From positions 1 to 64,000 of the forward strand of contig NZ_FCOU01000012.1 in the NCBI RefSeq assembly GCF_900046475.1: 64,000 nt of DNA. Reading direction: 5' to 3'. The position numbers were made by a program, and so were the translations under genes. This document shows positions 1-64,000 of the stretch, in pieces. The stretch is from Collinsella ihumii. Lineage in GTDB: Bacteria > Actinomycetota > Coriobacteriia > Coriobacteriales > Coriobacteriaceae. Every line of letters starts with the position of its first letter. The first letter of the stretch is position 1. The notes beneath the pieces were generated by a model, which was not told the origin of the DNA, did not search any database, and saw only the letters and a list, made by a program, of their open reading frames with translations.

Positions 1-43
1 GGTTCGAGGACACGCCCGCGGCCCGCCGGCGGGGGTGGGGGAA

Positions 44-76
44 GCCGGCCCCCGGGCCAGCTACCCGGGGGCCGGC
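44..76. repeat. GC-rich perfect hairpin
   Basis: Two 13-bp arms (44-56 and 64-76) are perfect reverse complements around a 7-nt loop. No T-run follows, so it is not a classical terminator. It could end a gene that lies upstream of the window on the + strand. Only the dyad itself is seen. Confidence 0.5.
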
Positions 77-111
77 GGAATATTGCCTATTGACAGTCCG
101 ATGAACATATG

Positions 112-165
112 TGGGGACGGGTTCGTTCCAACCCATCGGGATGTGTTGGAACGAACCCGTCCCCA
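112..165. repeat. REP-like hairpin, GGGACGGGTTCGTTCC type
   Basis: A perfect 21-bp inverted repeat (112-132 and 145-165) surrounds a 12-nt loop. The arm sequence TGGGGACGGGTTCGTTCCA recurs, with one base changed near the loop side, in the longer hairpin at 45931-46011. A related GGGACGTGTTCC form is repeated at 56868-57140. It lies upstream of the aminopeptidase gene. No coding sequence covers it once the GTG start at 257 is accepted. Confidence 0.8.
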
Positions 166-256
166 ACCAACCCATTCAAAACGTGCCATTTGGGGTATGC
201 TACGTCACGGACTGTTCAACCTACCGGATGCACCGGCAAATCGAAGGGAGCATACC

Positions 257-1606
257 GTGGATCGCACCCGTTCCATCACGCCCGACGCCATCGCCGCCGC
301 ACACGAGTCGTTTATCGGCTGCCGCAGCAACCAGATCGCGCGCAACGCGGTCGCGGCATCGGGGATCGCCGCCGCAGCGCGCAACCCGCAGGTCGCGGCG
401 CTCGGCACCACCACGTTCGACATCCAGCTCGAGCAAGGCGAGATCACGAACCAGAAGCGCTCGGGACGCTGCTGGATGTTCGCCAGCCTAAACACCATGC
501 GCTACCGCATCATGAGAAAGCTCGGTCTCAAGACGTTCGAGCTCTCCCAGGCCTACCCCCTGTTCTGGGACAAGTACGAGCGCTCCAACTGGTTCTTTGA
601 GAACATCATCGCCACGGCCGACCAGCCGCTGACGGACCGCGAGATCGCCTACCTCCTGTCCGACCCGTTGTGCGACGGCGGCCAGTGGGACATGTTCCGC
701 TCCCTGGTCAAGAAGTACGGCGTCGTGCCCAAGGAGGCCATGCCCGAGACGTTCCACTCCTCCAACACCGGGACGATGAACCAGTACCTCACGCGCTACC
801 TGCGCGCCGGCGCCAAGCAGCTGCGCGACGCCCATGCCTCCGGTGCGGACGTCGCCGCCATGAAGGAGCTCAAGCAGCAGCTCATGGACGGCGTCTACCG
901 CGTGCTCGCCATCTGCCTGGGCGAGCCGCCCGCGACGTTCGACGTCCGCATCCGCGACGAGAAGAACGAGCTCAAGGCCTCGGGCACCTATACCCCGCAG
1001 CGGTTCTTCGACGAGTTCGTCGACATGAATCTCGACGACTACATCTCGATCATCAACGCGCCCACCTCGGACAAGCCCTATATGCACAGCTACACGGTCA
1101 AGTATCTCGGCAACGTGGTCGAGGACGGCGGCGTGCGCTACGTCAACCTCCCGATCGAGTCGCTCAAGCGCGCCGCTGTGGCACAGATGCGCGACAACCT
1201 CCCCGTGTGGTTCGGCTCGGATGTGGGACAGAGCTTCCTGCGCGAAGACGGCGTGCTCGACCCGAGCGCCTTCGAGGTCGACACCCTGTTCGACCTGCCG
1301 ATCGAGGCCGGCCTGGACAAGGCCGCGCGCCTGGATTACGGCGAGTCGCTCATGACGCACGCCATGACGCTGCAGGGCGTGAACCTCGACGCCGACGGGA
1401 ACCCGACGCGCTGGCGCATCGAGAACAGCTGGGGCGAGGATGCCGGCAAGAAGGGCTACGAGATCGCGTCCGACACCTGGTTCAGCGAGTACGTCTACCA
1501 GGTCGTCGTTGACAAGAAGTACCTGACGGAAGAGGAGCTGGCCGCCTACGAGAGCGAGCCGATCGAGCTTGCTCCCTGGGACCCCATGGGTGCGCTCGCG
1601 CGCTAG
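257..1606 (+). CDS. pepC: aminopeptidase C (C1B, bleomycin hydrolase family)
   Basis: A cytosolic cysteine aminopeptidase that removes N-terminal residues from peptides, usually as a homohexamer. The catalytic triad is visible: Cys72 in the QKRSGRCWMFAS segment, His368 in THAMTLQGVN and Asn390 in ENSWGE. I chose the GTG at 257 because GAAGGGAG lies just upstream. The product is then 449 aa, normal for PepC/bleomycin hydrolase (about 435-455). The open frame extends upstream to 35, but that extension runs through the hairpin at 112-165 and has no family resemblance. The gene stands alone and is followed by a terminator-like hairpin. Confidence 0.93.
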   Translation: MDRTRSITPDAIAAAHESFIGCRSNQIARNAVAASGIAAAARNPQVAALGTTTFDIQLEQGEITNQKRSGRCWMFASLNTMRYRIMRKLGLKTFELSQAYPLFWDKYERSNWFFENIIATADQPLTDREIAYLLSDPLCDGGQWDMFRSLVKKYGVVPKEAMPETFHSSNTGTMNQYLTRYLRAGAKQLRDAHASGADVAAMKELKQQLMDGVYRVLAICLGEPPATFDVRIRDEKNELKASGTYTPQRFFDEFVDMNLDDYISIINAPTSDKPYMHSYTVKYLGNVVEDGGVRYVNLPIESLKRAAVAQMRDNLPVWFGSDVGQSFLREDGVLDPSAFEVDTLFDLPIEAGLDKAARLDYGESLMTHAMTLQGVNLDADGNPTRWRIENSWGEDAGKKGYEIASDTWFSEYVYQVVVDKKYLTEEELAAYESEPIELAPWDPMGALAR

Positions 1607-1676
1607 AAACGCCGCGATACCCCACTTAAGCCTGCGCCCCGCGCCCCGCATCCGCGGGCACGGGGCGCAGACGTAC

Positions 1677-1718
1677 GGGAGCTCGACCCTGTCACCGGGG
1701 CCGAGCTCCCTTCTTTTT
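1677..1718 (+). terminator. intrinsic terminator after pepC
   Basis: A 9-bp stem (GGGAGCTCG at 1677-1685 with CGAGCTCCC at 1702-1710) is followed by TTCTTTTT. It lies 70 nt after the pepC stop and just before the convergent kinase gene. A second GC-rich dyad (CTGCGCCCCG/CGGGGCGCAG, 1632-1670) precedes it. Confidence 0.7.
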
Positions 1719-1722
1719 CGGC

Positions 1723-2652
1723 TTACCGGATCTGGCGAATCTCGACATGGTCCTGGTACTCGTCGACCCGGGCGAAATCACCCTGACCGGCGCATTCGAC
1801 GACATTGGCTCCGGTTGCCATGGCCAGGCGCAGACCGTCTTCCACCCGGGAGCGATCGCGGTACCAGACGGACAGAAACGCACCGAGCGTCGAGTCGCCG
1901 GCGCAGACCGTCGAAAGCACCCGCACCGGATACGTGCAGCGCGCAAACCACGCATGCCGCCCGTCGCTGAAGTACGCCCCCGCGCCGCCCATAGTGAGCA
2001 AAACCGCCTGCGCGCCCTCCTCGTGCAGATACTCCAAGGCGCGCAGCGCCCCGGCATCGTCGTTCGCGCTCACCTCGAGCCCGAAGATGTCGCGCAGCTC
2101 GTCATCGTTGGGCTTGATCAGCAGCGGCCTCTGAGCAAGAAGCCGGTGTAAAAGCGGCGAGGAGATGTCCAGCACCACCTCTCCCCCGCGCTCGCGCACC
2201 TTGTCGACGACGCGGTCCAGAAAGCCGTCGGACGTTCCCGGCGGCAACGAACCGGAGATGCTCAGGCACTCGAGCTCGGGGAGCGACGCGATGAGCTCTA
2301 TCATGGCGTCCTCGTCGTGCCTCGAGATCGGAGCCCCGGCGTTCACCATGTTGTACTCGTGCTCCCCTGAATTCAAGAACACGTTCACCCGCGTGATGCC
2401 GTCGACCCAGACGGGAAAGACCTCGCATCCCCGCTCGCGCGCGCCGTCGACGATAAAGCGCCCCGAGAACCCCGCGAAGAAACCGAGGATGCTGGACGGT
2501 TCGCCGAAATGCTGCAGGGCGAACGAGACGTTGAGCCCCTTGCCGTTGGGGGTGTAGACCGCATCGCGGGTGCGGGTCACGCAATCCGGCGCGAGCCCGT
2601 CGCACGTCACGTTATAGTCGATGGCGGGATTGGCGGTAAGGGTGTAGATCAT
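1723..2652 (-). CDS. PfkB-family hexose kinase, FruK-like paralogue
   Basis: A 309-aa ribokinase/PfkB-fold kinase of the 1-phosphofructokinase/tagatose-6-phosphate kinase group. It probably phosphorylates a phosphosugar made by the PTS. The N-terminus MIYTLTANPAIDYNV and the C-terminal VCAGDSTLGAF with its catalytic Asp are typical. The usual PGGKG motif reads TPNGKG here and in the neighbouring paralogue, which may shift substrate preference. The ATG has GGGAG upstream. It lies 105 nt behind the second FruK-type gene, last in a minus-strand ptsH-ptsI-pfkB-pfkB set. Fructose-1-phosphate, tagatose-6-phosphate or another phosphosugar are all possible substrates. Confidence 0.85.
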   Translation of the reverse strand: MIYTLTANPAIDYNVTCDGLAPDCVTRTRDAVYTPNGKGLNVSFALQHFGEPSSILGFFAGFSGRFIVDGARERGCEVFPVWVDGITRVNVFLNSGEHEYNMVNAGAPISRHDEDAMIELIASLPELECLSISGSLPPGTSDGFLDRVVDKVRERGGEVVLDISSPLLHRLLAQRPLLIKPNDDELRDIFGLEVSANDDAGALRALEYLHEEGAQAVLLTMGGAGAYFSDGRHAWFARCTYPVRVLSTVCAGDSTLGAFLSVWYRDRSRVEDGLRLAMATGANVVECAGQGDFARVDEYQDHVEIRQIR

Positions 2653-2757
2653 CGAACGGCTCCCACGATAAGGACGGATGAGCGAAGGCCGCCCCGCGCA
2701 ACACGAGACGGCCTTGCAAACGTATGCGATCGAAACCCCGCGAAAGGCGGGGAGCGC

Positions 2758-3690
2758 CTACTTGCGCTCGAGCTTGCGAACCGCGATGCGGCGGCTGTAC
2801 TCGTCGACGCGGCCGAAGTCGCCCAGGCCGACGCTCTCGGCGACGTTCGCGCCGGTCGCAAGGGCGAGCTTGAGGGCCTCTTCCACGTTCTCGCGGTTGT
2901 GGTACCACTTGAGGATGAACGCCGCGAGCGTGCAGTCGCCGGCGCAGACGGAGGACACGAGGTTGATGTTGAACTCGCGCTTGGCGTACCAGATGTCCTC
3001 GCCGTTGGAGAAGTACGCGTCGCCGCGGCTGCCGCGGGTGAGCAGGACGTTCTGGACGCCGATGTCGTGCGCCATCTTCATGGCGACGCGGACCTCGTCA
3101 TCGGTGTTCACGGGCACGCCGAAAATCGCCTTCATCTCGTGGTGATTCGGCTTGATGAGCAGGGGCTTCTTGGCGGCAAGCGTCTTCAGCTTGTCGCTGG
3201 AGATGTCGAGGATGACATCACAGCCGCGATCCTGGGCGTGGTCGATGACCTCATCGAGGAAGTAGCGAGAAGCCTTCGGGGGCAGCGAGCCGGAGATGAT
3301 CAGGCACTCGAGGTCGCCCGTCGTGTCGAGGATCTTGTAGAGCTCGCGCTCGCCCTCGGGCGTCAGCGGGGCGCCCGCGTTCAGGATGCCGTACTCGTTC
3401 TCGCCGTCGTTGAAGTACGAGTTGATGCGAGTGATGCCGTCGATCCACACCGGGCGGCAGAGGCAGCCCATGTTCATGGTCTCCTCGACGATGTACTTGC
3501 CGGTGAAGCCGGCGAAGAAGCCGAGCGCGACCGAGTCGACACCGAACTTCTTGAGCGCGTACGACACGTCAAGACCCTTGCCGTTCGGGGTGTAGCTCGA
3601 GGTGACCGAACGGATATTCTCGTTCGGAATCAGCGGCGGACACGTCACCGTCATGTCGACGGCCGGGTTGGCAGTCAGCGTATAGAACAT
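2758..3690 (-). CDS. fruK: 1-phosphofructokinase (PfkB family)
   Basis: A 310-aa PfkB-family kinase. It most likely converts fructose-1-phosphate to fructose-1,6-bisphosphate with ATP. The start MFYTLTANPAVDMTV, the GFFAGFTGKYI segment, GITRIN and the C-terminal VCAGDCTLAAF with its catalytic Asp mark the family. The ATG at 3690 is preceded by GGAAAGGGG; the longer reading frame to 3774 has no comparable site. It is closely similar to the next gene downstream along its whole length, so the pair arose by duplication. Both carry TPNGKG where PGGKG is usual. The leader contains a branched dyad (3712-3750). No EIIBC permease is adjacent. Confidence 0.87.
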   Translation of the reverse strand: MFYTLTANPAVDMTVTCPPLIPNENIRSVTSSYTPNGKGLDVSYALKKFGVDSVALGFFAGFTGKYIVEETMNMGCLCRPVWIDGITRINSYFNDGENEYGILNAGAPLTPEGERELYKILDTTGDLECLIISGSLPPKASRYFLDEVIDHAQDRGCDVILDISSDKLKTLAAKKPLLIKPNHHEMKAIFGVPVNTDDEVRVAMKMAHDIGVQNVLLTRGSRGDAYFSNGEDIWYAKREFNINLVSSVCAGDCTLAAFILKWYHNRENVEEALKLALATGANVAESVGLGDFGRVDEYSRRIAVRKLERK

Positions 3691-3711
3691 TGATACTCCC
3701 CTTTCCAAAGA

Positions 3712-3750
3712 GACCGCGCAGCTCCGACGCTCCGTCGGGACCACGCGGTC
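3712..3750 (-). promoter_or_regulatory. leader hairpin upstream of fruK
   Basis: GACCGCG (3712-3718) pairs with CGCGGTC (3744-3750), and an inner CCGACG (3724-3729) pairs with CGTCGG (3733-3738). The structure lies 22 nt upstream of the fruK start, between ptsI and fruK. It could be an operator or mRNA leader. There is no T-run that would make it a terminator. Confidence 0.4.
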
Positions 3751-3800
3751 ACATAAAACATTATCCGAGAGCAAGTCCGAGCAACATGCTTACCGAAACC

Positions 3801-5504
3801 TTACTTTGCAGCGGCCTCGAGCAGCGCCTTGACCTCTTCGGCGGTGGTGCACTGGACCGCCTTGTCGGCGAGCTCCTTGGCCTCCTCGACCGTCCACTGG
3901 GAGATGGTCTTGCGGGTGCGCAGGATGCTCGGGGCGGACGTGGAGAACTCCTCCATGCCCCAGGCGATCAGCAGCGGCGTGAGCAGCGGATCGGCCGCGG
4001 CCTCGCCGCACATGCCGACCATGATGCCCTCCTTGACGCCAGCCTCGATGATGCTCTTGATAGCGCGCAGGACCGCCGGGTAGTACCAGCTGTACAGGTA
4101 GGCGATCTTGTCGTTGCCGCGGTCGGCCGCCATGGTGTAGCCGGTGAGGTCGTTGGTGCCGATCGAGAAGAAGTCGGCCTCCTTGGCCAGCAGGTCGGGA
4201 ATGTTCGCGGAGGCAGCGGTCTCGGTCATGATGCCGACCTCGATGTCCTCGTTGAACTTGTAGCCCTCTTCGCGCAGCTCGTCCTTGCAGACCTCGACGA
4301 GGTCCTTGACGGCACGGATCTCCTCGACGCAGGTGACCATGGGGACCATGATCTTGATGTCGCCGAACGCGCTTGCGCGCAGCAGGGCGCGGAGCTGGAC
4401 CTTGTACTCGTCGGCGTTGTCGAGGCAGTAGCGGATGGCGCGATAACCCATGAAGGGGTTCTCTTCCTTCACGAGCTTGAGATACGGGATCTCCTTGTCG
4501 CCGCCCACGTCGAGCGTGCGGATGATGACCGGGGCGCCCTTCAGGGCGACGGCGACCTTACGGTAGGCCTCGAACTGCTCCTCCTCGGAGGGCAGCGACT
4601 TGGCGTCCATGAACAGGAACTCAGAACGGAACAGGCCGATGGCCTCGGCGTCCTGATCGAGGGCGCCCTTGACGTCATCGGGGCTGCCGATGTTGCACGC
4701 CATGATCTTCTTGAAGCCGTCGGCGGTGATCGTCGGCTTGCCGCGGAACGCCTCGAGGGCCTGCTTCTCGGCGATGAAGTCCTCGCGACGCTGGGTGTAC
4801 TCGGCCAGGGTCTTCTCGTCGGGCTCGGCGATAACGAGGCCGCGGAAGCCGTCGACGATGGCGGTCATGCCGTTGTGCAGCGCGCCGCACGCGTTGGAGA
4901 CGGACAGGACGGCCGGGATCTCGAGGGCGCGCGCGATGATCGCGGAGTGCGAGGTGCGGCCGCCGACCTCGGTGACGATGCCCGCGACGTTCTTCTTGTC
5001 GATCGTGGCGGTCATGGACGGGGTCAGGTCGTGGATGACGATGACCGTGCCCTCGGGCAGGACGGACAGGTCGACGACCTCGCGGCCCAGCAGCTCTGCC
5101 AGGATTCCGGTGCGGATGTCGGCGATGTCGGCGGCGCGAAGGCGGAACATCTCGTCGTCCATGGACAGGAACATGTTCTCGAACATGGTGCTGGTCTCGG
5201 TCAGCGCCTGCTCTGCGCAGGTGCCGCCCTCGATGGAGGCCTTGATGGCGCCACCGAGCTCAGGGTCCTGGGCCAGCGTCACGTGGCCGTACATGATCTC
5301 GGCCTCGGCCTCGCCGACGCTCGTCTTCATGTGCTCGGCCTGGGCCTCGGTCTTCTTGCAGAAGGTTTCGAGCGCCTTGTCGAAGCGAGCCTTCTCGGCC
5401 TCGGTGTCCTCGACCGTATGCGGCGTAAACGTCAGATCGGGCTCAACGGCGACCGCGACGGTACCGATGCCGATGCCCTCAGATGCGTTAACTCCCTCGT
5501 ACAT
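3801..5504 (-). CDS. ptsI: PTS enzyme I (phosphoenolpyruvate-protein phosphotransferase)
   Basis: The general cytosolic PTS component. It takes phosphate from phosphoenolpyruvate onto a His and passes it to HPr. The product is 567 aa, the normal length. The phospho-His motif GGRTSHSAIIAR places the active His at about residue 186, and the C-terminal PEP-binding barrel (LFRSEFLFMD, then GTNDLTGYTMAADR) is intact. The ATG at 5504 has an AGGAGAGGA site; a frame extending to 5591 has none. It lies 121 nt downstream of ptsH on the same strand and 110 nt before fruK, consistent with one PTS transcript. Confidence 0.96.
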   Translation of the reverse strand: MYEGVNASEGIGIGTVAVAVEPDLTFTPHTVEDTEAEKARFDKALETFCKKTEAQAEHMKTSVGEAEAEIMYGHVTLAQDPELGGAIKASIEGGTCAEQALTETSTMFENMFLSMDDEMFRLRAADIADIRTGILAELLGREVVDLSVLPEGTVIVIHDLTPSMTATIDKKNVAGIVTEVGGRTSHSAIIARALEIPAVLSVSNACGALHNGMTAIVDGFRGLVIAEPDEKTLAEYTQRREDFIAEKQALEAFRGKPTITADGFKKIMACNIGSPDDVKGALDQDAEAIGLFRSEFLFMDAKSLPSEEEQFEAYRKVAVALKGAPVIIRTLDVGGDKEIPYLKLVKEENPFMGYRAIRYCLDNADEYKVQLRALLRASAFGDIKIMVPMVTCVEEIRAVKDLVEVCKDELREEGYKFNEDIEVGIMTETAASANIPDLLAKEADFFSIGTNDLTGYTMAADRGNDKIAYLYSWYYPAVLRAIKSIIEAGVKEGIMVGMCGEAAADPLLTPLLIAWGMEEFSTSAPSILRTRKTISQWTVEEAKELADKAVQCTTAEEVKALLEAAAK

Positions 5505-5625
5505 TGATCTTCCTCTCCTGTCAGCCCGACCATGAGGCCGGACCCCCTGCAAAAGCCGCGCGGAGCATCTCACGGCGATACCCCGCGCCAACTATTAAAT
5601 AAAGAAAGGTTTCCGGAATCAGGCG

Positions 5626-5889
5626 TTACTCGCCAAGACCGCTCTTGATGAGCTCGAGAGCAGACGCGAGGGCCTCGTTCTCGTCGCTGCCGTCGCAACG
5701 GACCTCGACCTCGGTGCCGCACGGGATGCCAGCGGCCATGAGGGCCATGGGGCTCTTGCCGTTGACCTCCTTGTCAGCGGTCAGGATGGTGACGTCGCAG
5801 GCGAACTTGCCCATCGTGGAGGCAAAGAGGCCGGCGGGACGCATGTGCAGACCCTGCGGGTTGATAAGGGTGACCTTCTCAGAAACCAT
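5626..5889 (-). CDS. ptsH: phosphocarrier protein HPr
   Basis: An 87-aa phosphocarrier between enzyme I and sugar-specific EIIA domains. His15 sits in LINPQGLHMRPAG. Ser46 sits in NGKSPMALM, the regulatory site used by HPr kinase in Gram-positive bacteria; no HPr kinase gene is in this window. A strong AAAGGAGAA site precedes the ATG. First gene of the minus-strand ptsH-ptsI-fruK-pfkB set. Confidence 0.95.
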   Translation of the reverse strand: MVSEKVTLINPQGLHMRPAGLFASTMGKFACDVTILTADKEVNGKSPMALMAAGIPCGTEVEVRCDGSDENEALASALELIKSGLGE

Positions 5890-6196
5890 AGTGTTCTCCT
5901 TTTTGATCTGTGCGCACCCCAGGCATCAGGACACGCAAAAGTACACGACCAGTTTAACGCAATAAAGGACAAAAGAAATGCAAAAGCGCGAGGAGGTGGC
6001 CGAAAGGACCATCTGGCGCGCAGGAGGTCGCGCGAAGCATGCTGGACGGGCACGTCTGGCGGGCCGGCAAGCGGTCATCTTCCCGTCAAGCGCACCCGTT
6101 GCGCGGGGCACCTGATCGCATCGTCCTTGGGAAGCGATGATATATATCCCGATGCGCCCCGCACATCGGCAAAAACCACGAGACTACCCGGCAACA

Positions 6197-6280
6197 GTAC
6201 CCGGCAACAGTACCCAGAACTGAGAGAGAGGGCCCCTCGAATGGCCCTCTCTCTCAGTTCTGGGTACTGTTGCCGGGTAC
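6197..6280. repeat. 38-bp-arm perfect inverted repeat
   Basis: Arms 6197-6234 and 6243-6280 are perfect reverse complements with an 8-nt loop. The outer arm contains ACCCGGCAACAGT, which is also repeated directly just outside at 6186-6200. The element lies 64 nt past the stop of the EIIB/EIIA-type gene and about 300 nt upstream of ptsH. Apart from it and the ptsH upstream region, I see nothing in the 455-nt gap 5890-6344. Confidence 0.85.
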
Positions 6281-6344
6281 TTTTAGCGGGTAGCCTGGTA
6301 GAGGGCCCGGCGCGAACTAAACCGACCGGTCGTTCCCGAAGGGG

Positions 6345-7235
6345 CTACGACAGGTGCTCGCTGACGACGCGCGCCACGGCTTCCGGATCGTCGGCATCCT
6401 TGACCGCCGCGCGGAACCCGTCGTCCATCAGCGCCTCGGCAACGCGCGAGAGCAGCTTGAGGTGCGTCGTTCCCGACTGGCCCTCGGGAATGAGCAGGGC
6501 GATGGCGATCCGCACGGGCACGCCGTCCATGGTCTCCCACTCCTCGGCACCCTGCGCGAGCTTCGCCACCATGACGGCGGCGCGCTGGACGGTCGCCGAC
6601 TTGGCGTGCGGGATGGCAAAGCCGTCGAGCATGCCCGTGGTGCCCTCCGCCTCGCGCTTGAGGAAGGCCGCCATGAGCTCATCGGCGTCCTGGGCGAGCC
6701 CGAGGTCGACCGCGCAGCGCGACAGCGTCGAGAGCACCTCGTCTCGCGTGGAGCAGCGAAGGCCCACCAGCACGTAGTCGGCGGAAACGACGCTCTCCGC
6801 GAACCCGGAGGGCGCCTGCGCGCGCGGGCCCGCCTCTTGCGGGGTGCGCGCAAGCTTGCGGCGGAGCTTTGAGCCGAGCGTCTCTTTACGCGAGGGCGAA
6901 CCGGAGGGCGCAGCCTGGTTACCGGAAAGCCGCGCCAGGGCGAGCGCGCCGTCGATCAGATCACCCGCCGCCTCGACGGTAAGGGGGCATGCCGCACCCG
7001 TCGAGATGAGCGGAACCCCTGCAAACCGTTCGGCCCCAGACGGGGAACCCCCGATGATGAGGGCGGCATGCGCCGAGGCGATCTCCTCGCGCGTCAACTC
7101 GTCGACCGCCCCGTCGGCAGCGTACAGCTCCGTTCTCACCGCAAGCGAACGCCCGCGCGCCGCCTCCTCGATCGAAGCGGCAGCCTGCTTTGCCCCGCGT
7201 TCAACCGAGACAACAAGATCGACCCGATGAGCCAT
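6345..7235 (-). CDS. degenerate EIIB-like / fructose-type EIIA fusion
   Basis: A 296-aa cytosolic protein. Residues about 1-100 align with the fructose EIIB fold (VDELTREEIASAHAALIIGG, then RFAGVPLI), but the phosphorylated Cys of the CPTGIAHT loop is missing; the segment reads VDLVVSVERGAKQAAA. A basic linker (about 115-145) follows. Residues about 150-296 are a fructose/mannitol/Ntr-type EIIA with the active His at about 210 in DGFAIPHAKS. The ATG at 7235 has GGGGAGGGC upstream. No EIIC follows. The EIIA probably accepts phosphate from HPr; the EIIB-like part more likely binds or regulates than transfers phosphate. That role is inference. Confidence 0.82.
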   Translation of the reverse strand: MAHRVDLVVSVERGAKQAAASIEEAARGRSLAVRTELYAADGAVDELTREEIASAHAALIIGGSPSGAERFAGVPLISTGAACPLTVEAAGDLIDGALALARLSGNQAAPSGSPSRKETLGSKLRRKLARTPQEAGPRAQAPSGFAESVVSADYVLVGLRCSTRDEVLSTLSRCAVDLGLAQDADELMAAFLKREAEGTTGMLDGFAIPHAKSATVQRAAVMVAKLAQGAEEWETMDGVPVRIAIALLIPEGQSGTTHLKLLSRVAEALMDDGFRAAVKDADDPEAVARVVSEHLS

Positions 7236-7524
7236 ACGCCCTCCCCCAACAACCGGGTGCCCGCACCCGATGCGCCCATGCGCCTCCAACCAAACAGCGT
7301 ATGCGCCAGCATACCACGCGCTGCCCCGGCTTCCATATCCCCATGATGCGCAAATCGGTGAGAACGCGCGGTGCCGGCATCCGCCGGCCCCGGTGCGGCG
7401 ACGCGCGACTGCGCTGCAGGAAACCAGCAGGTGAGCGGCACCTACAGGGGCGCCGAGCCGCCGGGTGCGCGACGCTGAAGGGGCGGCTCGGATGGATAAT
7501 TCGACATCTCCCGCTCAAAACGCG

Positions 7525-7552
7525 TCGACAGACAGCCCGCATCAACTATAAT
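7525..7552 (+). promoter_or_regulatory. promoter of tRNA-Arg
   Basis: A -35 TCGACA (7525-7530) and a perfect -10 TATAAT (7547-7552) are spaced 16 nt, placing transcription start just before the tRNA 5' end at 7564. The rest of the 328-nt gap 7236-7563 shows no gene. Confidence 0.7.
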
Positions 7553-7563
7553 TGCCATGTTTT

Positions 7564-7640
7564 GCGCCATTAGCTCAGCTGGATAGAGCAGGGGACTTCT
7601 AATCCCAAGGTCGTTGGTTCGAATCCGACATGGCGCACCA
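7564..7640 (+). tRNA. tRNA-Arg (anticodon TCT)
   Basis: A 77-nt cloverleaf. Acceptor GCGCCAT pairs with ATGGCGC before the discriminator A, and CCA is encoded. The D-arm is AGCTCAGCTGGATAGAGCA. The anticodon loop CTTCTAA gives anticodon TCT, reading AGA. The T-arm loop is GGTTCGAATCC. It has its own promoter and terminator, so it is a single-gene unit. Confidence 0.96.
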
Positions 7641-7650
7641 TCCCGCGAAC

Positions 7651-7676
7651 AAGGGCGTCGGCGACGGCGCCCTTTT
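7651..7676 (+). terminator. terminator after tRNA-Arg
   Basis: AAGGGCG (7651-7657) pairs with CGCCCTT (7668-7674), ending in TTTT, 10 nt past the tRNA 3' end. Confidence 0.7.
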
Positions 7677-7852
7677 GCATGCCGCCCCATGCATACATGA
7701 GGCCCGCCCCGCCCGCGCATGGGCGGAACGTGGACTTTCATGCAGAATCGCCGAAAGTCCCCATCCCTCATGCGCTTGCTGAGGGCAACGGGTATCCTGA
7801 CCTGTCGGACGACGACGGAGCGACCGCAGGCCCGCGATGCGAAGGAGGATAC

Positions 7853-8815
7853 ATGGGCGCCCTTGATTCCCATGCGCGCATAGCCGTGCTCATACCGTGC
7901 TACAACGAGGCCCCGACCATCGCGAAGGTCATCGACGACTTCAGGCGCGTCCTGCCCGATGCGAGCATCTACGTCTACGACAACAATTCCCGCGATGACA
8001 CCGCCGCCATCGCCCGCGCGCACGGCGCCATCGTCCGCCACGAGGCGCGCCAGGGCAAGGGCAACGTCGTGCGCCAGATGTTTCGGGACATCGACGCCGA
8101 GTGCTACCTCATGGTCGACGGCGACGACACCTACCCCGCAGAGGCGGCGCGCGCCCTGTGCGACCCGATTCTCGACGGCTCGGCCGACATGACCGTCGGA
8201 GACCGCCTCTCCAACGGCACTTACGGCAAGGAGAACAAGCGGGCGTTCCACAACTTCGGCAACAACCTCGTGCGCCGCATGATCAAGCTGATCTACGGCT
8301 ACTCGTTCGAAGACGTCATGACCGGGTACCGCGCGTTCTCGCGTGTGTTCGTCAAGACGTTCCCCGTGCTGTCCGACGGCTTCCAGATCGAGACCGAGCT
8401 GTCCATCCATGCGGTCGACCGCCACTGGCGCATCGTCGACGTGCCCATCGCCTACCGCGACCGCCCGGAGGGATCCGTCTCCAAGCTGTCGACGGTCTCC
8501 GACGGCATCAAGGTGCTCGCGACCATCGGATCGCTGTTCAAGAACTACCGCCCGATGAAGCTGTTCACGCTCGTGGCCCTCGTGTTCCTGGCCCTCGGCC
8601 TTTGGCTCGGCATCCCGGTGGTCGTCGAGTTCCTGCACACCGGCCTGGTGCCCCGCTTCCCCACCGCCATCCTCGCGGCTTCCCTGATCTTCCTATGCGG
8701 GCTGTCGTTCGCGACGGGGCTCATCCTCGACTCGGTCGCAAAGGTCGAGCGCAAGCAATGGGAGCTCGCCGTCTACCGCGAGATGGACCGAGAGGGTCGC
8801 GGCGGACGCGCATAG
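7853..8815 (+). CDS. family 2 glycosyltransferase, polyprenyl-phosphate sugar synthase type
   Basis: A 320-aa GT-A transferase. The N-terminal catalytic domain (about 8-225) starts AVLIPCYNEAPTI and has the DxD-type segment MVDGDDTYP, the RLSNGTY and GYRAF segments, and FQIETELSIHA, all seen in dolichyl/undecaprenyl-phosphate sugar synthases. Two C-terminal membrane segments follow (about 235-260 and 275-300). It likely loads a sugar onto a polyprenyl phosphate on the inner membrane face for later use by a GT-C enzyme. GAAGGAGG before the ATG fixes the start. It converges with the GlfT2-like gene. Confidence 0.88.
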   Translation: MGALDSHARIAVLIPCYNEAPTIAKVIDDFRRVLPDASIYVYDNNSRDDTAAIARAHGAIVRHEARQGKGNVVRQMFRDIDAECYLMVDGDDTYPAEAARALCDPILDGSADMTVGDRLSNGTYGKENKRAFHNFGNNLVRRMIKLIYGYSFEDVMTGYRAFSRVFVKTFPVLSDGFQIETELSIHAVDRHWRIVDVPIAYRDRPEGSVSKLSTVSDGIKVLATIGSLFKNYRPMKLFTLVALVFLALGLWLGIPVVVEFLHTGLVPRFPTAILAASLIFLCGLSFATGLILDSVAKVERKQWELAVYREMDREGRGGRA

Positions 8816-8864
8816 GCGCGCCTCACGGGGCCGACTGGCGCGAAATGAATTGGCCGGCGGTTCC

Positions 8865-10712
8865 TTACGACTCGAGCCCGAGGTACTTGGTCCAGAATTC
8901 GCGCGACGTGAGGTATGGGAAGGCGTCCTTCCACGCCTGCCTCACCTGCTTGCCAATCGTGCGGTGGCGGCGCAAGAGCTCGTGCTCGCGCATGCGGATG
9001 GCGCGGAAGCGCGCACGGTCCATGTGCCGGACCGTGCCCTTGGTGCGCGTCGGGTCCAAGAACACGAGCGTCTCGCGGGCAAGCGACTCGCCCTCGATCA
9101 TCGCGGCGCCGTTCTTGACGACGTACCCCGGGCGCGTGCCGAGCATGGGCTTGGGCAGATAGTGCTTGTCGTAGGGCAGCGAGCGGAGCACCTTCATGAA
9201 GCGCGACGCCTGCGACTCGACGTTCGCATGCGACAGCACCTCGCGCGTGACGCCCGCGGCGCGAAGCAGCTCGGGATCCATGTCCTCGACCGGCATGAGC
9301 CGCTCGTTGCGCGCGCCGTTTTGCCTCATGAGCTCGGCGCCGTCGAGGCTTTCCAGAAACTGCGGCCCCTTGAGGTAGTCCTCGAACCCGTCGAGCAGCA
9401 GCTCGGCCGCACTGTAATCGAGATCGCGCAGGTCCTGGCGCACGCTGCGGCGGATGCGGACGATAAAGAGCCCCTCCGACGCGCAGTCGTCCACCGCGAT
9501 CATGGCCATGAAGTTGCGGATGTACTGGTAGCAGTCGACCGACGCGCGGAAGCGCCCCTCGAAGCTCTCGTGCCACACGCAGATGCCGTTCATGGTCATG
9601 AACACCGGCTGGTTGCGCATGCCGAACTCGACGTCGTCGCAGCGGATGAAAAACGGCATGGGCAGGCCGTTTTTCTCGATGGCCGCCGTCGGGATGCAGC
9701 TGTACCACCAGGCGCCGTACGCGTTGGGGACCTCGACGCTCGTGCGCTCGTTGACGAGCAGGTCGGAGAGCGACCCCATGTGCAGGTCGGTTTTGACGCG
9801 ACGGTAGGCGCCCGAGTTCAGCACGAAGGAGACGTCCTCGAACTGGCGGACCGGGTCCTCCAGCGACAGCATCGCGCCGTTGATGAAGGCGTCGCGATAG
9901 GGCCCCTGGGCAAGCGCGAGCAGGTTGTACGTGCGAATCAGGCTCTCGGGCATGATGCGCACGTCATCGTCCATCACCAGCACGTGCGTGAACTCGCCCG
10001 GATGCTCCGTGGCGGCCATCATGCCGCGCGCAAAGCCGCCCGATCCCCCCGTGTTGGGGTTCGGAAGGACGCTCACCAAATCGTCGGTGAGCGCGTCGAC
10101 GTCGAGCGTCCTGCCGTTATCCACCACAAACATATGGAAATTGCCGAGGATCGGCGCCCCTTCCGCGCGGATGCCCGCTTGGACGAGGTCGATGTTCGCC
10201 GTGATGTAGGCCTCCTTGTTGAAGGTCGTCGTGGCAAGCGCGAGGCGGACCTCGTTGATGCGCGCGGGATCGACCTTGGCATACCAATACGCGCGCGCGA
10301 TGACGAGCCGCTCCCCTTCAGCGGGAACGGCGATGAACCCGATGAGGTCCTCGCCCGCGGTGGGCACCTCGATATCGAGCGCAACCGGCGCGTCGGGGGC
10401 GGCGTCCACGGCATTCGCGGAGAACACCTGGCGATCGGACGCATCGGACGCCACCGCATCGATGCGGATCTCGCCCGCGCCCGCCACCTCCACATGGAGC
10501 CAGACTTCCTGAAGGCCCGCATACATGCGCCACTTGCAGGCAGAGCATCCGTTGACATACGTCAGGAAGTCCGCCGTGCCCGTGAGCTCGAGTCCCGCAC
10601 CGTCCTCGTACCGGGCCGCCCCCGCCTGCGCACGGTAGTACAGCTCGGGATGGTCGGCAGCGTGGTCGTCGACCGTGAGAACGACGTTGGAAAGTTTGAA
10701 ATCGACAGTCAT
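8865..10712 (-). CDS. GlfT2-like galactofuranosyltransferase (first copy)
   Basis: A 615-aa cytosolic or membrane-associated GT2 enzyme resembling mycobacterial GlfT2 in size and layout. There is an N-terminal beta-rich region (1-150), then a GT-A core with NEVRLALATTTFNKE, VVDNGRTL and metal-binding MDDDV (DDD 248-250). The acceptor-site motif RCDDVEFG (DD 359-360) and His381 in VWHES match the base and metal ligand seen in GlfT2. The C-terminus ends SREFWTKYLGLES. It presumably extends a galactofuranose-type chain using UDP-Galf; donor and linkage are inferred. The ATG at 10712 has CTGGAG upstream. It is divergent from the next GT2 gene and paralogous to 16040-17917. Confidence 0.85.
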   Translation of the reverse strand: MTVDFKLSNVVLTVDDHAADHPELYYRAQAGAARYEDGAGLELTGTADFLTYVNGCSACKWRMYAGLQEVWLHVEVAGAGEIRIDAVASDASDRQVFSANAVDAAPDAPVALDIEVPTAGEDLIGFIAVPAEGERLVIARAYWYAKVDPARINEVRLALATTTFNKEAYITANIDLVQAGIRAEGAPILGNFHMFVVDNGRTLDVDALTDDLVSVLPNPNTGGSGGFARGMMAATEHPGEFTHVLVMDDDVRIMPESLIRTYNLLALAQGPYRDAFINGAMLSLEDPVRQFEDVSFVLNSGAYRRVKTDLHMGSLSDLLVNERTSVEVPNAYGAWWYSCIPTAAIEKNGLPMPFFIRCDDVEFGMRNQPVFMTMNGICVWHESFEGRFRASVDCYQYIRNFMAMIAVDDCASEGLFIVRIRRSVRQDLRDLDYSAAELLLDGFEDYLKGPQFLESLDGAELMRQNGARNERLMPVEDMDPELLRAAGVTREVLSHANVESQASRFMKVLRSLPYDKHYLPKPMLGTRPGYVVKNGAAMIEGESLARETLVFLDPTRTKGTVRHMDRARFRAIRMREHELLRRHRTIGKQVRQAWKDAFPYLTSREFWTKYLGLES

Positions 10713-10890
10713 TCGTGCTCCAGGGGACTCGTGCGCGCATACGGCGCGAAGCGTTTGCCTCAAGTCTACTTGAAGCATGCCGCGCCCGCGGCCATTTCAT
10801 GCGAGAAGCGAAAATCGAGCCCCGCCGAAACGGAGGCGAAACGGAGGCCCTGTGGACGGGCCGCCGCCTCGAGCGACTCGCTTGCGCCTC

Positions 10891-10924
10891 GGGTAAGCTA
10901 TCATGAGGCGCAGATTGCTTACCC
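10891..10924. promoter_or_regulatory. inverted repeat in a divergent promoter region
   Basis: GGGTAAGC (10891-10898) and GCTTACCC (10917-10924) form an 8-bp dyad between the divergent starts at 10712 and 10941. It is close to the + strand gene's ribosome site, so it may be an operator or leader hairpin. No further evidence. Confidence 0.35.
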
Positions 10925-10940
10925 GTGCGGAGGTTGCCCC

Positions 10941-11912
10941 ATGCCGTTTCTGAGCGTATTGATCCCCGTCTACAACGGCGAGGACTATCTTGCCGACGCG
11001 ATCGAGTCGGCGCTGAACCAGCCGTGCGACGACCTCGAGGTCGTCGTGGCCAACGACGGATCGACCGACCGGTCGCTTGAGATCGCCCGCGGCTACGAGG
11101 AACGCGACGGCCGCGTGCGCGTCCTCAGCCACGAGAACATGGGGCCGGGGGCGACGCGAAACAAGGCGATCCCCCAGCTCAAAGGATCCTGGATCCTCTT
11201 TCTCGACTGCGACGACATCATCTTGCCGAACTTCTACACCGAGCAGGTGCGCGCGTTCCTCCAGTTCTGCCGCGCGCACGAGGTGGAGACCATCGTCCCG
11301 TGCCGCCTGTACGGAGACGTGAAGCTCAGCTGGGCGAACATGGAGTACGTGCCCTTCGACGAGGTGTTCGGCCAGGGCAGCGACGCCTCGTGGCGCGTCG
11401 ACTACGAGTTCGCCACGCTTCTGTACTCGGCTGAGCTGCTGCGCCGCGAGCGCATCGAGTTCGGGATCACGCGTCCCGCCGAGATGGAGAGCATCTTCCG
11501 CCACAAAGCGGTCTTCTGCTCCAAGCGCACGGTGTTCACGAACCGGCTGTGGTTCGCGGTGCGCCGCGAGAACCCGCACCAGGCAACACGCGACCGCAAC
11601 TGGAACAGCGTCCATGTCGACCGGATCCGCTATGAGGGGTTCAGCGACCTGATCGAATGGCACCGCCAGCGCGGAACGACGGGCTTCGTCATCGAGGAGG
11701 CGGCGCGCCGTCGCGACGCCGCGAAGGCCTCCATCGACCGCGGGGAGCAGCCCCGCACGCTCAGGCGCCGCATCGAGGAGCACCGGGCATATCGCCGCTG
11801 GAAGCAGGATCGCCGCCGCGCCTCCAAACCCCTGGGCGAATGGATGCTCAACGAAGACCGGCAACGCGAGGCCATCGAGGCCATCGAGCACCAGATCGAG
11901 CAGTCCTCCTGA
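10941..11912 (+). CDS. family 2 glycosyltransferase with basic C-terminal tail
   Basis: A 323-aa GT-A transferase. LSVLIPVYNGEDYLADAIES, VVANDGSTDRS and the metal motif LDCDDIILPNF are clear. The last ~80 residues are rich in Arg, Glu and Lys and likely helical. It probably adds one sugar to the surface polymer made by this region; donor unknown. The start follows GCGGAGG by 7 nt. A much longer open frame runs upstream through the antisense of the GlfT2-like gene and is not real. It ends 6 nt before the repeat cluster at 11919. Confidence 0.85.
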   Translation: MPFLSVLIPVYNGEDYLADAIESALNQPCDDLEVVVANDGSTDRSLEIARGYEERDGRVRVLSHENMGPGATRNKAIPQLKGSWILFLDCDDIILPNFYTEQVRAFLQFCRAHEVETIVPCRLYGDVKLSWANMEYVPFDEVFGQGSDASWRVDYEFATLLYSAELLRRERIEFGITRPAEMESIFRHKAVFCSKRTVFTNRLWFAVRRENPHQATRDRNWNSVHVDRIRYEGFSDLIEWHRQRGTTGFVIEEAARRRDAAKASIDRGEQPRTLRRRIEEHRAYRRWKQDRRRASKPLGEWMLNEDRQREAIEAIEHQIEQSS

Positions 11913-11918
11913 CGCCGT

Positions 11919-12102
11919 GCAAATCGGGGACGTACCCGCTGCGTGCATTCTTGGGGTGCCCTGCATATCGGGAACGTACCTGTTACATGAATTATTATGC
12001 ATATCGCATATCGGGGACGTACCCGCTGCGCCAAAAGAATGCACACGGCAGGTACGTCCCCGATTTGCATACATGCACGCGGCGGGTACGTCCCCGATTT
12101 GC
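11919..12102. repeat. cluster of five REP-like units, GGGACGTACC type
   Basis: Three direct units (about 11919-11944, 11962-11986, 12005-12030) share TCGGGGACGTACCCGCTGCG or a decayed form. Two inverted units (about 12043-12070 and 12072-12102) read GGTACGTCCCCGATTTGCA. The outer units pair to form a long hairpin. The cluster fills the gap between convergent genes: it begins 6 nt past one stop and ends 13 nt before the other. A decayed relative is at 34447-34486. Confidence 0.85.
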
Positions 12103-12115
12103 ACGGTGCGGAACG

Positions 12116-14470
12116 TTACTGGCGGCGGTGCTTGAGCAGGCCGGGCAGGTACATGAGAGCCGAGCCGATGCGATAGGAGTTGGACTGCTCGAGGTCGACG
12201 ACGCGCTGGCGCGCCTCCGCGAGCTCTCGTTCGACATCGGCGGCATGCCGTTCGGAAGCCTCGGCGCGCCGCCGCTCGTCAACGAGCATGCGGTCGGACG
12301 CCGCCTCGCAATACAGGTACAGCTCGTGGCGCCCGTTGTCCTGCTCGCAGGCAGGACTCGTCTCCCCCACGAGCTCGACGAGCTCGTCCTCGCCCTGCTG
12401 CGCGAGCTCCCTCAGGTTCGCCACGCCCTCCTGGACGATGCGGGCGAGCGCCTCGCGCTCGTCCAACGCGCGCCCGAGCGCGTCCGCGATCTCGTCTGCC
12501 GACGCATCCATGGCGAGCAGGCTCGATCCCATGTGCGCCTCCTCGTACAGCGCGCACACCTTCGGCAGGTAACCGAGGCCGACACACGGGATGCCGCCGC
12601 GAAACATCAGCAGCGAGGCATGGTAGCGCATGGAAAGGCCCGCGGTCGCCCGACCGATGAAGTCGGCCATGGCATCGATATCGTCGCCCGCCGAGAACAG
12701 GTGCACGCGATCGATACGGCTCATGGCCTCGACCACCCGGTCGGAAATGCCGCGATCGGCCGCATCGAGCATCGCGAAGGCGAGATGGGCGCGCGGGCGG
12801 CTCGCCAGCACGCGGTCGCAGGCACGGGCGACGCGCTCGGCGAAATCATCCGACACGTTCTCGTACTCGCGCAGCGACACCACGATCAGATCGGTGCCGG
12901 CGGGGTCGAGCTCCTGGTTCGCAAACCAGGAATCGACCGCCTCCGTCACATGCGAGGAGCCGGTGAACGCAACGTCCGCGCGGCGCACGACCTGTCCGGC
13001 GGGCACGTCGCAGGCGGAGACGAGACGGGCGGTCTCCTCGTCGCGGCACGCGAACCGGGCGCCGAGCGAACCCATGAGGCGCACCAGCCGCTTGCTGTGG
13101 GTGCGCTCCAGCGGACCGGCGCCGATGCCGTACAGCACGACCGGCGTATCGTTCAGGGCCGCCAGCTCAACGAACGCGGCGATGCCCGGAATATCGGAAT
13201 GGAGCACCGACGAGGCGATCTCCGCCTTGCCCATGGTCCAGCGGATGCCCTGGTCGAACAGGAGCCCCGCCATGACGAGGGCGACGGAGGAGCGGGCGAG
13301 CATCCCGTCGAGCTCGCGCTTGGACGCCAGCGCGATCGCGTAGACGCCTCGGTGCACGAGGGTGTGCCACGGGTTCTCGCTCACGGCGACGCTCACGGTG
13401 CCGGGGCAGCGCTCCTCCAGGCGCTCCGCAATGGTGGAAAGGATGTACTCATCACCGAAGTTGCCGCAGCCCACGTATCCGAGCACGGTCGCCACGCGGC
13501 ACGGCTCAAACGATGCGCCCTCGACGCCCAGTGCCTCGGCGGCATGGACGACCGAGCGCTCGAACCCGCCGCGAGCCGCATGCATGCCCTCGGCATCGCC
13601 GCGCCCCGCGCGGACCGATCCGAACAGCGCGTCGTCTGCCGTCGAGGCGATTGAGGCGCGCACGCGGCGCGACTCAAGAAGCGCCGCCGCCCGCTCGGCC
13701 ATCCAAGCGCCGGTCGCGCCCGCATCGGGACGAAGGATATCAGCCCCGGCGAGCTGCTTGGTCGCCTGGAGCACGTACTCATCGTAGGCCGAGCGCCCCT
13801 CGGAAGACGGGAACCGGACCGCGATCGACGTGAACCCGAGCGCATAGGCGGCACCGGCGTCGGCACCGTCGAAGCGCCACTCATCGGGCCACCCCTCGCC
13901 TGCGCAGCGAACCGGCGTGCCTTCCGGCATCCCCTGGGCGGCCGCCCTCATGAGCTCGATGCGCTCCGGCGTCGCCTCCTGGGCGCAGGAAAGCCCCCGC
14001 GGGTAGACAATCTCGTTGGCAAGGTCGAGCGCAGACAGGTCCGGAACCGTGCCCAGGGTGCGAACGGCGCATCCCAGCTCGCGTGCCGCAGGCGCGGCCA
14101 TGCCGTCGAGCACCCAGCAGGTATCCGGCGCGGCCCCCCGCATGCGCTCCAGGGAGCGCGCGAGCTCGTCCTCGCGGGAGGCGAGCACGACGAGGCGGGG
14201 CGCCTGCACGACGCATGCAGACGTATCGATGGAAAGGCCGTCAGCGACCACCACGGCGTCGACGGCCCAGCGACGCATCAGCGCGTCGAGGTACCCGAGC
14301 TGCGCCACGCCGTCGGCGAACAGCTGGGGCCACAGGCGGGGCGTGAACCAAAAGACCGCGTATCCAGCCTCTTCAAGCGCCTCCTTCGCGCGCCAGGACG
14401 GGGAGATGACGCCCAGGGCGGGGTCGGCGAGCAAAACGAGGCAGCGCGCACCGTGCGCGTTCGCATCCAT
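12116..14470 (-). CDS. polysaccharide pyruvyltransferase family protein with long N-terminal extension
   Basis: A 784-aa protein. Residues about 335-660 match the polysaccharide pyruvyltransferase family (CsaB-like): VLGYVGCGNFGDEYILS, VVLYGIGAGPLE, CRDEET, and the late GLSMRYHASLLMF. Residues 1-330 are an additional alpha/beta region that I do not recognise; it has Rossmann-like alternation and may be a second transferase-type domain. A charged coiled coil (about 715-755) and a short tail SNSYRIGSALMYLPGLLKHR close the protein. It probably adds ketal-pyruvate to a surface glycan. The ATG at 14470 is the first start of the frame. It is transcribed with the upstream GT2 gene, 93 nt away. Confidence 0.82.
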   Translation of the reverse strand: MDANAHGARCLVLLADPALGVISPSWRAKEALEEAGYAVFWFTPRLWPQLFADGVAQLGYLDALMRRWAVDAVVVADGLSIDTSACVVQAPRLVVLASREDELARSLERMRGAAPDTCWVLDGMAAPAARELGCAVRTLGTVPDLSALDLANEIVYPRGLSCAQEATPERIELMRAAAQGMPEGTPVRCAGEGWPDEWRFDGADAGAAYALGFTSIAVRFPSSEGRSAYDEYVLQATKQLAGADILRPDAGATGAWMAERAAALLESRRVRASIASTADDALFGSVRAGRGDAEGMHAARGGFERSVVHAAEALGVEGASFEPCRVATVLGYVGCGNFGDEYILSTIAERLEERCPGTVSVAVSENPWHTLVHRGVYAIALASKRELDGMLARSSVALVMAGLLFDQGIRWTMGKAEIASSVLHSDIPGIAAFVELAALNDTPVVLYGIGAGPLERTHSKRLVRLMGSLGARFACRDEETARLVSACDVPAGQVVRRADVAFTGSSHVTEAVDSWFANQELDPAGTDLIVVSLREYENVSDDFAERVARACDRVLASRPRAHLAFAMLDAADRGISDRVVEAMSRIDRVHLFSAGDDIDAMADFIGRATAGLSMRYHASLLMFRGGIPCVGLGYLPKVCALYEEAHMGSSLLAMDASADEIADALGRALDEREALARIVQEGVANLRELAQQGEDELVELVGETSPACEQDNGRHELYLYCEAASDRMLVDERRRAEASERHAADVERELAEARQRVVDLEQSNSYRIGSALMYLPGLLKHRRQ

Positions 14471-14563
14471 AGTGAAGACTCCTTTTCGGGATGAGACGGT
14501 ATGGGAGGACGGGGCGGCCCGCCGTGCGCGACGAGCGAGGCGATGCGCACGGTGCCGGACCGA

Positions 14564-15826
14564 TCAGCTGCTCAGCCGGCGCTGGATCGCGCGCGGGATG
14601 CGCAGAAGCGCCGTGCCGTACCGATACTCCGCGGACCTCCGAAGGTCATCGAGCTGGCGCTCGACCTCCTCGCGAGCACCCTGCGCCTCGACGACCGCGC
14701 CGTGCGCCCGGTCGACCTCCCCGTGCAAGCGGTCGATCTCCGAGCGCGCCTCCTCCAGATCCGCCTCGACGCGGTCGAAGAGCTCCTTGTCGTCATCGAC
14801 GAACGCGCCGTGGTTGCGCATCCAGAAGAACAGGTACCCCTGCGCATCGTTCGCCTTGATCAATTCGAGCGAGCGGCGGTCGAGCGGATGGGTGTAGGCG
14901 TCCAGGGGCACATCGAGCAGCCCCATGCGCTCCGCCGCCCCATCGTGCAGCTCGGCGAACGCCCGCGCGAACGAGTCGACGCGCGTGAGGGAGTTGAGGT
15001 TGTACACCGCGCCGCCGAGCGCCCAGCGGGCATGGCTCACGCGATACGTCTCGTATAGGCCCTCCTCCTGAAGCCGGTCCCGCAGCAGCGCGAACGCCTC
15101 GATGAAATCGAGGGCGTGAGGGTCCTTGTTGTCCATGGACGAGGAGCCCGTGCGCATGCGGTAGTGCGACAGGCGCTCGTAGATCACCGATATACGGCGC
15201 GCCTTGACGAGCGCCATGCACGTGAACGGCAGGTCCTCGGTGCGGAACAGCGCCGGGAAGCGGATGTCGTTCTCGACGAGCAGCGAACGGCGGAACAGCT
15301 TGTTCCACGGCCAGTTCTGAAACGACGTGAAGATGGCGTCGGGGTTGTCTGCCGCGCTGAACGCCAGGGTCTCGTGTACCGGGAAGTCGGCGAAGGCGGG
15401 GAAATCGAGCGTGCCGACAGCCGGATGCTGGTCGCGCTGGACGCGGTTGTTGTAGAACCACGCATCCCAGATCACGATGTCGCAATCGAGCTGCTCGGCG
15501 CGGCCGACGGCCTTTTCGAGCAGCGTGGGCTCGATGAAGTCGTCGGCGTCGAGGAAGTACACGTAGGTGCCGGTCGCGACGTCGAGCCCCTTGTTGCGCG
15601 CGCAGCCGGGTCCCAGATGGCGCTGGGTCAGGATGCGCACCGCGGGAAAGTCCTCATCGGCACGGTAGCGCTTGAGCACCTCGAAGGAGTCATCCGACGA
15701 ACCGTCGTCGACGCAGATCAACTCGAAGTCCTGGAACGTCTGCGCCTTGAGGCTGTCAAGCGCTTGGCACAGGTAGGGCTGGGCGTTGTACACGGGCATG
15801 ATGACGGAAACGCAAGGCGACGACAC
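14564..15826 (-). CDS. family 2 glycosyltransferase with coiled-coil tail
   Basis: A 420-aa GT-A transferase: VSVIMPVYNAQPYLCQALDS, CVDDGSSDDS and metal motif FLDADDFIEPT, then NKLFRRSLL and FRTEDLPF typical of WcaA-like enzymes. A coiled coil covers about 355-400 and the end reads SAEYRYGTALLRIPRAIQRR, the same kind of tail as the pyruvyltransferase downstream. The start is GTG at 15826, preceded by TGGGGGTA; no ATG lies close to the conserved start. Sugar donor unknown. Confidence 0.85.
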   Translation of the reverse strand: MSSPCVSVIMPVYNAQPYLCQALDSLKAQTFQDFELICVDDGSSDDSFEVLKRYRADEDFPAVRILTQRHLGPGCARNKGLDVATGTYVYFLDADDFIEPTLLEKAVGRAEQLDCDIVIWDAWFYNNRVQRDQHPAVGTLDFPAFADFPVHETLAFSAADNPDAIFTSFQNWPWNKLFRRSLLVENDIRFPALFRTEDLPFTCMALVKARRISVIYERLSHYRMRTGSSSMDNKDPHALDFIEAFALLRDRLQEEGLYETYRVSHARWALGGAVYNLNSLTRVDSFARAFAELHDGAAERMGLLDVPLDAYTHPLDRRSLELIKANDAQGYLFFWMRNHGAFVDDDKELFDRVEADLEEARSEIDRLHGEVDRAHGAVVEAQGAREEVERQLDDLRRSAEYRYGTALLRIPRAIQRRLSS

Positions 15827-15968
15827 GGCTACCCCCAAGATATCGTGAACGCGGGCACGCCCGCGATGGCTTCGTAGGGATAGTATACGGCACCGCGTCG
15901 ACGCGCCCGCGCCCATACGGGCGAACTCGCGGAACGGGCAGAACACGCGGCGCCTTCAGAAAGCTAGA

Positions 15969-16003
15969 AAGGGGCCGCCTGCACTCCCGGCAAGCGGCCC
16001 CTT
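15969..16003 (-). terminator. terminator after the second GlfT2-like gene
   Basis: A 10-bp stem (AAGGGGCCGC 15969-15978 with GCGGCCCCTT 15994-16003) read on the minus strand is followed by TCTAGCTTTCTG. It lies 36 nt past the stop at 16040. Confidence 0.6.
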
Positions 16004-16039
16004 CCCAACAAGCACCACGTGATAGCAACGTCGCGCGGG

Positions 16040-17917
16040 TTACTTATCCATCCCCAGATAGCGCTTCCAGAACGCGAGCGAGGTCAACTCGTCGCGACGC
16101 GCGGAGTAATCATGGCGCAGCTGCTTGATGTTGCGCTTGTAGGCCTTGAGATCCTCCTTGTAGCGCTTGGAGATCTGAGCGTAGCGCTCGGGGTCCTTCT
16201 TGCGCAGCGCGCCCATGCGGTTGTACCAGTCGATGATGATCAGGTACTCCTTGCCGCGGATCGCACCGGCGGGATACGCCCAGCCGATGACCGGGATGAC
16301 GGCGTAGCCCTTGCCCTCCTTGACGATGAAGCGCTGGTTGTTGTCGGTGGCCAGGTCGTTCAGGCGCTGCAGACGCGTGCGCGGGGCGTCGGCGTCGACG
16401 AGCTGACGGTCGATATCGGCGATATGGAAATCGGTCAGACCGGCGGCGTGCACCTGACGCTCGAGCTCATCGAAGGGGACGAGCTTCTCCTTGTTGCGGT
16501 TGGCGGCCATGAACGTCTTCTCGGCCATGCCGGGCGTGGCGATGAAGTCGGGCCCCTTCATGAAGTCCTCGAACGCGTCGAGCACGAGCTCGGCGTTGTC
16601 GTAGCCGAACTTCTTGAGCTCGAGGCGGATGTTGTTGTGCATCTCGCGCATGAAGTCGGACTTGGGCGCGAAACCGGTCGTGCACTGGGCGATCATCGTG
16701 TTGCGCGTGGTCTGGTAGCGCTCGACGGCGGCGTTGTAGCGCACGTGGAACGACATGTGCCAGATGCACAGGCCGTTCATGGTCATGAACTTGGGCTGGC
16801 AGCGCACGCCGTACTCGGCGTCGTCGCAGCGCACGAAGTACGGCAGCGGCAGCCCGTTCTTCTCGATGACCGAGATGGGGATGCAGCAGTACCACCATGC
16901 GGCGTACCGGGAGTTCAGCTTGGTGATGGCGCTCGGCACGCGGAACGTCTCGTTGAAGACGACGTCCTCGAACTTGTTGAGGCGCAGCTGCGGCTTGGCG
17001 GGCGCGAACGTGCCCTCCTTGGTCATGAAGCCGGTGTCCTCCCACAGCTCCTCGCCGATCTCGTAGTTGAGCATGGCGCCGCTGATGAACGCCTCGGCAT
17101 ACTCATCGTTGACCAGGCGCAGCAGGTTGTAGGTGCGCTTGATGCTCTCGGGGGACACGGCGACGTCATCGTCCATCAGCAAGATGTGGGTCGCGCGCGG
17201 CGTCTGCTCCATGGCCTCGATCATGCCGCGCGTGAAGCCGCCGGCGCCGCCGACGTTGTCGTTGGGAGAAATGATCACGCGGTCGCTCGCCAGCTTGCCG
17301 GCATCAAGGGTGCGCCCGTTGTCGATCACGCGCATGGTGAAATGCTGGGCGATATCCTCGGAGCTGTCGATGATCGACTCCTTGATGAGCGCGATATTCG
17401 CCTCGATGAACTCCTCTTTCTTGAACGTGGTGGTCGCGAGGACGAGCTCCACGTCGCGCAGGGGGCGATCGATCTCGACGGAGTAGTAGCTCTCCCCGAT
17501 CAGCACGGGGCCGTCCGTCGCGAGCTCGAAACCGACGATGACCGCGTCGGAGGGCACCGTGAGCTCGACATCGATGGCCTGCCACTCATCGGAAGCGGGA
17601 AGCTCGCGCTTCGTGTCGTCGAGCTTGATGGGATGAGCGGAGAACGCGTCCGCGGCGGTCTGCACGTACGTGCACGCGGCGCCCTTGACCTGCAGGTGCA
17701 AGAAGAAGCGCTGCGCGCTGGTATAGCGCCTGAGCTTGCCCACGGACAGCGCGTTGAAAAACGTCGTGAAGTCAAAGACGCCGGCGTCGTAGAGCATCCA
17801 CTCCCCCGTCACATGGTCGCGCACGAACGGCTGGGTGGATCGGCAGTACAGCGCGGGATAGCTCGTGGAGCGCGGGTTGCACTCGAGCAGGATGTTGGCG
17901 AACTTTATAGCAGGCAT
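16040..17917 (-). CDS. GlfT2-like galactofuranosyltransferase (second copy)
   Basis: A 625-aa paralogue of 8865-10712 with the same layout. An N-terminal beta-rich region comes first, then VELVLATTTFKKE, VIDNGRTLDAG, metal motif MDDDV (DDD 249-251), acceptor-site RCDDAEYG (DD 365-366) and His387 in IWHMS. The C-terminus SLAFWKRYLGMD matches the other copy's YLGL ending. A perfect AGGAGG fixes the ATG at 17917. Two such enzymes with one smaller GlfT1-like enzyme (60657) suggest a galactofuranose-containing polymer; no UDP-galactopyranose mutase is in the window. Confidence 0.85.
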   Translation of the reverse strand: MPAIKFANILLECNPRSTSYPALYCRSTQPFVRDHVTGEWMLYDAGVFDFTTFFNALSVGKLRRYTSAQRFFLHLQVKGAACTYVQTAADAFSAHPIKLDDTKRELPASDEWQAIDVELTVPSDAVIVGFELATDGPVLIGESYYSVEIDRPLRDVELVLATTTFKKEEFIEANIALIKESIIDSSEDIAQHFTMRVIDNGRTLDAGKLASDRVIISPNDNVGGAGGFTRGMIEAMEQTPRATHILLMDDDVAVSPESIKRTYNLLRLVNDEYAEAFISGAMLNYEIGEELWEDTGFMTKEGTFAPAKPQLRLNKFEDVVFNETFRVPSAITKLNSRYAAWWYCCIPISVIEKNGLPLPYFVRCDDAEYGVRCQPKFMTMNGLCIWHMSFHVRYNAAVERYQTTRNTMIAQCTTGFAPKSDFMREMHNNIRLELKKFGYDNAELVLDAFEDFMKGPDFIATPGMAEKTFMAANRNKEKLVPFDELERQVHAAGLTDFHIADIDRQLVDADAPRTRLQRLNDLATDNNQRFIVKEGKGYAVIPVIGWAYPAGAIRGKEYLIIIDWYNRMGALRKKDPERYAQISKRYKEDLKAYKRNIKQLRHDYSARRDELTSLAFWKRYLGMDK

Positions 17918-18003
17918 GTGCCCTCCTAGATGGCTAAACATATCCTGCCCATGATACATGAAATGCGGGCATGCCCCCGAATGCACCGAAAACGGGCACA
18001 AGA

Positions 18004-18133
18004 GGCGGCGGTGGGCCCCCCGGGGGTGAGCTTTTGGGGACAGTCCCTTTTGGACCGCGGCGGCGTATGTGCGCCGCCGCGGTCCAAAAGGGACTGTCCC
18101 CAAAAGCTCACCCCCGGGGGGCCCACCGCCGCC
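18004..18133. repeat. 62-bp-arm perfect inverted repeat, GGGACAGTCCC type
   Basis: Arms 18004-18065 and 18072-18133 are perfect reverse complements across a 6-nt loop, the longest hairpin in the window. The arm holds TTTTGGGGACAGTCCCTTTT, close to the core of the palindrome at 38698-38755. The element ends 10 nt before the stop codon of the minus-strand CHAP gene, so it forms the 3' end of that message. Confidence 0.92.
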
Positions 18134-18143
18134 GCGAACCGCG

Positions 18144-19307
18144 TCAGTCGTTGTAGTAGGGACGCGCGAAGCCCGTTATCGAGCCCTCGGGAATATAGAG
18201 GTCCTCGCAAAGCAGCTGCACGCGGCCGTAGATATGCTCCCAGACGTAGAGCGTCTTGCCGTCGGGCGCCACCGAGGCGACGATGCCCGCATGGGTGCCC
18301 TCCGACGCGCCGGCCCACGGACGGAACGCCGGCTGATCGATCAGCCAGATGTCTCCCGGCTTGGGCGTGGACTCCAACCTGCCCTGGTTACGGTACCAAT
18401 CGGCGATCTCGTGCGGGAACGACGAGGCGGCACCGTTCATGAACTGGTATTTCATACCGGCTTCTTGGAAACACCAATAGACGAACGCCGCACAGGGGCC
18501 CATATGGTTCATCGTTCCGCCGTCAGCAACGACGCGGTCCTGGTAGCGCCAACCGTCGGTGATGCCATTTTGCGATGCCGCCGTGGCAATCACGCGGGCG
18601 GCCACCTCGTCGCTCGACAGACGCTCACCGGTCGCAGGGTCAAGGTAGTAGGGCTTGCCCTCGATCATCAGGCTGCCGTAGCACATGCGGCCCGTGACCT
18701 CGTGGTAATAGACCCACTTGTTCGACTCGGGCAGCCATGCCCAGCCGTAATCGACCGCGCCGGTGATGGGGTCGAAATACATCCAGCCGGCCTCATCGCC
18801 ATGGGAGTCGTCGATGTAGCGCTCACCGTGCGCCATCTCACCGGTCACGTAGTCGCAAAATACCCATTTCTGGCTGCCGTCCTCATCCGTGATGAGCAGA
18901 AATCCGTAGTCGACGGCGCCGTCTTCGCCCAGATGGACCCATTTGCCGTGCTCGATGCGCCATTCGTCGGTCGCCTGCTCCCACGCCTCGCCGGCGACGT
19001 CGTTGTCCACCGGAACGAACGCCTCGCGGTCGCGCGCGATGGTGGTGTCGGCCTCGGCCCAGTACCACGCGACCGTCTCGGGATCGTAGAAGAACTTCGA
19101 GCGCGCCGGGACGTCCTCGTCCAGCCAGCCGACGGCCTCGGCGGGCTCGCACGGCTCGCCGTCCTCGTCGACCCAGCCCGTATAGGCCGCCTGCTCCGGC
19201 GTATCCACGACCTCGGAATCCGGTGCCGCCAGGGCACCGGACGGAACAAGACCCGCCATCAGCGATGCCAGCAGGCATGCTGAGACCTTCCATCGCGAGC
19301 AACGCAT
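18144..19307 (-). CDS. secreted CHAP-domain protein with cell-wall-binding repeats
   Basis: A 387-aa exported protein. A signal peptide ends near GALAAPDS (about 1-28). Repeats of the choline-binding/CW_binding type (about 40-230) show GWVDEDGEPC, KWVFCDYVTGEMAHGE, GWMYFDPITGAVDYG and KWVYYHEVTGRM. A C-terminal CHAP-like amidase/endopeptidase domain has its nucleophile in MGPCAAFVYWCF and its His in THAGIVASV. It probably cleaves peptidoglycan stem peptides while held to the wall. The ATG at 19307 has AAGGGG upstream. It resembles 25935 and 27438. Confidence 0.86.
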   Translation of the reverse strand: MRCSRWKVSACLLASLMAGLVPSGALAAPDSEVVDTPEQAAYTGWVDEDGEPCEPAEAVGWLDEDVPARSKFFYDPETVAWYWAEADTTIARDREAFVPVDNDVAGEAWEQATDEWRIEHGKWVHLGEDGAVDYGFLLITDEDGSQKWVFCDYVTGEMAHGERYIDDSHGDEAGWMYFDPITGAVDYGWAWLPESNKWVYYHEVTGRMCYGSLMIEGKPYYLDPATGERLSSDEVAARVIATAASQNGITDGWRYQDRVVADGGTMNHMGPCAAFVYWCFQEAGMKYQFMNGAASSFPHEIADWYRNQGRLESTPKPGDIWLIDQPAFRPWAGASEGTHAGIVASVAPDGKTLYVWEHIYGRVQLLCEDLYIPEGSITGFARPYYND

Positions 19308-19469
19308 ACGCAACCCCTTCCCATTTCTGCAGCGATGCCGGAACGCGGGACCCTCCTCACCCGGCAGGCGAAGATGATCGGCGGTTCCGGGGGAACGCTG
19401 ACCGATTGCCGTCGTGCTGCGCACCCCCGTGGCGCGGAATGAATCGGTCGGTGTTTCCCTAAGGAGATT

Positions 19470-21086
19470 CTAGCGTTTCACGGTGTCGAGCAGGGAGCGA
19501 AGGCCGTAGGCGGCAAACGGCAGGAGCAGCAGCGCGAACGGCATGGTGTAGACGCTTTTCGCCTCCCAGATCAGATAGCAGGCGACGCCTCCCAAAAACG
19601 CAATGACCATGAGCAGCGCCGCGGGCGACACGCTACCGCGATGCCGGAATGCGCACACGAGGCCGGTGAACGACGCGATGTAGAACAGCGACTGGTAGGC
19701 GTCCATGGCGATCGTCAGCACACGGTTGGCCGTGTAGCCGTTATACATGACCTGCTCGGCAATCGGACTCGTCGCGTCGGAAACCGACGTCGCGGAGTAG
19801 TACAGGGACTGGAACGTGGGATCGAGCCACTCGGTCATGACCTTGTAGACAAAGAAGCGGATGCAGTAGAGCGGGTCGGCCAAAAACCTGCCGAGAGCGG
19901 TCTTGATGGCCTCCATCGCAAAGGCCCCCTGCGCCGCCGTGTCGCCATCGACCTGCGCGAAGTGCGTCGCCTGGACAGGCGACCACCAGCCCGGCCGGTT
20001 GAGATAGGGATCCCAGGTGAGGCCCATCGCGATCCACGACGTCTTGGGCATGCCGTCACCGAAGCTCAACCCGACCGCGGACTCGAGCAGCCGGACCGGC
20101 ACGGACGTCAAGGAGTTGATCACCACCGCGGCGGCAAGCACGATCAGGATCTGGGGAGCTCGGCGCTCGCGCACCAGCACGATCAGCCAGGCGAGCACGA
20201 GGGCGATCAGCATGATCACGAACGTCGCTTTGACGATCAGGGCGAGAAGCATGACCACCGCGCCCGCCGCGAACAGGCCCCAGCGGCGCGGAAGGCTCTC
20301 GTCCTGCTGCATCGCCGCGACGTTGAGGGCGAGCGAGGCGCAGCCCAGGCCGAATCCGATCGCGTTGCCGTAGACGAACGCGGCCGAGAACGTCAGCGGC
20401 GCGAACAGCACGACGAGCACGCTCGCCAGCGCGACGGTACCCGTGCCGGGGAACAGGCGCCCCGTGATGAAGATCAGCGATGCCGCGGAGACCACCACGA
20501 ACACGGCGCTGAGCAGCTGAAACGCCATCTCGTTGCCCACGCCGAACAGCGCGTAGACGCCGGCGAGCAGCCAGACCGACCCGCTCTGAAACGGGTAGAC
20601 GCGCAGGTACGACACGCCCTGGTCGCCCAAGTCGGCACTGAACACGCTGAAGTCACCCGAAAGCAGGGCGCGCGCGTACTGATCGAGCCGGATCGAATCG
20701 TTGTAGAAATTGGTCTTCGTGCCCAGAAGCACGATCCACGCGACCGAGGCCGCGAACAGGAGCAGCAGCGCGCACGGCACCACCGCGCGCGCGGGGGCGC
20801 GCCGCAGGCCGTTCCAGATGAACAGGAAGAACAGGGCGAGGCAGAGCAGACCGAGCGCGGGGAACATGAACGCGATGAACGCGCCGCCGTTGAACGGCGT
20901 GAGCAAGTTCATCACGTCCGCACCGACGCCCTCCGGCCCCATGTTGATGAAATAGCCCGTGATGAACGGTGCAGCAAGCGCCAGGCAGCCGAGAAAGATC
21001 GCGGCTAGGACGAGAAGAAACGCCTCGAACACCCGGCTTGCCCGCTGCGGCTTCGTAAGCCCTGCGGCCTTCATATGCTGAGCCAT
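19470..21086 (-). CDS. polytopic membrane protein, probable GT-C glycosyltransferase
   Basis: A 538-aa protein with about 11-13 hydrophobic segments. The first external loop after the second or third segment carries NDSIRLDQYARALLSGDFS, and later RVYPFQSGSVWL, a pattern seen in mannosyltransferase-like GT-C proteins that use polyprenyl-phosphate sugars. The donor could come from the synthases at 7853 or 22543. The ATG at 21086 has GGAGAGGAAA 9 nt upstream. Exact reaction unknown; it could also be a flippase-like or uncharacterised membrane protein. Confidence 0.7.
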   Translation of the reverse strand: MAQHMKAAGLTKPQRASRVFEAFLLVLAAIFLGCLALAAPFITGYFINMGPEGVGADVMNLLTPFNGGAFIAFMFPALGLLCLALFFLFIWNGLRRAPARAVVPCALLLLFAASVAWIVLLGTKTNFYNDSIRLDQYARALLSGDFSVFSADLGDQGVSYLRVYPFQSGSVWLLAGVYALFGVGNEMAFQLLSAVFVVVSAASLIFITGRLFPGTGTVALASVLVVLFAPLTFSAAFVYGNAIGFGLGCASLALNVAAMQQDESLPRRWGLFAAGAVVMLLALIVKATFVIMLIALVLAWLIVLVRERRAPQILIVLAAAVVINSLTSVPVRLLESAVGLSFGDGMPKTSWIAMGLTWDPYLNRPGWWSPVQATHFAQVDGDTAAQGAFAMEAIKTALGRFLADPLYCIRFFVYKVMTEWLDPTFQSLYYSATSVSDATSPIAEQVMYNGYTANRVLTIAMDAYQSLFYIASFTGLVCAFRHRGSVSPAALLMVIAFLGGVACYLIWEAKSVYTMPFALLLLPFAAYGLRSLLDTVKR

Positions 21087-21223
21087 ATCCGTACCGTTTC
21101 CTCTCCATACGGGTCGCCGTCACCGTCATGCCATTCTAGCGTGTTGCCGCAGGCGGGCGCTTGGTACTTTTCAGGACGGGCAAAAACAGCCCCGTCCCAA
21201 AAAGGCACCACGCGCCCATGACG

Positions 21224-21229
21224 TATAAT
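21224..21229 (+). promoter_or_regulatory. -10 element of the acyltransferase gene
   Basis: A perfect TATAAT followed by GG lies 46 nt upstream of the acyltransferase ATG. No good -35 is seen. The same TATAATGG form precedes the gene at 60657. Confidence 0.45.
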
Positions 21230-21274
21230 GGCACCTTGCATCGCAAGCGGAAAAACACCTAAAGGCGCTGGTAC

Positions 21275-22396
21275 ATGAGCACAACAACCCGTCGTATTCC
21301 TGAGCTGGACATCGCGCGAGCGATCGCCGTCATCGCCATCATCGTGTACCACACGGGCATGGTCTTCAGCGAACCTTTATACCCGGGCGCCGGCATGCCG
21401 GAATGGCTCCCGAAGTTTCTCGATACCTTCCATCTCTACATGCTGTTCATCGTCTCGGGCTATCTGACGAACTTCAACAGGCCGCTTTCGGGAAGCCTCG
21501 TCGGAAAAGCGGCGCGCTCCGCCCTGCTCCCCTATGCGATCTCGTGCCTGTTCATCATCGGAGGGTCCGCCGCGTGGGCCTGTGCGCTGGGCACCGACCC
21601 CGCCGAGCAGGCGCAGCGCTGGTTCGAGGCTTCGCTGTGGGGCGCCGGAGCCCAGCACCCCCTCGCACTCGTCCCCGACCTCGAGCGCATCGGCGGCATC
21701 TGGTTTCTGCCGGCGCTGTTCTGGGCGAAGCTCTACATCGGGGCCACGGCGAAGCTCGGCGATAAGGGCAAGCTCGTGGCCATGCTCGCTGCCCTTGCAT
21801 TCGGCATGGTGTCGGCGAACTATGTCTGGCTGCCCCTGAGCATTCAATCGGGCATCGCCGGCGCCGCGTTCATGTACGTCGGATGGCTGTTCCACACGCA
21901 TGCCGACGCGCTCGCCGCCCGTCGCATCCCCGTCACCGTCGTCTCCGCCGGCCTCTGGATCGCCGCGATCGCCTATGGTGGAAACTCCTCCATAGCGATG
22001 TGCGCCTTCCCCGCAGGAATCATCGACATCGCAGGCGGCATCGGCGCGAGCTGGTGCATCCTGCGCGCATCGGCGCTCATCGCCCGCCACGCGCACGGCC
22101 TGTCGCGCGCGCTCGAATGCGCCGGCCGCAACACGCTGCCGCTTTTCGCCCTCCACATCGTGGAGGACAACACGCTGCCCATGTGGATCATCCTGCCCAC
22201 GCTCGTCACGAGCTGCGGCGCGCACCCGTGGTCATGGGTCGCGCTCGCCTGCGCGCGCCTGCTGTTCGACGCCATGCTCGTCGGGCTGATGTACGTGGCG
22301 CCGCTTTTGCGCACGGTGTTCTTCCCGCATGTCCACGTGCGCCTGCGCGAACGCGCGGCAGCGTTTTGGAGCAGCCTGTACGCGGCAAGCGAATAG
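21275..22396 (+). CDS. acyltransferase family 3 membrane protein
   Basis: A 373-aa, about ten-helix integral membrane acyltransferase of the OafA/NodX type. The family start RIPELDIARAIAVIAIIVYHTG contains the conserved His26, and FHLYMLFIVSGYL and the FALHIVEDN segment fit. It would O-acetylate or otherwise acylate the surface polysaccharide or a lipid-linked precursor. It is the only + strand gene between 12.1 and 30.2 kb, set among minus-strand genes and with its own -10. The ribosome site is weak (AAAGGCGC). Confidence 0.85.
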   Translation: MSTTTRRIPELDIARAIAVIAIIVYHTGMVFSEPLYPGAGMPEWLPKFLDTFHLYMLFIVSGYLTNFNRPLSGSLVGKAARSALLPYAISCLFIIGGSAAWACALGTDPAEQAQRWFEASLWGAGAQHPLALVPDLERIGGIWFLPALFWAKLYIGATAKLGDKGKLVAMLAALAFGMVSANYVWLPLSIQSGIAGAAFMYVGWLFHTHADALAARRIPVTVVSAGLWIAAIAYGGNSSIAMCAFPAGIIDIAGGIGASWCILRASALIARHAHGLSRALECAGRNTLPLFALHIVEDNTLPMWIILPTLVTSCGAHPWSWVALACARLLFDAMLVGLMYVAPLLRTVFFPHVHVRLRERAAAFWSSLYAASE

Positions 22397-22455
22397 CGCG
22401 CCTTGACGCAACGGCGGATCGCCGTTCTCGCCCTCGAGTCGCCAGAAAACAGCGA

Positions 22456-22518
22456 ACGGGGCTCAAGCTGCGCGCCGCGGGTCCCTTCAAAACCCTCGAC
22501 ACGCCGCTTGAGCCCCGT
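22456..22518. terminator. dyad between convergent genes
   Basis: ACGGGGCTCAAG (22456-22467) pairs with CTTGAGCCCCGT (22507-22518) around a 39-nt loop, between the convergent stops at 22396 and 22543. It could act on both strands; no strong T-run is seen. Confidence 0.45.
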
Positions 22519-22542
22519 TGCGAAACGGACGACTCGACGCTT

Positions 22543-23514
22543 CTAGTCCTCGGCGCGCTCACCCTCGTCGTAGGTGCGCTCACCGATGATGAAGCGCGGA
22601 CGATGCTTGCTCTCGAGGTAGATGCGGCCCACGTACTCGCCGACGATGCCGATGCCGAGCAGCTGGATGCCGCCGATGAAGCACACGATGGACACCATAC
22701 TCGCCCAGCCGGCAACCGAGTTGCCCATGATCGACACCACGATGGCCCAGATCACGCCGATGAAGCTGATGAACGACACGATGAAGCCGAGCGCCGTGAT
22801 CAGGCGAATCGGCTTCACCGAAAGGCTCGTGATACCGTTCATGGCGAGCGCGAGCATCTTGGACAGCGGATAGTGGCTGTGGCCCGCCACGCGCTCGTGG
22901 CGCTCATAGTACACGCTCGTGGACTTGAAGCCGACAAGCGGGACCATACCGCGCAAGAAGAGGTTGACCTCTTTGAAGTTCGCGAGCTCGTCGAGCACCC
23001 GGCGCGACAGCAGGCGGTAGTCGGCATGGTTGTAGACGGTTTCCACCCCCATGCTGCTCATCAACTTGTAGAACGCCTGCGCGGACGTGCGCTTGAAGAA
23101 CGTGTCGGTCTCACGCGAGGAGCGGACGCCGTACACCACATCGCACCCGTCGAGGTAGGCGCGCACCATCTCGTCCATCGCGGAGATGTCGTCCTGGCCG
23201 TCGCAATCGATGCTGATGGACACGTCGCAGAACGCGCGGCACTCCATCAGGCCTGCGAGCAGCGCGTTCTGGTGCCCGCGGTTGCGCGACAGCGAGATGC
23301 CCCTGAACGTGCCGTCCTGCGCGGACATCGACTGGATGATGCTCCACGTCGCATCCGAGCTACCGTCGTTGACGAACAGGATATGGGAATCGTCCGCCAC
23401 GTATCCGAGGGATTGCAGGTGCTCGAGCTCCTCCTTGAAGCGGGGAGCCGTCAGAGGGAGGACCTCCTCCTCGTTGTAGCACGGGATCACGATGCAGAGG
23501 GTGGGCTTGTTCAT
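22543..23514 (-). CDS. GtrB-like polyprenyl-phosphate glycosyltransferase
   Basis: A 323-aa GT2 enzyme of the GtrB/bactoprenol glucosyltransferase type. The GT-A domain has LCIVIPCYNEEEVLP, VNDGSSDATW, SLSRNRGHQNALLAG and metal motif IDCDGQDD. Two C-terminal membrane segments (about 232-262 and 270-295) and the ending GEYVGRIYLESKHRPRFII are diagnostic of the group. It makes a polyprenyl-phosphate sugar, which GtrA-type flippases (two at 34570 and 35111) may flip. An AGGAG is 13 nt before the ATG, rather far. Confidence 0.9.
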   Translation of the reverse strand: MNKPTLCIVIPCYNEEEVLPLTAPRFKEELEHLQSLGYVADDSHILFVNDGSSDATWSIIQSMSAQDGTFRGISLSRNRGHQNALLAGLMECRAFCDVSISIDCDGQDDISAMDEMVRAYLDGCDVVYGVRSSRETDTFFKRTSAQAFYKLMSSMGVETVYNHADYRLLSRRVLDELANFKEVNLFLRGMVPLVGFKSTSVYYERHERVAGHSHYPLSKMLALAMNGITSLSVKPIRLITALGFIVSFISFIGVIWAIVVSIMGNSVAGWASMVSIVCFIGGIQLLGIGIVGEYVGRIYLESKHRPRFIIGERTYDEGERAED

Positions 23515-23533
23515 AATCGGGGCACGTACTCCT

Positions 23534-25777
23534 TTATGCGTTGGTCAGCGGGCGCGCGACCGCGGTGACGGTGAAGCCACCGGAATAGGTACCCGCCATG
23601 CGGACACCCGTCGCGGGCGTGTAGGCTTCGATGATCTTGTCGTTGCCGACATAGATGGCAACATGACCGGGATAGAAAATCAAGTCACCGGGCTGACGCT
23701 CACTCAAAGAGACATGTTTGAAGCGGGCGTCGGCGGCCATGTTGTTGGCGTCGTGAGCGTGCCACGGATCGTACCAGTGCATATAGGGGTTGTAGTCGTC
23801 CAGGTCCATGCCGCAGGCGAACAGGCACTGCATCACCAGGCCGGAGCAGTCGACGCCCTGGCTCGGCGACAGCGAGTAGTTCCACACGTACGGCGCGCCG
23901 AGGTACTCGTAGGCGCGCGAGACCATGGCGTTCACGCAGTCCTGGCGCGAAGCGTCCACGTCGATGCGCGACGGGGTCACGTACGAGTAGGGCGTGGAGT
24001 AGGCGGCGGCGGGCAGCGTGACGTTGCGGCTGCTGACCTGGAAGTACTGCGACGGGTTCTGGTAGCCGATCTTGTCGCAGGCGCCGGTATAGGGATCGAA
24101 GTAGCGCGAATAGCCGTCAATCGTGCGGCGGCCGTAGACCATGCGGCCCGTGACGTCGTCGTAGTAGACCCACTTGGTCCCGCCGTTGCCGTCGGAGATC
24201 TCGAGCCAGCCGTACACAACGGCCCCGGTGTTCTCATCGAAATACATCCAACCGGCCTGATCACCGTGCGAGTCGTCGACGAACTTCTCGCCGTGGGCCA
24301 TGATGCCCGTCGTGTAGTCGTAGAACACCCACTTGGAGCCGCCGTCGGCGCTCACCAGGCGGAACCCGTGGGCCATCTCGCCGGTCACGAGGTCGAAGTA
24401 GTACCACGCGTCCTTAGAGGCGACGTAGTCCTCGCCCTTGATCATGGCGCCGTCGGCGCCCAGGCGTACCCACTTGCCGTTGTTGACGCGCCAGCTCGTG
24501 GAGGCGTTCTCCCAGGCATCGCCCGCGACCTGGTTGTTCAGCGGCACGAAGGCGTCGTGGTTCTTGGCGATGGAGCCGTCGGCCTCGGCCCAGTACCAGG
24601 CGTCGGTCGAGGGGTCGTAGAAGAACTTGCTCGCGGCCGGGAAGCCGGCGTCGACCCAGCCGGTCGCATGGGCGGCGTCGCACTCCTCGCCGTCGGCGTC
24701 GACCCAGCCGGTGTAATCGCTCACGGGCTCGCTCACCGGCTCGCCGTACCAATAGTTCACGTCGACGTGCGGGTTGCTCCCGGTGTTGCCCACGATGCCG
24801 TCGACCAGACCGGAGCTCGTGTACTGCCACATGGTGTACTCGCCCTCGTACTGGCACACGGTGTAGTACTGGGCGACCCAGCGGTGCCACTGGTCGAAGC
24901 AGCTGTCGGTGAGGTAGTTGTTCCACCAGCGCGTGCTCGCGTACACGCCCGGCGTGTAGCCGGCGTCTTCGATCATGGTGCACCAGGTCGAGGCGACCTC
25001 GGCCATCGCGGCCTGGTCGTGCGCAGTGTCACCGGAGAGGATGGAGTTGTCCTCGAGGTCGTAATAGATGGGCATGTCGGGCGTCAGGCCGCGAAGCTGC
25101 TCGATGACGAAGTTCGCCTCGAGCGTGGCGCCGTGCGCGTCCTCGGCGTAGCTGTACAGGTAGGCGCCCCACGGGATGCCGAGGCGCTCGCACTCCTGCA
25201 CGTTGCGGCGCCACTGGGCGTCGGTGTGCTCGCTGCCCCAGCCGATGCGGATGATGGCGTAGTCGACGCCGGCGGCCTTGACCTTGTCCCAGTCGATCGT
25301 GCCCTGGAACTCGCTGACGTCGATGCCCTGCGCGGTCGCGCCCTCGGGCAGCGTCAACAGGGACAGCAGCGCGATGCCGTCGTCCTCGAGGTCGTCACGC
25401 AACTTGCCGTTCTCGTAGCGCCAGGAGTTGAGCGTGAGCTCTTCGGGTTGGTCGGACTCGTCGGCGGCATCGGCGTCTTCCGCCTCGGCCACGACGCTCG
25501 GATCCGCCGCGTCGGCCCCCTCGGGAGACTCGGGCAGAACCGCCGCGTCGTTCGCGTCGGCAGCCCCATCGGCCGCGGAGTCCCCGGCAGAAGGCTCCTG
25601 AGCCTCATCTGCGGCGACCTGATCCTCGGAGCCGTCGCCCTCGGCCGTTGCGGCATCGGCGGCGACCGGCTCCTCCTGCAGCGCCACGTCCGCATAGATC
25701 GACAGCGGCTGCAGCACGTAGACCGAGCACATCACAGTCGTGAGCGCCACGGCGATTGTTCGACGGAATCTAAGCAT
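23534..25777 (-). CDS. GH25 lysozyme - wall-binding repeats - NlpC/P60 protein
   Basis: A 747-aa exported wall hydrolase with two catalytic domains. In order: signal peptide (1-30), an acidic Ala/Asp/Glu-rich stretch (31-115), a GH25 muramidase (about 150-350; GIDVSEFQGTIDW and YYDLEDNS hold the acidic residues), wall-binding repeats (about 370-610; GWVDADGEEC, KWVRLGADG, KWVFYDYTTGIMAHG, GWMYFDENTG), and NlpC/P60 endopeptidase (about 630-747; catalytic Cys in VDCSGLVMQCL, His in PGHVAIYVG). It would cut both glycan strands and stem peptides. The ATG at 25777 has GAGAAAGG 5 nt upstream; earlier in-frame ATGs lack sites. Confidence 0.92.
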   Translation of the reverse strand: MLRFRRTIAVALTTVMCSVYVLQPLSIYADVALQEEPVAADAATAEGDGSEDQVAADEAQEPSAGDSAADGAADANDAAVLPESPEGADAADPSVVAEAEDADAADESDQPEELTLNSWRYENGKLRDDLEDDGIALLSLLTLPEGATAQGIDVSEFQGTIDWDKVKAAGVDYAIIRIGWGSEHTDAQWRRNVQECERLGIPWGAYLYSYAEDAHGATLEANFVIEQLRGLTPDMPIYYDLEDNSILSGDTAHDQAAMAEVASTWCTMIEDAGYTPGVYASTRWWNNYLTDSCFDQWHRWVAQYYTVCQYEGEYTMWQYTSSGLVDGIVGNTGSNPHVDVNYWYGEPVSEPVSDYTGWVDADGEECDAAHATGWVDAGFPAASKFFYDPSTDAWYWAEADGSIAKNHDAFVPLNNQVAGDAWENASTSWRVNNGKWVRLGADGAMIKGEDYVASKDAWYYFDLVTGEMAHGFRLVSADGGSKWVFYDYTTGIMAHGEKFVDDSHGDQAGWMYFDENTGAVVYGWLEISDGNGGTKWVYYDDVTGRMVYGRRTIDGYSRYFDPYTGACDKIGYQNPSQYFQVSSRNVTLPAAAYSTPYSYVTPSRIDVDASRQDCVNAMVSRAYEYLGAPYVWNYSLSPSQGVDCSGLVMQCLFACGMDLDDYNPYMHWYDPWHAHDANNMAADARFKHVSLSERQPGDLIFYPGHVAIYVGNDKIIEAYTPATGVRMAGTYSGGFTVTAVARPLTNA

Positions 25778-25889
25778 AGCGACCTTTCTCATTCGGAATC
25801 GCATGTGCGAATTCGCATTTCCTGTACCGTACCACGAAGCGCTTTTGCGCCTCAACCGCGCCCGGCATTCTTTACCGGAACGCAAGAAG

Positions 25890-25928
25890 GCGCGCGGCCC
25901 GCAGGCAGCATCGCCGCGGGCCGCGCGC
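25890..25928 (-). terminator. terminator after the repeat-bearing CHAP gene
   Basis: 13-bp perfect arms (25890-25902, 25916-25928) read on the minus strand are followed by CTTCTTGCGTTC. The hairpin begins 6 nt past the stop at 25935. Confidence 0.6.
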
Positions 25929-25934
25929 AGGTCA

Positions 25935-27359
25935 TCAGCTGTTGTAGAACGGGCAGGCGTAGCCCACGAGCGTACCGTGGTCGTAGCGCTCGGTCACCAG
26001 GTGCACGTATCCGTTGACATGCTCCCAGCAGTAGATGTAAACGCCGTCGGACGACACATGGTCGACGATGCCCGCATGGGTGGCGGAGGCGCCGGCGAAC
26101 GGGCGGCCGCCGGGGTTGTCAGTGATCCAGATATCGCCCGGCTGCGGCGTGTAGCTGCCCTTTTCCCTAAACGCGCCGCGCGCGGTGTACCAGTCGCGCA
26201 CATCGTGCGGGTAGGTGGTGGCGGCACCGTCCATGAACTGGTACTTCAGGCCCGCCTCGTTGAAGCACCACCAGACGTAGGCCGTGCACGGACCCATGTA
26301 GTTGAACGTGGAGCCCGCGTCGATGGCCGCGTTCTGGTAGCGGTAGCCGTCGGTGATGCCGTTTTGCGACGCGCAGGTGGCGAGCAGGCGGCTCACCATG
26401 GCGTCGCGCCCCTGCCTGGCGCCCGTGACGGGGTCGAGGAAGTAGGGCTTGCCGTCGACCATGATGCTGCCGTAGCGCATGCGCCCGGTCACCTCGTCGT
26501 AATAGACCCACTTCGTTGCGCCGTCGCCGTCGGGAAGCTCGAACCAGCCGTACGTCGCCCCACCGGTCTCGAGATCGAAATACATCCAGCCGGACTCGTC
26601 GCCGTGGCTGCCGTCGATGACCTTCTCGCCGCGCGCCATCTTGCCGGTGATGTAGTCATAGAACACCCAGCGCGCGCCGCCGTCGTCGGTCACCAGGCGG
26701 AAGCCGTACTGCATGGCGCCCGTGACCTCATCGAAGTACCACTGGTCGTCGCCGATCGTGCTCACGCCCTTGACCATGGCGCCGTCCGCGCCGAGGCGCA
26801 CCCATTTGCCGTTGGCCGAACGCCACTCGTCGGTCGCGGTCTCCCACGCCGTCCCGGCGACCGAGTTGTCCAGCGGCACGAACGCGTCGTGGTTGCGCGA
26901 CACCGATCCGTCGGCTTCGGTCCAGTACCAGGCGTTGGTGGCCGAGTCGTAGAAGAACTTCGAGCGGGCGGGCACGCCCTCATCCACCCAGCCGGCGGCA
27001 TCGGCAACCGTGCACGGGACGCCGTCCTCATCGACCCAGCCGGTGTAATCGGGGCCCGCCACATCCTCGTCGGAATCGTCGCCGGGACCTGTCGGCTCGT
27101 CGTCTCCGGCAACGGGCAGGTCCTCCTCGTCGTCTGCGAGGACTTCGACCTGCGTGGGCCCTTCCGTCGATTCAGCCGAAAGCGCGTCTTCTGCAGCCTC
27201 TCCCGCCGCGGGCGCTATCGCCTGCTGGGTATCGGCCGCAACCGCTTGGACCGACTCGATATCCGTCGGCTCCTCGGGAGCGGCCTGTGCGGCGGCGGGC
27301 GACGCGACCGTAGCCGCCGCCAGCGCGCACACAACCAGCTTGTACACCGTCTTGTTCAT
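25935..27359 (-). CDS. secreted CHAP-domain protein with cell-wall-binding repeats
   Basis: A 474-aa exported protein. A signal peptide (1-27, cut near AAQAAPEE), an acidic linker (28-105), about six wall-binding repeats (110-340; GWVDEDGVPC, KWVRLGADGAMVKG, GWMYFDLETGGATYG, KWVYYDEVTGRMRYG) and a CHAP-like domain (about 345-474; MGPCTAYVWWCF and THAGIVDHV). AGGGGAAGG precedes the ATG at 27359. Its catalytic half is nearly the same as the repeat-less gene upstream at 27438, and it shares the whole architecture with 18144. Likely a peptidoglycan amidase or endopeptidase. Confidence 0.87.
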   Translation of the reverse strand: MNKTVYKLVVCALAAATVASPAAAQAAPEEPTDIESVQAVAADTQQAIAPAAGEAAEDALSAESTEGPTQVEVLADDEEDLPVAGDDEPTGPGDDSDEDVAGPDYTGWVDEDGVPCTVADAAGWVDEGVPARSKFFYDSATNAWYWTEADGSVSRNHDAFVPLDNSVAGTAWETATDEWRSANGKWVRLGADGAMVKGVSTIGDDQWYFDEVTGAMQYGFRLVTDDGGARWVFYDYITGKMARGEKVIDGSHGDESGWMYFDLETGGATYGWFELPDGDGATKWVYYDEVTGRMRYGSIMVDGKPYFLDPVTGARQGRDAMVSRLLATCASQNGITDGYRYQNAAIDAGSTFNYMGPCTAYVWWCFNEAGLKYQFMDGAATTYPHDVRDWYTARGAFREKGSYTPQPGDIWITDNPGGRPFAGASATHAGIVDHVSSDGVYIYCWEHVNGYVHLVTERYDHGTLVGYACPFYNS

Positions 27360-27437
27360 GTCCTTCCCTTCCCCTCGATCATTCCCTATTGAATCGCCGC
27401 GCACGGCCCGTTTGGGACGTCTGCGCGATCGTGCATG

Positions 27438-28157
27438 TCAGCATCCGAAATCGGGCCGCGCGTACCCGATCAGCGTCTCATGGTCTGCGCGCTCGGCGAC
27501 GAGATGCACGTATCCGTTGACGTGCTCCCAGCAATAGATGGTCTGCCCGTCATCCGACACGTGGTCGACGATGCCCGCATGGGTGGCCGACGCCTCGGGA
27601 AACGGGCGTCCGGTCGGATTGTCGGTCAGCCAGATGTCCCCCGGCTGCGGCGTGTAGGAACCCTTGGGCTCGAACGCATCGCGGGCGGCGTACCAGTCGC
27701 GGACCTCGTGGGGGTACGTCGTGGCGGCGCCGTCCATAAAGCACGGGCACAAGCCGGCCGCGTCGAAGCACCACCATACATATGCCGTGCACGGACCCAT
27801 GCCGTTGAAGGTGGAGCCCGCCTCGATGGCTGCGTTCTGGTAGCGATCGCCATCGGTGATGCCCGCCTGCGAGGAGGCGACGGCGAGCAGGCGCGCGACA
27901 GCGACATCTTTGCTGCAGGGAGTCTGCGCCGTACCGCTCGCGTGCGAAATCGATGCGTCGGCGCCCTGCGACGTCTTCGCGAGAGCACCCGGAACCATAT
28001 CCTCAAGCGCCGCCTCGACGATCTCGCAGCGCAGCGAGGGATCCGTCGTCTCCGCTGTGCCCGCGCGGGCAACAGCCGGAGCGAAGATCGCCGCCGATCC
28101 GCACGCGACGGCGAGAAGCAGACGGATAGCAACGTGACGCGAGTGAACCTGCAGCAT
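27438..28157 (-). CDS. secreted CHAP-domain protein lacking wall-binding repeats
   Basis: A 239-aa exported protein: signal peptide (1-32, ...APAVARAG), a short spacer and a CHAP-like domain (about 85-239) with MGPCTAYVWWCF, THAGIVDHV and YCWEHVNGYVHL. It is the same catalytic domain as 25935, with the block of wall-binding repeats absent, as if deleted or not yet acquired. GGGAGGT precedes the ATG. It lies 78 nt upstream of 25935, so tandem duplication is the simplest origin. It could act as a freely diffusing version of the hydrolase. Confidence 0.84.
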   Translation of the reverse strand: MLQVHSRHVAIRLLLAVACGSAAIFAPAVARAGTAETTDPSLRCEIVEAALEDMVPGALAKTSQGADASISHASGTAQTPCSKDVAVARLLAVASSQAGITDGDRYQNAAIEAGSTFNGMGPCTAYVWWCFDAAGLCPCFMDGAATTYPHEVRDWYAARDAFEPKGSYTPQPGDIWLTDNPTGRPFPEASATHAGIVDHVSDDGQTIYCWEHVNGYVHLVAERADHETLIGYARPDFGC

Positions 28158-28301
28158 CGGACCTCCCCCTCTTTGTGACCGATGTATTACTATACTCACC
28201 CCCTCGCGACCAAGCGTTCATACTCGATAGGTATACACAAAAATCGGGGCGCTCTGTTGCACAACATTCGGGTTCCAGGGCACCGCTCGGCATCGACAGC
28301 C

Positions 28302-28354
28302 TGAACTTTTAGGGACAGGCACCTTTGGTTCGGTGAACTTTTAGGGACAGGCAC
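28302..28354. repeat. two direct GGGACAGGCAC units
   Basis: TGAACTTTTAGGGACAGGCAC occurs at 28302-28322 and again at 28334-28354. The head TTTAGGGACAG is shared with the palindrome at 38698. This is a half-type REP-like pair in the 308-nt gap 28158-28465, which otherwise holds only the leader of the CHAP gene and a terminator. Confidence 0.75.
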
Positions 28355-28412
28355 GTTTGATCCGCTTGATTCGGGTGCGTTTGGCGCGGCGGCGGACGCA
28401 CCCGAGAACAAG

Positions 28413-28442
28413 AAACGGGGCGCCCCGAAGGACGCCCCGTTT
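28413..28442 (-). terminator. terminator after the GH43-like gene
   Basis: AAACGGGGCG (28413-28422) pairs with CGCCCCGTTT (28433-28442). On the minus strand it lies 23 nt past the stop and is followed by CTTGTTCTC. Confidence 0.55.
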
Positions 28443-28465
28443 TGCAGCTGCTTGCAGGCGATACG

Positions 28466-30037
28466 CTACATCAGCGCACCGGTCACCTCGTTGAAGTGGT
28501 AGTTGCGACCGCCGATATTGCGCCAGCCGTGCACCATCTGGCCGGTCACATCGTCGTAGTAGACACGACGGCCATCGGGCAGCGTGCGCCAGCCCTTGCA
28601 CATGGCGCCCGTGATCGGGTCGAAGTAGTACCAGCCGCCGTAGCGATAGTCCTCGCCCTTGATCATCTCGCCCTTCTCGTTGTAGCGGACCCACTTGCCG
28701 CCGCTCGAGGGCAGATAGGCATCCTTGGAGAACGCCATGGTTCCGTCGGAGTCGTACCAGCGCCACGCGCCATCGACGAAAGCCTCCTTGGACTGCGCCA
28801 TGACGCCGTTCTCCCAGAAGTACTTCTCCGTGACGCCGTTGACGACCTTCTCCTCGACGCCGTTCTTGCCGGCCTCATACACGAAGCCCGCCTTGGCGCG
28901 CGCCTCCCACACGACCTTCTTGGCCGCGGGGTCGGTGATCACGATGACGGTGCCGTGGCGGTTGGGGATGTCGCGGCCGTCGAGGTTCTTCGTGCCGATG
29001 CGGTCGTTGCCCCACCAGCCGCCGGAGAGGCTCGAGGACTGCTGGACGAAGATGCCGTTCTTGCCGTCCGCGCTGCCCGCCGGATAGTCGGCGAGCTTGT
29101 CGGTGTAGAGCCAGTACTGGCCGTTGAACTTGACGAGCGAGGGGCCCTCGAAGCCGGTGAGCGCGTTGGCGCAGACCTTGGTCCACGCGTTCGGGTTGGA
29201 AACCTGGCTCATGTCCTTGATGGACCAGATCTCGTTGGTGACGCCGTCCTTCTTGATGATGTAGTAGTACGTGCCGTTCTCCTCGTAGAACGAGCCGTCG
29301 ATACGGTTGGAGCTCGATTCCGGAAGGTTGATGCGAACGGCGGTGCCGTACGACGTCTTGGGCGCAGCGCCCGGGTTGGACTCAGGCGTCTGCGTACCCG
29401 GCTCGAGGTAGTCGAGCTTCACGATGTAGGGATACATCGTGTCGTTGTGCAGGTCGCCGTGGAAGTCCCCGTAGTAGCCGGCGCTGAACGTGATGTACAC
29501 GTCACCGGAGCTGGTCTGGAAGAACTCAGGCGCGACGATGTCGAACTTGCTGCCGAGCGAGCTGTTGGGGATCGGATCGAGAGACACGTTGGTGCTGCTG
29601 CCGCTGTTGGGGTATGCCCAGTTCACCAGGTCCTTGGAGTAGCCGATCATGGGAATGAACTTGCCCGGGCACGCATTGTGATCGGTGAATCCGGAGAGCA
29701 TGTAGAACCACCCGTTGTGGTAGATAATGCTCGGGTCGCTCAACGTCGAGACGTAGTAGGGCGTCGTCGTCACCCATTGGTCCGAGGTGCTATTCGGAGA
29801 GCTGTCTTGATACGCCACGCCGATCTTCTGGAAGTTCTTGCCGTCGACCGACGTGTAGAGCGTGTCGCTCTTGTCGGCCGCGCTGTTGAAGAAGCTCGCC
29901 AGCAGGATGTCGGGGTAATCCTCGGCCACCGCGACACCCGCGGTGCCCATGACGGTGCACGCCGCGACGGAAATCGCGACGAGCGCACGGGACGCTTTTG
30001 CGACCAAGCGTTTCGTGGCTGTCTGCGTCTTGCGCAT
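28466..30037 (-). CDS. secreted GH43-like beta-propeller protein with wall-binding repeats
   Basis: A 523-aa exported protein. A signal peptide (1-39), then a five-bladed-propeller-like region (about 40-380) with GH43/GH32-type blade motifs: LSDPSIIYHNGWFYMLSGF (Asp101), FDIVAPEFFQ and ALTGFEGPSLVKFNGQYWLY (candidate acid Glu). The last ~130 residues are wall-binding repeats (GWYYFDPITGAMCKGW, RVYYDDVTGQMVHGW). A glycosidase acting on arabinose-, xylose- or galactofuranose-type polymers at the surface is likely, but substrate cannot be read from sequence. AGGAAGGAG precedes the ATG. It is the outermost gene of the secreted-hydrolase row. Confidence 0.78.
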   Translation of the reverse strand: MRKTQTATKRLVAKASRALVAISVAACTVMGTAGVAVAEDYPDILLASFFNSAADKSDTLYTSVDGKNFQKIGVAYQDSSPNSTSDQWVTTTPYYVSTLSDPSIIYHNGWFYMLSGFTDHNACPGKFIPMIGYSKDLVNWAYPNSGSSTNVSLDPIPNSSLGSKFDIVAPEFFQTSSGDVYITFSAGYYGDFHGDLHNDTMYPYIVKLDYLEPGTQTPESNPGAAPKTSYGTAVRINLPESSSNRIDGSFYEENGTYYYIIKKDGVTNEIWSIKDMSQVSNPNAWTKVCANALTGFEGPSLVKFNGQYWLYTDKLADYPAGSADGKNGIFVQQSSSLSGGWWGNDRIGTKNLDGRDIPNRHGTVIVITDPAAKKVVWEARAKAGFVYEAGKNGVEEKVVNGVTEKYFWENGVMAQSKEAFVDGAWRWYDSDGTMAFSKDAYLPSSGGKWVRYNEKGEMIKGEDYRYGGWYYFDPITGAMCKGWRTLPDGRRVYYDDVTGQMVHGWRNIGGRNYHFNEVTGALM

Positions 30038-30239
30038 ATGGACTCCTTCCTCTTAGTCCAGCCGCAAATTACGGACACAGCAAGTATAGCATCCGTGCCG
30101 CTTGCGACCCCCTCGCCTCCCGCGGACGGGCGAGCGGCTCTACGCCGGCTCGTCTACCGTCTACCTAATAGCTCGAAGAATGCATTTAGCCCTGTTTTCG
30201 CAGCTTGAACCAGTTAATCACCGTACACGAACTTGTGTT

Positions 30240-30257
30240 TGTAAACTATAGTTTACA
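30240..30257 (+). promoter_or_regulatory. perfect 18-bp palindrome, candidate XRE operator
   Basis: TGTAAACTATAGTTTACA is a perfect palindrome 32 nt upstream of the small XRE gene, with a possible -10 (CTATAG) inside it. GTTTAC half-sites of this kind are common operators of autoregulated XRE repressors. The position fits repression of its own promoter. Confidence 0.6.
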
Positions 30258-30289
30258 GCTCGCCTTTACAGGTATGCACAATCGAAACC

Positions 30290-30499
30290 ATGTGCAAAGA
30301 GCTTCAGATAAAACTCGGTCGGAACGTGAGGTCGGCTCGGCAGCGCGCAGAGCTGTCGCAGACTCGCCTCGCCCTGATGGTTGGCATCAGCAGGCCGATC
30401 CTGATCGCCATCGAGCAGGGTGATCAGAACATCACGCTCGAAACGCTCGATCGCCTTGCCAAGGGACTCGAAGTCGAAGCCTGGGAGCTTTTGCAATAG
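30290..30499 (+). CDS. XRE-family DNA-binding protein
   Basis: A 69-aa stand-alone Cro/C1-type helix-turn-helix. LGRNVRSARQRAELSQTRLA, then GISRPILIAIEQG (recognition helix) and ITLETLDRLAKGLEVEAWELL cover the whole protein. It probably represses its own promoter through the palindrome at 30240. Whether it also controls the downstream ABC exporter, 188 nt away on the same strand, is open. The ribosome site is poor, so it may be translated weakly or from a leader close to the start. Confidence 0.85.
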   Translation: MCKELQIKLGRNVRSARQRAELSQTRLALMVGISRPILIAIEQGDQNITLETLDRLAKGLEVEAWELLQ

Positions 30500-30687
30500 C
30501 CCGGGACGGTCGCACGCATCCGCTCCCGTTCCACCCTTCAATATAGAGAAAACCGACGATCGATCGCCTTCGCACGCCGCCTTATGGAAAGCGTCGGAGC
30601 GCCTCGTGCAAATCCCGTGCCCAAGCAGGGCCTGTGCTACCATGACCCTTTGACGTATCCCGCACCGATTGCTCGAGGAGCACATTC

Positions 30688-31518
30688 GTGGCTGAACCTC
30701 TCAAGACGCTCAAGGCGACTCACGCCAAGACCGATGTCCAAAAAGACGCTTTCATCCTCAGGCAGCTCGTGACGCGCGACTTCAAGCGCAAGTATCGCCG
30801 TAGCGCGCTCGGCGTGGTCTGGAGCGTCCTGAACCCGCTGCTCATGATGATCGTCATGGCCGTCGTGTTCTCGACCATCTTCGCACAGGGCCGCAACGGC
30901 TCAGTCTCCCCCGAGATGTACCCGCTCTACCTCATCGTGGGCAACGTCACCTTCGCCGTGATGTCGGACTCGACCTCGCAGGCGCTCATGTCGATCATCG
31001 ACAACTCGTCGCTGCTGAAGAAGGTGAAGGTCCACCGCTACGTGTTCCCCGTGCAGAAGGTCCTCTTCTCGCTCGTGAACTTCGGCTTCTCGCTCGTCGC
31101 GGTCGCCCTTGTCATGCTGTGGTTCCGCGTCATGCCCACGTGGCACCTCATCTGGCTGCCGGTCGGCCTGGTGCTGCTGATGCTGTTCTGCATGGGCCTC
31201 GGCCTCATGCTGTCGGCGCTCACCGTCTTCTTCCGCGACATCATGCACCTGTGGAGCGTCGTCATCACCGCGTGGACCTACTTCACGCCCATCTTCTGGA
31301 CCGACGACTACATCCACGCCATGCCCTCCGTGGTACAGGTCCTCATGTACGGCAACCCGATGTACAACTACCTGAACTTCATGCGCCAGATCTTCCTGTG
31401 GCAGACGAATCCCGAGCCCATCACGATCGCCATGTGCGCAGGCTGGGCCATCGTGATGATCGCCATCGGCTACGCCGTCTTCCACAAGTTCGAGCACAAG
31501 TTCATCCTCTACATCTAA
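30688..31518 (+). CDS. ABC-2 polysaccharide exporter permease (Wzm/TagG type)
   Basis: A 276-aa integral membrane subunit with six membrane segments. The cytoplasmic start FILRQLVTRDFKRKYRRSALGVVWSVLNPLL is the hallmark of O-antigen/teichoic acid exporter permeases. It starts with GTG after GAGGAG. With the ATPase 9 nt downstream it forms a complete exporter for a lipid-linked polysaccharide, the natural outlet for the glycosyltransferases of this region. Confidence 0.93.
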   Translation: MAEPLKTLKATHAKTDVQKDAFILRQLVTRDFKRKYRRSALGVVWSVLNPLLMMIVMAVVFSTIFAQGRNGSVSPEMYPLYLIVGNVTFAVMSDSTSQALMSIIDNSSLLKKVKVHRYVFPVQKVLFSLVNFGFSLVAVALVMLWFRVMPTWHLIWLPVGLVLLMLFCMGLGLMLSALTVFFRDIMHLWSVVITAWTYFTPIFWTDDYIHAMPSVVQVLMYGNPMYNYLNFMRQIFLWQTNPEPITIAMCAGWAIVMIAIGYAVFHKFEHKFILYI

Positions 31519-31527
31519 GGATCCCTC

Positions 31528-32289
31528 ATGGCTTCATCTGTGAACGAGACCTCCGAGTACGCCATCGAGGTCAACGACGTCACCATGATCTTCAACATGG
31601 CGTCGGAATCCCTCACCAACCTCAAGGAGTACTTCATCAAGCTCATCCGCCGCGAGCTGTTCTTCAAGGAGTTCCGCGCACTGAAAAACATCTCGTTCAA
31701 GGTTCGTCGCGGCGAGGTGGTGGGCCTTGTGGGCACCAACGGCTCGGGCAAATCCACCATGCTGAAGATCATCGCCGGCGTGCTGGAGCCGAGCGAGGGC
31801 GCGTGCGTCGTCCGCGGCAACATCGCCCCGCTCATCGAGCTGGGCGCGGGCTTTGACCCCGAGCTCACCGCCCGCGAGAACATCTACCTGAACGGCTCTC
31901 TGCTGGGATACACCAAGGAGTTCATCGACGACAACCTCGAGGGTATCATCGAGTTCGCCGAGCTGCAGGACTTCATGGACATGCCGCTCAAGAACTTCTC
32001 CTCCGGCATGACGGCGCGCATCGCGTTCGCCATCGCCACCATCACCGAGCCCGACATCCTCATCGTCGACGAGACCCTGTCGGTGGGCGACGTGTTCTTC
32101 CAGGAGAAATGCGAGCGGCGCATCCAGCGCTTCATCGAGTCCGGCGACGTCACGGTCCTGTTCGTGTCGCACTCGATCTCGCAGGTCGAGCGCATCTGCC
32201 AGCGCGCCATCTGGATCGAGAAGGGCGACCTGCGCATGGACGGCCCCGTCAACGAGGTCTGCGAGGCGTACCGCAACCAGTTCAACTGA
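31528..32289 (+). CDS. ABC exporter ATPase (Wzt/TagH type, short form)
   Basis: A 253-aa cytosolic ATPase. Walker A GTNGSGKST (69-77), signature NFSSGM (about 156-161), Walker B ILIVDE (177-182) and switch His215 are all present. The EFRALKNISFKVRRGEVVGLVG start and GAGFDPELTARENIYLNG are typical of polysaccharide exporters. It lacks the C-terminal carbohydrate-binding domain found in some Wzt proteins, so it is probably not gated by a chain-end modification. It directly follows the permease and ends at a strong terminator. Confidence 0.94.
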   Translation: MASSVNETSEYAIEVNDVTMIFNMASESLTNLKEYFIKLIRRELFFKEFRALKNISFKVRRGEVVGLVGTNGSGKSTMLKIIAGVLEPSEGACVVRGNIAPLIELGAGFDPELTARENIYLNGSLLGYTKEFIDDNLEGIIEFAELQDFMDMPLKNFSSGMTARIAFAIATITEPDILIVDETLSVGDVFFQEKCERRIQRFIESGDVTVLFVSHSISQVERICQRAIWIEKGDLRMDGPVNEVCEAYRNQFN

Positions 32290-32316
32290 TCGGCTGCCGG
32301 CATCATCGCGGCGCTC

Positions 32317-32364
32317 GGCCCCTTATGCAGCTCGCACGGGCTGCATAAGGGGCCTTCTTGGTTT
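32317..32364 (+). terminator. intrinsic terminator of the exporter operon
   Basis: A perfect 14-bp stem (GGCCCCTTATGCAG 32317-32330 with CTGCATAAGGGGCC 32341-32354) is followed by TTCTTGGTTTT. Confidence 0.85.
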
Positions 32365-32516
32365 TCGGGAAGCGCACGTCGACCCATTCCTAGGGCGACC
32401 GGTCGGTTTCGTCCGTCTGCCGATAGAACCACAAACGTACACATTGTCTCAACATCGCTCGGGCATACTCTACTCAGCAATACGTAATATAAAGCGCCCT
32501 CAAGGAGGCTCCTTCC

Positions 32517-34430
32517 ATGGTTTCCGGCGACCGTTCTGAGCAGACGATGAAGTATCTCACCCTCCTTTCCAACCAGTTCCCCAACCAGCAGGCCGTGTTC
32601 TCGGAGATCATCAACCTGCAGGCCATCCTCAACCTGCCCAAGGGCACCGAGCATTTCATGAGCGACCTTCACGGCGAATACGAGGCGTTCCTGCACATCC
32701 TCAACAACTGCTCCGGCGTTATCCGCGAGCATGTCGACGAGGTCTTCGGCGACACGCTGACGCATCAGGAGAAGGGCGACCTGTGCACGCTGATCTACTA
32801 CCCGCATGAGAAGCTCGCCCTCGTGCGCGCCGCCCATCAGGACTCCCCCTCGTGGTACAAGTGCATGCTCGATCAGCTCATCGCGGTGACGCGCCGTCTT
32901 TCGAGCCGCTACACGCGCTCCAAGGTCCGCAAGGCCATCCCCCACGACTTCGCCTACATCATCGACGAGCTCATGCACACCCATCCCGACGAGAACAACT
33001 ACCGCGTGCGCTATCACGAGCGCATCATCGACTCCATCCTGGAGACGGACTCGACCGAGGACTTCATCTTCTCGCTGGCAGAGCTCATCAAGGTGCTCGC
33101 CGTGGACCACATCCACCTGGTCGGCGACATCTTCGACCGCGGTGGCGGCGCCGCCAAGATCATCGACCGGCTGCTCCACTGCACCCATCAGCGCACCGAC
33201 ATCCAATGGGGCAACCACGATGTGCTATGGATGGGCGCCGCCTGCGGCGTTCCCGCCTGCATCGTGACCGTCCTGCGCAACAACCTGCGCTACAACAACT
33301 ACGAGATCCTCGAGAACGACTACGGCATCTCCCTGCGCCAGCTGGTGAGCTTCGCCGAGGCCACCTATAAGGGCGGCGAGAGCATCAGCCCGCTCATGAA
33401 GGCGATCAACGTCTTGCTGTTCAAGCTCGAGGGCCAGATCATCCAGCGCCACCCCGAGTTCGACATGGAGGACCGTCTGCTGCTGGACAAGATCGATCTC
33501 GATGCCGGCACCGTCGCGATCGAGGGCGTCTCATACCCACTCGTCACATCCGACTTCCCCACCTTGGACCCCGAGCATCCCTACGCGCTCACCGAGGACG
33601 AGCAGAAGATCCTGAACAAGCTGATCTACGAGTTCACGAACGCCGACCACCTGCAGTGCCATATCGACTTCCTGTACCGCCACGGCTCGGTCTACCTCGT
33701 TCGCAACGGCAACCTGCTGTTCCACGGCTGTGTGCCCATGTGCGAGGACGGGACCTTCGCCAGCGTGAACTGCATGGGGACCTGGCGCGCGGGCCGCGAC
33801 TACATGGATTTCTGCGACGACGTCGCCCGCCGCGCATGGCGCACCCGCGACCCCAAGGCCATGGACTGGCTGTGGTACCTGTGGGTCGGCCACCGCTCCC
33901 CCATGTCCGGCCGCGTGGTCAAGACGTTCGAGCGCTCCTACATCGCCGACCAGTCGACCTGGGCCGAACCGATGGACCCCTACTTCGAGCTGACGAAGGA
34001 CGTGTCCGCCTGCGATTCCATCATGCGCGAGTTCGGGCTCATCCCCGGAAGCGGCCACATCATCAACGGGCACACGCCGGTGAAGACCATCGAGGGCGAA
34101 TCCCCGCTACGCGCCGACGGGCGCCTCGTGGTCATCGACGGCGGGTTCTGCAGGGCATACCATCCCAAAACCGGCATCGCCGGCTACACCCTGATCGCGA
34201 GCTCGCGCGGCGTGCGCCTGAAGGCGCATGAGGCGTTCAAGAGCGTGGAGGAGGCGCTGACCCGCAACGCCGACATCCAGAGCGAGACGACCTTCATCGA
34301 CGTCGCGCAGCGCCGCGTGATGGTTTCGGACACCGACACCGGCCAGGAGATCCGCGAGCAGATCAACGACCTGCGCCAGCTGCTCGAGGCGTATCGCACA
34401 GGCGTCATCCCGGAGCACTCCTCCAAGTAA
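32517..34430 (+). CDS. fbp: fructose-1,6-bisphosphatase, class III
   Basis: A 637-aa cytosolic metallophosphatase that hydrolyses fructose-1,6-bisphosphate in gluconeogenesis. Calcineurin-like metal motifs are seen: MSDLHGEYEAF, GDIFDRGGGAAKIID, WGNHDVLWMG and late INGHTPV. Length and order match the Firmicutes class III enzyme rather than the GlpX type usual in Actinobacteria. AAGGAGG precedes the ATG. It is a single-gene unit with a possible promoter at TTGTCT (32444) and TACTCT (32466). It opposes the flux of the PTS/FruK genes upstream. Confidence 0.95.
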   Translation: MVSGDRSEQTMKYLTLLSNQFPNQQAVFSEIINLQAILNLPKGTEHFMSDLHGEYEAFLHILNNCSGVIREHVDEVFGDTLTHQEKGDLCTLIYYPHEKLALVRAAHQDSPSWYKCMLDQLIAVTRRLSSRYTRSKVRKAIPHDFAYIIDELMHTHPDENNYRVRYHERIIDSILETDSTEDFIFSLAELIKVLAVDHIHLVGDIFDRGGGAAKIIDRLLHCTHQRTDIQWGNHDVLWMGAACGVPACIVTVLRNNLRYNNYEILENDYGISLRQLVSFAEATYKGGESISPLMKAINVLLFKLEGQIIQRHPEFDMEDRLLLDKIDLDAGTVAIEGVSYPLVTSDFPTLDPEHPYALTEDEQKILNKLIYEFTNADHLQCHIDFLYRHGSVYLVRNGNLLFHGCVPMCEDGTFASVNCMGTWRAGRDYMDFCDDVARRAWRTRDPKAMDWLWYLWVGHRSPMSGRVVKTFERSYIADQSTWAEPMDPYFELTKDVSACDSIMREFGLIPGSGHIINGHTPVKTIEGESPLRADGRLVVIDGGFCRAYHPKTGIAGYTLIASSRGVRLKAHEAFKSVEEALTRNADIQSETTFIDVAQRRVMVSDTDTGQEIREQINDLRQLLEAYRTGVIPEHSSK

Positions 34431-34446
34431 CACCGACCCCCGTGCA

Positions 34447-34486
34447 GGGGCATGCACATCGGAAACGCACCTGATATGCATGCCCC
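34447..34486. repeat. hairpin after fbp, decayed REP-like unit
   Basis: GGGGCATGCA (34447-34456) pairs with TGCATGCCCC (34477-34486), 16 nt past the fbp stop. Its loop CATCGGAAACGCACCTGATA resembles the unit ATATCGGGAACGTACCTGTT at 11965, so it looks like a decayed member of that family. No T-run. Confidence 0.5.
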
Positions 34487-34569
34487 CTATGCAGCCTGTA
34501 TGCAATCGGCGCGATTCGCGGTACCGGTGGTATACAATGGCAGCTCGCATACGTGAGGAAGGTCATCGC

Positions 34570-34968
34570 ATGAAGCATCTGCTCGCCCAGATCATGAAGT
34601 TCGGCGTCGTGGGCGTCATCGCCACGGTTATCGACTTCGGCGTCATGATCTTCTTGACCGAGGTCTTCGGCATCAACCCGGTCGCCTCGGCGACCGTCTC
34701 GTTCACCGTATCGGTCATCTTCAACTATCTCGCAAGCATGCGCTACGTCTTCAGCCACCGCGAGGGCATGAGCCGGCAGCGCGAATTCGTCATCTTCATC
34801 GTCCTGTCCGTCATCGGCCTTGTCATCAACGACGCGCTCATGTGGGTCGGCACGGAGATGACGCCTGTCGACTACCGCATCGTCAAGGTGCTCGCCACCG
34901 CGGTCGTCATGGTCTGGAACTTCGTTTCCCGCAAGATCTTCCTCGACGGCGGTACGCAGAGCTCCTAA
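34570..34968 (+). CDS. GtrA-family membrane protein
   Basis: A 132-aa, four-helix membrane protein of the GtrA family, thought to flip polyprenyl-phosphate-linked sugars or bind them for a partner GT. The family pattern IMKFGVVGVIATVIDFGVM, FNYLASMRYVF and the final WNFVSRKIFL is clear. AGGAAGG precedes the ATG; an upstream extension to 34480 runs into repeat DNA. A tandem paralogue follows 142 nt downstream. GtrB-like partners are at 22543 and 7853. Confidence 0.88.
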   Translation: MKHLLAQIMKFGVVGVIATVIDFGVMIFLTEVFGINPVASATVSFTVSVIFNYLASMRYVFSHREGMSRQREFVIFIVLSVIGLVINDALMWVGTEMTPVDYRIVKVLATAVVMVWNFVSRKIFLDGGTQSS

Positions 34969-35060
34969 ATATGTGGCAACGTTCTGCGGACTTGGTATCG
35001 TTTTGACAAAGCGCTTACATTCCGCTGACGCTTGCCATAAAGTATGGCAGACGCAACATT

Positions 35061-35094
35061 GAACGCGCGACGGAATGCGATCCGTCGCGCGTTC
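35061..35094 (+). promoter_or_regulatory. perfect leader hairpin before the second gtrA-type gene
   Basis: GAACGCGCGACGGA (35061-35074) pairs perfectly with TCCGTCGCGCGTTC (35081-35094), ending 6 nt before the AAAGGAGG of the next gene. TTACAT-17 nt-TAAAGT upstream (35016-35044) is a possible promoter. It could shield the message end, attenuate, or end the first gtrA-type transcript. Confidence 0.5.
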
Positions 35095-35110
35095 GCATAA
35101 AGGAGGCTTC

Positions 35111-35518
35111 GTGCGCAAGGCGCTTTCAAATCCCAACGTCCAGCAGTTCACCAAATTCGCGCTCGTGGGCTTCATCTCTCTCGGCGTGGACTACGTCCTG
35201 CTGTTGGCGCTGGTCGAGCTCCTGCATATCGATGTTCTCGTCGGGACCACGGTCTCGTTCATCGTGTCGGTCATCGTCAACTACATCCTCAGCATCCGCT
35301 ACGTGTTCGACCGCCGCGAGGACATGTCGCGCAAGCGCGAATTCACGATCTTCGCCGTGCTCTCCGCCATCGGTCTGGGTCTCACCGACCTGTTCATGTT
35401 CGTCGGCGTCGCCTTTTTGAGCATCGGCTATCAGGCCATGAAGCTCATCTCGACCTTCATGGTGACCTGGTACAACTACTTCAGCCGCCGCAAGTTCCTG
35501 AGCGGCGGGCACGCCTAG
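35111..35518 (+). CDS. GtrA-family membrane protein (second copy)
   Basis: A 135-aa, four-helix GtrA-type protein: QQFTKFALVGFISLGVDYVL, VNYILSIRYVFDRRE and WYNYFSRRKFL. It starts with GTG right after AAAGGAGGCTTC; the longer frame beginning at 35075 starts inside the leader hairpin and lacks a site. It resembles the preceding gene closely, especially around YVF..RE.MSR.REF, so the pair is a tandem duplication. Likely role is in flipping polyprenyl-phosphate sugars. Confidence 0.87.
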   Translation: MRKALSNPNVQQFTKFALVGFISLGVDYVLLLALVELLHIDVLVGTTVSFIVSVIVNYILSIRYVFDRREDMSRKREFTIFAVLSAIGLGLTDLFMFVGVAFLSIGYQAMKLISTFMVTWYNYFSRRKFLSGGHA

Positions 35519-35540
35519 CCCCACACGCCCGATCTCGCCA

Positions 35541-35580
35541 AACCGCCGTCTGCCACCGTTCGCAGGCGGCGGTTATTTTA
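35541..35580 (+). terminator. terminator after the second gtrA-type gene
   Basis: AACCGCCGTCTGC (35541-35553) pairs with GCAGGCGGCGGTT (35562-35574) with one G-T pair, then ATTTTAT. Confidence 0.75.
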
Positions 35581-35755
35581 TGGCACCGCTCCGCCCGGAC
35601 CCCTTCCGCCTGGTGAAACGGGCCGTTCGCCCGTGCGGACATTTCGCAGGTAACGAGCGCGATCGCGCACGCGACCCTAACCCTCAAGGTGAACTTGAAA
35701 CTCCAAAGTTTCTTAACAATTCTGCATATGCCCAGCTACAAGCCAATCCTAAACC

Positions 35756-35815
35756 TTCAACTTGACCCTTAAAGAGGTCTAAGGTTCAAGTTGAACTCGA
35801 ACCATGCCGTATAAT
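35756..35815 (+). promoter_or_regulatory. 16-bp dyad and -10 box upstream of the lytic enzyme gene
   Basis: TTCAACTTGACCCTTA (35756-35771) and TAAGGTTCAAGTTGAA (35780-35795) are inverted with 15 of 16 matches and an 8-nt spacer. A perfect TATAAT is at 35810-35815. A further TGAACTTGAA half-site is near 35690. This looks like a transcription-factor operator set just upstream of, or over, the -35 region. The remainder of the 336-nt gap is the preceding terminator and a TTTCGCAGGTAACG segment at 35642. Confidence 0.6.
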
Positions 35816-35854
35816 CACGGTAACAGTAAGGTACGACTATTTTAGAGGCTGTGT

Positions 35855-36961
35855 ATGCGAACCGATTGCTCTCGAATCTCTTTCGTGATGAAGAGGCCCG
35901 CGCGCATGATCACGTGTGCAGCTCTTGCCGTTGCGTTCGCGGCGGCGCCGGTCGTCTCCCCTGTTGCTGCCTATGCCGTCTCAAACGAAACCCAAACACA
36001 GCTGAACGAGACGCAGCAACGCGTAGAGGAGACCACCGAGGCCTACGAAGAGACCCAGAAGAACCTCGAGGACCTGCAGAAGCGAATCGAGGAGAACGAA
36101 GCCGCCATCGCCGACATCGAGGCGCAGCTTCCCGCCCTGCGCGCGAAGGCCGCCGACGCCATGCGCTCGCAGTACAAGTATCGCACGACCGCGAACACGC
36201 TGCTGAGCGTCGTGCTGGGCACGACGTCGTTCGATGACGCCATCTCCACGCTCGCCTATATGGACCAGATCCAGGAGTCGAGCAACCAGGACATCCAGCG
36301 CCTGAACGACCTCGAGGCGGAGCTCGAGGAGAAGAAGGCAGAGCTCACGCACGCGAAAGCCCAGGCCGAAGAGGAGCAGAAGCGCGCGGCTGAGGCGCTC
36401 GAGGAGGCGCAGAAGCTCCGCAGCGAGGCTCAGGCTAAGGCCGAGCGCGAGGCCGCTGAAGAGCTCGCCCTGCTCGCCGGCGACACGTCCGCCGCGTCCG
36501 GCACCGGCGTCGACGGCGGCAACGCCAGCAACACCGCCAACCAGTCCGGCCAGACGGCCTCGACCGTCGTGACCGGCGCAGTGGACTGGAACATGAGCCG
36601 CGACGAGTTCATCGCCGAGTGGACCCAGCGCATCGACGCCTATCTGTCCGGAAGCCCGCTTGCCGGCTATGGCAGCGTGTTTGCCGCGGCTGCCTGGGAT
36701 AACGGCGTCGACCCCCGCTGGTCCCCCGCCATCGCGTGCACCGAGAGCTCCATGGGCGCCTACTGCTTCCGCGACTACAACGCCTGGGGCTGGATGACCA
36801 GCCGTCAGTTCGGCAGCTGGGAGGAGTCGATCACCGCCCACGTCGCGTTCTTGGCAAAGAACTACGGTGCGACCCTGACGCCGAAGGCCGCCCAGACCTA
36901 CTGTCCGCCCACATGGCAGCACTGGTACAACACCGTCGGCGGACAGATGAACCTCATCTAG
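35855..36961 (+). CDS. secreted coiled-coil protein with lytic transglycosylase-like domain
   Basis: A 368-aa exported protein. A signal peptide (about 12-42, ...AAYAVSNE), a long coiled coil (45-207) like that of PcsB/CwlO-type hydrolases that are activated by FtsEX, a Gly/Ser/Thr linker (208-240), and a lysozyme-fold domain (about 245-368) with candidate catalytic Glu297 in ACTESSMGAY and NAWGWM. It likely opens glycan strands during growth or division. The ATG at 35855 has only TTAGAGG upstream; ATG at 35888 is an alternative that would start the signal peptide directly. Upstream dyad suggests regulation. Confidence 0.8.
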   Translation: MRTDCSRISFVMKRPARMITCAALAVAFAAAPVVSPVAAYAVSNETQTQLNETQQRVEETTEAYEETQKNLEDLQKRIEENEAAIADIEAQLPALRAKAADAMRSQYKYRTTANTLLSVVLGTTSFDDAISTLAYMDQIQESSNQDIQRLNDLEAELEEKKAELTHAKAQAEEEQKRAAEALEEAQKLRSEAQAKAEREAAEELALLAGDTSAASGTGVDGGNASNTANQSGQTASTVVTGAVDWNMSRDEFIAEWTQRIDAYLSGSPLAGYGSVFAAAAWDNGVDPRWSPAIACTESSMGAYCFRDYNAWGWMTSRQFGSWEESITAHVAFLAKNYGATLTPKAAQTYCPPTWQHWYNTVGGQMNLI

Positions 36962-36970
36962 ATGCTTGCA

Positions 36971-36996
36971 AGCCCCTCTTCGGAGGGGCTTTTCTT
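36971..36996 (+). terminator. terminator after the lytic enzyme gene
   Basis: AGCCCCTC (36971-36978), tetraloop TTCG, GAGGGGCT (36983-36990), then TTTCTT. Confidence 0.85.
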
Positions 36997-37012
36997 ATGC
37001 CGTTCGCCGATT

Positions 37013-37220
37013 GTGGCTAAAAAGTTCTGATTTGCTGTCAGGTCAATCTGTTGTCAGCGTCCGGTTTAGCCGTCTTGACGGTTTTGTCTGGTTTAGATGT
37101 CCCCGCATGAGGTCAAAAACGATCCGAATCGGGCTCAATCGAACGGATATGCACCTCATATGCGGGTGCCAGTCGCGTTCAGAGGGATCTCGGAACAGCA
37201 GAATAGAACTTTTTAGCCAC
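37013..37220. repeat. 208-bp element bounded by perfect 16-bp inverted ends
   Basis: GTGGCTAAAAAGTTCT (37013-37028) and AGAACTTTTTAGCCAC (37205-37220) are perfect inverted ends. Inside, CCCCGCATGAGGT (37100) and ACCTCATATGCGGG (37152) pair, as do ATCCG/CGGAT, giving a nested fold. No coding potential. It looks like a miniature mobile element or a structured RNA. It fills most of the 371-nt gap before the convergent kinase gene. Confidence 0.7.
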
Positions 37221-37332
37221 TTTGCACCATAGGATGCTCCCGACGGAAACGGAACGCACCTACGGAGGCCAAGCACGCGGAGCCCGCGAGGAAAGTGGTC
37301 TTCCCCGTCCCATCGCGGCCGCAACCGCCTCC

Positions 37333-38670
37333 CTACAACGCCCCTGCCAGCTGGCCCGCTGCGGCGAACACCACAACGGACGTGATGAGCACGATGACGC
37401 TCGCCAGGCGAAGCCGCTTCATGTCGAGCCGCGGAATCCACACGGCGAGCGCGGGCTTGTTCAGTAGCAGCGCGACCAACGATCCGACCAGCGCCGCAAC
37501 GGACAGGTACTCCATGACGAGATACCAGAGGGGAAAGCCTCGATCCTGCTCGTTCGGATCGACGATGGCCATGATGCAACCGAGGACGAACACCGCGTAC
37601 AGCGCGATCAGCACGATGTTTTTGACGAACTTCGGCGATCGCTTGGGGCGACCGGTGCCCTCCTCGTGCAAGACGGCCGCGCCGGAAGATTGGGCGTCGG
37701 AGCCTACAGGGCCATATTCCCAATCAAACGGCGGAACGTCGTTCAGAGCTCCCTGCGCATCAGAGGCTGCGCGATGCGCGCCCGCGGACACCGCAGCCGT
37801 ACCCTCATCGGCGGCCTCGGCTGCAGGGACGACGCCCGAAACAGCCCGCTCGAATGCGAGCCTCATCTCCCGCACGCCCCCGTAGCGATCCGTGGGATCG
37901 AATGCCGTCGCCCGCGCTATGACGCGTGCCAGCGGCCGTTCGACGCCCAGCGCCTCATACTGCTCCTCGTTGCGGGCATCATGAGGGTTCTGCCCGGTCA
38001 GACAGAACAGCAGCAGCTTGCCGAGTGCGTACACGTCGCTGCGCACATCGGTCTGGCCGAACCCGAACTGCTCGGGCGGCGCATAGGAGCGCGTCCCGAA
38101 ATGCGTCGTGTCCGCCTCCGCATCGGCACGCCACAAGCGAGCGATACCGAAATCGATGATGACGGGCCGCCCGCCCCGCACGATGACGTTCGATGGCTTC
38201 AGGTCGCGATGGATAAGCGGCGGGATGAAACCTTCGTGCAACGAAGCCACCGCGTCGCATAGCGCAGGAAACAGCGAGGCCGCAAGCTCGAGGGAGCCGC
38301 CTCGCTCCTCCACCAGGTGCTGCAGCGTGGGTCCGGATACATACTCCATGACGACCGTCAGCGTGTCACCGACGCGCGTGCACTCCACCAGGTGCGGCAC
38401 CGCCAGAAGCCGCATGCCCACGTGCTGTGCCCTCATGAGCTCCTCGTACGCCGAGCCGACACCGGCGGAGCAGTTGATCCGCTTGCGGACGAACGGCCCG
38501 AGCTCACCACCGCGGACTCCTTCGAAGAAGACCACATCGGTCGTCTCGAACTCCGTTTCCTTGAGACGCTGATCCACGCGCCAGGAATCTGCTCGCGCGA
38601 GCGCCGACAGATGGGCGTCGAGCTCGCCGCTCACGTCGTAAGACCTCTCTATGTTGCCATGCCTATCCAT
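37333..38670 (-). CDS. Ser/Thr protein kinase with three C-terminal membrane segments
   Basis: A 445-aa Hanks-type kinase. Probable ATP-site Lys63 in FVRKRI, helix-C Glu77, catalytic loop HRDLKPSN (154-161) and DFG (173-175), then GTRSYAPPEQFG and DVYALGKLL. A canonical Gly-rich loop is not visible before Lys63. The linker (about 275-340) is Ala-rich and three membrane segments lie at about 345-367, 380-405 and 415-440, with no extracellular PASTA domain. The ATG at 38670 is preferred; the frame upstream to 38724 is inside a palindrome. It follows the small HTH-like gene 96 nt upstream on the same strand, its likely partner. Confidence 0.88.
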   Translation of the reverse strand: MDRHGNIERSYDVSGELDAHLSALARADSWRVDQRLKETEFETTDVVFFEGVRGGELGPFVRKRINCSAGVGSAYEELMRAQHVGMRLLAVPHLVECTRVGDTLTVVMEYVSGPTLQHLVEERGGSLELAASLFPALCDAVASLHEGFIPPLIHRDLKPSNVIVRGGRPVIIDFGIARLWRADAEADTTHFGTRSYAPPEQFGFGQTDVRSDVYALGKLLLFCLTGQNPHDARNEEQYEALGVERPLARVIARATAFDPTDRYGGVREMRLAFERAVSGVVPAAEAADEGTAAVSAGAHRAASDAQGALNDVPPFDWEYGPVGSDAQSSGAAVLHEEGTGRPKRSPKFVKNIVLIALYAVFVLGCIMAIVDPNEQDRGFPLWYLVMEYLSVAALVGSLVALLLNKPALAVWIPRLDMKRLRLASVIVLITSVVVFAAAGQLAGAL

Positions 38671-38697
38671 ACGCAGAATCGTACCAAGCCGACCGGT

Positions 38698-38755
38698 TTT
38701 TAGGGACAGTCCCCGGAATTTCACTGCAGTGAAATTCCGGGGACTGTCCCTAAAA
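38698..38755. repeat. 58-bp perfect palindrome, GGGACAGTCCC type
   Basis: The sequence is fully self-complementary around CTGCAG, with no loop. The core TTTTAGGGACAGTCCC matches the hairpin at 18004. It ends 11 nt before the stop codon of the minus-strand HTH-like gene and starts 27 nt upstream of the kinase start, so it separates the two genes of the pair. Confidence 0.93.
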
Positions 38756-38766
38756 TACCGGAGACG

Positions 38767-39186
38767 TCAGCAGACCGTTTCCTCGCCCAAGCGGAACAGT
38801 TCCTCGTTGACCTTCTGCAGCGAACAACCGTGGTCGATGCAGAAGATGATGATGGCGTCGCGCCGACTCTTGCAGGTGAGGGTGCTCACACCGGCGGCGG
38901 TGAGCGCTCTGTTCGTCTCTCGCAGTGATAGAGCCATGGCGAATGCGATCTGCAGCACCTTGTTGCGGCTCGGATTGCGCGCGCCCGTGAATATCTGGTA
39001 CCCGAAGGTCTCGTTCAGATCGGCCATGCGGACCACCCGTGCGCGCTCAAGATGTTTCTTCTCAAGCAGATGCTGGAGATACTCGGAAAGCGTGCAAGAT
39101 GGAAAATCATGCCCCGCGATAAACGAGTCGATGCTCGGCGCATCGAGCAGCTCCTGCAGCACTTCCTCGGTCAAACGCTCAGCCAT
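38767..39186 (-). CDS. XRE-like helix-turn-helix protein paired with the kinase
   Basis: A 139-aa cytosolic protein. Residues about 45-100 (ARVVRMADLNETFGYQIFTG, NPSRNKVLQIAFAMALSL) look like a diverged XRE HTH in which helix 3 reads GARNPSRNKVL. The rest, TLTCKSRRDAIIIFCIDHGC and SLQKVNEELFRLGEETVC, is a conserved-looking extension. I recall similar small HTH proteins beside Ser/Thr kinases in gut Firmicutes, so this is probably a regulator or substrate of the kinase; that is inference. A clear GTAGGAGGA precedes the ATG. Confidence 0.7.
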   Translation of the reverse strand: MAERLTEEVLQELLDAPSIDSFIAGHDFPSCTLSEYLQHLLEKKHLERARVVRMADLNETFGYQIFTGARNPSRNKVLQIAFAMALSLRETNRALTAAGVSTLTCKSRRDAIIIFCIDHGCSLQKVNEELFRLGEETVC

Positions 39187-39636
39187 GGGATCCTCCTACG
39201 CATCGACATCGATCATCTCATGTATCCCCCACGGACACGCTGACAACTATCTCAAAATTGCGGATGGATTTCCTTAGCTGGCAGCTATGGGGATGAGTTC
39301 GCGCACTCCTTGATAACAGTCGGCGCGAAAACGCATTATGATGGCCAATGATTCAGAATATTCCGGATCGGCAGGGCGGATTGCGGGAGCGGTTCCCAGA
39401 GGCGCTCTCGGGGATGAACGCCTCGCCCCCTGGGCGACCTCCCCGCCCACCCTCCTGGATGCACCCTCGCGGCGGGTGCGCCCGCAGACGCGCATGTACC
39501 ACGCGGTCTTCAGGCCCACGTCATCACACGGACAGAAAACCACCAGGAAAGGTCAACGCAGCCCTCAAAACGTATATTCCTGTCACGAAACTGTATAAAA
39601 ATCCGCTTCGGGCAAAACCCACAGGGAGAGTAGGCT
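39187..39636. other. 450-nt stretch without a gene
   Basis: Several short overlapping frames exist on both strands, but none has a ribosome site, family resemblance or steady codon use. The first ~100 nt should hold the promoter of the minus-strand HTH-like gene (TTGTCA near 39245 on that strand). Nothing else is seen. Confidence 0.5.
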
Positions 39637-39771
39637 GAGTTTGGTGCGATTTTTGAGGCTGCTTTCCCCACAGCCGCTATATCCCTCAGCATTTCCGCAG
39701 GAAACAACTGGGCAAATGCTGAGGAGTGCGGCGCATGTGGGCGAAGGGCACCGAAAAATCGCACCAAACTC
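39637..39771. repeat. 135-bp hairpin element with TTTCCGCAGGAAA apex
   Basis: GAGTTTGGTGCGATTTTT (39637-39654) and AAAAATCGCACCAAACTC (39754-39771) are perfect 18-bp inverted ends. Inner CCTCAGCATTT and AAATGCTGAGG pair, and the apex is TTTCC-GCA-GGAAA near 39692-39704. The apex resembles the TTTCCGCAGGTAACG apex of the elements at 46023 and 53309. Confidence 0.8.
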
Positions 39772-39852
39772 GATATACATGTTTTGCACGCCCCCGCGGG
39801 GAGCGGATCGAAGGCAGCCGACCCTCACCGGCGGCCTAATCGGGCGCATCCC

Positions 39853-40347
39853 CTACAGCGCGGCTATTTCCCGCGCCACCTCCGTCGCGCTCAGTCCCGA
39901 GGTGTCCACCTTCATGGTGTTCAGCTTCCGATACAGGGGAAGGCGCTGCAGGCTCCGCTCGATTACATCCGGAGCGCGCGTGCCTGCCGCCACATCCTTG
40001 CGCAGGCGCGAGACAAGCTCCTGTTCCGAGCAGATGAGCGAGACCGTTACAACACGGCAACCCGCAGTGTCCAGCCGGGAGACGATGTCGTCGATGATGG
40101 ACTGCTCGTGCATGACCCAGCAAAAGATGACGTTCTCGTAGGCAGAGCATGCGAGAAAGTTGTTGAGCACAGCGCAGATGTTTTGAATGACCATGGCCTT
40201 CGTCTCGTCGGTGACCTGAAACGGGCTAGAGTCCCAGCACCAATCGCCGTCGAGGAATACGCTGTTGGGCAGCATCGTCTTCAATTCCTGGCAGACGGTG
40301 CTCTTTCCGACCCCCATGGTTCCGCCGATGATGAACAGTCTCTTCAT
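39853..40347 (-). CDS. small P-loop kinase / AAA-family ATPase
   Basis: A 164-aa cytosolic protein. RLFIIGGTMGVGKSTVC gives a P-loop (8-17, Lys15), followed by FLDGDWCWDSSPF and a C-terminal lid-like region with RLRKDV and IERSLQRL. The fold matches small nucleotide- or antibiotic-kinase-type proteins; the substrate is unknown. The ATG at 40347 follows GGGTGG 6 nt upstream; an in-frame ATG at 40377 is possible and would add ten residues. It is preceded by a divergent-free stretch and stands alone. Confidence 0.72.
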   Translation of the reverse strand: MKRLFIIGGTMGVGKSTVCQELKTMLPNSVFLDGDWCWDSSPFQVTDETKAMVIQNICAVLNNFLACSAYENVIFCWVMHEQSIIDDIVSRLDTAGCRVVTVSLICSEQELVSRLRKDVAAGTRAPDVIERSLQRLPLYRKLNTMKVDTSGLSATEVAREIAAL

Positions 40348-40466
40348 AGGTGACCACCCAGCATATACATCCATGAGGTCGGCTGCCATAAGAAAAAAGC
40401 CGCCCTCAGCGCGTTGCAATCTTGCATGTATGGTAGGGCCGCCCGCGCTACCTTGCTCCCGCCGCG

Positions 40467-41657
40467 CTACGGGAGCGCGACCAGACGACGGTAGACGGAG
40501 AGGCCCTCCAGCAGCACGCGCTCGTCGAACATGAACGCATCGGTATGGAGCGCCGTGGTCGCATGGCCCAGATCGCCGCATACAGCCCGCTCGTCTTGCG
40601 GCGCGCCGACGCCGAGCAGGAAGAACACGCCGGGGATTTGGCGCTGGTAGAACGCGAAGTCCTCGGCGATGAGCAGCGGCTCGTCGATGCGCTGCAGCTC
40701 GGGCAGGACGGTCGCGGCGCGCTCGAACAGGGCATCGTCGTTGGTGACCGGCGGATAGCCCTCCGCGATATCGATGTCGTAGGTGCACCCGCACGACGAG
40801 CAGGCCTCGTCCAGGGTGCGCGCGAGCTCCTCTTTCGCCCGCTCGAACATCTCGTCGGAAAACACGCGCAGGCTGCCCGCGAGCGCCGCCTCCCCCGCCA
40901 CCGCGTTGCAGACCGTCCCCGCTTGCAGCAAGCCGAAGTGAGCGACGATGGGCTCATCTTGGCCGAGCTTGCGCACGAGCCAGCGCTCCGCGACCAGGAA
41001 GCGAGCGGCGGCGAGCGCCGCATCGTGCGTCTCCTCGACGGTCAGCCCGAAAGTCTTGGCTATATGCGTGCTCTGCCCGTGGATGGAGATGTGCACCTCG
41101 CTCGCCCGCGCAAGCAGCGGACCGGGGCGCGATGCCAAAGACCCCCAGGGGAGGTCCGGCCACACGTGGAACCCGAAGATGCGCTCAACCTGGTTGCGCT
41201 CGAACACGCCCGAGGCGCATACGCGCGCCGCGCCCCCCGTCGTCTCCTCCGCCGGCTGGAACACGAGCAGCACGTTGCGCGACAACGCGCCCGGCCGCTC
41301 GCGGACCACCCGGTCGAGCCACCCCGCCAGCGTCAGGACCATGGCCATATGGGCATCGTGGCCGCATGCGTGCATGCGCCCCTCATGTGCAGACGCAAAC
41401 GGGACGCCGGTCGCCTCCGCGATGGGCAGTGCATCCATATCGGCCCGGATGGCGACGGTGCGCGCCGAGCCCGTGTCGAACAGTGCGCAGACGCATCCGT
41501 CGCACGGATGGATCACCGTGCAGCTCAACGGCTCGAGCACGCGCTCGATATAGGCGATGGTCTCGGGCAGGCAGAAATCCAGCTCGGGAATGCGGTGCAG
41601 CTCGCGGCGGTGCCGGACGAGCTCGGCCAACGCGGCGTCGGTATCAAGTTCGAGCAT
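40467..41657 (-). CDS. M20 amidohydrolase, probable N-acetyl-diaminopimelate deacetylase
   Basis: A 396-aa zinc amidohydrolase. The M20D core has RADMDALPIAEATG, HEGRMHACGHDAHMAM (zinc ligands), VFQPAEETTGG and GFHVWPDLPWG, with a lid domain between about 180 and 290. M20D enzymes include hippurate hydrolases, IAA-amino-acid hydrolases and the DAP-pathway deacetylase. The location, divergent from lysA and near a DapH acetyltransferase, makes N-acetyl-LL-diaminopimelate deacetylation the best guess. GGAGG precedes the ATG at 41657. Confidence 0.82.
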   Translation of the reverse strand: MLELDTDAALAELVRHRRELHRIPELDFCLPETIAYIERVLEPLSCTVIHPCDGCVCALFDTGSARTVAIRADMDALPIAEATGVPFASAHEGRMHACGHDAHMAMVLTLAGWLDRVVRERPGALSRNVLLVFQPAEETTGGAARVCASGVFERNQVERIFGFHVWPDLPWGSLASRPGPLLARASEVHISIHGQSTHIAKTFGLTVEETHDAALAAARFLVAERWLVRKLGQDEPIVAHFGLLQAGTVCNAVAGEAALAGSLRVFSDEMFERAKEELARTLDEACSSCGCTYDIDIAEGYPPVTNDDALFERAATVLPELQRIDEPLLIAEDFAFYQRQIPGVFFLLGVGAPQDERAVCGDLGHATTALHTDAFMFDERVLLEGLSVYRRLVALP

Positions 41658-41896
41658 GGCTGACCTCCGAATCACAGGGCGCTCACGCCCTCCAGTATAC
41701 GCCGAAGATCGCATCCGCCCGCATCCTTCGCCTGCCCGCCCCCTCCCGAGACGGCGCAAAGATGCGTTCCCGCTCCCCCGCGCCGCCCCGATGCAGCTCA
41801 AAGCGCCCGTCTTTGAACGGCTGGCCGTGCGCAGGCGCAAGAGCAAGGTTTCCAACGTGTATCGTCGCAGCATTTGCTCTTGTAAGGCAAAGTGGC

Positions 41897-42061
41897 TTCG
41901 TGATAGCATGCCGCCATTCGATAGAGGTAGCGGGCGCGAAGATGCGCGAGGTAGCCGGCAGGCGATGACCCCGCGCGAAGGCAACCCCGCCGAACTCGAC
42001 CGTCGGGCGCGGCGCGATCGGGTGGGACCGCAGGGAATACCTGCGGGACTGTCTGCACGAA
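41897..42061 (+). promoter_or_regulatory. lysine riboswitch (L box) in the lysA leader
   Basis: The leader carries the ordered conserved pieces of the lysine aptamer: GATAGAGGT (41920-41928), GCGAAGGC (41975-41982), GCCGAA (41989-41994), GTCGGG (42002-42007) and GGGACTGTC (42045-42053). TTCGTG (41897-41902) can pair with CACGAA (42056-42061) as a closing P1 stem. No terminator T-run follows; the ribosome site AAGGAGG lies 22 nt downstream, so translational control is likely. Boundaries are approximate. Confidence 0.75.
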
Positions 42062-42090
42062 TCTTGCAGGAGCGCTATCAAGGAGGGGCA

Positions 42091-43410
42091 ATGCCTAAGC
42101 ATCCGTTTGTATCGAAAGACCGGCTCGTCGATATCGCCGATCACGTTCCCACACCCTTTCACCTGTATGACGAGGCGGGCATCCGCGCAAATGCCGAGGC
42201 GGTGCTCGACGCCTTTTCATGGAACCCCGGGTTCAAGGAGTACTTCGCCGTCAAGGCGAATCCCAATCCCGCCCTCATTTCGATCCTGCGCGACTACGGC
42301 TTCGGATGCGACTGCTCGAGCGACACGGAGCTCATGATCGCCGACGCGCTCGGGATCGGGGGGAGCGACATCATGTTCTCCTCCAACGACACGCCCGCGG
42401 CCGATTTCCGCCTGGCGCGCGACCTCGGCGCCATCATCAATTTCGACGACATCTCGCATATCGATTTCTTCGAGCGGGTCGCCGGGCCCATCCCCGAGAC
42501 CGTGAGCTGCCGCTTCAATCCGGGCGGGCTGTTTCGCCTGGCAAACGGCATCATGGACAACCCGGGCGACTCGAAATACGGCATGACGCGCGAGCAGCTC
42601 GCGCAAGCCTACCGCATGCTCGCCGAGCGCGGCGCCAAGACGTTCGGCCTGCACGCGTTTCTGGCGAGCAACACGCACGGCAACGAGTACTACCCCGCCC
42701 TCGCGCGCATCCTGTTCGAGCTCGCGGTCGACATCGCGCGCGAGACCGGCGTGCGCATCGGCTTCATCAACCTGTCGGGCGGCGTGGGCATCCCCTATCG
42801 CCCCGATGAGGAGCCCTGCGACATCCGCGCCATCGGCGAGGGGGTGCGCCGGGCGTACGAGGAGGTGCTCGTCCCCGCCGGCATGGACGACGTCGCGCTG
42901 TGCGCCGAGATGGGGCGCTTCATGATGGGGCCGTACGGCTGCCTCGTCACGCGCGCGATCCACGAGAAGCATATCTACAAAGACTATATCGGCGTCGACG
43001 CCAACGCGTGCAACCTCATCCGGCCTGCCATGTACGACGCCTATCACCACATCACGGTCATGGGGCAGGCGAACGGGCCGGATAAGAGCCGGATGCCGGC
43101 GAGTCGCACCTACGACGTCGTCGGGAACCTGTGCGAGAACAACGACAAGTTCGCACACGACCGCGAGCTGCCCGAGATCGAGACGGGGGACCTGCTCGTC
43201 ATCCACGACACCGGGGCGCACGGCCACTCCATGGGATACAACTACAACGGCCGCCTGCGCAGCGCCGAGATCCTGCTGCACGGCGACGGCACCTACGAGG
43301 TCATCCGCCGCGCCGAGACGCCGGCCGACTACTTCTCCACGCTCGACGTGCTGCCCGTCGGACGCGCGCTCATCGAGCGGGCGCGAGCACAACACGCGAG
43401 CGATAGCTGA
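42091..43410 (+). CDS. lysA: diaminopimelate decarboxylase
   Basis: A 439-aa PLP enzyme that makes L-lysine from meso-diaminopimelate. The PLP Lys is about residue 55 in EYFAVKANPNP, with LHAFLASNTHGNE, INLSGGVGIPY and the partner-subunit Cys in VGNLCENNDKF. AAGGAGG fixes the ATG at 42091; the longer frame back to 41557 runs through the riboswitch. First gene of lysA-dapA-dapB-dapH, 47 nt before dapA. Expression is probably reduced by lysine through the leader. Confidence 0.95.
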   Translation: MPKHPFVSKDRLVDIADHVPTPFHLYDEAGIRANAEAVLDAFSWNPGFKEYFAVKANPNPALISILRDYGFGCDCSSDTELMIADALGIGGSDIMFSSNDTPAADFRLARDLGAIINFDDISHIDFFERVAGPIPETVSCRFNPGGLFRLANGIMDNPGDSKYGMTREQLAQAYRMLAERGAKTFGLHAFLASNTHGNEYYPALARILFELAVDIARETGVRIGFINLSGGVGIPYRPDEEPCDIRAIGEGVRRAYEEVLVPAGMDDVALCAEMGRFMMGPYGCLVTRAIHEKHIYKDYIGVDANACNLIRPAMYDAYHHITVMGQANGPDKSRMPASRTYDVVGNLCENNDKFAHDRELPEIETGDLLVIHDTGAHGHSMGYNYNGRLRSAEILLHGDGTYEVIRRAETPADYFSTLDVLPVGRALIERARAQHASDS

Positions 43411-43457
43411 CCGAACGCGTGCCGACTCCGCACATCCACCATCTGAAGGGAGATACC

Positions 43458-44348
43458 ATGGACATCAGGAATCTGCAGGGATCCATCGTCGCCCTGATCA
43501 CCCCGTTCAACGCCGACGGCAGCGTCGACTACGCATCCCTCGAGAAGCTCATCGAGTTTCACATCGATGCAGGCACCGACGCCCTGCTGCCGCTCGGAAC
43601 GACGGGTGAGAGCTCGACCATGACGCACGAGGAGGACAACGACGTCGTCCGCTTCGTCGTCGAGCATGCCGCGGGGCGCATCCCCGTCATCGCGGGCTCG
43701 GGCTCCAACTGCACCCAGACCATGCTCGAGAAGAGCCTCATGTACCAGCAGCTGGGCGCCGACGGCCTGCTGCTCATCACGCCCTACTACAACAAGAGCA
43801 ACGAAGAGGGCATCTACCAGCACTTCAAGACGGTCGCCGACGCAGTCGACATCCCGTGCATCGTGTACAACGTCCCCGGGCGCACCGGATGCTCCATCAG
43901 CGTGCGCAACGTCGAGCGCCTTGCCGAGCACCCTAACATCATGGGCATCAAGGAGGCGAGCGGCTCCATCGCCTATGCGAGCGACATCGCGCACTGCCTG
44001 GGTCCCGACTTCAAGATGTACTCGGGTAACGACGACATGGTCGTGCCGCTCATGAGCCTCGGCGCCTCGGGAGTGATCTCGGTGTGGGCAAACGTCCAGC
44101 CCACGCTCGTCCACGACATGGTCCGCGCGTTCCTCACGGGAGACACTGCCCGCGCACGCAGCATCCAAGTTGAAGGCCTGCCGCTCGTGCATGCGCTGTT
44201 CAGCGAGGTCAACCCCATCCCCGTCAAGGAGGCATGCGCGCAGCTCGGCATGTGCGAGGCGAACTACCGCCTGCCGCTCGTCCCGATAGCCGACGCCAAC
44301 CGCGCGCGGCTCGTGGAGGCCATGAAGGGAGCTGGTCTTCTTGCTTAG
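43458..44348 (+). CDS. dapA: 4-hydroxy-tetrahydrodipicolinate synthase
   Basis: A 296-aa aldolase joining pyruvate and aspartate semialdehyde. Schiff-base Lys165 in GIKEASGS, Tyr137 in IVYNVPGRTG and the GTTGESSTM loop (about 48-55) are present. GAAGGGAG precedes the ATG at 43458. It overlaps dapB by 8 nt, so the two are translationally coupled. Confidence 0.96.
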   Translation: MDIRNLQGSIVALITPFNADGSVDYASLEKLIEFHIDAGTDALLPLGTTGESSTMTHEEDNDVVRFVVEHAAGRIPVIAGSGSNCTQTMLEKSLMYQQLGADGLLLITPYYNKSNEEGIYQHFKTVADAVDIPCIVYNVPGRTGCSISVRNVERLAEHPNIMGIKEASGSIAYASDIAHCLGPDFKMYSGNDDMVVPLMSLGASGVISVWANVQPTLVHDMVRAFLTGDTARARSIQVEGLPLVHALFSEVNPIPVKEACAQLGMCEANYRLPLVPIADANRARLVEAMKGAGLLA

Positions 44349-45081
44349 GATCGCCATCATGGGGGCCGGCCGCATGGGCGCGCTCATCCGCAGCACCGCC
44401 GAGTCCATGAGCGACGATACCGGCGCGTGGCTGTTTGACGTTGTCGCGCAGGTCGGCTTCGACCTCGATGCCGCCGATTCCGCCGCGCCGGCAGACGTCA
44501 TGATCGACTTCTCCAACGTGGCCACGCTCCCCGCCGTCCTGTCCTACGTTCAGCGCACCGGCTGCGCGCTGGTCAGCGGAACGACAGGGTATACCACCGA
44601 ACAGCTAGCCGAGCTCAAAGAGCTAGGTACACGCGTGCCGGTCGTTTGGTCGGGCAACTACTCAATCGGCGTCGCCGCGCTGCGCCATCTGTGCGCGCAG
44701 GCGACGCGCGAGTTGCCGGGCTTCGACGTCGAGATCGTCGAGTGCCACCACAACCAGAAGGCAGACGCGCCGTCCGGCACCGCGACCATGCTCCTGCAGG
44801 CCGTCGAGGAGGCCAAGGCGGATCCGGCCTATCACCCCGTCTACGGGCGACAGGGCATGTGCGGCGCGCGCGACCCGCATGAGATCGGCGTGCACGCGCT
44901 GCGCGGGGGCACGGTCGCCGGCGTCCACACCGTCAGCTTCTTTGGAACCGACGAGGAGGTCTCGCTCACGCACCGGGCCACAAGCAGGCAGATCTTCGTG
45001 AACGGGGCGCTTGCCGCCGCGACCAAACTCGTGCAGCGCGGCCCGGGGTTCTACACCTTCGACCAGATCATGTTCGGCTAG
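44341..45081 (+). CDS. dapB: 4-hydroxy-tetrahydrodipicolinate reductase
   Basis: A 246-aa NAD(P)H reductase: [14 protein letters not shown] at the start, SGTTGYT, and the catalytic [15 protein letters not shown] (His136, His137, Lys140). It starts at TTG 44341 inside the last codons of dapA, with GAAGGGAG some 9 nt upstream; no ATG lies at the conserved N-terminus. The overlap indicates coupling to dapA. Confidence 0.93.
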
Positions 45082-45184
45082 GAATACGTCAATCGGTTGC
45101 TTTCGCGCCGGACGTCGACGCGACAAGATGGCCGCGGGCGACGGCGCGGCGCATACCTGCCGCAAGGACAAGGAAGGAGCACGC

Positions 45185-45886
45185 ATGAACGCGCAGGAAA
45201 TCATCGACTTCATCGCGACGGCGGAGAAGAAGACGCCCGTCAAACTGTACATCCGCGAGCGCGAGGGCGCCGGCATCGACTGGGGCGCCGCGCATGCATA
45301 CGGCAACGCCGACGGGCGCATCGTGTTCGGCGATTGGAAGGATCTTGCCCCCGTCCTCGAGGCCCATGCCGACGACATCGAGCACTTTGACATCGAGAGC
45401 GACTGCCGCAACTCCGCAGTCCCGCTGCTCGACCTCAAGAACGTCAACGCGCGCATCGAGCCGGGTGCCATCATCCGAGACCGCGTCGAAATCGGCGACA
45501 ACGCCGTCATCATGATGGGCGCCATCATCAACATCGGCGCCGTCATCGGCGAGGGAACCATGATCGACATGGGCGCGGTGCTGGGAGGCCGCGCCACCGT
45601 GGGCAAGCGGTGCCACATCGGCGCCGGCACCGTGCTCGCAGGCGTCGTCGAGCCCGCAAGCGCAACGCCGGTCATCGTGGACGACGACGTCATGATCGGC
45701 GCGAACGCCGTCGTGCTCGAAGGGGTCCACGTGGGCAAAGGCGCCGTTGTCGCCGCGGGCGCCGTGTGCGTCGAGGACGTGCCCGCCGGCGCGGTGGTCG
45801 CGGGTGTCCCCGCGCGCCTCATCAAGATGCGGGATGCGCAGACGGACAGCAAGACGGGCCTCGAGGAGGGCCTGCGCAAGCTGTAG
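45185..45886 (+). CDS. dapH: tetrahydrodipicolinate N-acetyltransferase
   Basis: A 233-aa left-handed beta-helix acyltransferase. Hexapeptide repeats fill about 90-205 ([59 protein letters not shown]) and the end AGVPARLIK is typical. Length and order match DapH (about 235 aa), which uses acetyl-CoA, rather than the succinyl-dependent DapD. It would commit the pathway to acetylated intermediates, matching the deacetylase at 40467. AAGGAAGGAG precedes the ATG. It lies 103 nt after dapB. Confidence 0.92.
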
Positions 45887-45930
45887 CGACTGGGCGCGAC
45901 CGCACCCCAGTGGAGGCTCGCGAAGATAGG

Positions 45931-46011
45931 TCATTTGGGGACGGGTTCGTTCCAGCCCATCGGCGGCCCACGCGGCCGCCGATGGGCTGGAACGAACCCG
46001 TCCCCAAATGA
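45931..46011. repeat. 38-bp-arm perfect inverted repeat, GGGACGGGTTCGTTCC type
   Basis: Arms 45931-45968 and 45974-46011 pair perfectly across a 5-nt loop. The outer TTTGGGGACGGGTTCGTTCC matches the element at 112-165. It lies 44 nt past the dapH stop and 11 nt before the separate 200-bp element at 46023. Confidence 0.92.
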
Positions 46012-46022
46012 GCCAACCTTCT

Positions 46023-46221
46023 AGCGGAGGTTCCGGAACCCAGAGGTTCTGAATAATCGAGCTTTTGAGCGGGTGGATTTCGAACCAGCTCAAAAGGGCG
46101 CCTTCGGAGCCACCGTTTCCGCAGGTAACGGCCGAGAGACAGATGCGCTTTTTCGAGCGTTCTGAAACGAGTCGCTCATAACCTCGATTTTTCAGCACTT
46201 CTGGGCTCTGGAACCTCCACG
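46023..46221. repeat. about 200-bp hairpin element with conserved TTTCCGCAGGTAACG apex
   Basis: GCGGAGGTTCC near the left end faces GGAACCTCCAC at the right. CTGAATAATCGAGCTTTTGAGCG faces a right arm that reads CGCTCATAACCTCGATTTTTCAG, so the long stem holds despite base changes. GTTTCCGCAGGTAACG lies at 46115-46130, at the exact midpoint. A second copy is 53309-53509. It runs up to the -10 (TATAAT, 46240) of the next gene. Nothing codes here. Confidence 0.82.
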
Positions 46222-46239
46222 GGAGCTGCAAACGTTCGC

Positions 46240-46245
46240 TATAAT
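46240..46245 (+). promoter_or_regulatory. -10 element of the MBL-fold gene
   Basis: A perfect TATAAT 41 nt upstream of the ATG. The expected -35 position falls at the right end of the hairpin element 46023-46221, and no good -35 is seen there. Confidence 0.45.
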
Positions 46246-46286
46246 CCCCTCTCGGAAAAAACGAACCGACCGTAGGAGGGGCATCC

Positions 46287-47087
46287 ATGGAACTCACCCT
46301 GCTGGGAACGGGCAACGCGCTCGTCACCGAATGCTATAACACCTGCTTTGTCATCACGGACGGCACGAAGCGCTTCCTGGTCGACGGCGGAGGCGGCAAC
46401 GGCGTGCTCGTCCAGCTCAAGCGCGCGGACATCGACTGGCACGACATCCACGAGATCTTCGTGACCCACAAGCACATCGACCATATCGTCGGCATCGTGT
46501 GGCTCATCCGCCTCATCTGCCAGAACATGGCGAAAGGCGCCTACGAGGGCGATGTCACCATCTACGGGCACGACGAGGTACTCATCATCGTTCGCAGCAT
46601 CGCCGACATGCTTCTGCAGCCCAAGCAGACGCGCTTCATCGACGATCGCGTCCACCTCGTCACCGTCGAAGACGGCGAGACGCGCACGATCATCGGCCAC
46701 GAGGTCACGTTCTTCGATATCCAATCGACCAAGGCCAAGCAGTTCGGCTTCACCATGGACATGGGCGACGGCCGCAAGCTCACCTGCTGCGGAGACGAGC
46801 CGTACAACGAATGCGAGCGCGCCTATGCGGAAGACAGCACCTGGCTGCTTCATGAGGCCTTCTGCCTGCACGGCCAGGCGGACATCTTCTCGCCCTATGA
46901 AAAGCACCACTCCACCGTCAAGGACGCCTGCGAGCTCGCCGAGGAGCTCGGTGCAGAAAACCTCGTGCTCTACCATACCGAGGACCGCAACATCGCGCGC
47001 CGCAAAGAACTCTACGCCGCCGAGGGGTCTGCGTACTATCGCGGAAATCTCTACATCCCCGACGATCTTGAGACGATTGCACTGTAG
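46287..47087 (+). CDS. metallo-beta-lactamase-fold hydrolase, RNase Z-like
   Basis: A 266-aa cytosolic MBL-fold protein. MELTLLGTGNALVTECYNTC opens like RNase Z/ElaC, and the metal motif THKHIDH (His61, His63, Asp65, His66) is intact; later ligands are in CGDEPYNE and VLYHTED. It lacks the long exosite arm of true tRNase Z, so a phosphodiesterase or unknown hydrolase is as likely. GTAGGAGGGG precedes the ATG. Single gene with its own terminator. Confidence 0.82.
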   Translation: MELTLLGTGNALVTECYNTCFVITDGTKRFLVDGGGGNGVLVQLKRADIDWHDIHEIFVTHKHIDHIVGIVWLIRLICQNMAKGAYEGDVTIYGHDEVLIIVRSIADMLLQPKQTRFIDDRVHLVTVEDGETRTIIGHEVTFFDIQSTKAKQFGFTMDMGDGRKLTCCGDEPYNECERAYAEDSTWLLHEAFCLHGQADIFSPYEKHHSTVKDACELAEELGAENLVLYHTEDRNIARRKELYAAEGSAYYRGNLYIPDDLETIAL

Positions 47088-47129
47088 AACACCGCACGCT
47101 CCCCGATTGACCCACGCCGTTCACCGATA

Positions 47130-47167
47130 AGCCCGACGATCGCCTACGAGCAACCGTCGGGCTTTTT
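47130..47167 (+). terminator. terminator after the MBL-fold gene
   Basis: AGCCCGACG (47130-47138) pairs with CGTCGGGCT (47155-47163), followed by TTTTGCGTTTTT. Confidence 0.85.
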
Positions 47168-47274
47168 GCGTTTTTCCAGGCAGATTAACGCCCGGCTTCC
47201 CAGGCCTGCGCATGCGATCGGTCCGAATTCGGCAGCGATCGGTCCCCCTTGACCGTTTGGGGCGCTCAACAGCC

Positions 47275-47293
47275 CGCAAAACACTGTTTTGCG
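47275..47293 (+). promoter_or_regulatory. 19-bp dyad upstream of the glp-like operon
   Basis: CGCAAAAC-ACT-GTTTTGCG is a perfect 8-bp dyad 74 nt upstream of the first gene of the operon. Candidate operator for a regulator of glycerol-phosphate use; no regulator gene is adjacent. Confidence 0.5.
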
Positions 47294-47366
47294 TACTAAT
47301 CACATCTGGTAGTCGGCTTCGTACGATACACCCGACAGTGTCCGAAGCGAATCAGGAGGGATTCGT

Positions 47367-48866
47367 ATGGAGCAATGGGATGTCATCGTCATCGGAGCCG
47401 GTGTCGTCGGCTCGGCGGTAGCCCGCGAGCTTGCACGCTACCAGCTGCGCGTCGCCGTCCTGGAAAAGGAGCTTGACGTCGCCTGCGGCAACAGCAGCCG
47501 CAACACCGGCATGCTGCACGCAGGCTTTACCTACAAGCCCGGAACGCTCAAGGCGGAATGCGCCGTCGAGGGCAACAAGGAGTTCGACCAGGTCGCCGCC
47601 GAGCTCGGCGTGCCGTTCAAGCGCACCGGCAAACTGGTTGTGGGATTCACCGACCACGACATGGAGAACATCCTCAAGTTCAAGGCCATCGGCGAGCAGA
47701 ACGGCGTCGAGGGCATGCGCATCATCGACAAGGCCGAGATCGAGAGCATCGAGCCGCACGCGGGCGGCGAGTTCGCCATGTACGTGCCGTCCTCGGGCAT
47801 CCTCGACCCGATGGCGTACACGATCGCCCTCGCCGACAACGCGGCCCAAAACGGCGTGAAGTTCTTCTTCGACCGCAAGGTCACCGCCATCGAGCGCTAC
47901 ATCGCCAACAACTGCTATCTGGTCTACACCTCGCAGCAGACGTTCCGCACCAAGTGGGTCATCAACTGCGCCGGCGCCTACGCCAGCCAGATCTCCGAGA
48001 TGCTCGGCTATCCCAACTACCCCGTACGCGGCTTCAAGGGCGAGTACTTCGTGCTCGACAAGAAGGCCGGCCAGTTCCTCAAGATCCCCGTCTACCCCGC
48101 GCCCAACGACCGCGGCGGCTTCTCCACGCACGCCACCCCCACCGTCGACGGCAACATCCTGGTGGGTCCGGACTCCTATGTCACCGAGGACTGGGAGGAC
48201 TACAAGTGCACCAAGGACCACCTCGACGGGCTCATCCGCGACGGCTCGAAGATGTTCAAGCAGATGCGCCGCGAGTACTTCATCCGCAACTTCGCCGGCA
48301 TCCGCTGGAAGCGCGTCGATGAGGAGGGCAACGTCCTCGACTTCAAGCTCGAGAGCGACCAGCAGCACAACCCCAACACCGTGAACCTCGTGGGCATCGA
48401 GTCCCCCGGCGTCACCTGCGCGCTGCCGCTCGCCCGCCGTGCCGTCGCGCGCCTGGTCGAGGTCGAGAAGCCGAGCGTGAACGAGCACTTCAACCCGCAT
48501 CGCCCGGCGCCCAAGCGCTTCTACGACATGACGCACGAGGAGCAGGCGGCCGCCATCGCCGAGGATCCCGAGTACGGCGAGATCGTCTGCCGCTGCGAGA
48601 CCGTCACCCGCGCCGAGATCCGCCGCGCCATCAACAACCCGCTCGGCGTGCACACCGTCACGGGCATCAAGAACCGCACCCGCGCCACCATGGGGCGCTG
48701 CCAGGGCGGCTACTGCGAGACCCGCATCACCGAGATGATCGAGGAGGAGCTGGGCATCAAGCCGACCGACGTGCGCTACAACCATGCCGGCTCGTACATG
48801 TTCACCGGTCCTGTCAGGAGCGGCAAAACCGATGATTCCGCATCCGAAGGGAGCGTGAGCGCATAA
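47367..48866 (+). CDS. FAD-dependent glycerol-3-phosphate dehydrogenase-like oxidoreductase (GlpA type)
   Basis: A 499-aa flavoprotein. The FAD-binding DVIVIGAGVVGSAVARELARY comes first, then SSRNTGMLHAGFTYKPGTLK typical of DAO/GlpA/LhgO proteins. A C-terminal BFD-like [2Fe-2S] domain has Cys408, Cys410 (VCRCETVTRAEI) and Cys445, Cys450 (GRCQGGYC). It probably oxidises glycerol-3-phosphate or a 2-hydroxyacid and passes electrons to the next subunit. The ATG follows AGGAGGG. It overlaps the next gene by 1 nt (TAATG). Substrate is inferred from the operon type. Confidence 0.85.
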   Translation: MEQWDVIVIGAGVVGSAVARELARYQLRVAVLEKELDVACGNSSRNTGMLHAGFTYKPGTLKAECAVEGNKEFDQVAAELGVPFKRTGKLVVGFTDHDMENILKFKAIGEQNGVEGMRIIDKAEIESIEPHAGGEFAMYVPSSGILDPMAYTIALADNAAQNGVKFFFDRKVTAIERYIANNCYLVYTSQQTFRTKWVINCAGAYASQISEMLGYPNYPVRGFKGEYFVLDKKAGQFLKIPVYPAPNDRGGFSTHATPTVDGNILVGPDSYVTEDWEDYKCTKDHLDGLIRDGSKMFKQMRREYFIRNFAGIRWKRVDEEGNVLDFKLESDQQHNPNTVNLVGIESPGVTCALPLARRAVARLVEVEKPSVNEHFNPHRPAPKRFYDMTHEEQAAAIAEDPEYGEIVCRCETVTRAEIRRAINNPLGVHTVTGIKNRTRATMGRCQGGYCETRITEMIEEELGIKPTDVRYNHAGSYMFTGPVRSGKTDDSASEGSVSA

Positions 48867-50104
48867 TGAAGCACGTAGACGCCATCATCGTCGGCGGCGG
48901 TCCCGCCGGTCTCGCCGCCGCAATTGAGCTGCGCCGCAAGGGCATCGACGACATCTTGATCCTCGAGCGTGAGAAGAAGCCCGGCGGCATCCTGCGCCAG
49001 TGCATCCACGACGGCTTCGGCCTCACCCGCTTCGGCGAGACCCTGTCCGGCCCCGAGTACGCGGCGCGCTTCGTCCGCGAGGCCGAGTCGCTCGAGATCC
49101 CCTGCCTCACCGACACCACGGTGCTCGAGATCACGCCCGACCGCCACGTCTTCGCCTCCTCCTCCGAGCACGGCATGATGGAGTTCGAGGCCGGCGCGAT
49201 CATCCTCGCCATGGGTTGCCGCGAGCGCACGCGCGGCGCCATCAGCATCCCGGGCACGCGTCCTGCCGGCGTGTACACCGCGGGTGTGGCACAGGCGTAC
49301 ATTAACCTCAAGAACAAGATGGTCGGCCGCCGCGTCATCATCTTGGGCTCCGGCGACATCGGCATGATCATGGCGCGCCGCATGACGCTCGAGGGCGCCG
49401 AGGTGCTCGGCGTGTTCGAGGTCCAGCCCTACGCAAGCGGCCTTCCGCGCAACGTCGAGCAGTGCCTGAACGACTACAACATCCCGCTGTCGCTGTCCCA
49501 CACCGTCACCGACATCCGCGGCACCGACCGCCTGGAGAGTGTGGTCATCTCCGAGGTCGACGACCATATGCAGCCGATTCCCGGCACCGAGAAGGAATAC
49601 GAGTGCGACACGCTCGTCCTCTCGGTGGGCCTGATCCCCGAAAACGAGCTCACCTGGATGGCGGGCGCCGAGAAGGACCCCGGGACGAGCGGTCCCGCCG
49701 TCGACGAGAACTACCAGACAACCGTGCCGGGCATCTTCGCCGCCGGCAACGTCCTGCACGTGCACGACCTCGTGGACTTCGTGTCGCTTGAGGCCGAAGC
49801 GCTCGCCGACAGCGCCGCGCGCTTCATCACGCAGGGGTCGCTGCCCGAAAGCAAGCTCGCCGTGCGCGGAGGCGAGCTCGTGGGCGGACTCACGCCGTCG
49901 CGCATCAGCGGCGAGAGCGACGTCACCGTGTCGTTCCGCGTGCGCCGTCCGCTGCGCGACTGCACCGTCGAGATCCGCCAGGGCGAGACCGTCCTCAAGC
50001 GCCGCAAGATGGCAAAGGCCCTGCCCGCCGAGATGATTCAGATCAAGCTTGCCGCAGACAAGCTCAACACCACCGACGACCTGGAGGTGACGGTGTCATG
50101 CTAA
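48866..50104 (+). CDS. NAD(P)/FAD oxidoreductase, second subunit of a GlpA-type complex
   Basis: A 412-aa two-dinucleotide-binding flavoprotein: DAIIVGGGPAGLAAAIELRRKG for FAD, GRRVIILGSGDIGMIMARRM for NAD(P), and TVPGIFAAGNVLHVHDLVDF near the end. No redox-active CxxC pair is seen, unlike thioredoxin reductases. It is coupled to the GlpA-like gene (1-nt overlap) and to the DUF1667 gene (7-nt overlap), a conserved three-gene set in Gram-positive anaerobes. It probably links the dehydrogenase to NAD(P) or a membrane acceptor. Confidence 0.85.
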   Translation: MKHVDAIIVGGGPAGLAAAIELRRKGIDDILILEREKKPGGILRQCIHDGFGLTRFGETLSGPEYAARFVREAESLEIPCLTDTTVLEITPDRHVFASSSEHGMMEFEAGAIILAMGCRERTRGAISIPGTRPAGVYTAGVAQAYINLKNKMVGRRVIILGSGDIGMIMARRMTLEGAEVLGVFEVQPYASGLPRNVEQCLNDYNIPLSLSHTVTDIRGTDRLESVVISEVDDHMQPIPGTEKEYECDTLVLSVGLIPENELTWMAGAEKDPGTSGPAVDENYQTTVPGIFAAGNVLHVHDLVDFVSLEAEALADSAARFITQGSLPESKLAVRGGELVGGLTPSRISGESDVTVSFRVRRPLRDCTVEIRQGETVLKRRKMAKALPAEMIQIKLAADKLNTTDDLEVTVSC

Positions 50105-50460
50105 GGGAATTCACCTGCATCATGTGCCCGCAGGGATGCGATATCTCCGTCGAGCTCGAGGGCAAGACGATCAAGGGCATCTCGGGCAACAAGTGCCCCA
50201 AGGGCGAGGCCTACGTCACCCAGGAGATCGAGAACCCCATGCGCAACATCGCGACGTCGGTGCTCGTCGACGGCGGCGACCTGCCGCTCGCGAGCGTGCG
50301 CCTGTCCGGCGTGATCCCTAAGGACCGTATCTTCGACGTCATGGCCGAGATCCGCAAGGTCGAGGTCCCCGCACCCGTTCACGAGGGCGATGTCGTGATC
50401 GCCGACGTGCTGGGACTCGGGGTCGACGTCATCGTGACGAAGGACGTCGAGGCGGCGTAA
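50098..50460 (+). CDS. DUF1667 cysteine-rich protein
   Basis: A 120-aa protein of family DUF1667. Four Cys (7, 10, 14, 33) in FTCIMCPQGCDI and GNKCPKGEAY form a probable iron-sulfur or zinc site, like the N-terminal cluster of molybdopterin oxidoreductases. It is translationally coupled to the gene before it. A third, electron-transfer subunit of the glycerol-3-phosphate-type complex is likely; its function is not proven. Confidence 0.88.
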   Translation: MLREFTCIMCPQGCDISVELEGKTIKGISGNKCPKGEAYVTQEIENPMRNIATSVLVDGGDLPLASVRLSGVIPKDRIFDVMAEIRKVEVPAPVHEGDVVIADVLGLGVDVIVTKDVEAA

Positions 50461-50486
50461 TCGCACCGCTATAACAGCCCCCTGCG

Positions 50487-50527
50487 AACAGGCCCGCTGC
50501 ACCTTGAAGAAGCGCAGCGGGCCTGTT
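50487..50527 (+). terminator. hairpin after the glp-like operon
   Basis: A perfect 14-bp stem (50487-50500 with 50514-50527), 26 nt past the stop, is followed by GCTTGGCG without a clear T-run. Confidence 0.5.
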
Positions 50528-50697
50528 GCTTGGCGTGTCTTGGGATGGAGCCGTTTTGCCCGCGCACAGAGGAACAGCCGCCTTTAGCGGAGACGGCTGT
50601 TCGGCGTGGGGCCATCCCACAATGACTCATTTTCGCAGGAGGGCTTAAAACCTTCTGCTCGCTACGAGTATACCCCATGGCGGCTTACCGCCCTGTC

Positions 50698-51702
50698 CTA
50701 CCGGTTCTCGATGCTCCCGATGTTCTTGAGCTCGATGGAGATCAATCCGTTCGGCTCGTTCACGAACTGCACGTACTCGGTGTTGCGCAGCATCTCCGCG
50801 GGAAACGTGATCTCGATGCCCGTGTCGGTGCGGATCTTGTGGTTGCGCACCGCCGCGCGCTCCACGTTGGCGCGCTCGACCGGCACGCGCTCGGGCAGCT
50901 GCTCCTCGCGCATCTCGGCCTCGAAGCGCTCCTTCATAGCGGGTTCGTCCTCGAAGATCTCGTCGGCCAGATCCCACGGGGCGAGCTCCTCGTCCTCCTC
51001 GACCTTCTCGGCGACGACCTCTTTGGCGCGCGCCAGGGCCATGGCCGTGTTGGCGCCGTGCTCCTCGGCAACCTCCTCCACGATGCGCGTCACCGTGTCG
51101 ATGATCTCCTTGCCCGACACCCCCGTCACGCACTGCAGCAGCCCGTCGGGGATGAGCATGGTGTCCTCGCCGGCGATCTTGCGCTTCTTATCCTGGTAGA
51201 ACACCTCCATCGTGCTGGCGCGCACGATGCAGTAGCTCGTCACCTTCTGAGACGGGTTGGGCAGGATCGCGTAGTGGCGCGCGATATCGTTACGCACCTG
51301 GCCGCCCTCGCGATCGACCTCGTGCATGAACGCCATACGGCTGCTCATGAGCAGGATCGCGAACCAGCGCACCTCGTCATCGTCTTCGAAGTCCGCCACA
51401 AGCACGTCGGTCGACTCCGCCTTGTCTGCCTTGGCGAGCTCTCCTGCGACGAACTCGGCGATCTGCTCGGAGAAATCGATGAACTCGCGGTCGCCGAACA
51501 AGAACGCCTTGAGCTCGCCGGCAAACCCGCTGTTCTCGGCGAACGAGGCGCGCTTGTTGTCCGCGCTCGTGCGAGCGCGGCGCAGATGAGAGGTCACGAA
51601 CGAGCGCACGGCGCGCGTGTCGAGGTCGAGTTCGCGCTGGCTCATGACGTTGACCGACGAATCGAAATCGAGAATATGCAGAATCGCATGGTTGATCTTC
51701 AT
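50698..51702 (-). CDS. nucleoid-associated protein, NA37/NdpA family
   Basis: A 334-aa cytosolic protein. KINHAILHILDFDSS, LSQRELD-like start, then FAGELKAFLFGD, RWFAILLMSSRMAFMHEV and a C-terminal RNHKIRTDTGIEITFPAEML fit the 37-kDa nucleoid-associated (YejK/NdpA) family. Its precise role is unknown; YejK binds DNA in E. coli. AGGAG precedes the ATG. It lies 98 nt downstream of the Mbeg1-like gene on the same strand. Confidence 0.75.
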   Translation of the reverse strand: MKINHAILHILDFDSSVNVMSQRELDLDTRAVRSFVTSHLRRARTSADNKRASFAENSGFAGELKAFLFGDREFIDFSEQIAEFVAGELAKADKAESTDVLVADFEDDDEVRWFAILLMSSRMAFMHEVDREGGQVRNDIARHYAILPNPSQKVTSYCIVRASTMEVFYQDKKRKIAGEDTMLIPDGLLQCVTGVSGKEIIDTVTRIVEEVAEEHGANTAMALARAKEVVAEKVEEDEELAPWDLADEIFEDEPAMKERFEAEMREEQLPERVPVERANVERAAVRNHKIRTDTGIEITFPAEMLRNTEYVQFVNEPNGLISIELKNIGSIENR

Positions 51703-51800
51703 GCCAACTCCTATCAGGGTTTGTGAGCCTCACGAGTATAGCGTGTCTTGCGGACAGCGCGAGTAGGCGATGAATCAAAACGGTCCCGTCGCGAAGCGAC

Positions 51801-53144
51801 TTATTGCTCGTCGGATGCGCGCAGGGAGTCCACCAAACCGGATGCCACGTCAGACATGCGATCGATCGTCGCCACGCGGGCAAGCGCCTTGAACACGTCG
51901 GTTACGAAGGCGCGCTGCTCGGGTGCCAGGGAAGACACCGCCTCTTTCATGGCGGGCAGGCTCGTGCGCCAGTTCTCACGGATATCGGCGAAGCGCGTGG
52001 CCCCGGTCACGCTCAGCACCTGGAACAGCGTCGCGATGAACTCCCCGCGCTCCTCGGGGGTGAACCGGCGCATCCACGCGGCAAGCGTCGAGCCGAAGTA
52101 GCGCGAGCTCGCCGACAGGCCATCTGCCTGCTTGAATTCGCAGCTCTCGACCTCCCACAGAAACGGGTTGTGCTGCAGCACGGAGATCCCGCCGCTCTCG
52201 ACGACGGTGAACTCATGGCGCTCGTCCATGATGAGGCCGATGATCGAGGATTTGGGCACGTTCTTCTCGACGCGATCACGGATGCGCGCATACCCTTCGC
52301 CCTCGAGAAACGAATCGTCGAAGCCGGGGCCGTCGTGGGAAAAGACGCGCACGATCCGCCGCTGGATATCTTCGGGAGCCGAGGCCGCGGCATAGGTCGC
52401 AAGGTTACCGCCCTTGGAATGGCCGCCGAGGTAGATGGGGCCGGTCAACTGCGGTGCCACGCGCTCAAGATACCGCTGCGCCTCGCACTGCGAGGGCACC
52501 GGGAGCTGCGAGGCCATGTTGAAGTCCTCGCGCCACCCGACCAGCGTGGAGTCCGTACCCCGAAACGCGAGGTAGGCGCTGCCGTCGGGCAGCATGAACG
52601 TCATGGCGGCGAACTGCTCGGAGGTCGCGCGCTCGGTCTTGTAGGCGAAATGGCACAGGTGTGTATCGCGAAAGCGCGGGCTCGCGCACACGGCGAACAG
52701 CAGCTCGCGGCTGGACTCGGGGTCCCAGCTCGTACCGAACATCGACGAGAAATCCTCAGCGCGCAACAGCTCGTGGAGTCCGATGCCCTCGGGCATGCGC
52801 GCGCAACGCAGTTGAGAGCTCAAGCGAAAGTACGACAGCCACGAGAACACGAGGCTGTCGAGGGCGTTCAGCGGCCGCCTGGAAAACGGGTCGCGAACAG
52901 ACTGCGCGTAGGTCAAGAAGTTGTCCGCGCGCTTTGACGAGGGGGTGGGCTGAGCGCTTGTGTCGCCCTCGGCATGGCGCGGCGAAAGCGACGGCCTGCT
53001 CAGGGGGATCTTCTCAGCAAGCGTGCCGAGCACGCCGGAACCTGCCTTCTCATCCGTAGGCATCGCCGCGCCATCGGGCAGGCCTGCGCCCGTCGGCTTC
53101 GCAAGCGAGACGACGCGTCGCGCGTCTTTTCCGGCATGCATCAT
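51801..53144 (-). CDS. Mbeg1-like alpha/beta hydrolase (DUF2974)
   Basis: A 447-aa protein. The N-terminal ~75 residues are low-complexity. The hydrolase part has DSLVFSWLSYFRL, AFRGTDSTLVGWREDFNM and the nucleophile elbow YLGGHSKGGNLAT (Ser243), with VFSHDGPGF following, as in DUF2974 proteins annotated Mbeg1-like. Probable lipase or esterase of unknown substrate. No signal peptide is seen. Start: paired ATGs at 53144 with TGAGGGG upstream. Confidence 0.82.
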   Translation of the reverse strand: MMHAGKDARRVVSLAKPTGAGLPDGAAMPTDEKAGSGVLGTLAEKIPLSRPSLSPRHAEGDTSAQPTPSSKRADNFLTYAQSVRDPFSRRPLNALDSLVFSWLSYFRLSSQLRCARMPEGIGLHELLRAEDFSSMFGTSWDPESSRELLFAVCASPRFRDTHLCHFAYKTERATSEQFAAMTFMLPDGSAYLAFRGTDSTLVGWREDFNMASQLPVPSQCEAQRYLERVAPQLTGPIYLGGHSKGGNLATYAAASAPEDIQRRIVRVFSHDGPGFDDSFLEGEGYARIRDRVEKNVPKSSIIGLIMDERHEFTVVESGGISVLQHNPFLWEVESCEFKQADGLSASSRYFGSTLAAWMRRFTPEERGEFIATLFQVLSVTGATRFADIRENWRTSLPAMKEAVSSLAPEQRAFVTDVFKALARVATIDRMSDVASGLVDSLRASDEQ

Positions 53145-53308
53145 GCTCGACCCCTCACGTTAGCATCGCATAGGCAACAACAATGGTTCTGTCCAAGCGT
53201 ACCAAAAGCACCGCCAGGAAGACTCTAGCCTTAAGAAGCGCAGATTACTGCCAGCTACGACCTGCCCCGCAGAGGCGTTTGGGGCAAAACGAGGCTGCCT
53301 GCGGTCCA

Positions 53309-53509
53309 CAGCGGAGGTTCCAGCGCTGACTTTCACTGAAAAATCGACGTTTTGAGCGGGTGGTTTTCGAACCCGTCTGAGAGGGCATCTTCAGAGGTAA
53401 CGTTTCCGCAGGTAACGACCGCACGACGAGTTCGCATTTCCGGGCGCTTGAAATCCACCCACTCAAAACGTTGAATTTTCAGCAACTCTGAGCTCCGGAA
53501 CCTCCGCTG
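53309..53509. repeat. about 200-bp hairpin element, second copy of 46023-46221
   Basis: Perfect 13-bp ends CAGCGGAGGTTCC (53309-53321) and GGAACCTCCGCTG (53497-53509). Inside, TGAAAAATCGACGTTTTGAGCG faces CACTCAAAACGTTGAATTTTCA. GTTTCCGCAGGTAACG at 53402-53417 sits at the midpoint, identical to the other copy. It fills the centre of the 513-nt gap 53145-53657; the rest of that gap shows no gene. Confidence 0.88.
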
Positions 53510-53657
53510 GACGTCCTCCCAAGGCAGGGACGCGGTGTCAGACCCATATGCACTTCCACAGGGTGCCGATCGGGGGCGTCGCGCAGCAGCGGCGGCCAGC
53601 CGCTCGCGCACCCGCTATGCAACCGCCCGGGTGCGCGATGCAGTGGCCAGCCGGTTC

Positions 53658-55430
53658 CTAACCAAGCACAATCCACACAGAAGCGTCTTGGCCCAGCGCA
53701 CCCGTAAGCGGCTCGGACGATACGAGCACCTCGCCTTCGGGCAAGGCGAGCTCATGCGCACCAAAGTTGGTGATGCTCACGAGCGTCTTGCCACCGGCCG
53801 CGGGGCGGGCATAAGCGATCACCTCGCGCGCCTGCTCGGCAGAAATCCCCAACTCGCCTGCTCCCCACCAGGTCAGTGAGGTATCGCCCGTAGACGTGAG
53901 CAGCTCATGGCGCAGTGCGAGGATTCGGCGGTATAGGTTGAGCATCGAGCCGGGCTCGGCATCCAGGCGATCCACCGCGTGCTCAACGAACCACAACGGC
54001 TGCGGCAGGTGCGGGGCAGCCGTCTTGTCCGCGCGCGCCACACCCGTAGCCGGCGCGGAAAACCCGAAACTCGCCGTATCCCCGTCACCGAAGGAGCCGT
54101 CCCACGCAGCCGGCGCCGGCATGTCGGAAGCGACCCAGGGCAGCGGCACGCGGCAGCCATCGCGCCCCTTCAGCGCATCCCCGTGGCAGGTCCGGCGCGC
54201 CTGCGGATCCTCCAGACGATCCCACGGGATGTTCGCAACCTCGAACAGGCCCAGCTCCTCGCCCTGGTAGATGTAGGCTGAGCCCGGCAGCGCCATCTCC
54301 ATGAGCAGCGCGGCGCGAGCGCGCTTGGTGCCTAGCGCGCGATCCTCGGTATAGGTCGCCCCGTCGCGCAGCAGCCAGTCGTTGACGAACTGATGGTGCA
54401 CCTTTGCCTTCACCTGCGGCAAGCCGTAGCGCGTCGCATGGCGCGGCACGTCGTGATTGGAAAGCACCCACGTACTCGTGGAGCCCGAATCCTCCGCGCA
54501 AGCCAGGCCCTCCACAATAGCGCGACGGAAGTCGGCGGCGTACCAGTCCGCCTTGGCGAACTCGAAGTTGAACACCTGACCGAGCTCATCGGGCGAGGCG
54601 TAGAGGCGCTGGTGATCGGGTGTCACCCACGCCTCGGCGACGGCGAAGCGCGGCGGCTCGTATTCGTTGAAGATGCGGCGCCACAAGCGGTAGATCTCAT
54701 GGACCTCGGGGCGGTCCCATAAGGGATTGTCCGCGTTGCCGCTCCCCTGCTTAGGCGCCTGGTCGAGCTCGTCGAGCGGACGGCTCGTCAGGTCCTTCGC
54801 TAGGGCGTGCGCCACATCCACGCGGAACCCGTCGACGCCGCGGTCGCACCAAAAGCGCAGCGTGCGCTCGAACTCCTCGCGCACGTCGGGATGCTGCCAG
54901 TTAAGATCGGGCTGCTCGGCGGCAAACAGATGCAGGTACCATTCGCCGTCCTCGACGCGCTCCCACGCCGAGCCGCCGAAACACGACATCCAGCCGTTCG
55001 GGGGAAGCTCACCGTGCTCCCCGCGGCCAGGCCGGAAGATGTAGCGTTCGCGCTCGGACGAGCCGGGGCCCGCGGCGAGCGCCGCCTGGAAGAAACGGTG
55101 CTTGTTTGAGGTGTGGTTGGGCACGATGTCCACGATCACGCGGATGTCGTGGGCATGCGCGGCGGCGATAAGCCCATCGAAATCGTCGAGCGTGCCCAGG
55201 CGCGGGTCGACCGCGCGGTAATCGATGACGTCGTACCCGCCGTCGGCGAGCTCGGAAGGATAGAACGGTGAGAGCCAGATGGCATCGATGCCGAGTTCGG
55301 CGAGGTAATCGATCCCGGCGGTCACCCCGCGGATATCGCCCAAGCCGTCGCCGTCGGCGTCGCGGAAACTGCGCGGATACACCTGGTACACGACAGCCTG
55401 CTTCCACCATTCGATTGCGTTGATCGCCAT
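53658..55430 (-). CDS. GH13 alpha-glucosidase
   Basis: A 590-aa cytosolic glycoside hydrolase family 13 enzyme of the oligo-1,6-glucosidase/alpha-glucosidase type. It starts WWKQAVVYQVYPRSF. Catalytic residues are Asp205 in GFRVDVAHAL, Glu266 in VAEAWVT and Asp327 in LSNHDVPR. It lacks a signal peptide, so it would split imported maltodextrins, isomaltose or sucrose-type sugars. GGGAGG precedes the ATG. A perfect 18-bp-arm dyad lies 36 nt upstream (55467-55506). Confidence 0.92.
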   Translation of the reverse strand: MAINAIEWWKQAVVYQVYPRSFRDADGDGLGDIRGVTAGIDYLAELGIDAIWLSPFYPSELADGGYDVIDYRAVDPRLGTLDDFDGLIAAAHAHDIRVIVDIVPNHTSNKHRFFQAALAAGPGSSERERYIFRPGRGEHGELPPNGWMSCFGGSAWERVEDGEWYLHLFAAEQPDLNWQHPDVREEFERTLRFWCDRGVDGFRVDVAHALAKDLTSRPLDELDQAPKQGSGNADNPLWDRPEVHEIYRLWRRIFNEYEPPRFAVAEAWVTPDHQRLYASPDELGQVFNFEFAKADWYAADFRRAIVEGLACAEDSGSTSTWVLSNHDVPRHATRYGLPQVKAKVHHQFVNDWLLRDGATYTEDRALGTKRARAALLMEMALPGSAYIYQGEELGLFEVANIPWDRLEDPQARRTCHGDALKGRDGCRVPLPWVASDMPAPAAWDGSFGDGDTASFGFSAPATGVARADKTAAPHLPQPLWFVEHAVDRLDAEPGSMLNLYRRILALRHELLTSTGDTSLTWWGAGELGISAEQAREVIAYARPAAGGKTLVSITNFGAHELALPEGEVLVSSEPLTGALGQDASVWIVLG

Positions 55431-55466
55431 GGCTACCTCCCGCTCACATCGGTCGTCAGGGCCATT

Positions 55467-55506
55467 CTATCGTGCCATGCTTGTACGAACAAGCATGGCA
55501 CGATAG
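55467..55506 (-). promoter_or_regulatory. perfect 18-bp-arm dyad upstream of the glucosidase
   Basis: CTATCGTGCCATGCTTGT (55467-55484), loop ACGA, ACAAGCATGGCACGATAG (55489-55506). The central CTTGTACGAACAAG resembles LacI-type operators. It lies 36 nt upstream of the start, so an operator is plausible; a hairpin element is the alternative. Confidence 0.6.
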
Positions 55507-55559
55507 CAAAATGCGACCGGTTTTTTTCGCGGGATATGACAGGGTGCGAGGGCGGTCGC

Positions 55560-55736
55560 CGGTCGGCGGGTTGGCAACCTGTTAGCGATCGGCGGGAAGC
55601 CTGCCGGCCAGGTGCCGGTACGCCGCCGGTCGGCTGTTGGTCGGCGTCAGGTCGACGTTCGGTCGGTTGACTGACGATTGGCCAGCTGTCGGTCGACTGT
55701 CTGTCGGCGTCAGTCCTGTCGGCTGCACAGTCGGCA
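55560..55736. repeat. degenerate GTCGG-rich stretch
   Basis: At least eight GTCGG pentamers occur with irregular spacing, among them GTCGGCGTCAG twice (near 55640 and 55703) and GGTCGAC twice. No reading frame gives a recognisable protein. It looks like a decayed short tandem repeat. Confidence 0.55.
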
Positions 55737-55774
55737 GTCGGCGCCCATCGCCACACAAGCCGATGGGCGCCGAC
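55737..55774 (-). repeat. hairpin past ldh
   Basis: GTCGGCGCCCATCG (55737-55750) pairs perfectly with CGATGGGCGCCGAC (55761-55774), 17 nt past the ldh stop on the minus strand. No T-run. It may end the ldh message. Confidence 0.55.
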
Positions 55775-55791
55775 GCAGCCTGCGCATCCGG

Positions 55792-56739
55792 CTAACGCAG
55801 CTGCGCGCGGTCGATGACCTCGGACAGCGCCGCAGCGGAGCGGTGCAGCTCACCAAGCTCCTCATCGTCAAGGGAGATGGGCACGCGGCACTCGATGCCG
55901 CCGCGGCCGATGATCGTGGGCATAGAGATGGCGATGTCGGAAAGGCCGTACTCCCCCACCATGAGGCTCGAGACGGGCAGGATGCACTTCTCGTCACCCA
56001 TAATCGCCCGGCACAGGCGCTGGACCGACATCGCGATGCCGTAATACGTCGCGTGCTTGCGCGCGATGATCTCGTAGGCGGCATGGCGGACCTCGTCGAC
56101 GATACGCGCCTCGGTCGCCTCGTGGTCGAAGTGGCCGCGCATCTCGCAGAAGTCCTCGAGCGGTACGCCGGCAACGTCGGCGCTCGACCACACGGCAAGC
56201 TCGGAGTCGCCGTGCTCACCGATGATGTACGCCTCGACATCGCGCGGATCAACGCCCAGATGATCGCCGAGTGCCTCCTGCAGGCGGGCGGTGTCGAGCA
56301 CAGTGCCCGAACCGATCACGCGGCTCTCGGGCAGGCCGGACATCTTGATGGCGGCATAGGTGAGCACGTCGACCGGGTTGGAGACGATAAGCAGGATGCC
56401 CTCGAATCCAACCTCCCGAATGCGCGGGATGATGCTGCGGTAGATGGCGACGTTCTTGTTCACCAGATCCAGACGCGTCTCGCCGAGTTTCTGCGCAGCG
56501 CCCGCCGTCACCACGATGATCGCCGCATCGGCGGCATCCTCGTAGTCGCCGGCGTAGATGCGCATGGGATGCGCGAACGGCGCCCCGTGGCTGATGTCGA
56601 GCGCCTCGCCCTCGGCGCGGGCGCGGTCCACGTCGATAAGGACCATCTCGGAAAACAGCCCGCTTTGCATGAGGGCGAACGCCGATGACGAGCCGACGAA
56701 CCCGCATCCGACGACGGCGACTTTTCTATCGTTGACCAT
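55792..56739 (-). CDS. ldh: L-lactate dehydrogenase
   Basis: A 315-aa NAD-dependent enzyme reducing pyruvate to L-lactate. It has KVAVVGCGFVGSSSAF, Asp36 that selects NAD, the specificity loop AGAAQKLGETRLDL (Gln83 selects pyruvate over oxaloacetate; Arg89 present) and catalytic His176 in IIGEHGDSE. The Gln in the loop argues for lactate rather than malate dehydrogenase. CAGGGGGA precedes the ATG. Confidence 0.93.
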   Translation of the reverse strand: MVNDRKVAVVGCGFVGSSSAFALMQSGLFSEMVLIDVDRARAEGEALDISHGAPFAHPMRIYAGDYEDAADAAIIVVTAGAAQKLGETRLDLVNKNVAIYRSIIPRIREVGFEGILLIVSNPVDVLTYAAIKMSGLPESRVIGSGTVLDTARLQEALGDHLGVDPRDVEAYIIGEHGDSELAVWSSADVAGVPLEDFCEMRGHFDHEATEARIVDEVRHAAYEIIARKHATYYGIAMSVQRLCRAIMGDEKCILPVSSLMVGEYGLSDIAISMPTIIGRGGIECRVPISLDDEELGELHRSAAALSEVIDRAQLR

Positions 56740-56867
56740 GGTAGTCCCCCTGATTCAATCGGAATTGGTATCGGTACCATGGTGTAAAATATATCCGCAA
56801 CGTGCGAGCCTAAACGCGCCGCCGCTATTTCCTATCATTCTTATAACATTTACACATGAGAAGGGTT

Positions 56868-57140
56868 GGCTGGGTTGGTTGGGGACGTGTTCCCTCCAAC
56901 CCATTGTGGGTCGGTTGGGGACGTGTTCCCTCCAACCCATTGGGACGCGCTCCTTCCAACCCATTGCGCGGTAGCGTCGGGGTTGAATGGGGCGTGTTTC
57001 TTCCAGCCCATGGTGCGACAGCGTCGAGATATCTGAAGGAACGCCGAGCAAGCGCAACGGGCTGGAGGGAACGCATCCCCAAATGAGTTGCGATGGGTTG
57101 GAAGGAGCGCGTCCCCAACCAACCCATCCCCAACCAACCC
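56868..57140. repeat. multi-unit REP-like cluster, GGGACGTGTTCCCTCC type
   Basis: TTGGGGACGTGTTCCCTCCA occurs twice in direct orientation (56878, 56914). Diverged units follow at 56942 (GGGACGCGCTCCTTCCAACC) and 56990. Inverted units are at about 57058-57085 and 57092-57120, ending GTCCCCAACCAACCC. Left and right units pair into a long hairpin. It ends 9 nt before the stop codon of the minus-strand aminotransferase and occupies most of the 410-nt gap after ldh's start. Confidence 0.85.
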
Positions 57141-57149
57141 GTCTAGATG

Positions 57150-58310
57150 TTAGATGCCGGCGGCCTCGATCGCGGCGACGGCCGCCTGAAGGCCCTCGGG
57201 CGGAAGCACGAGCGCCATGCGCACGTAGCCCTCGCCCGAGGGGCCGAAGCTCGCGCCGGGCGTCACCACCACGCCCGCGCGGTCCATAAGTTCCTCGCAA
57301 AACGCCATGGAATCCGTGCGCCCGCCGGGCAGCTTGGCCCACACGAACATCGTGCCGTGCGCGTTGGGCCGCTCCCAGCCGATGCGCTCCAGGCCGTCGC
57401 ACAGCGCATCGCGACGCTCCTGGTACTTGAGACGCTGCGCCTCGACCTGGTCGAGCGGACCGGTCAGCGCGGCGATGGCGGCCTTCTGGATGGGGTAGAA
57501 CATGCCGAAGTCGATCTGGCTGCGCAGCTTGGCGAACGCCGAGACCACGTCGGAGCGGCCGACCAGAAAACCGATGCGTGCTCCGGTCACGTTGAAGGAC
57601 TTCGAGAGCGAGAAGAACTCGACGCCCACCTCGAGCGCACCGGGATACTGCAGGAAGCTGCCGCCGCGCGGGCCATCGTACACGATATCGGAATATGCGT
57701 TGTCGTGCACGATCAGAAGGTCGTGCTCGCGCGCGAACGCGATGATCTCCTCGTACACCTCGGGCGTGCCCACGCTGCCCACCGGGTTGGCGGGAAGCGA
57801 CACGATCATGTACTTGGCGCGGTCAGCGACCGCAGGATCGATATCGGCCACATGCGGCAGGAAGTCATGCTCGGCGCTCAGCGGGTAGTAGGCAAGCTCG
57901 CCGTCGGCAATCTTCACGCCCGCCTCGAACACCGGGTAGCAGGGGTCGGGCACCAGCGCCGTGTCCCCGGGATCGAGCAGGGCGAGCCCCAGATGGCCGA
58001 CGCCCTCCTGCGTTCCGTTGCACGAGGCGACCATGTCGGGCGTGATGCCCTCGACGCCGAAGCGGCTCGCGTAGTAGTCACAGACCGCCTGCTTGAGCTC
58101 GGGCAGGTCGCGCAGGCTGTATTTCCACTGGACGGGATCGGCGGCGGCGTCGCGCAACGCCTCGACCACGTGGTCGTACGGCGCGAAATCGGGCGTGCCC
58201 ACCGACAGGTTGTAGATCGTGCGGCCCTCCGCCTCGAGCTTGAGCCTGCGCTGGTTGAGCGCCGCGAACACCTCGTCGCCAAAACGGTCGAGCCTGCTGG
58301 AAAACTTCAT
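57150..58310 (-). CDS. class I/II PLP aminotransferase, DapL/PatA-like
   Basis: A 386-aa PLP enzyme. The PLP Lys is in FSLSKSFNVTGARIGF; SLPANPVGSVG, HDNAYSDIVYDG and GVVVTPGASFGPSGEGYVRM follow the layout of LL-diaminopimelate aminotransferases and their relatives. With DapH and a deacetylase elsewhere in the window, it could serve as the N-acetyl-LL-DAP aminotransferase; aromatic, alanine or methionine transamination cannot be excluded. The start at 58310 has GGGAGGATA 9-11 nt upstream. The frame extending to 58535 is unlikely. Confidence 0.85.
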   Translation of the reverse strand: MKFSSRLDRFGDEVFAALNQRRLKLEAEGRTIYNLSVGTPDFAPYDHVVEALRDAAADPVQWKYSLRDLPELKQAVCDYYASRFGVEGITPDMVASCNGTQEGVGHLGLALLDPGDTALVPDPCYPVFEAGVKIADGELAYYPLSAEHDFLPHVADIDPAVADRAKYMIVSLPANPVGSVGTPEVYEEIIAFAREHDLLIVHDNAYSDIVYDGPRGGSFLQYPGALEVGVEFFSLSKSFNVTGARIGFLVGRSDVVSAFAKLRSQIDFGMFYPIQKAAIAALTGPLDQVEAQRLKYQERRDALCDGLERIGWERPNAHGTMFVWAKLPGGRTDSMAFCEELMDRAGVVVTPGASFGPSGEGYVRMALVLPPEGLQAAVAAIEAAGI

Positions 58311-58411
58311 AGATGGATATCCTCCCTCGCCCCGGACGGGGCGTCTGGTCGCAGAACACTGCACCCTAGTGTAGCGCGAAGGAGGGAGCCGGGGTGGAGT
58401 CGATTTCACAA

Positions 58412-58459
58412 GACCGGCCCCTGGCCGCCCCCATGCACAGGGGCGGCCAGGGGCCGGTC
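58412..58459. repeat. 20-bp-arm perfect hairpin past nadE
   Basis: GACCGGCCCCTGGCCGCCCC (58412-58431) pairs perfectly with 58440-58459 across an 8-nt loop. It ends 9 nt before the stop codon of the minus-strand NAD synthetase gene. No T-run, no GGGAC head. Confidence 0.85.
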
Positions 58460-58468
58460 CGAACCTGC

Positions 58469-60505
58469 CTACGGTTGCAGGCGGTCGATCTCCTCGAGCC
58501 ACAGGCGCGAGCTGGCATCGCTCGGCATGCGCCAATCGCCGCGCGGAGACAGGGTGACCGAGCCGACCTTCGGACCGTCAGGCAGGCAGCTGCGCTTGAA
58601 CTGCTGCGCGAAGAAGCGCCGGTAGAACACGCGCAGCCAGCTCCACACGGTGTGCTCGTCGTAGGTCCCCGCAAAGGACCGGCAGGCCATCCGGTAGATC
58701 TTGCCCGGCGTGAACCCAAAGCGCAGCAGGTGGTACAAGAAGAAATCGTGCAGCTCGTAGGGACCGACGAGGTCCTCGGTCCTCTGCGCGATCTCGCCGT
58801 CTCCCGTGGGCGGCAAAAGCTCGGGGGACACCGGGGTGTCCAGGATGTCGAGCAGGGTGTCGGCAATCTCGCCGCCGAAGACGTCGGCCGCGTAGCGCAC
58901 CAGGTGGCGCACGAGCGTCTTGGGCACGCTCGCGTTCACGGCGTACATGCTCATGTGGTCGCCGTTGTAGGTGGCCCAGCCCAGCGCGAGCTCGGAAAGG
59001 TCGCCGGTGCCGATGACGAAGCCGCCGAGCTCGTTGGAAAGATCCATGAGGATCTGCGTGCGCTCGCGCGCCTGGCTGTTCTCATAGGTGACGTCGGTGA
59101 CGGCCGGATCGTGGCCGATGTCGGCGAAATGCTGCTTGACGGCGTCGTGGATCGAGATCTCGCGGAAGTCCGCGCCGAGGCCGCGGGCGAGCGTCTCGGC
59201 GTTGCTCTTGGTGCGCACGGTCGTACCGAACCCGGGCATGGAGGCGGCGGTGATGCCGGAGCGCGGAAGCCCGAGCGCGTCGAAGGCGCGCACGGTCACG
59301 AGCAGGGCCAGGGTGGAGTCCAGGCCGCCCGAGAGCCCGATGACGGCGCGCTTGGTGCCCGTGTGCGCCAAGCGCGTCTTGAGGCCAGCGGCCTGGAGAT
59401 TGAAGATCGTCTCACAGCGCTCGGCAAGGTCACCATGATCCGCCGGCACGAACGGGGTCTGCGGGAAGACGCGGTCGATGTCGAGCGCCGAGCGCATGAG
59501 CTGCGGCGCCGATGACCGCTCGCACATCTCGCCTGTCTCCGATCTTCCCGTGTACGAGAACAGCACCTCGTTGCACGGACGCATGCTGAACGGACGCTTT
59601 GCCCAGGTGGTCGAGCGGCGGCGCTCCGCCATCAGGCGGTCCAGATCGACATCGGCCACGGCCATGTCGCACGTGAACATATCGGTACGCGCGAGCAGGC
59701 TGCCGTTTTCCGCAATCAGGTTCTCGCCCACGAAGACCAGATCGGTCGTCGACTCCCCCTCGCCCGCATCGGCGTACGCATAGGCGCAGTACAAACGGGC
59801 CGACTGGCCGCACACCAGCTCGCGGCGGTACTCGGCCTTGCCGATGGTCTCGTCAGACGCGGAGGGGTTCAATATGATCGTCGCGCCACCATCCACCGCC
59901 ATGTCTATCGAGGGGGGCGCAGGTACCCACAGGTCCTCGCACACCTCGACGCCGATTGTCACGGAATCCAACCCCGCATCGAGGCACCGGTACACGAGCC
60001 TGTGACCCATGCGGACCTGGCTTTGACCGGCAAAGGCGACGCATCCCGTGTTGACCGGCGCCGGCGTGAACCAGCGCCGCTCGTAGAACTCGCCGTAGTT
60101 GGGGATGTTCTGCTTGATGGTCAGGCCCAGCAACCTGCCGGCGCAGCACACCGCAGCGCAGTTGTAGATGGCCTCGCCGTTCGCGACGGGCAGGCCGACC
60201 GTGAAGAGAACGGGCAGGTCGCGCGTCTGGTCGAGCAACCACGCGAGCGCGCTCTCGCAGGCGTGCAACAGCGTGCGGTCCAAAAACAGGTCTGCGCACG
60301 TGTATCCGCTCAAACACAGCTCAGGCAGCACGAGGGCCCCTGCGCCCTGGTCGGCAGCGGCCTTCACGCTCGCAAGAATCGCCTGCGCGTTGCCCTCGAC
60401 ATCACCCACGCGGATATGCGGGGTCGCCGACGCAATGCGGAAAAACCCATCGCCCAATCCCGTGCCCGCGGCGGACCCGAGGCCGACTAGATACAGCTCA
60501 TCCAT
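58469..60505 (-). CDS. nadE: glutamine-dependent NAD+ synthetase
   Basis: A 678-aa two-domain cytosolic enzyme making NAD from deamido-NAD, ATP and glutamine. The N-terminal nitrilase-type glutaminase has Glu62 (LPELCLSGYTC), Lys131 (TIKQNIPNYGEFYE) and Cys189 (VEVCEDLW). The C-terminal synthetase has the P-loop VIGLSGGLDSTLAL and YNGDHMSMYAVNASVPKTLV. Length is normal. GAAGGAGAA precedes the ATG at 60505; the frame continuing to 60916 has no family resemblance. Confidence 0.95.
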   Translation of the reverse strand: MDELYLVGLGSAAGTGLGDGFFRIASATPHIRVGDVEGNAQAILASVKAAADQGAGALVLPELCLSGYTCADLFLDRTLLHACESALAWLLDQTRDLPVLFTVGLPVANGEAIYNCAAVCCAGRLLGLTIKQNIPNYGEFYERRWFTPAPVNTGCVAFAGQSQVRMGHRLVYRCLDAGLDSVTIGVEVCEDLWVPAPPSIDMAVDGGATIILNPSASDETIGKAEYRRELVCGQSARLYCAYAYADAGEGESTTDLVFVGENLIAENGSLLARTDMFTCDMAVADVDLDRLMAERRRSTTWAKRPFSMRPCNEVLFSYTGRSETGEMCERSSAPQLMRSALDIDRVFPQTPFVPADHGDLAERCETIFNLQAAGLKTRLAHTGTKRAVIGLSGGLDSTLALLVTVRAFDALGLPRSGITAASMPGFGTTVRTKSNAETLARGLGADFREISIHDAVKQHFADIGHDPAVTDVTYENSQARERTQILMDLSNELGGFVIGTGDLSELALGWATYNGDHMSMYAVNASVPKTLVRHLVRYAADVFGGEIADTLLDILDTPVSPELLPPTGDGEIAQRTEDLVGPYELHDFFLYHLLRFGFTPGKIYRMACRSFAGTYDEHTVWSWLRVFYRRFFAQQFKRSCLPDGPKVGSVTLSPRGDWRMPSDASSRLWLEEIDRLQP

Positions 60506-60612
60506 CTCTTCTCCTTCAACGGAAGCCCCATTGCCCCTTATTGTAGCGGCATGCGGCAGGCGGCATACGATGGCTCTTTCGCGACTGGGATGTTCGCGCT
60601 GTTTGCGAAAGG

Positions 60613-60618
60613 TATAAT
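60613..60618 (+). promoter_or_regulatory. -10 element of the GlfT1-like gene
   Basis: A perfect TATAAT followed by GG, 38 nt upstream of the GTG start. A good -35 is not seen. Confidence 0.5.
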
Positions 60619-60656
60619 GGCTGGGCATGTAATCCCAACAGGAAGGCAGCGCGACC

Positions 60657-61694
60657 GTGAGCGAGACCAACACCAACAAGGCAGCCGTGCTCCCCGGCAT
60701 CCCGAAGCTCGCGATCGTGGTGGTCACGTTCAAGCGGCAGGAGCTGCTTGCCAAGCTGTTCGACTCGTTCTGCACGCTCACGGTCGCGCCCTGGCGCATC
60801 GTCATCGTGGACAACGAGCATTCCGACAAGACCGAGCGCATGGTGGCCGAGCTCGGCGAGCGCACCGACGAGCTGTGGGGCGCACCCGCCGACGGACCCG
60901 ATGCCGAGGGCGGCACCGCTCGCGTGGTCTATGCGCCGCAAGACGACAATCTGGGCGGCGCCGGCGGCTTCTCCGCCGGCGTCAAGCGCGCGTGGGAGCT
61001 CGGCGCCGAATGGTTCTGGGTCATGGACGACGACGTCATGGTCCTTCCCGAGGCGATCGAGCGCCTGGAGCCGTGGACCCACGACCATCGCGTGATCCAG
61101 GGGTCGCGCCTTGACTACGACGGCGGCGACTTCTACTGGCAGTACCACTTCATCGAGTCGCTGGGCATCCCCAACCCCATCGCGCCCGCGGCGTTCGGAC
61201 CCGAAGGCTATCGCCCCATGAACACAATGTGCTTCGAGGGCGGCCTGTTCGCGCGCTCCGTGGTCGACGAGATCGGCCTGCCCGACCCCCGCTTTTTCAT
61301 CTACTGGGACGACACCGTCTACGGCTATCTGGCCTCCAAGGTCACCGAGCCCATCGTGGTCGCAGACCTCATCTTGCAGCGCACCCGCGATATCGCCAAC
61401 TGGGACATCGCGGGGCTTCGCCAGCTCAACGGCACCTCCGACATGAACCGCTACCACATCATGCGCAACCGCGGCTACATGATGCAGTATTTCCGCGCCC
61501 ACGGCGATTACCGCCGCATCACCTTCGGGCTCGGCACGGCGGCCACCTTCGCCAAGGAGGTCATCCGCCTCGTCATGGTCAACCGCGACAGCCTGAAGAC
61601 GGGCATTCCGGCGCTGTTCCGCGGCATGCGCGATGCGCGAAAGATCTACCGGGACCGCACGTGGAAGCCCATGCCCCCGCTCAAAGACCGCTGA
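60657..61694 (+). CDS. family 2 glycosyltransferase, GlfT1/rhamnosyltransferase-like
   Basis: A 345-aa GT-A enzyme. It has LAIVVVTFKRQELLAKLFDS, QDDNLGGAGGFSAGV, the metal motif WVMDDDVMVLPEA, then MCFEGGLFARSVVDEIGLPDPRF-type acceptor region and IYWDDTVYG. This layout is that of GlfT1 and related rhamnosyl/galactofuranosyl transferases that start a chain. The GTG start follows AGGAAGG. It lies far from the two GlfT2-like genes but may serve the same polymer. Confidence 0.85.
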   Translation: MSETNTNKAAVLPGIPKLAIVVVTFKRQELLAKLFDSFCTLTVAPWRIVIVDNEHSDKTERMVAELGERTDELWGAPADGPDAEGGTARVVYAPQDDNLGGAGGFSAGVKRAWELGAEWFWVMDDDVMVLPEAIERLEPWTHDHRVIQGSRLDYDGGDFYWQYHFIESLGIPNPIAPAAFGPEGYRPMNTMCFEGGLFARSVVDEIGLPDPRFFIYWDDTVYGYLASKVTEPIVVADLILQRTRDIANWDIAGLRQLNGTSDMNRYHIMRNRGYMMQYFRAHGDYRRITFGLGTAATFAKEVIRLVMVNRDSLKTGIPALFRGMRDARKIYRDRTWKPMPPLKDR

Positions 61695-61711
61695 CGCACC
61701 GGGCCCGCCCC

Positions 61712-61939
61712 GTGTCCATAGAGCATGTGGGCACGTCGGAAGAGCCTCCGAGCTACACCGCCCTCGATACGAGCGCGAAGCTCATGGCGGCGCTCGCGTC
61801 CTCCAAGGGCTGGACGCACCTGACGCTCGGGCAGAACGTCGACGTCCACTCGTCCTTCGTCGAGACGCCGTGCCCCTTCGGCCTCGATGTCGCCTGGCTC
61901 GTCGAGCGGGCCAACCACTATCTGTCGCTCATACGGTAG
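61712..61939 (+). CDS. small hypothetical protein or gene remnant
   Basis: A 75-aa frame from a GTG, 17 nt after the glycosyltransferase stop. Codon use is strongly GC3-biased like real genes here, and SAKLMAALASSKGWTHLTLG, then ETPCPFGLDVAWLVERANHY reads as protein-like. No ribosome site and no family is recognised. It may be the C-terminal remnant of a lost gene rather than an active one. Confidence 0.35.
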   Translation: MSIEHVGTSEEPPSYTALDTSAKLMAALASSKGWTHLTLGQNVDVHSSFVETPCPFGLDVAWLVERANHYLSLIR

Positions 61940-62004
61940 CTGCCCGCCGGTTCGTTCATCTCTTGGCCCCAGGGCGACGCTGATCGATTGGTCCCCGCTC
62001 GCAG

Positions 62005-62039
62005 ATGTGCGGTATCTCCACGGTGGGGATACCGCACAT
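62005..62039 (+). terminator. hairpin followed by AT-rich DNA
   Basis: ATGTGCGGTATC (62005-62016) pairs with GATACCGCACAT (62028-62039) and is followed by TTCCATTAACAG. Likely end of the preceding transcript. It opens the AT-rich stretch 62036-62110. Confidence 0.55.
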
Positions 62040-62055
62040 TTCCATTAACAGTATG

Positions 62056-62085
62056 TTGCAGTTTATTCCCTATATGTTTTATAGT
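62056..62085 (+). promoter_or_regulatory. promoter of the Ser/Thr-rich membrane protein gene
   Basis: TTGCAG (62056-62061), 18-nt spacer, TATAGT (62080-62085). If used, it gives an untranslated leader of about 230 nt before the ATG at 62324. The leader contains C/T-rich runs but no motif I recognise. Confidence 0.5.
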
Positions 62086-62323
62086 GTTTTTCTTGAAGCA
62101 TGAAACGAAAAAGCACGTCGCCTGCCGTCCGGTGCTCCTCCACCACCCTTGTTCTCCACAATTCCTCCCCTTGTGTTGCCTCTTTTTGTTGTCTTGCCGC
62201 GTCCACTTCCAATCATGGTTGAGGGGTACACAATCTAACGGAACGATTCCGGCGGGACGTGCGGCCGCGATCGAACGTGCAGTGCCGCCCTCGCCGTTTG
62301 CCATATCCGAAAGGGGCCAGTCC

Positions 62324-63241
62324 ATGGCTGCATACAGCGACAACTACACCTCGCGCAGGAGGACGCGCGTCTATCAACCCCCTCAGAGCACCCAGGTGCT
62401 CAAGCATGAAACCATCGGTCAGACTCAGGCGATCCCGCCCAAGAAGAAACTGTTCGACGGCGTGTCCGTGGCCCAGATCATCGCCGGCGCCGCCGCTGCG
62501 GCGACCTCGGTGGCGCTCGCATCCTATATCGGCATCGCGGGATCCATCATCGGCGCCGCGGTCAGCTCGGTTGTGACCGTCGTGTCCTCCCAGATCTACC
62601 GCCGCTTCCTCGACGTCAGCGCGCGCAAGCTTAAAGATGCCGGCGCGATCGCGCAGGCAAGCATGCGCGCGTCCCAAAGCGACGACCAGGCCTCGCCGAG
62701 CCAGGGAGTCAGAGGGGCGCGCATCGCGCCCGTCAACCTGCGCGAACGCGCGGCGGCGGAGCGCTCCGCGACCCAGAAGAAGGTGGTCGCGTTCTCGATC
62801 CTCGCCGCCGTGGTCGCTGTTGCCGTCTGCGCCGCAGCCATCTGGTTCGGCACCTCGGGCGAGGGTATCGGCGAGAAGACCGCGCCGCTCATCCCGACGA
62901 CGCAACCCGTCGATACCGGCACGCAGCAGACCGTCGATGACGGCGGCGCGCAGCTTCCCGCGACCACCGAGGACGATGCGGACGCCGTCCAGCCCGACAC
63001 CGCCACCTCCCCTGCCGATGACACCACCCAGACGGAGCCCGAGACCCCGCAGGACCAGCAGACCACGGACGCCACGACGCCTCCGGCCGACACCGCAGGC
63101 AACACGTCATCCGACACCACGGGTTCCGGCGCTTCGGACAGCTCCTCGAGCACGGGCACCGATACGAGTACGGGAAATCCGACCACGCCCCCCTCATCCG
63201 GGGCGGACACCTCTTCTGCAGCCGCCTCTTCGGCCAACTAA
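62324..63241 (+). CDS. membrane protein with Ser/Thr/Asp-rich C-terminus
   Basis: A 305-aa protein of no recognised family. The N-terminal 45 residues are basic and polar. A hydrophobic Gly/Ala-rich segment (about 47-85, VAQIIAGAAAAATSVALASY and following) could span the membrane once or twice. A basic cytoplasmic stretch (90-145) and a second membrane segment (about 148-168, VVAFSILAAVVAVAVCAAAI) follow. The last 135 residues are Thr/Ser/Pro/Asp-rich and probably extracytoplasmic and disordered. AAAGGGG precedes the ATG at 62324; the frame reaches back to 61988 through the AT-rich leader. Confidence 0.75.
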   Translation: MAAYSDNYTSRRRTRVYQPPQSTQVLKHETIGQTQAIPPKKKLFDGVSVAQIIAGAAAAATSVALASYIGIAGSIIGAAVSSVVTVVSSQIYRRFLDVSARKLKDAGAIAQASMRASQSDDQASPSQGVRGARIAPVNLRERAAAERSATQKKVVAFSILAAVVAVAVCAAAIWFGTSGEGIGEKTAPLIPTTQPVDTGTQQTVDDGGAQLPATTEDDADAVQPDTATSPADDTTQTEPETPQDQQTTDATTPPADTAGNTSSDTTGSGASDSSSSTGTDTSTGNPTTPPSSGADTSSAAASSAN

Positions 63242-63281
63242 TCCCCCGCATCGAGCATCAGCAGCCAGGCGGTTGTCTCCC

Positions 63282-63302
63282 GTAGGCGCGAGGGCCGCCT
63301 AC
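63282..63302 (+). repeat. short hairpin past the membrane protein gene
   Basis: GTAGGCG (63282-63288) pairs with CGCCTAC (63296-63302), 41 nt past the stop, followed by AGGATTTA. A weak terminator at best. Confidence 0.4.
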
Positions 63303-63401
63303 AGGATTTATCTGCGCGCACATCCGCCCCGCCGCCCGGTCGGAAAAAGGCTATCCGCTCGATGGTAATATGGCTATGGACGAACATGGGAAGAGGGGCA
63401 C

Positions 63402-64000
63402 ATGAGCAAGCAACCGGTCAAGCCGACGCTGTCCGTCGGCAATCATATCTATCTCTATCAGCTTCTATCGACGGCCATCGGATGCGGGAAGCAGACCCTG
63501 GCGCCCAAGATCGAAGAAGTCCTTGCAGCCGAGCGCATGACCGCCGAGGACCTCGGGTTCTCCGACACGCGAGAGCTGCTGGAAGAGCTCGACGACTTCA
63601 TCACGCTGACCGTGTTCAAAGGTGGCCGCATCTACGCCACCATCAACGCGCAGCCCGCATGGGACGAGGCGCTGGCGGCCCCCGAAAAGACCGCTGCGCA
63701 GAAATCGGGCAAGTCCTGGAAGCGCAAGAAGACCGACAAGGGCCTGAAACCCGTAAAGCCGCGCCGCGTCAAGCGCGAAGAGCCCAAGCCGCAAGAAGAG
63801 CCGGTCGAAGAGCCGACGCAAGATGCCTCGGAGACCGCCGAGGAGGCCATGGAGACCGAGCCGCAAGCCGCAGCGCAGCAGGAGCAGCTCGCTGAGGAGC
63901 CGGTCGAGCAGCCGTCTGAGGAAGCCACCTCGACAGAATCCGATACGCAAGACGATCATGATGGGGACGCCGACGAGCAGCTCTCCGATGACGCCGCGGA
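63402..64000 (+). CDS. protein with small N-terminal domain and acidic tail, cut by the window end
   Basis: Open from the ATG at 63402 (AAGAGGGGC upstream) to the window end, at least 199 residues. Residues about 10-85 form a compact domain (HIYLYQLLSTAIGCGKQTLA, LGFSDTRELLEELDDFITL, then TVFKGGRIYATI). The LGFS..ELLEEL..FITL..F.GG.IY pattern recalls OST-HTH/LOTUS RNA-binding modules, which is a guess. A Lys-rich stretch (about 105-130) and a long Glu/Gln/Ala/Pro-rich acidic tail follow. The stop codon lies beyond the window. No family is assigned. Confidence 0.65.
   Translation, partial: MSKQPVKPTLSVGNHIYLYQLLSTAIGCGKQTLAPKIEEVLAAERMTAEDLGFSDTRELLEELDDFITLTVFKGGRIYATINAQPAWDEALAAPEKTAAQKSGKSWKRKKTDKGLKPVKPRRVKREEPKPQEEPVEEPTQDASETAEEAMETEPQAAAQQEQLAEEPVEQPSEEATSTESDTQDDHDGDADEQLSDDAA

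Follow-up and report, generated by a model that had tools for sequence, protein, structure and literature searches.

A palindromic intergenic repeat family, probably MITE-like, with a conserved apex in Collinsella ihumii

The genome of Collinsella ihumii carries a set of 201-bp hairpins, designated family A, which appears to be a previously undescribed family among the palindromic MITE-like intergenic repeats. Two copies lie in the window, by which we mean the whole stretch of 64,000 nucleotides analysed here (contig NZ_FCOU01000012.1, assembly GCF_900046475.1). Family A is very probably a repeat family of DNA. As to the complete reading, we incline, without firm conviction, to a palindromic DNA repeat of the MITE-like, non-autonomous kind, in which template switching largely keeps the arms matched and the tip may be recognised by an order-wide protein.

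The initial annotation had reported two long imperfect hairpins in the window, and both were present at the claimed positions (Table 1); their ends were defined by terminal-repeat matching. The two copies were 74% identical across 176 nt. As claimed, GTTTCCGCAGGTAACG was identical in both and exactly central (midpoint offset 0.0 in each), and the ends were inverted repeats; across the aligned copies of the family, pairs 3–11 had 114 Watson-Crick and 4 G-T of 126 cells. The folding z-scores were -8.1 for copy 1 and -8.3 for copy 2, equalled by none of 200 shuffles, and the other strand of copy 1 was nearly equal in folding (-102 vs -106 kcal/mol). Copy 1 lies in the spacer between dapD, which ends at 45886, and an MBL-fold gene, which starts at 46287 (both named from the translations by eye), and copy 2 is flanked by two minus-strand genes (51801–53144 and 53658–55430). 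A short GGGGACG-type hairpin adjoins copy 1, and hairpins of this type were located within 200 bp of 2 of the 16 family A copies described below. Elsewhere the window contains a lysine riboswitch (Rfam RF00168) at 41914–42085, upstream of a gene named by eye as lysA-like, and a perfect 62-bp inverted repeat with a 6-nt spacer at 18004–18133.

Table 1. Positions of the hairpins and their parts in the window
Feature	Position	Strand	Remarks
Family A copy 1	46022..46222	+ (strand by apex)	201 bp
Copy 1 left terminal inverted repeat	46024..46032	+	AGxGGAGGxT type; pairs 3-11; partner 46212-46220
Copy 1 right terminal inverted repeat	46212..46220	+	pairs 3-11
Copy 1 conserved stem, left arm	46049..46074	+	family consensus CTGAAAAATCGACGTTGTGGACGGCT; pairs 28-53
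Copy 1 conserved stem, right arm	46170..46195	+	pairs 28-53
Copy 1 apex GTTTCCGCAGGTAACG	46115..46130	+	element centre 46122
Family A copy 2	53309..53509	+	201 bp
Copy 2 conserved stem, left arm	53336..53361	+	
Copy 2 conserved stem, right arm	53457..53482	+	
Copy 2 apex	53402..53417	+	same sequence as copy 1 apex
Short GGGGACG-type hairpin	45931..46011	.	adjoins copy 1; separate repeat, outside family A
Family B copy	39637..39771	+	135-bp hairpin; whole match about 39574-39795

Further copies, on which the idea of a family depended, were found in the genome. A DNA search gave 14 copies, 67–75% identical to copy 1, and a covariance model built on the 147-nt core of family A, designated R1, added those at C12:220236 and C7:79727. 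Fifteen of these 16 good copies scored at least 115 bits and one 79 bits, and R1 matched two diverged copies on contig C10 beyond them. Another R1 match, C3:395152, turned out to be a copy of family B, a second family described below. The core was 147 nt in 15 of the 16 good copies and 146 nt in one, and the whole element was 201 nt in 13 of the 14 aligned copies, in all of which the apex was central, and 200 nt in the other. When the arm pattern CTGAAAAATCGACGTT was searched at up to 2 mismatches, its 32 matches all fell within known family A copies, with no lone arm; this search found no longer element sharing the inner arms in the 35-contig draft genome. Inward from the terminal repeats (pairs 3–11) come 16 positions that vary and pair poorly, then the best stem (pairs 28–53), then an inner part in which pairs and mismatches are mixed. 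Mismatches were retained in most copies at pair 65 (C·C, 11/13), pair 67 (G·G, 10/14), pair 76 (G·G, 13/14) and pair 97 (T·T, 14/14). At the apex, GTTTCCGCAGGT was unchanged in all 14 aligned copies, and GTTTCCGCAGGTNNC, at zero mismatches, matched only these 14 copies in the genome. The retained mismatches and the apex make the element asymmetric.

According to mechanical gene calls, 14 of the 16 copies are free of any overlap greater than 40 nt with a predicted frame. Of the two exceptions, one overlaps a weak frame of 68 residues and the other the beginning of a frame for an IS3-type transposase. The copy over the transposase start (rve + HTH_21) is C12:220236 (L179, 4910–5110). By the same calls, nine copies lie between tandem genes, five between convergent genes and one, C3:450547, between divergent genes, with one case unclear; relative to the tandem neighbours, five copies have the same and four the opposite orientation (n = 9), showing no bias. 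At locus L184, two family A copies in direct orientation (5021–5221 and 7073–7273) flank a CAP/SLH surface-protein gene, and the homology of this pair runs about 50 bp past each element. Genes for SLH-domain surface proteins also stand beside several A, B or A-like copies (L181, L184, L263, L268 and L114, in three genomes), a neighbourhood that may merely mirror how common such proteins are.

The observation that the arms differ and still pair holds across the 14 aligned copies, in which both sides had changed at 38 of 99 pairs against 27.7 in shuffles, a number as high in 1 of 500 shuffles. The covariation score was 0.168 vs 0.136 in shuffles (reached by 0/500), the proportion of paired cells was 72.6% vs 71.1% (5/500), and further pair types were not raised (79 vs 81.4; 403/500), all of which must be read knowing that relatedness alone is able to exceed such shuffles. 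Slid structures paired 38–42% of the cells, vs 72.6% for the true structure. When the right arms were permuted among 11 non-redundant copies (the near-duplicates L008, L009 and L014 were dropped), P was 0.004 for pairs 3–99, 0.009 for pairs 3–53, 0.0004 for pairs 28–53 and 0.099 for pairs 54–99; at pairs 28–53, the paired fraction was 0.92 with the own arm vs 0.83 in the permutations. Own arms were 67.2% paired vs 63.2% between copies, and the own arm was the best partner in 3 of 14 copies. The covariation of family A is real yet moderate.

A census of contig C12, a further 60 kb and nine copy regions revealed further long-hairpin families. One of them, family B, forms a hairpin of 135 bp: when mostly-gap columns are left out, 19 of 20 aligned copies occupy 135 columns and one 134, and twelve reverse-strand matches measure 135 nt directly. 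The arms of family B are of two types, distinguished at 6 of 8 adjacent bases, and both arms carry the matching type in all 20 copies, 13 of one type and 7 of the other; these numbers, like those of the inversions below, count copies and not events, and the two types may trace to one inherited change. Single-base departures from the types occur. In 6 of the 20 copies, found within both arm types, the apex is inverted relative to its flanks. Another family of long hairpins, the third, has an apex of the TTTTTCGCCC type and is located at C12:154683 and 308670. In a comparison of L239 with L269, a family B copy adjoins an Abi-like gene (PF07751), which is shared with genome G029 at 98% protein identity.

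In the available parts of the literature, template switching between inverted repeats is described as causing homogenisation of arms, inversion of the spacer and multi-nucleotide change (PMC8604942), and template-switch mutation at quasipalindromes is also treated in PMC7202029 and PMC8794818. As far as these texts go, our families resemble such quasipalindromes in homogenised arms, inverted spacer and multi-nucleotide changes, and differ in that those were single loci or genes, whereas whole dispersed repeat families are concerned here. A DNA polymerase that switches template between the arms would homogenise them and would sometimes invert the centre. The marks of this process are seen in family B, from which we infer it for family A; we lean modestly towards template switching as the main reason why the family A arms stay matched, a leaning that we reduced somewhat since a single inherited change may account for the two arm types of family B. 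The retained mismatches of family A count against template switching, because frequent switching should erase them, and with this reservation they would show either limits to conversion or selection for asymmetry. The compensating stem changes described by the initial annotation are present as a pattern, but selection is not required as their cause, as family B shows template-switch marks.

The invariant apex was a sound observation, but the motif is exclusive neither to the element nor to hairpins. In 395 genomes of the order, GTTTYCGCAGGTAR occurred at 588 sites and the reversed pattern at 63 (about 9-fold); the counts were 112 vs 19 in the own family (65 genomes), 347 vs 18 in a second family (140 genomes) and 129 vs 26 in the rest of the order (190 genomes). 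Outside the order, 361 genomes of the phylum gave 44 vs 21 as counted by hand. Twenty-two of 28 examined sites in the second family are located between predicted genes, and none of the three sites that the own genome has beyond its family A copies possesses a strong enclosing stem. With the pattern GC[AT]GGTA[AG], outer-arm pairing reached 60% or more at 17 of 293 sites (eleven in the own genome, six in other Coriobacteriia) and at none of the 776 sites given by six control patterns, a contrast that shrank to 27/293 vs 24/776 at the laxer level of 50% outer pairing. Long hairpins enclosed 2 of 29 GTTTYCGCAGGTAR sites; an ungapped-stem test detected a strong enclosing stem at 8 of 48 motif sites, with 40 lacking one, vs 2 of 216 controls, and a duplex-energy test for stems round the motif was negative (29 sites, 569 controls). 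An unbiased survey of long hairpins found the motif in 8 of 123 centres, with GGTAGA in 8 vs 1.5 expected and ACCTGC in 14 vs 4.6; this centre excess was not significant once corrected over all 6-mers. GTTTYCGCAGGTAR is therefore an order-wide sequence that, at the sites examined, lies mostly outside hairpins and also occurs at hairpin tips in the Collinsella group. Motif and hairpin may be joined in this group only.

Over-representation throughout the order points to a conserved DNA-binding or DNA-cutting protein that would probably recognise the apex motif, on a hairpin or off it, and such recognition may give family A its spread or its upkeep. Binding of the apex by a protein present order-wide is, in our estimate, slightly less likely than not. 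A stronger proposal takes GTTTYCGCAGGTAR as the recognition site of an order-conserved DNA enzyme, with Collinsella hairpin tips being processed and spread by it and template switching keeping the arms complementary, so that hairpins with unrelated arms would share one tip; we consider this composite rather unlikely. A literature search with spellings of GTTTYCGCAGGTAR gave nothing relevant among the matches listed, the only one being an unrelated-looking match, available in part, on Pseudomonas oprD. CTACCTGCGATTATGG was found beside a transposase fragment in L192 that we take to be IS1182-like. As for IS1182 ends as a source of the apex, a PF05598 search gave no match in the genome, missing even the L192 fragment, and so had low power.

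Family A consists of many short, gene-free copies with terminal inverted repeats, the features by which MITEs are recognised. These features, together with the fixed length, would suit a classical MITE that a DDE transposase mobilises by way of its AGxGGAGG ends. However, no consistent target-site duplication was seen, a 4-bp end match being present in just 2 of 14 copies when the flanks were inspected by eye, and no longer element sharing the inner arms turned up in the draft genome. No transposase or autonomous partner of family A was detected by the inner-arm search in the draft genome. This explanation is accordingly improbable in our judgement; the broader proposition, that a transposase of any kind actively copies family A, is possible but somewhat doubtful.

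A bidirectional terminator or 3'-end stabiliser, composed of an A-tract, a long stem and a T-tract on both strands after genes, is suggested by the consensus stem, which is bordered by AAAAATCG...CGATTTTT, and by the location of 14 of 16 copies between tandem or convergent genes as called mechanically. Against it, a simple scan, which covers loops of up to 8 nt only, found no terminator in the element, copy C3:450547 sits between divergent genes, and a terminator would need neither a conserved apex nor a conserved length. We regard this role as unlikely, more so than movement by a DDE transposase.

Of the two readings put forward by the initial annotation, one is a functional structured RNA and the other a DNA hairpin that an enzyme recognises. 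Selection on a single RNA strand should leave that strand more tolerant of G·U than of A·C. Counts over the columns that are mostly paired gave 39 G·T cells (at 22 positions) and 55 A·C cells (at 24 positions) in family A, and 33 of each in family B, at 13 and 19 positions; overall, A·C was not rarer than G·T in either family. The six apex pairs of family A (94–99) go the opposite way, with 8 G·T vs 0 A·C. This local bias, the conserved apex and retained mismatches, the strong folding of both window copies and a covariation that beats shuffles in three of five measures (0–1/500), and in one more at 5/500, would be expected of a small RNA or cis element whose apical loop is conserved and whose stems are compensated. 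On the other side stand the overall A·C and G·T counts, the unbiased orientation to genes, the nearly equal folding of the opposite strand, and the spacers of the two window copies, which have no promoter-like site by the sigma-70 consensus alone. The element also lacks an Rfam family: at the gathering score, Rfam matches in the whole window were only the lysine riboswitch and a tRNA elsewhere, with none on the family A hairpins, and all 10 weak matches of a permissive search of 45800–46400 fell on the neighbouring perfect hairpin at 45931–46010. On balance, the pairing appears to act at the DNA level. A functional structured RNA is not supported and must be counted as quite improbable; the DNA-hairpin half of the proposal fits the results, and no enzyme has been identified for it. 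As a DNA repeat, the family A hairpin would work in an extruded or single-stranded form.

Movement as a REP or REPIN by a RAYT (Y1 transposase) is very improbable, because, although the genome has two Y1_Tnp matches, one within a 345-residue open frame, and short REP-like hairpins, one beside copy 1, the repeats flanking the L193 Y1_Tnp match are of the GGGGACGTACC type and not family A, family A exceeds the 20–40 bp of a REP at least fivefold in length, and the GGGGACGGG repeat is near just 2 of the 16 copies. By eye, family A flanks neither Y1_Tnp match within the 3.3-kb stretches inspected, and at 201 bp it has no constant GTAG or CGTC tag as a REP would. A retron origin was rejected, since no PF00078 reverse transcriptase match was present in the genome at E 0.001 in a search that gave matches in 3 of 14 control genomes. 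Plasmids and phages were likewise set aside as a source, with no match for one family A copy with its flanks. A viral origin of the arms was discarded as well: viral contigs contained no exact match to the arm pattern, and at their 23 matches to the apex 16-mer the outer-arm positions were paired at just 0.30–0.42 in every case.

Judged by DapA, the nearest named relatives are Collinsella tanakaei ET10, ET30 and An791 at 80–82% protein identity, and an uncultured Collinsella reaches 83%. Among the 43 genomes of the genus searched (under stricter filters), strong R1 matches were obtained in the own genome only. Nine other genomes of the genus gave R1 scores of 28–52 bits. Such scores partly reflect any long hairpin, and R1 gave an unrelated perfect hairpin 38.6 bits; the weak matches elsewhere, including the one in L083 that follows dapD (27 bits), were therefore left out of the evidence. 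A sequence-only profile, searched against 209 non-own loci (2.0 Mb), some of them fetched by R1, detected diverged family A relatives in G035, G040 and G041 (E 1e-5 to 3e-4) and in G029 (E 1e-3). Family B, excluding matches to query positions 292–323, which belong to a neighbouring REP, was present in G029, G039, G019, G040 and G041, and in G052 of another genus.

In six relatives (L019, L020, L021, L022, L030 and L049), the stretch after dapD contains other hairpins or none, and R1 had no match there; the hairpins of L021 were considered as family A homologues and rejected, their best E being 0.15. Next to the DeoR gene that adjoins one own family A copy (L013), species G039 has family B in that place. 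These differences are compatible with gain and loss of hairpins. No empty site was found at the nucleotide level among these distant relatives, in which loss and gain look alike. A segment shared with G052, taken as a candidate empty site, proved to have a family B copy in both genomes. The own genome and G052 share segments at 93.6–97.7% DNA identity (L300/L301 vs L298), and in one of the two a 6.6-kb gene block, metabolic-looking from its translations by eye, lies next to the shared family B copy.

ERIC is a palindromic sequence, and we know of no order-wide apex motif for ERIC/IRU or RU-2. ERIC/IRU (RU-1, 127 bp) and RU-2 (168 bp) of the enterobacteria are presented in the accessible parts of PMC2759123 and PMC2229807 as intergenic, multi-copy, MITE-like small mobile sequences. 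By resemblance, and to the extent of those texts, family A is like them in being intergenic, multi-copy and MITE-like, and differs in sequence, host phylum and length. GTAG/CGTC-tagged REPs are described, in the available text of PMC3733652, as palindromic intergenic repeats of 20–40 bp with stems of 5–13 bp and complementary stem changes. On that description family A is likewise palindromic and intergenic with complementary stem changes, but it forms a single 201-bp unit whose asymmetric apex is fixed. The GGGGACG hairpin beside copy 1 resembles, in our own comparison, a REP of the CGTC kind (PMC3733652). The main text of that paper, as far as it was available, does not mention Eggerthella, Olsenella, Slackia or Actinobacteria. 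Literature searches on MITEs or palindromic repeats in Collinsella and Coriobacteria showed neither family A nor family B among the matches listed.

Paired arms with compensated changes are usually taken as proof of a functional RNA. Families A and B show this pattern too but lack an overall RNA signature, and family B adds the marks of template switching. The two families are natural material for telling mutation from selection in the evolution of hairpins, and the order-wide tip motif offers a handle on the protein behind intergenic repeats in these poorly studied gut bacteria.
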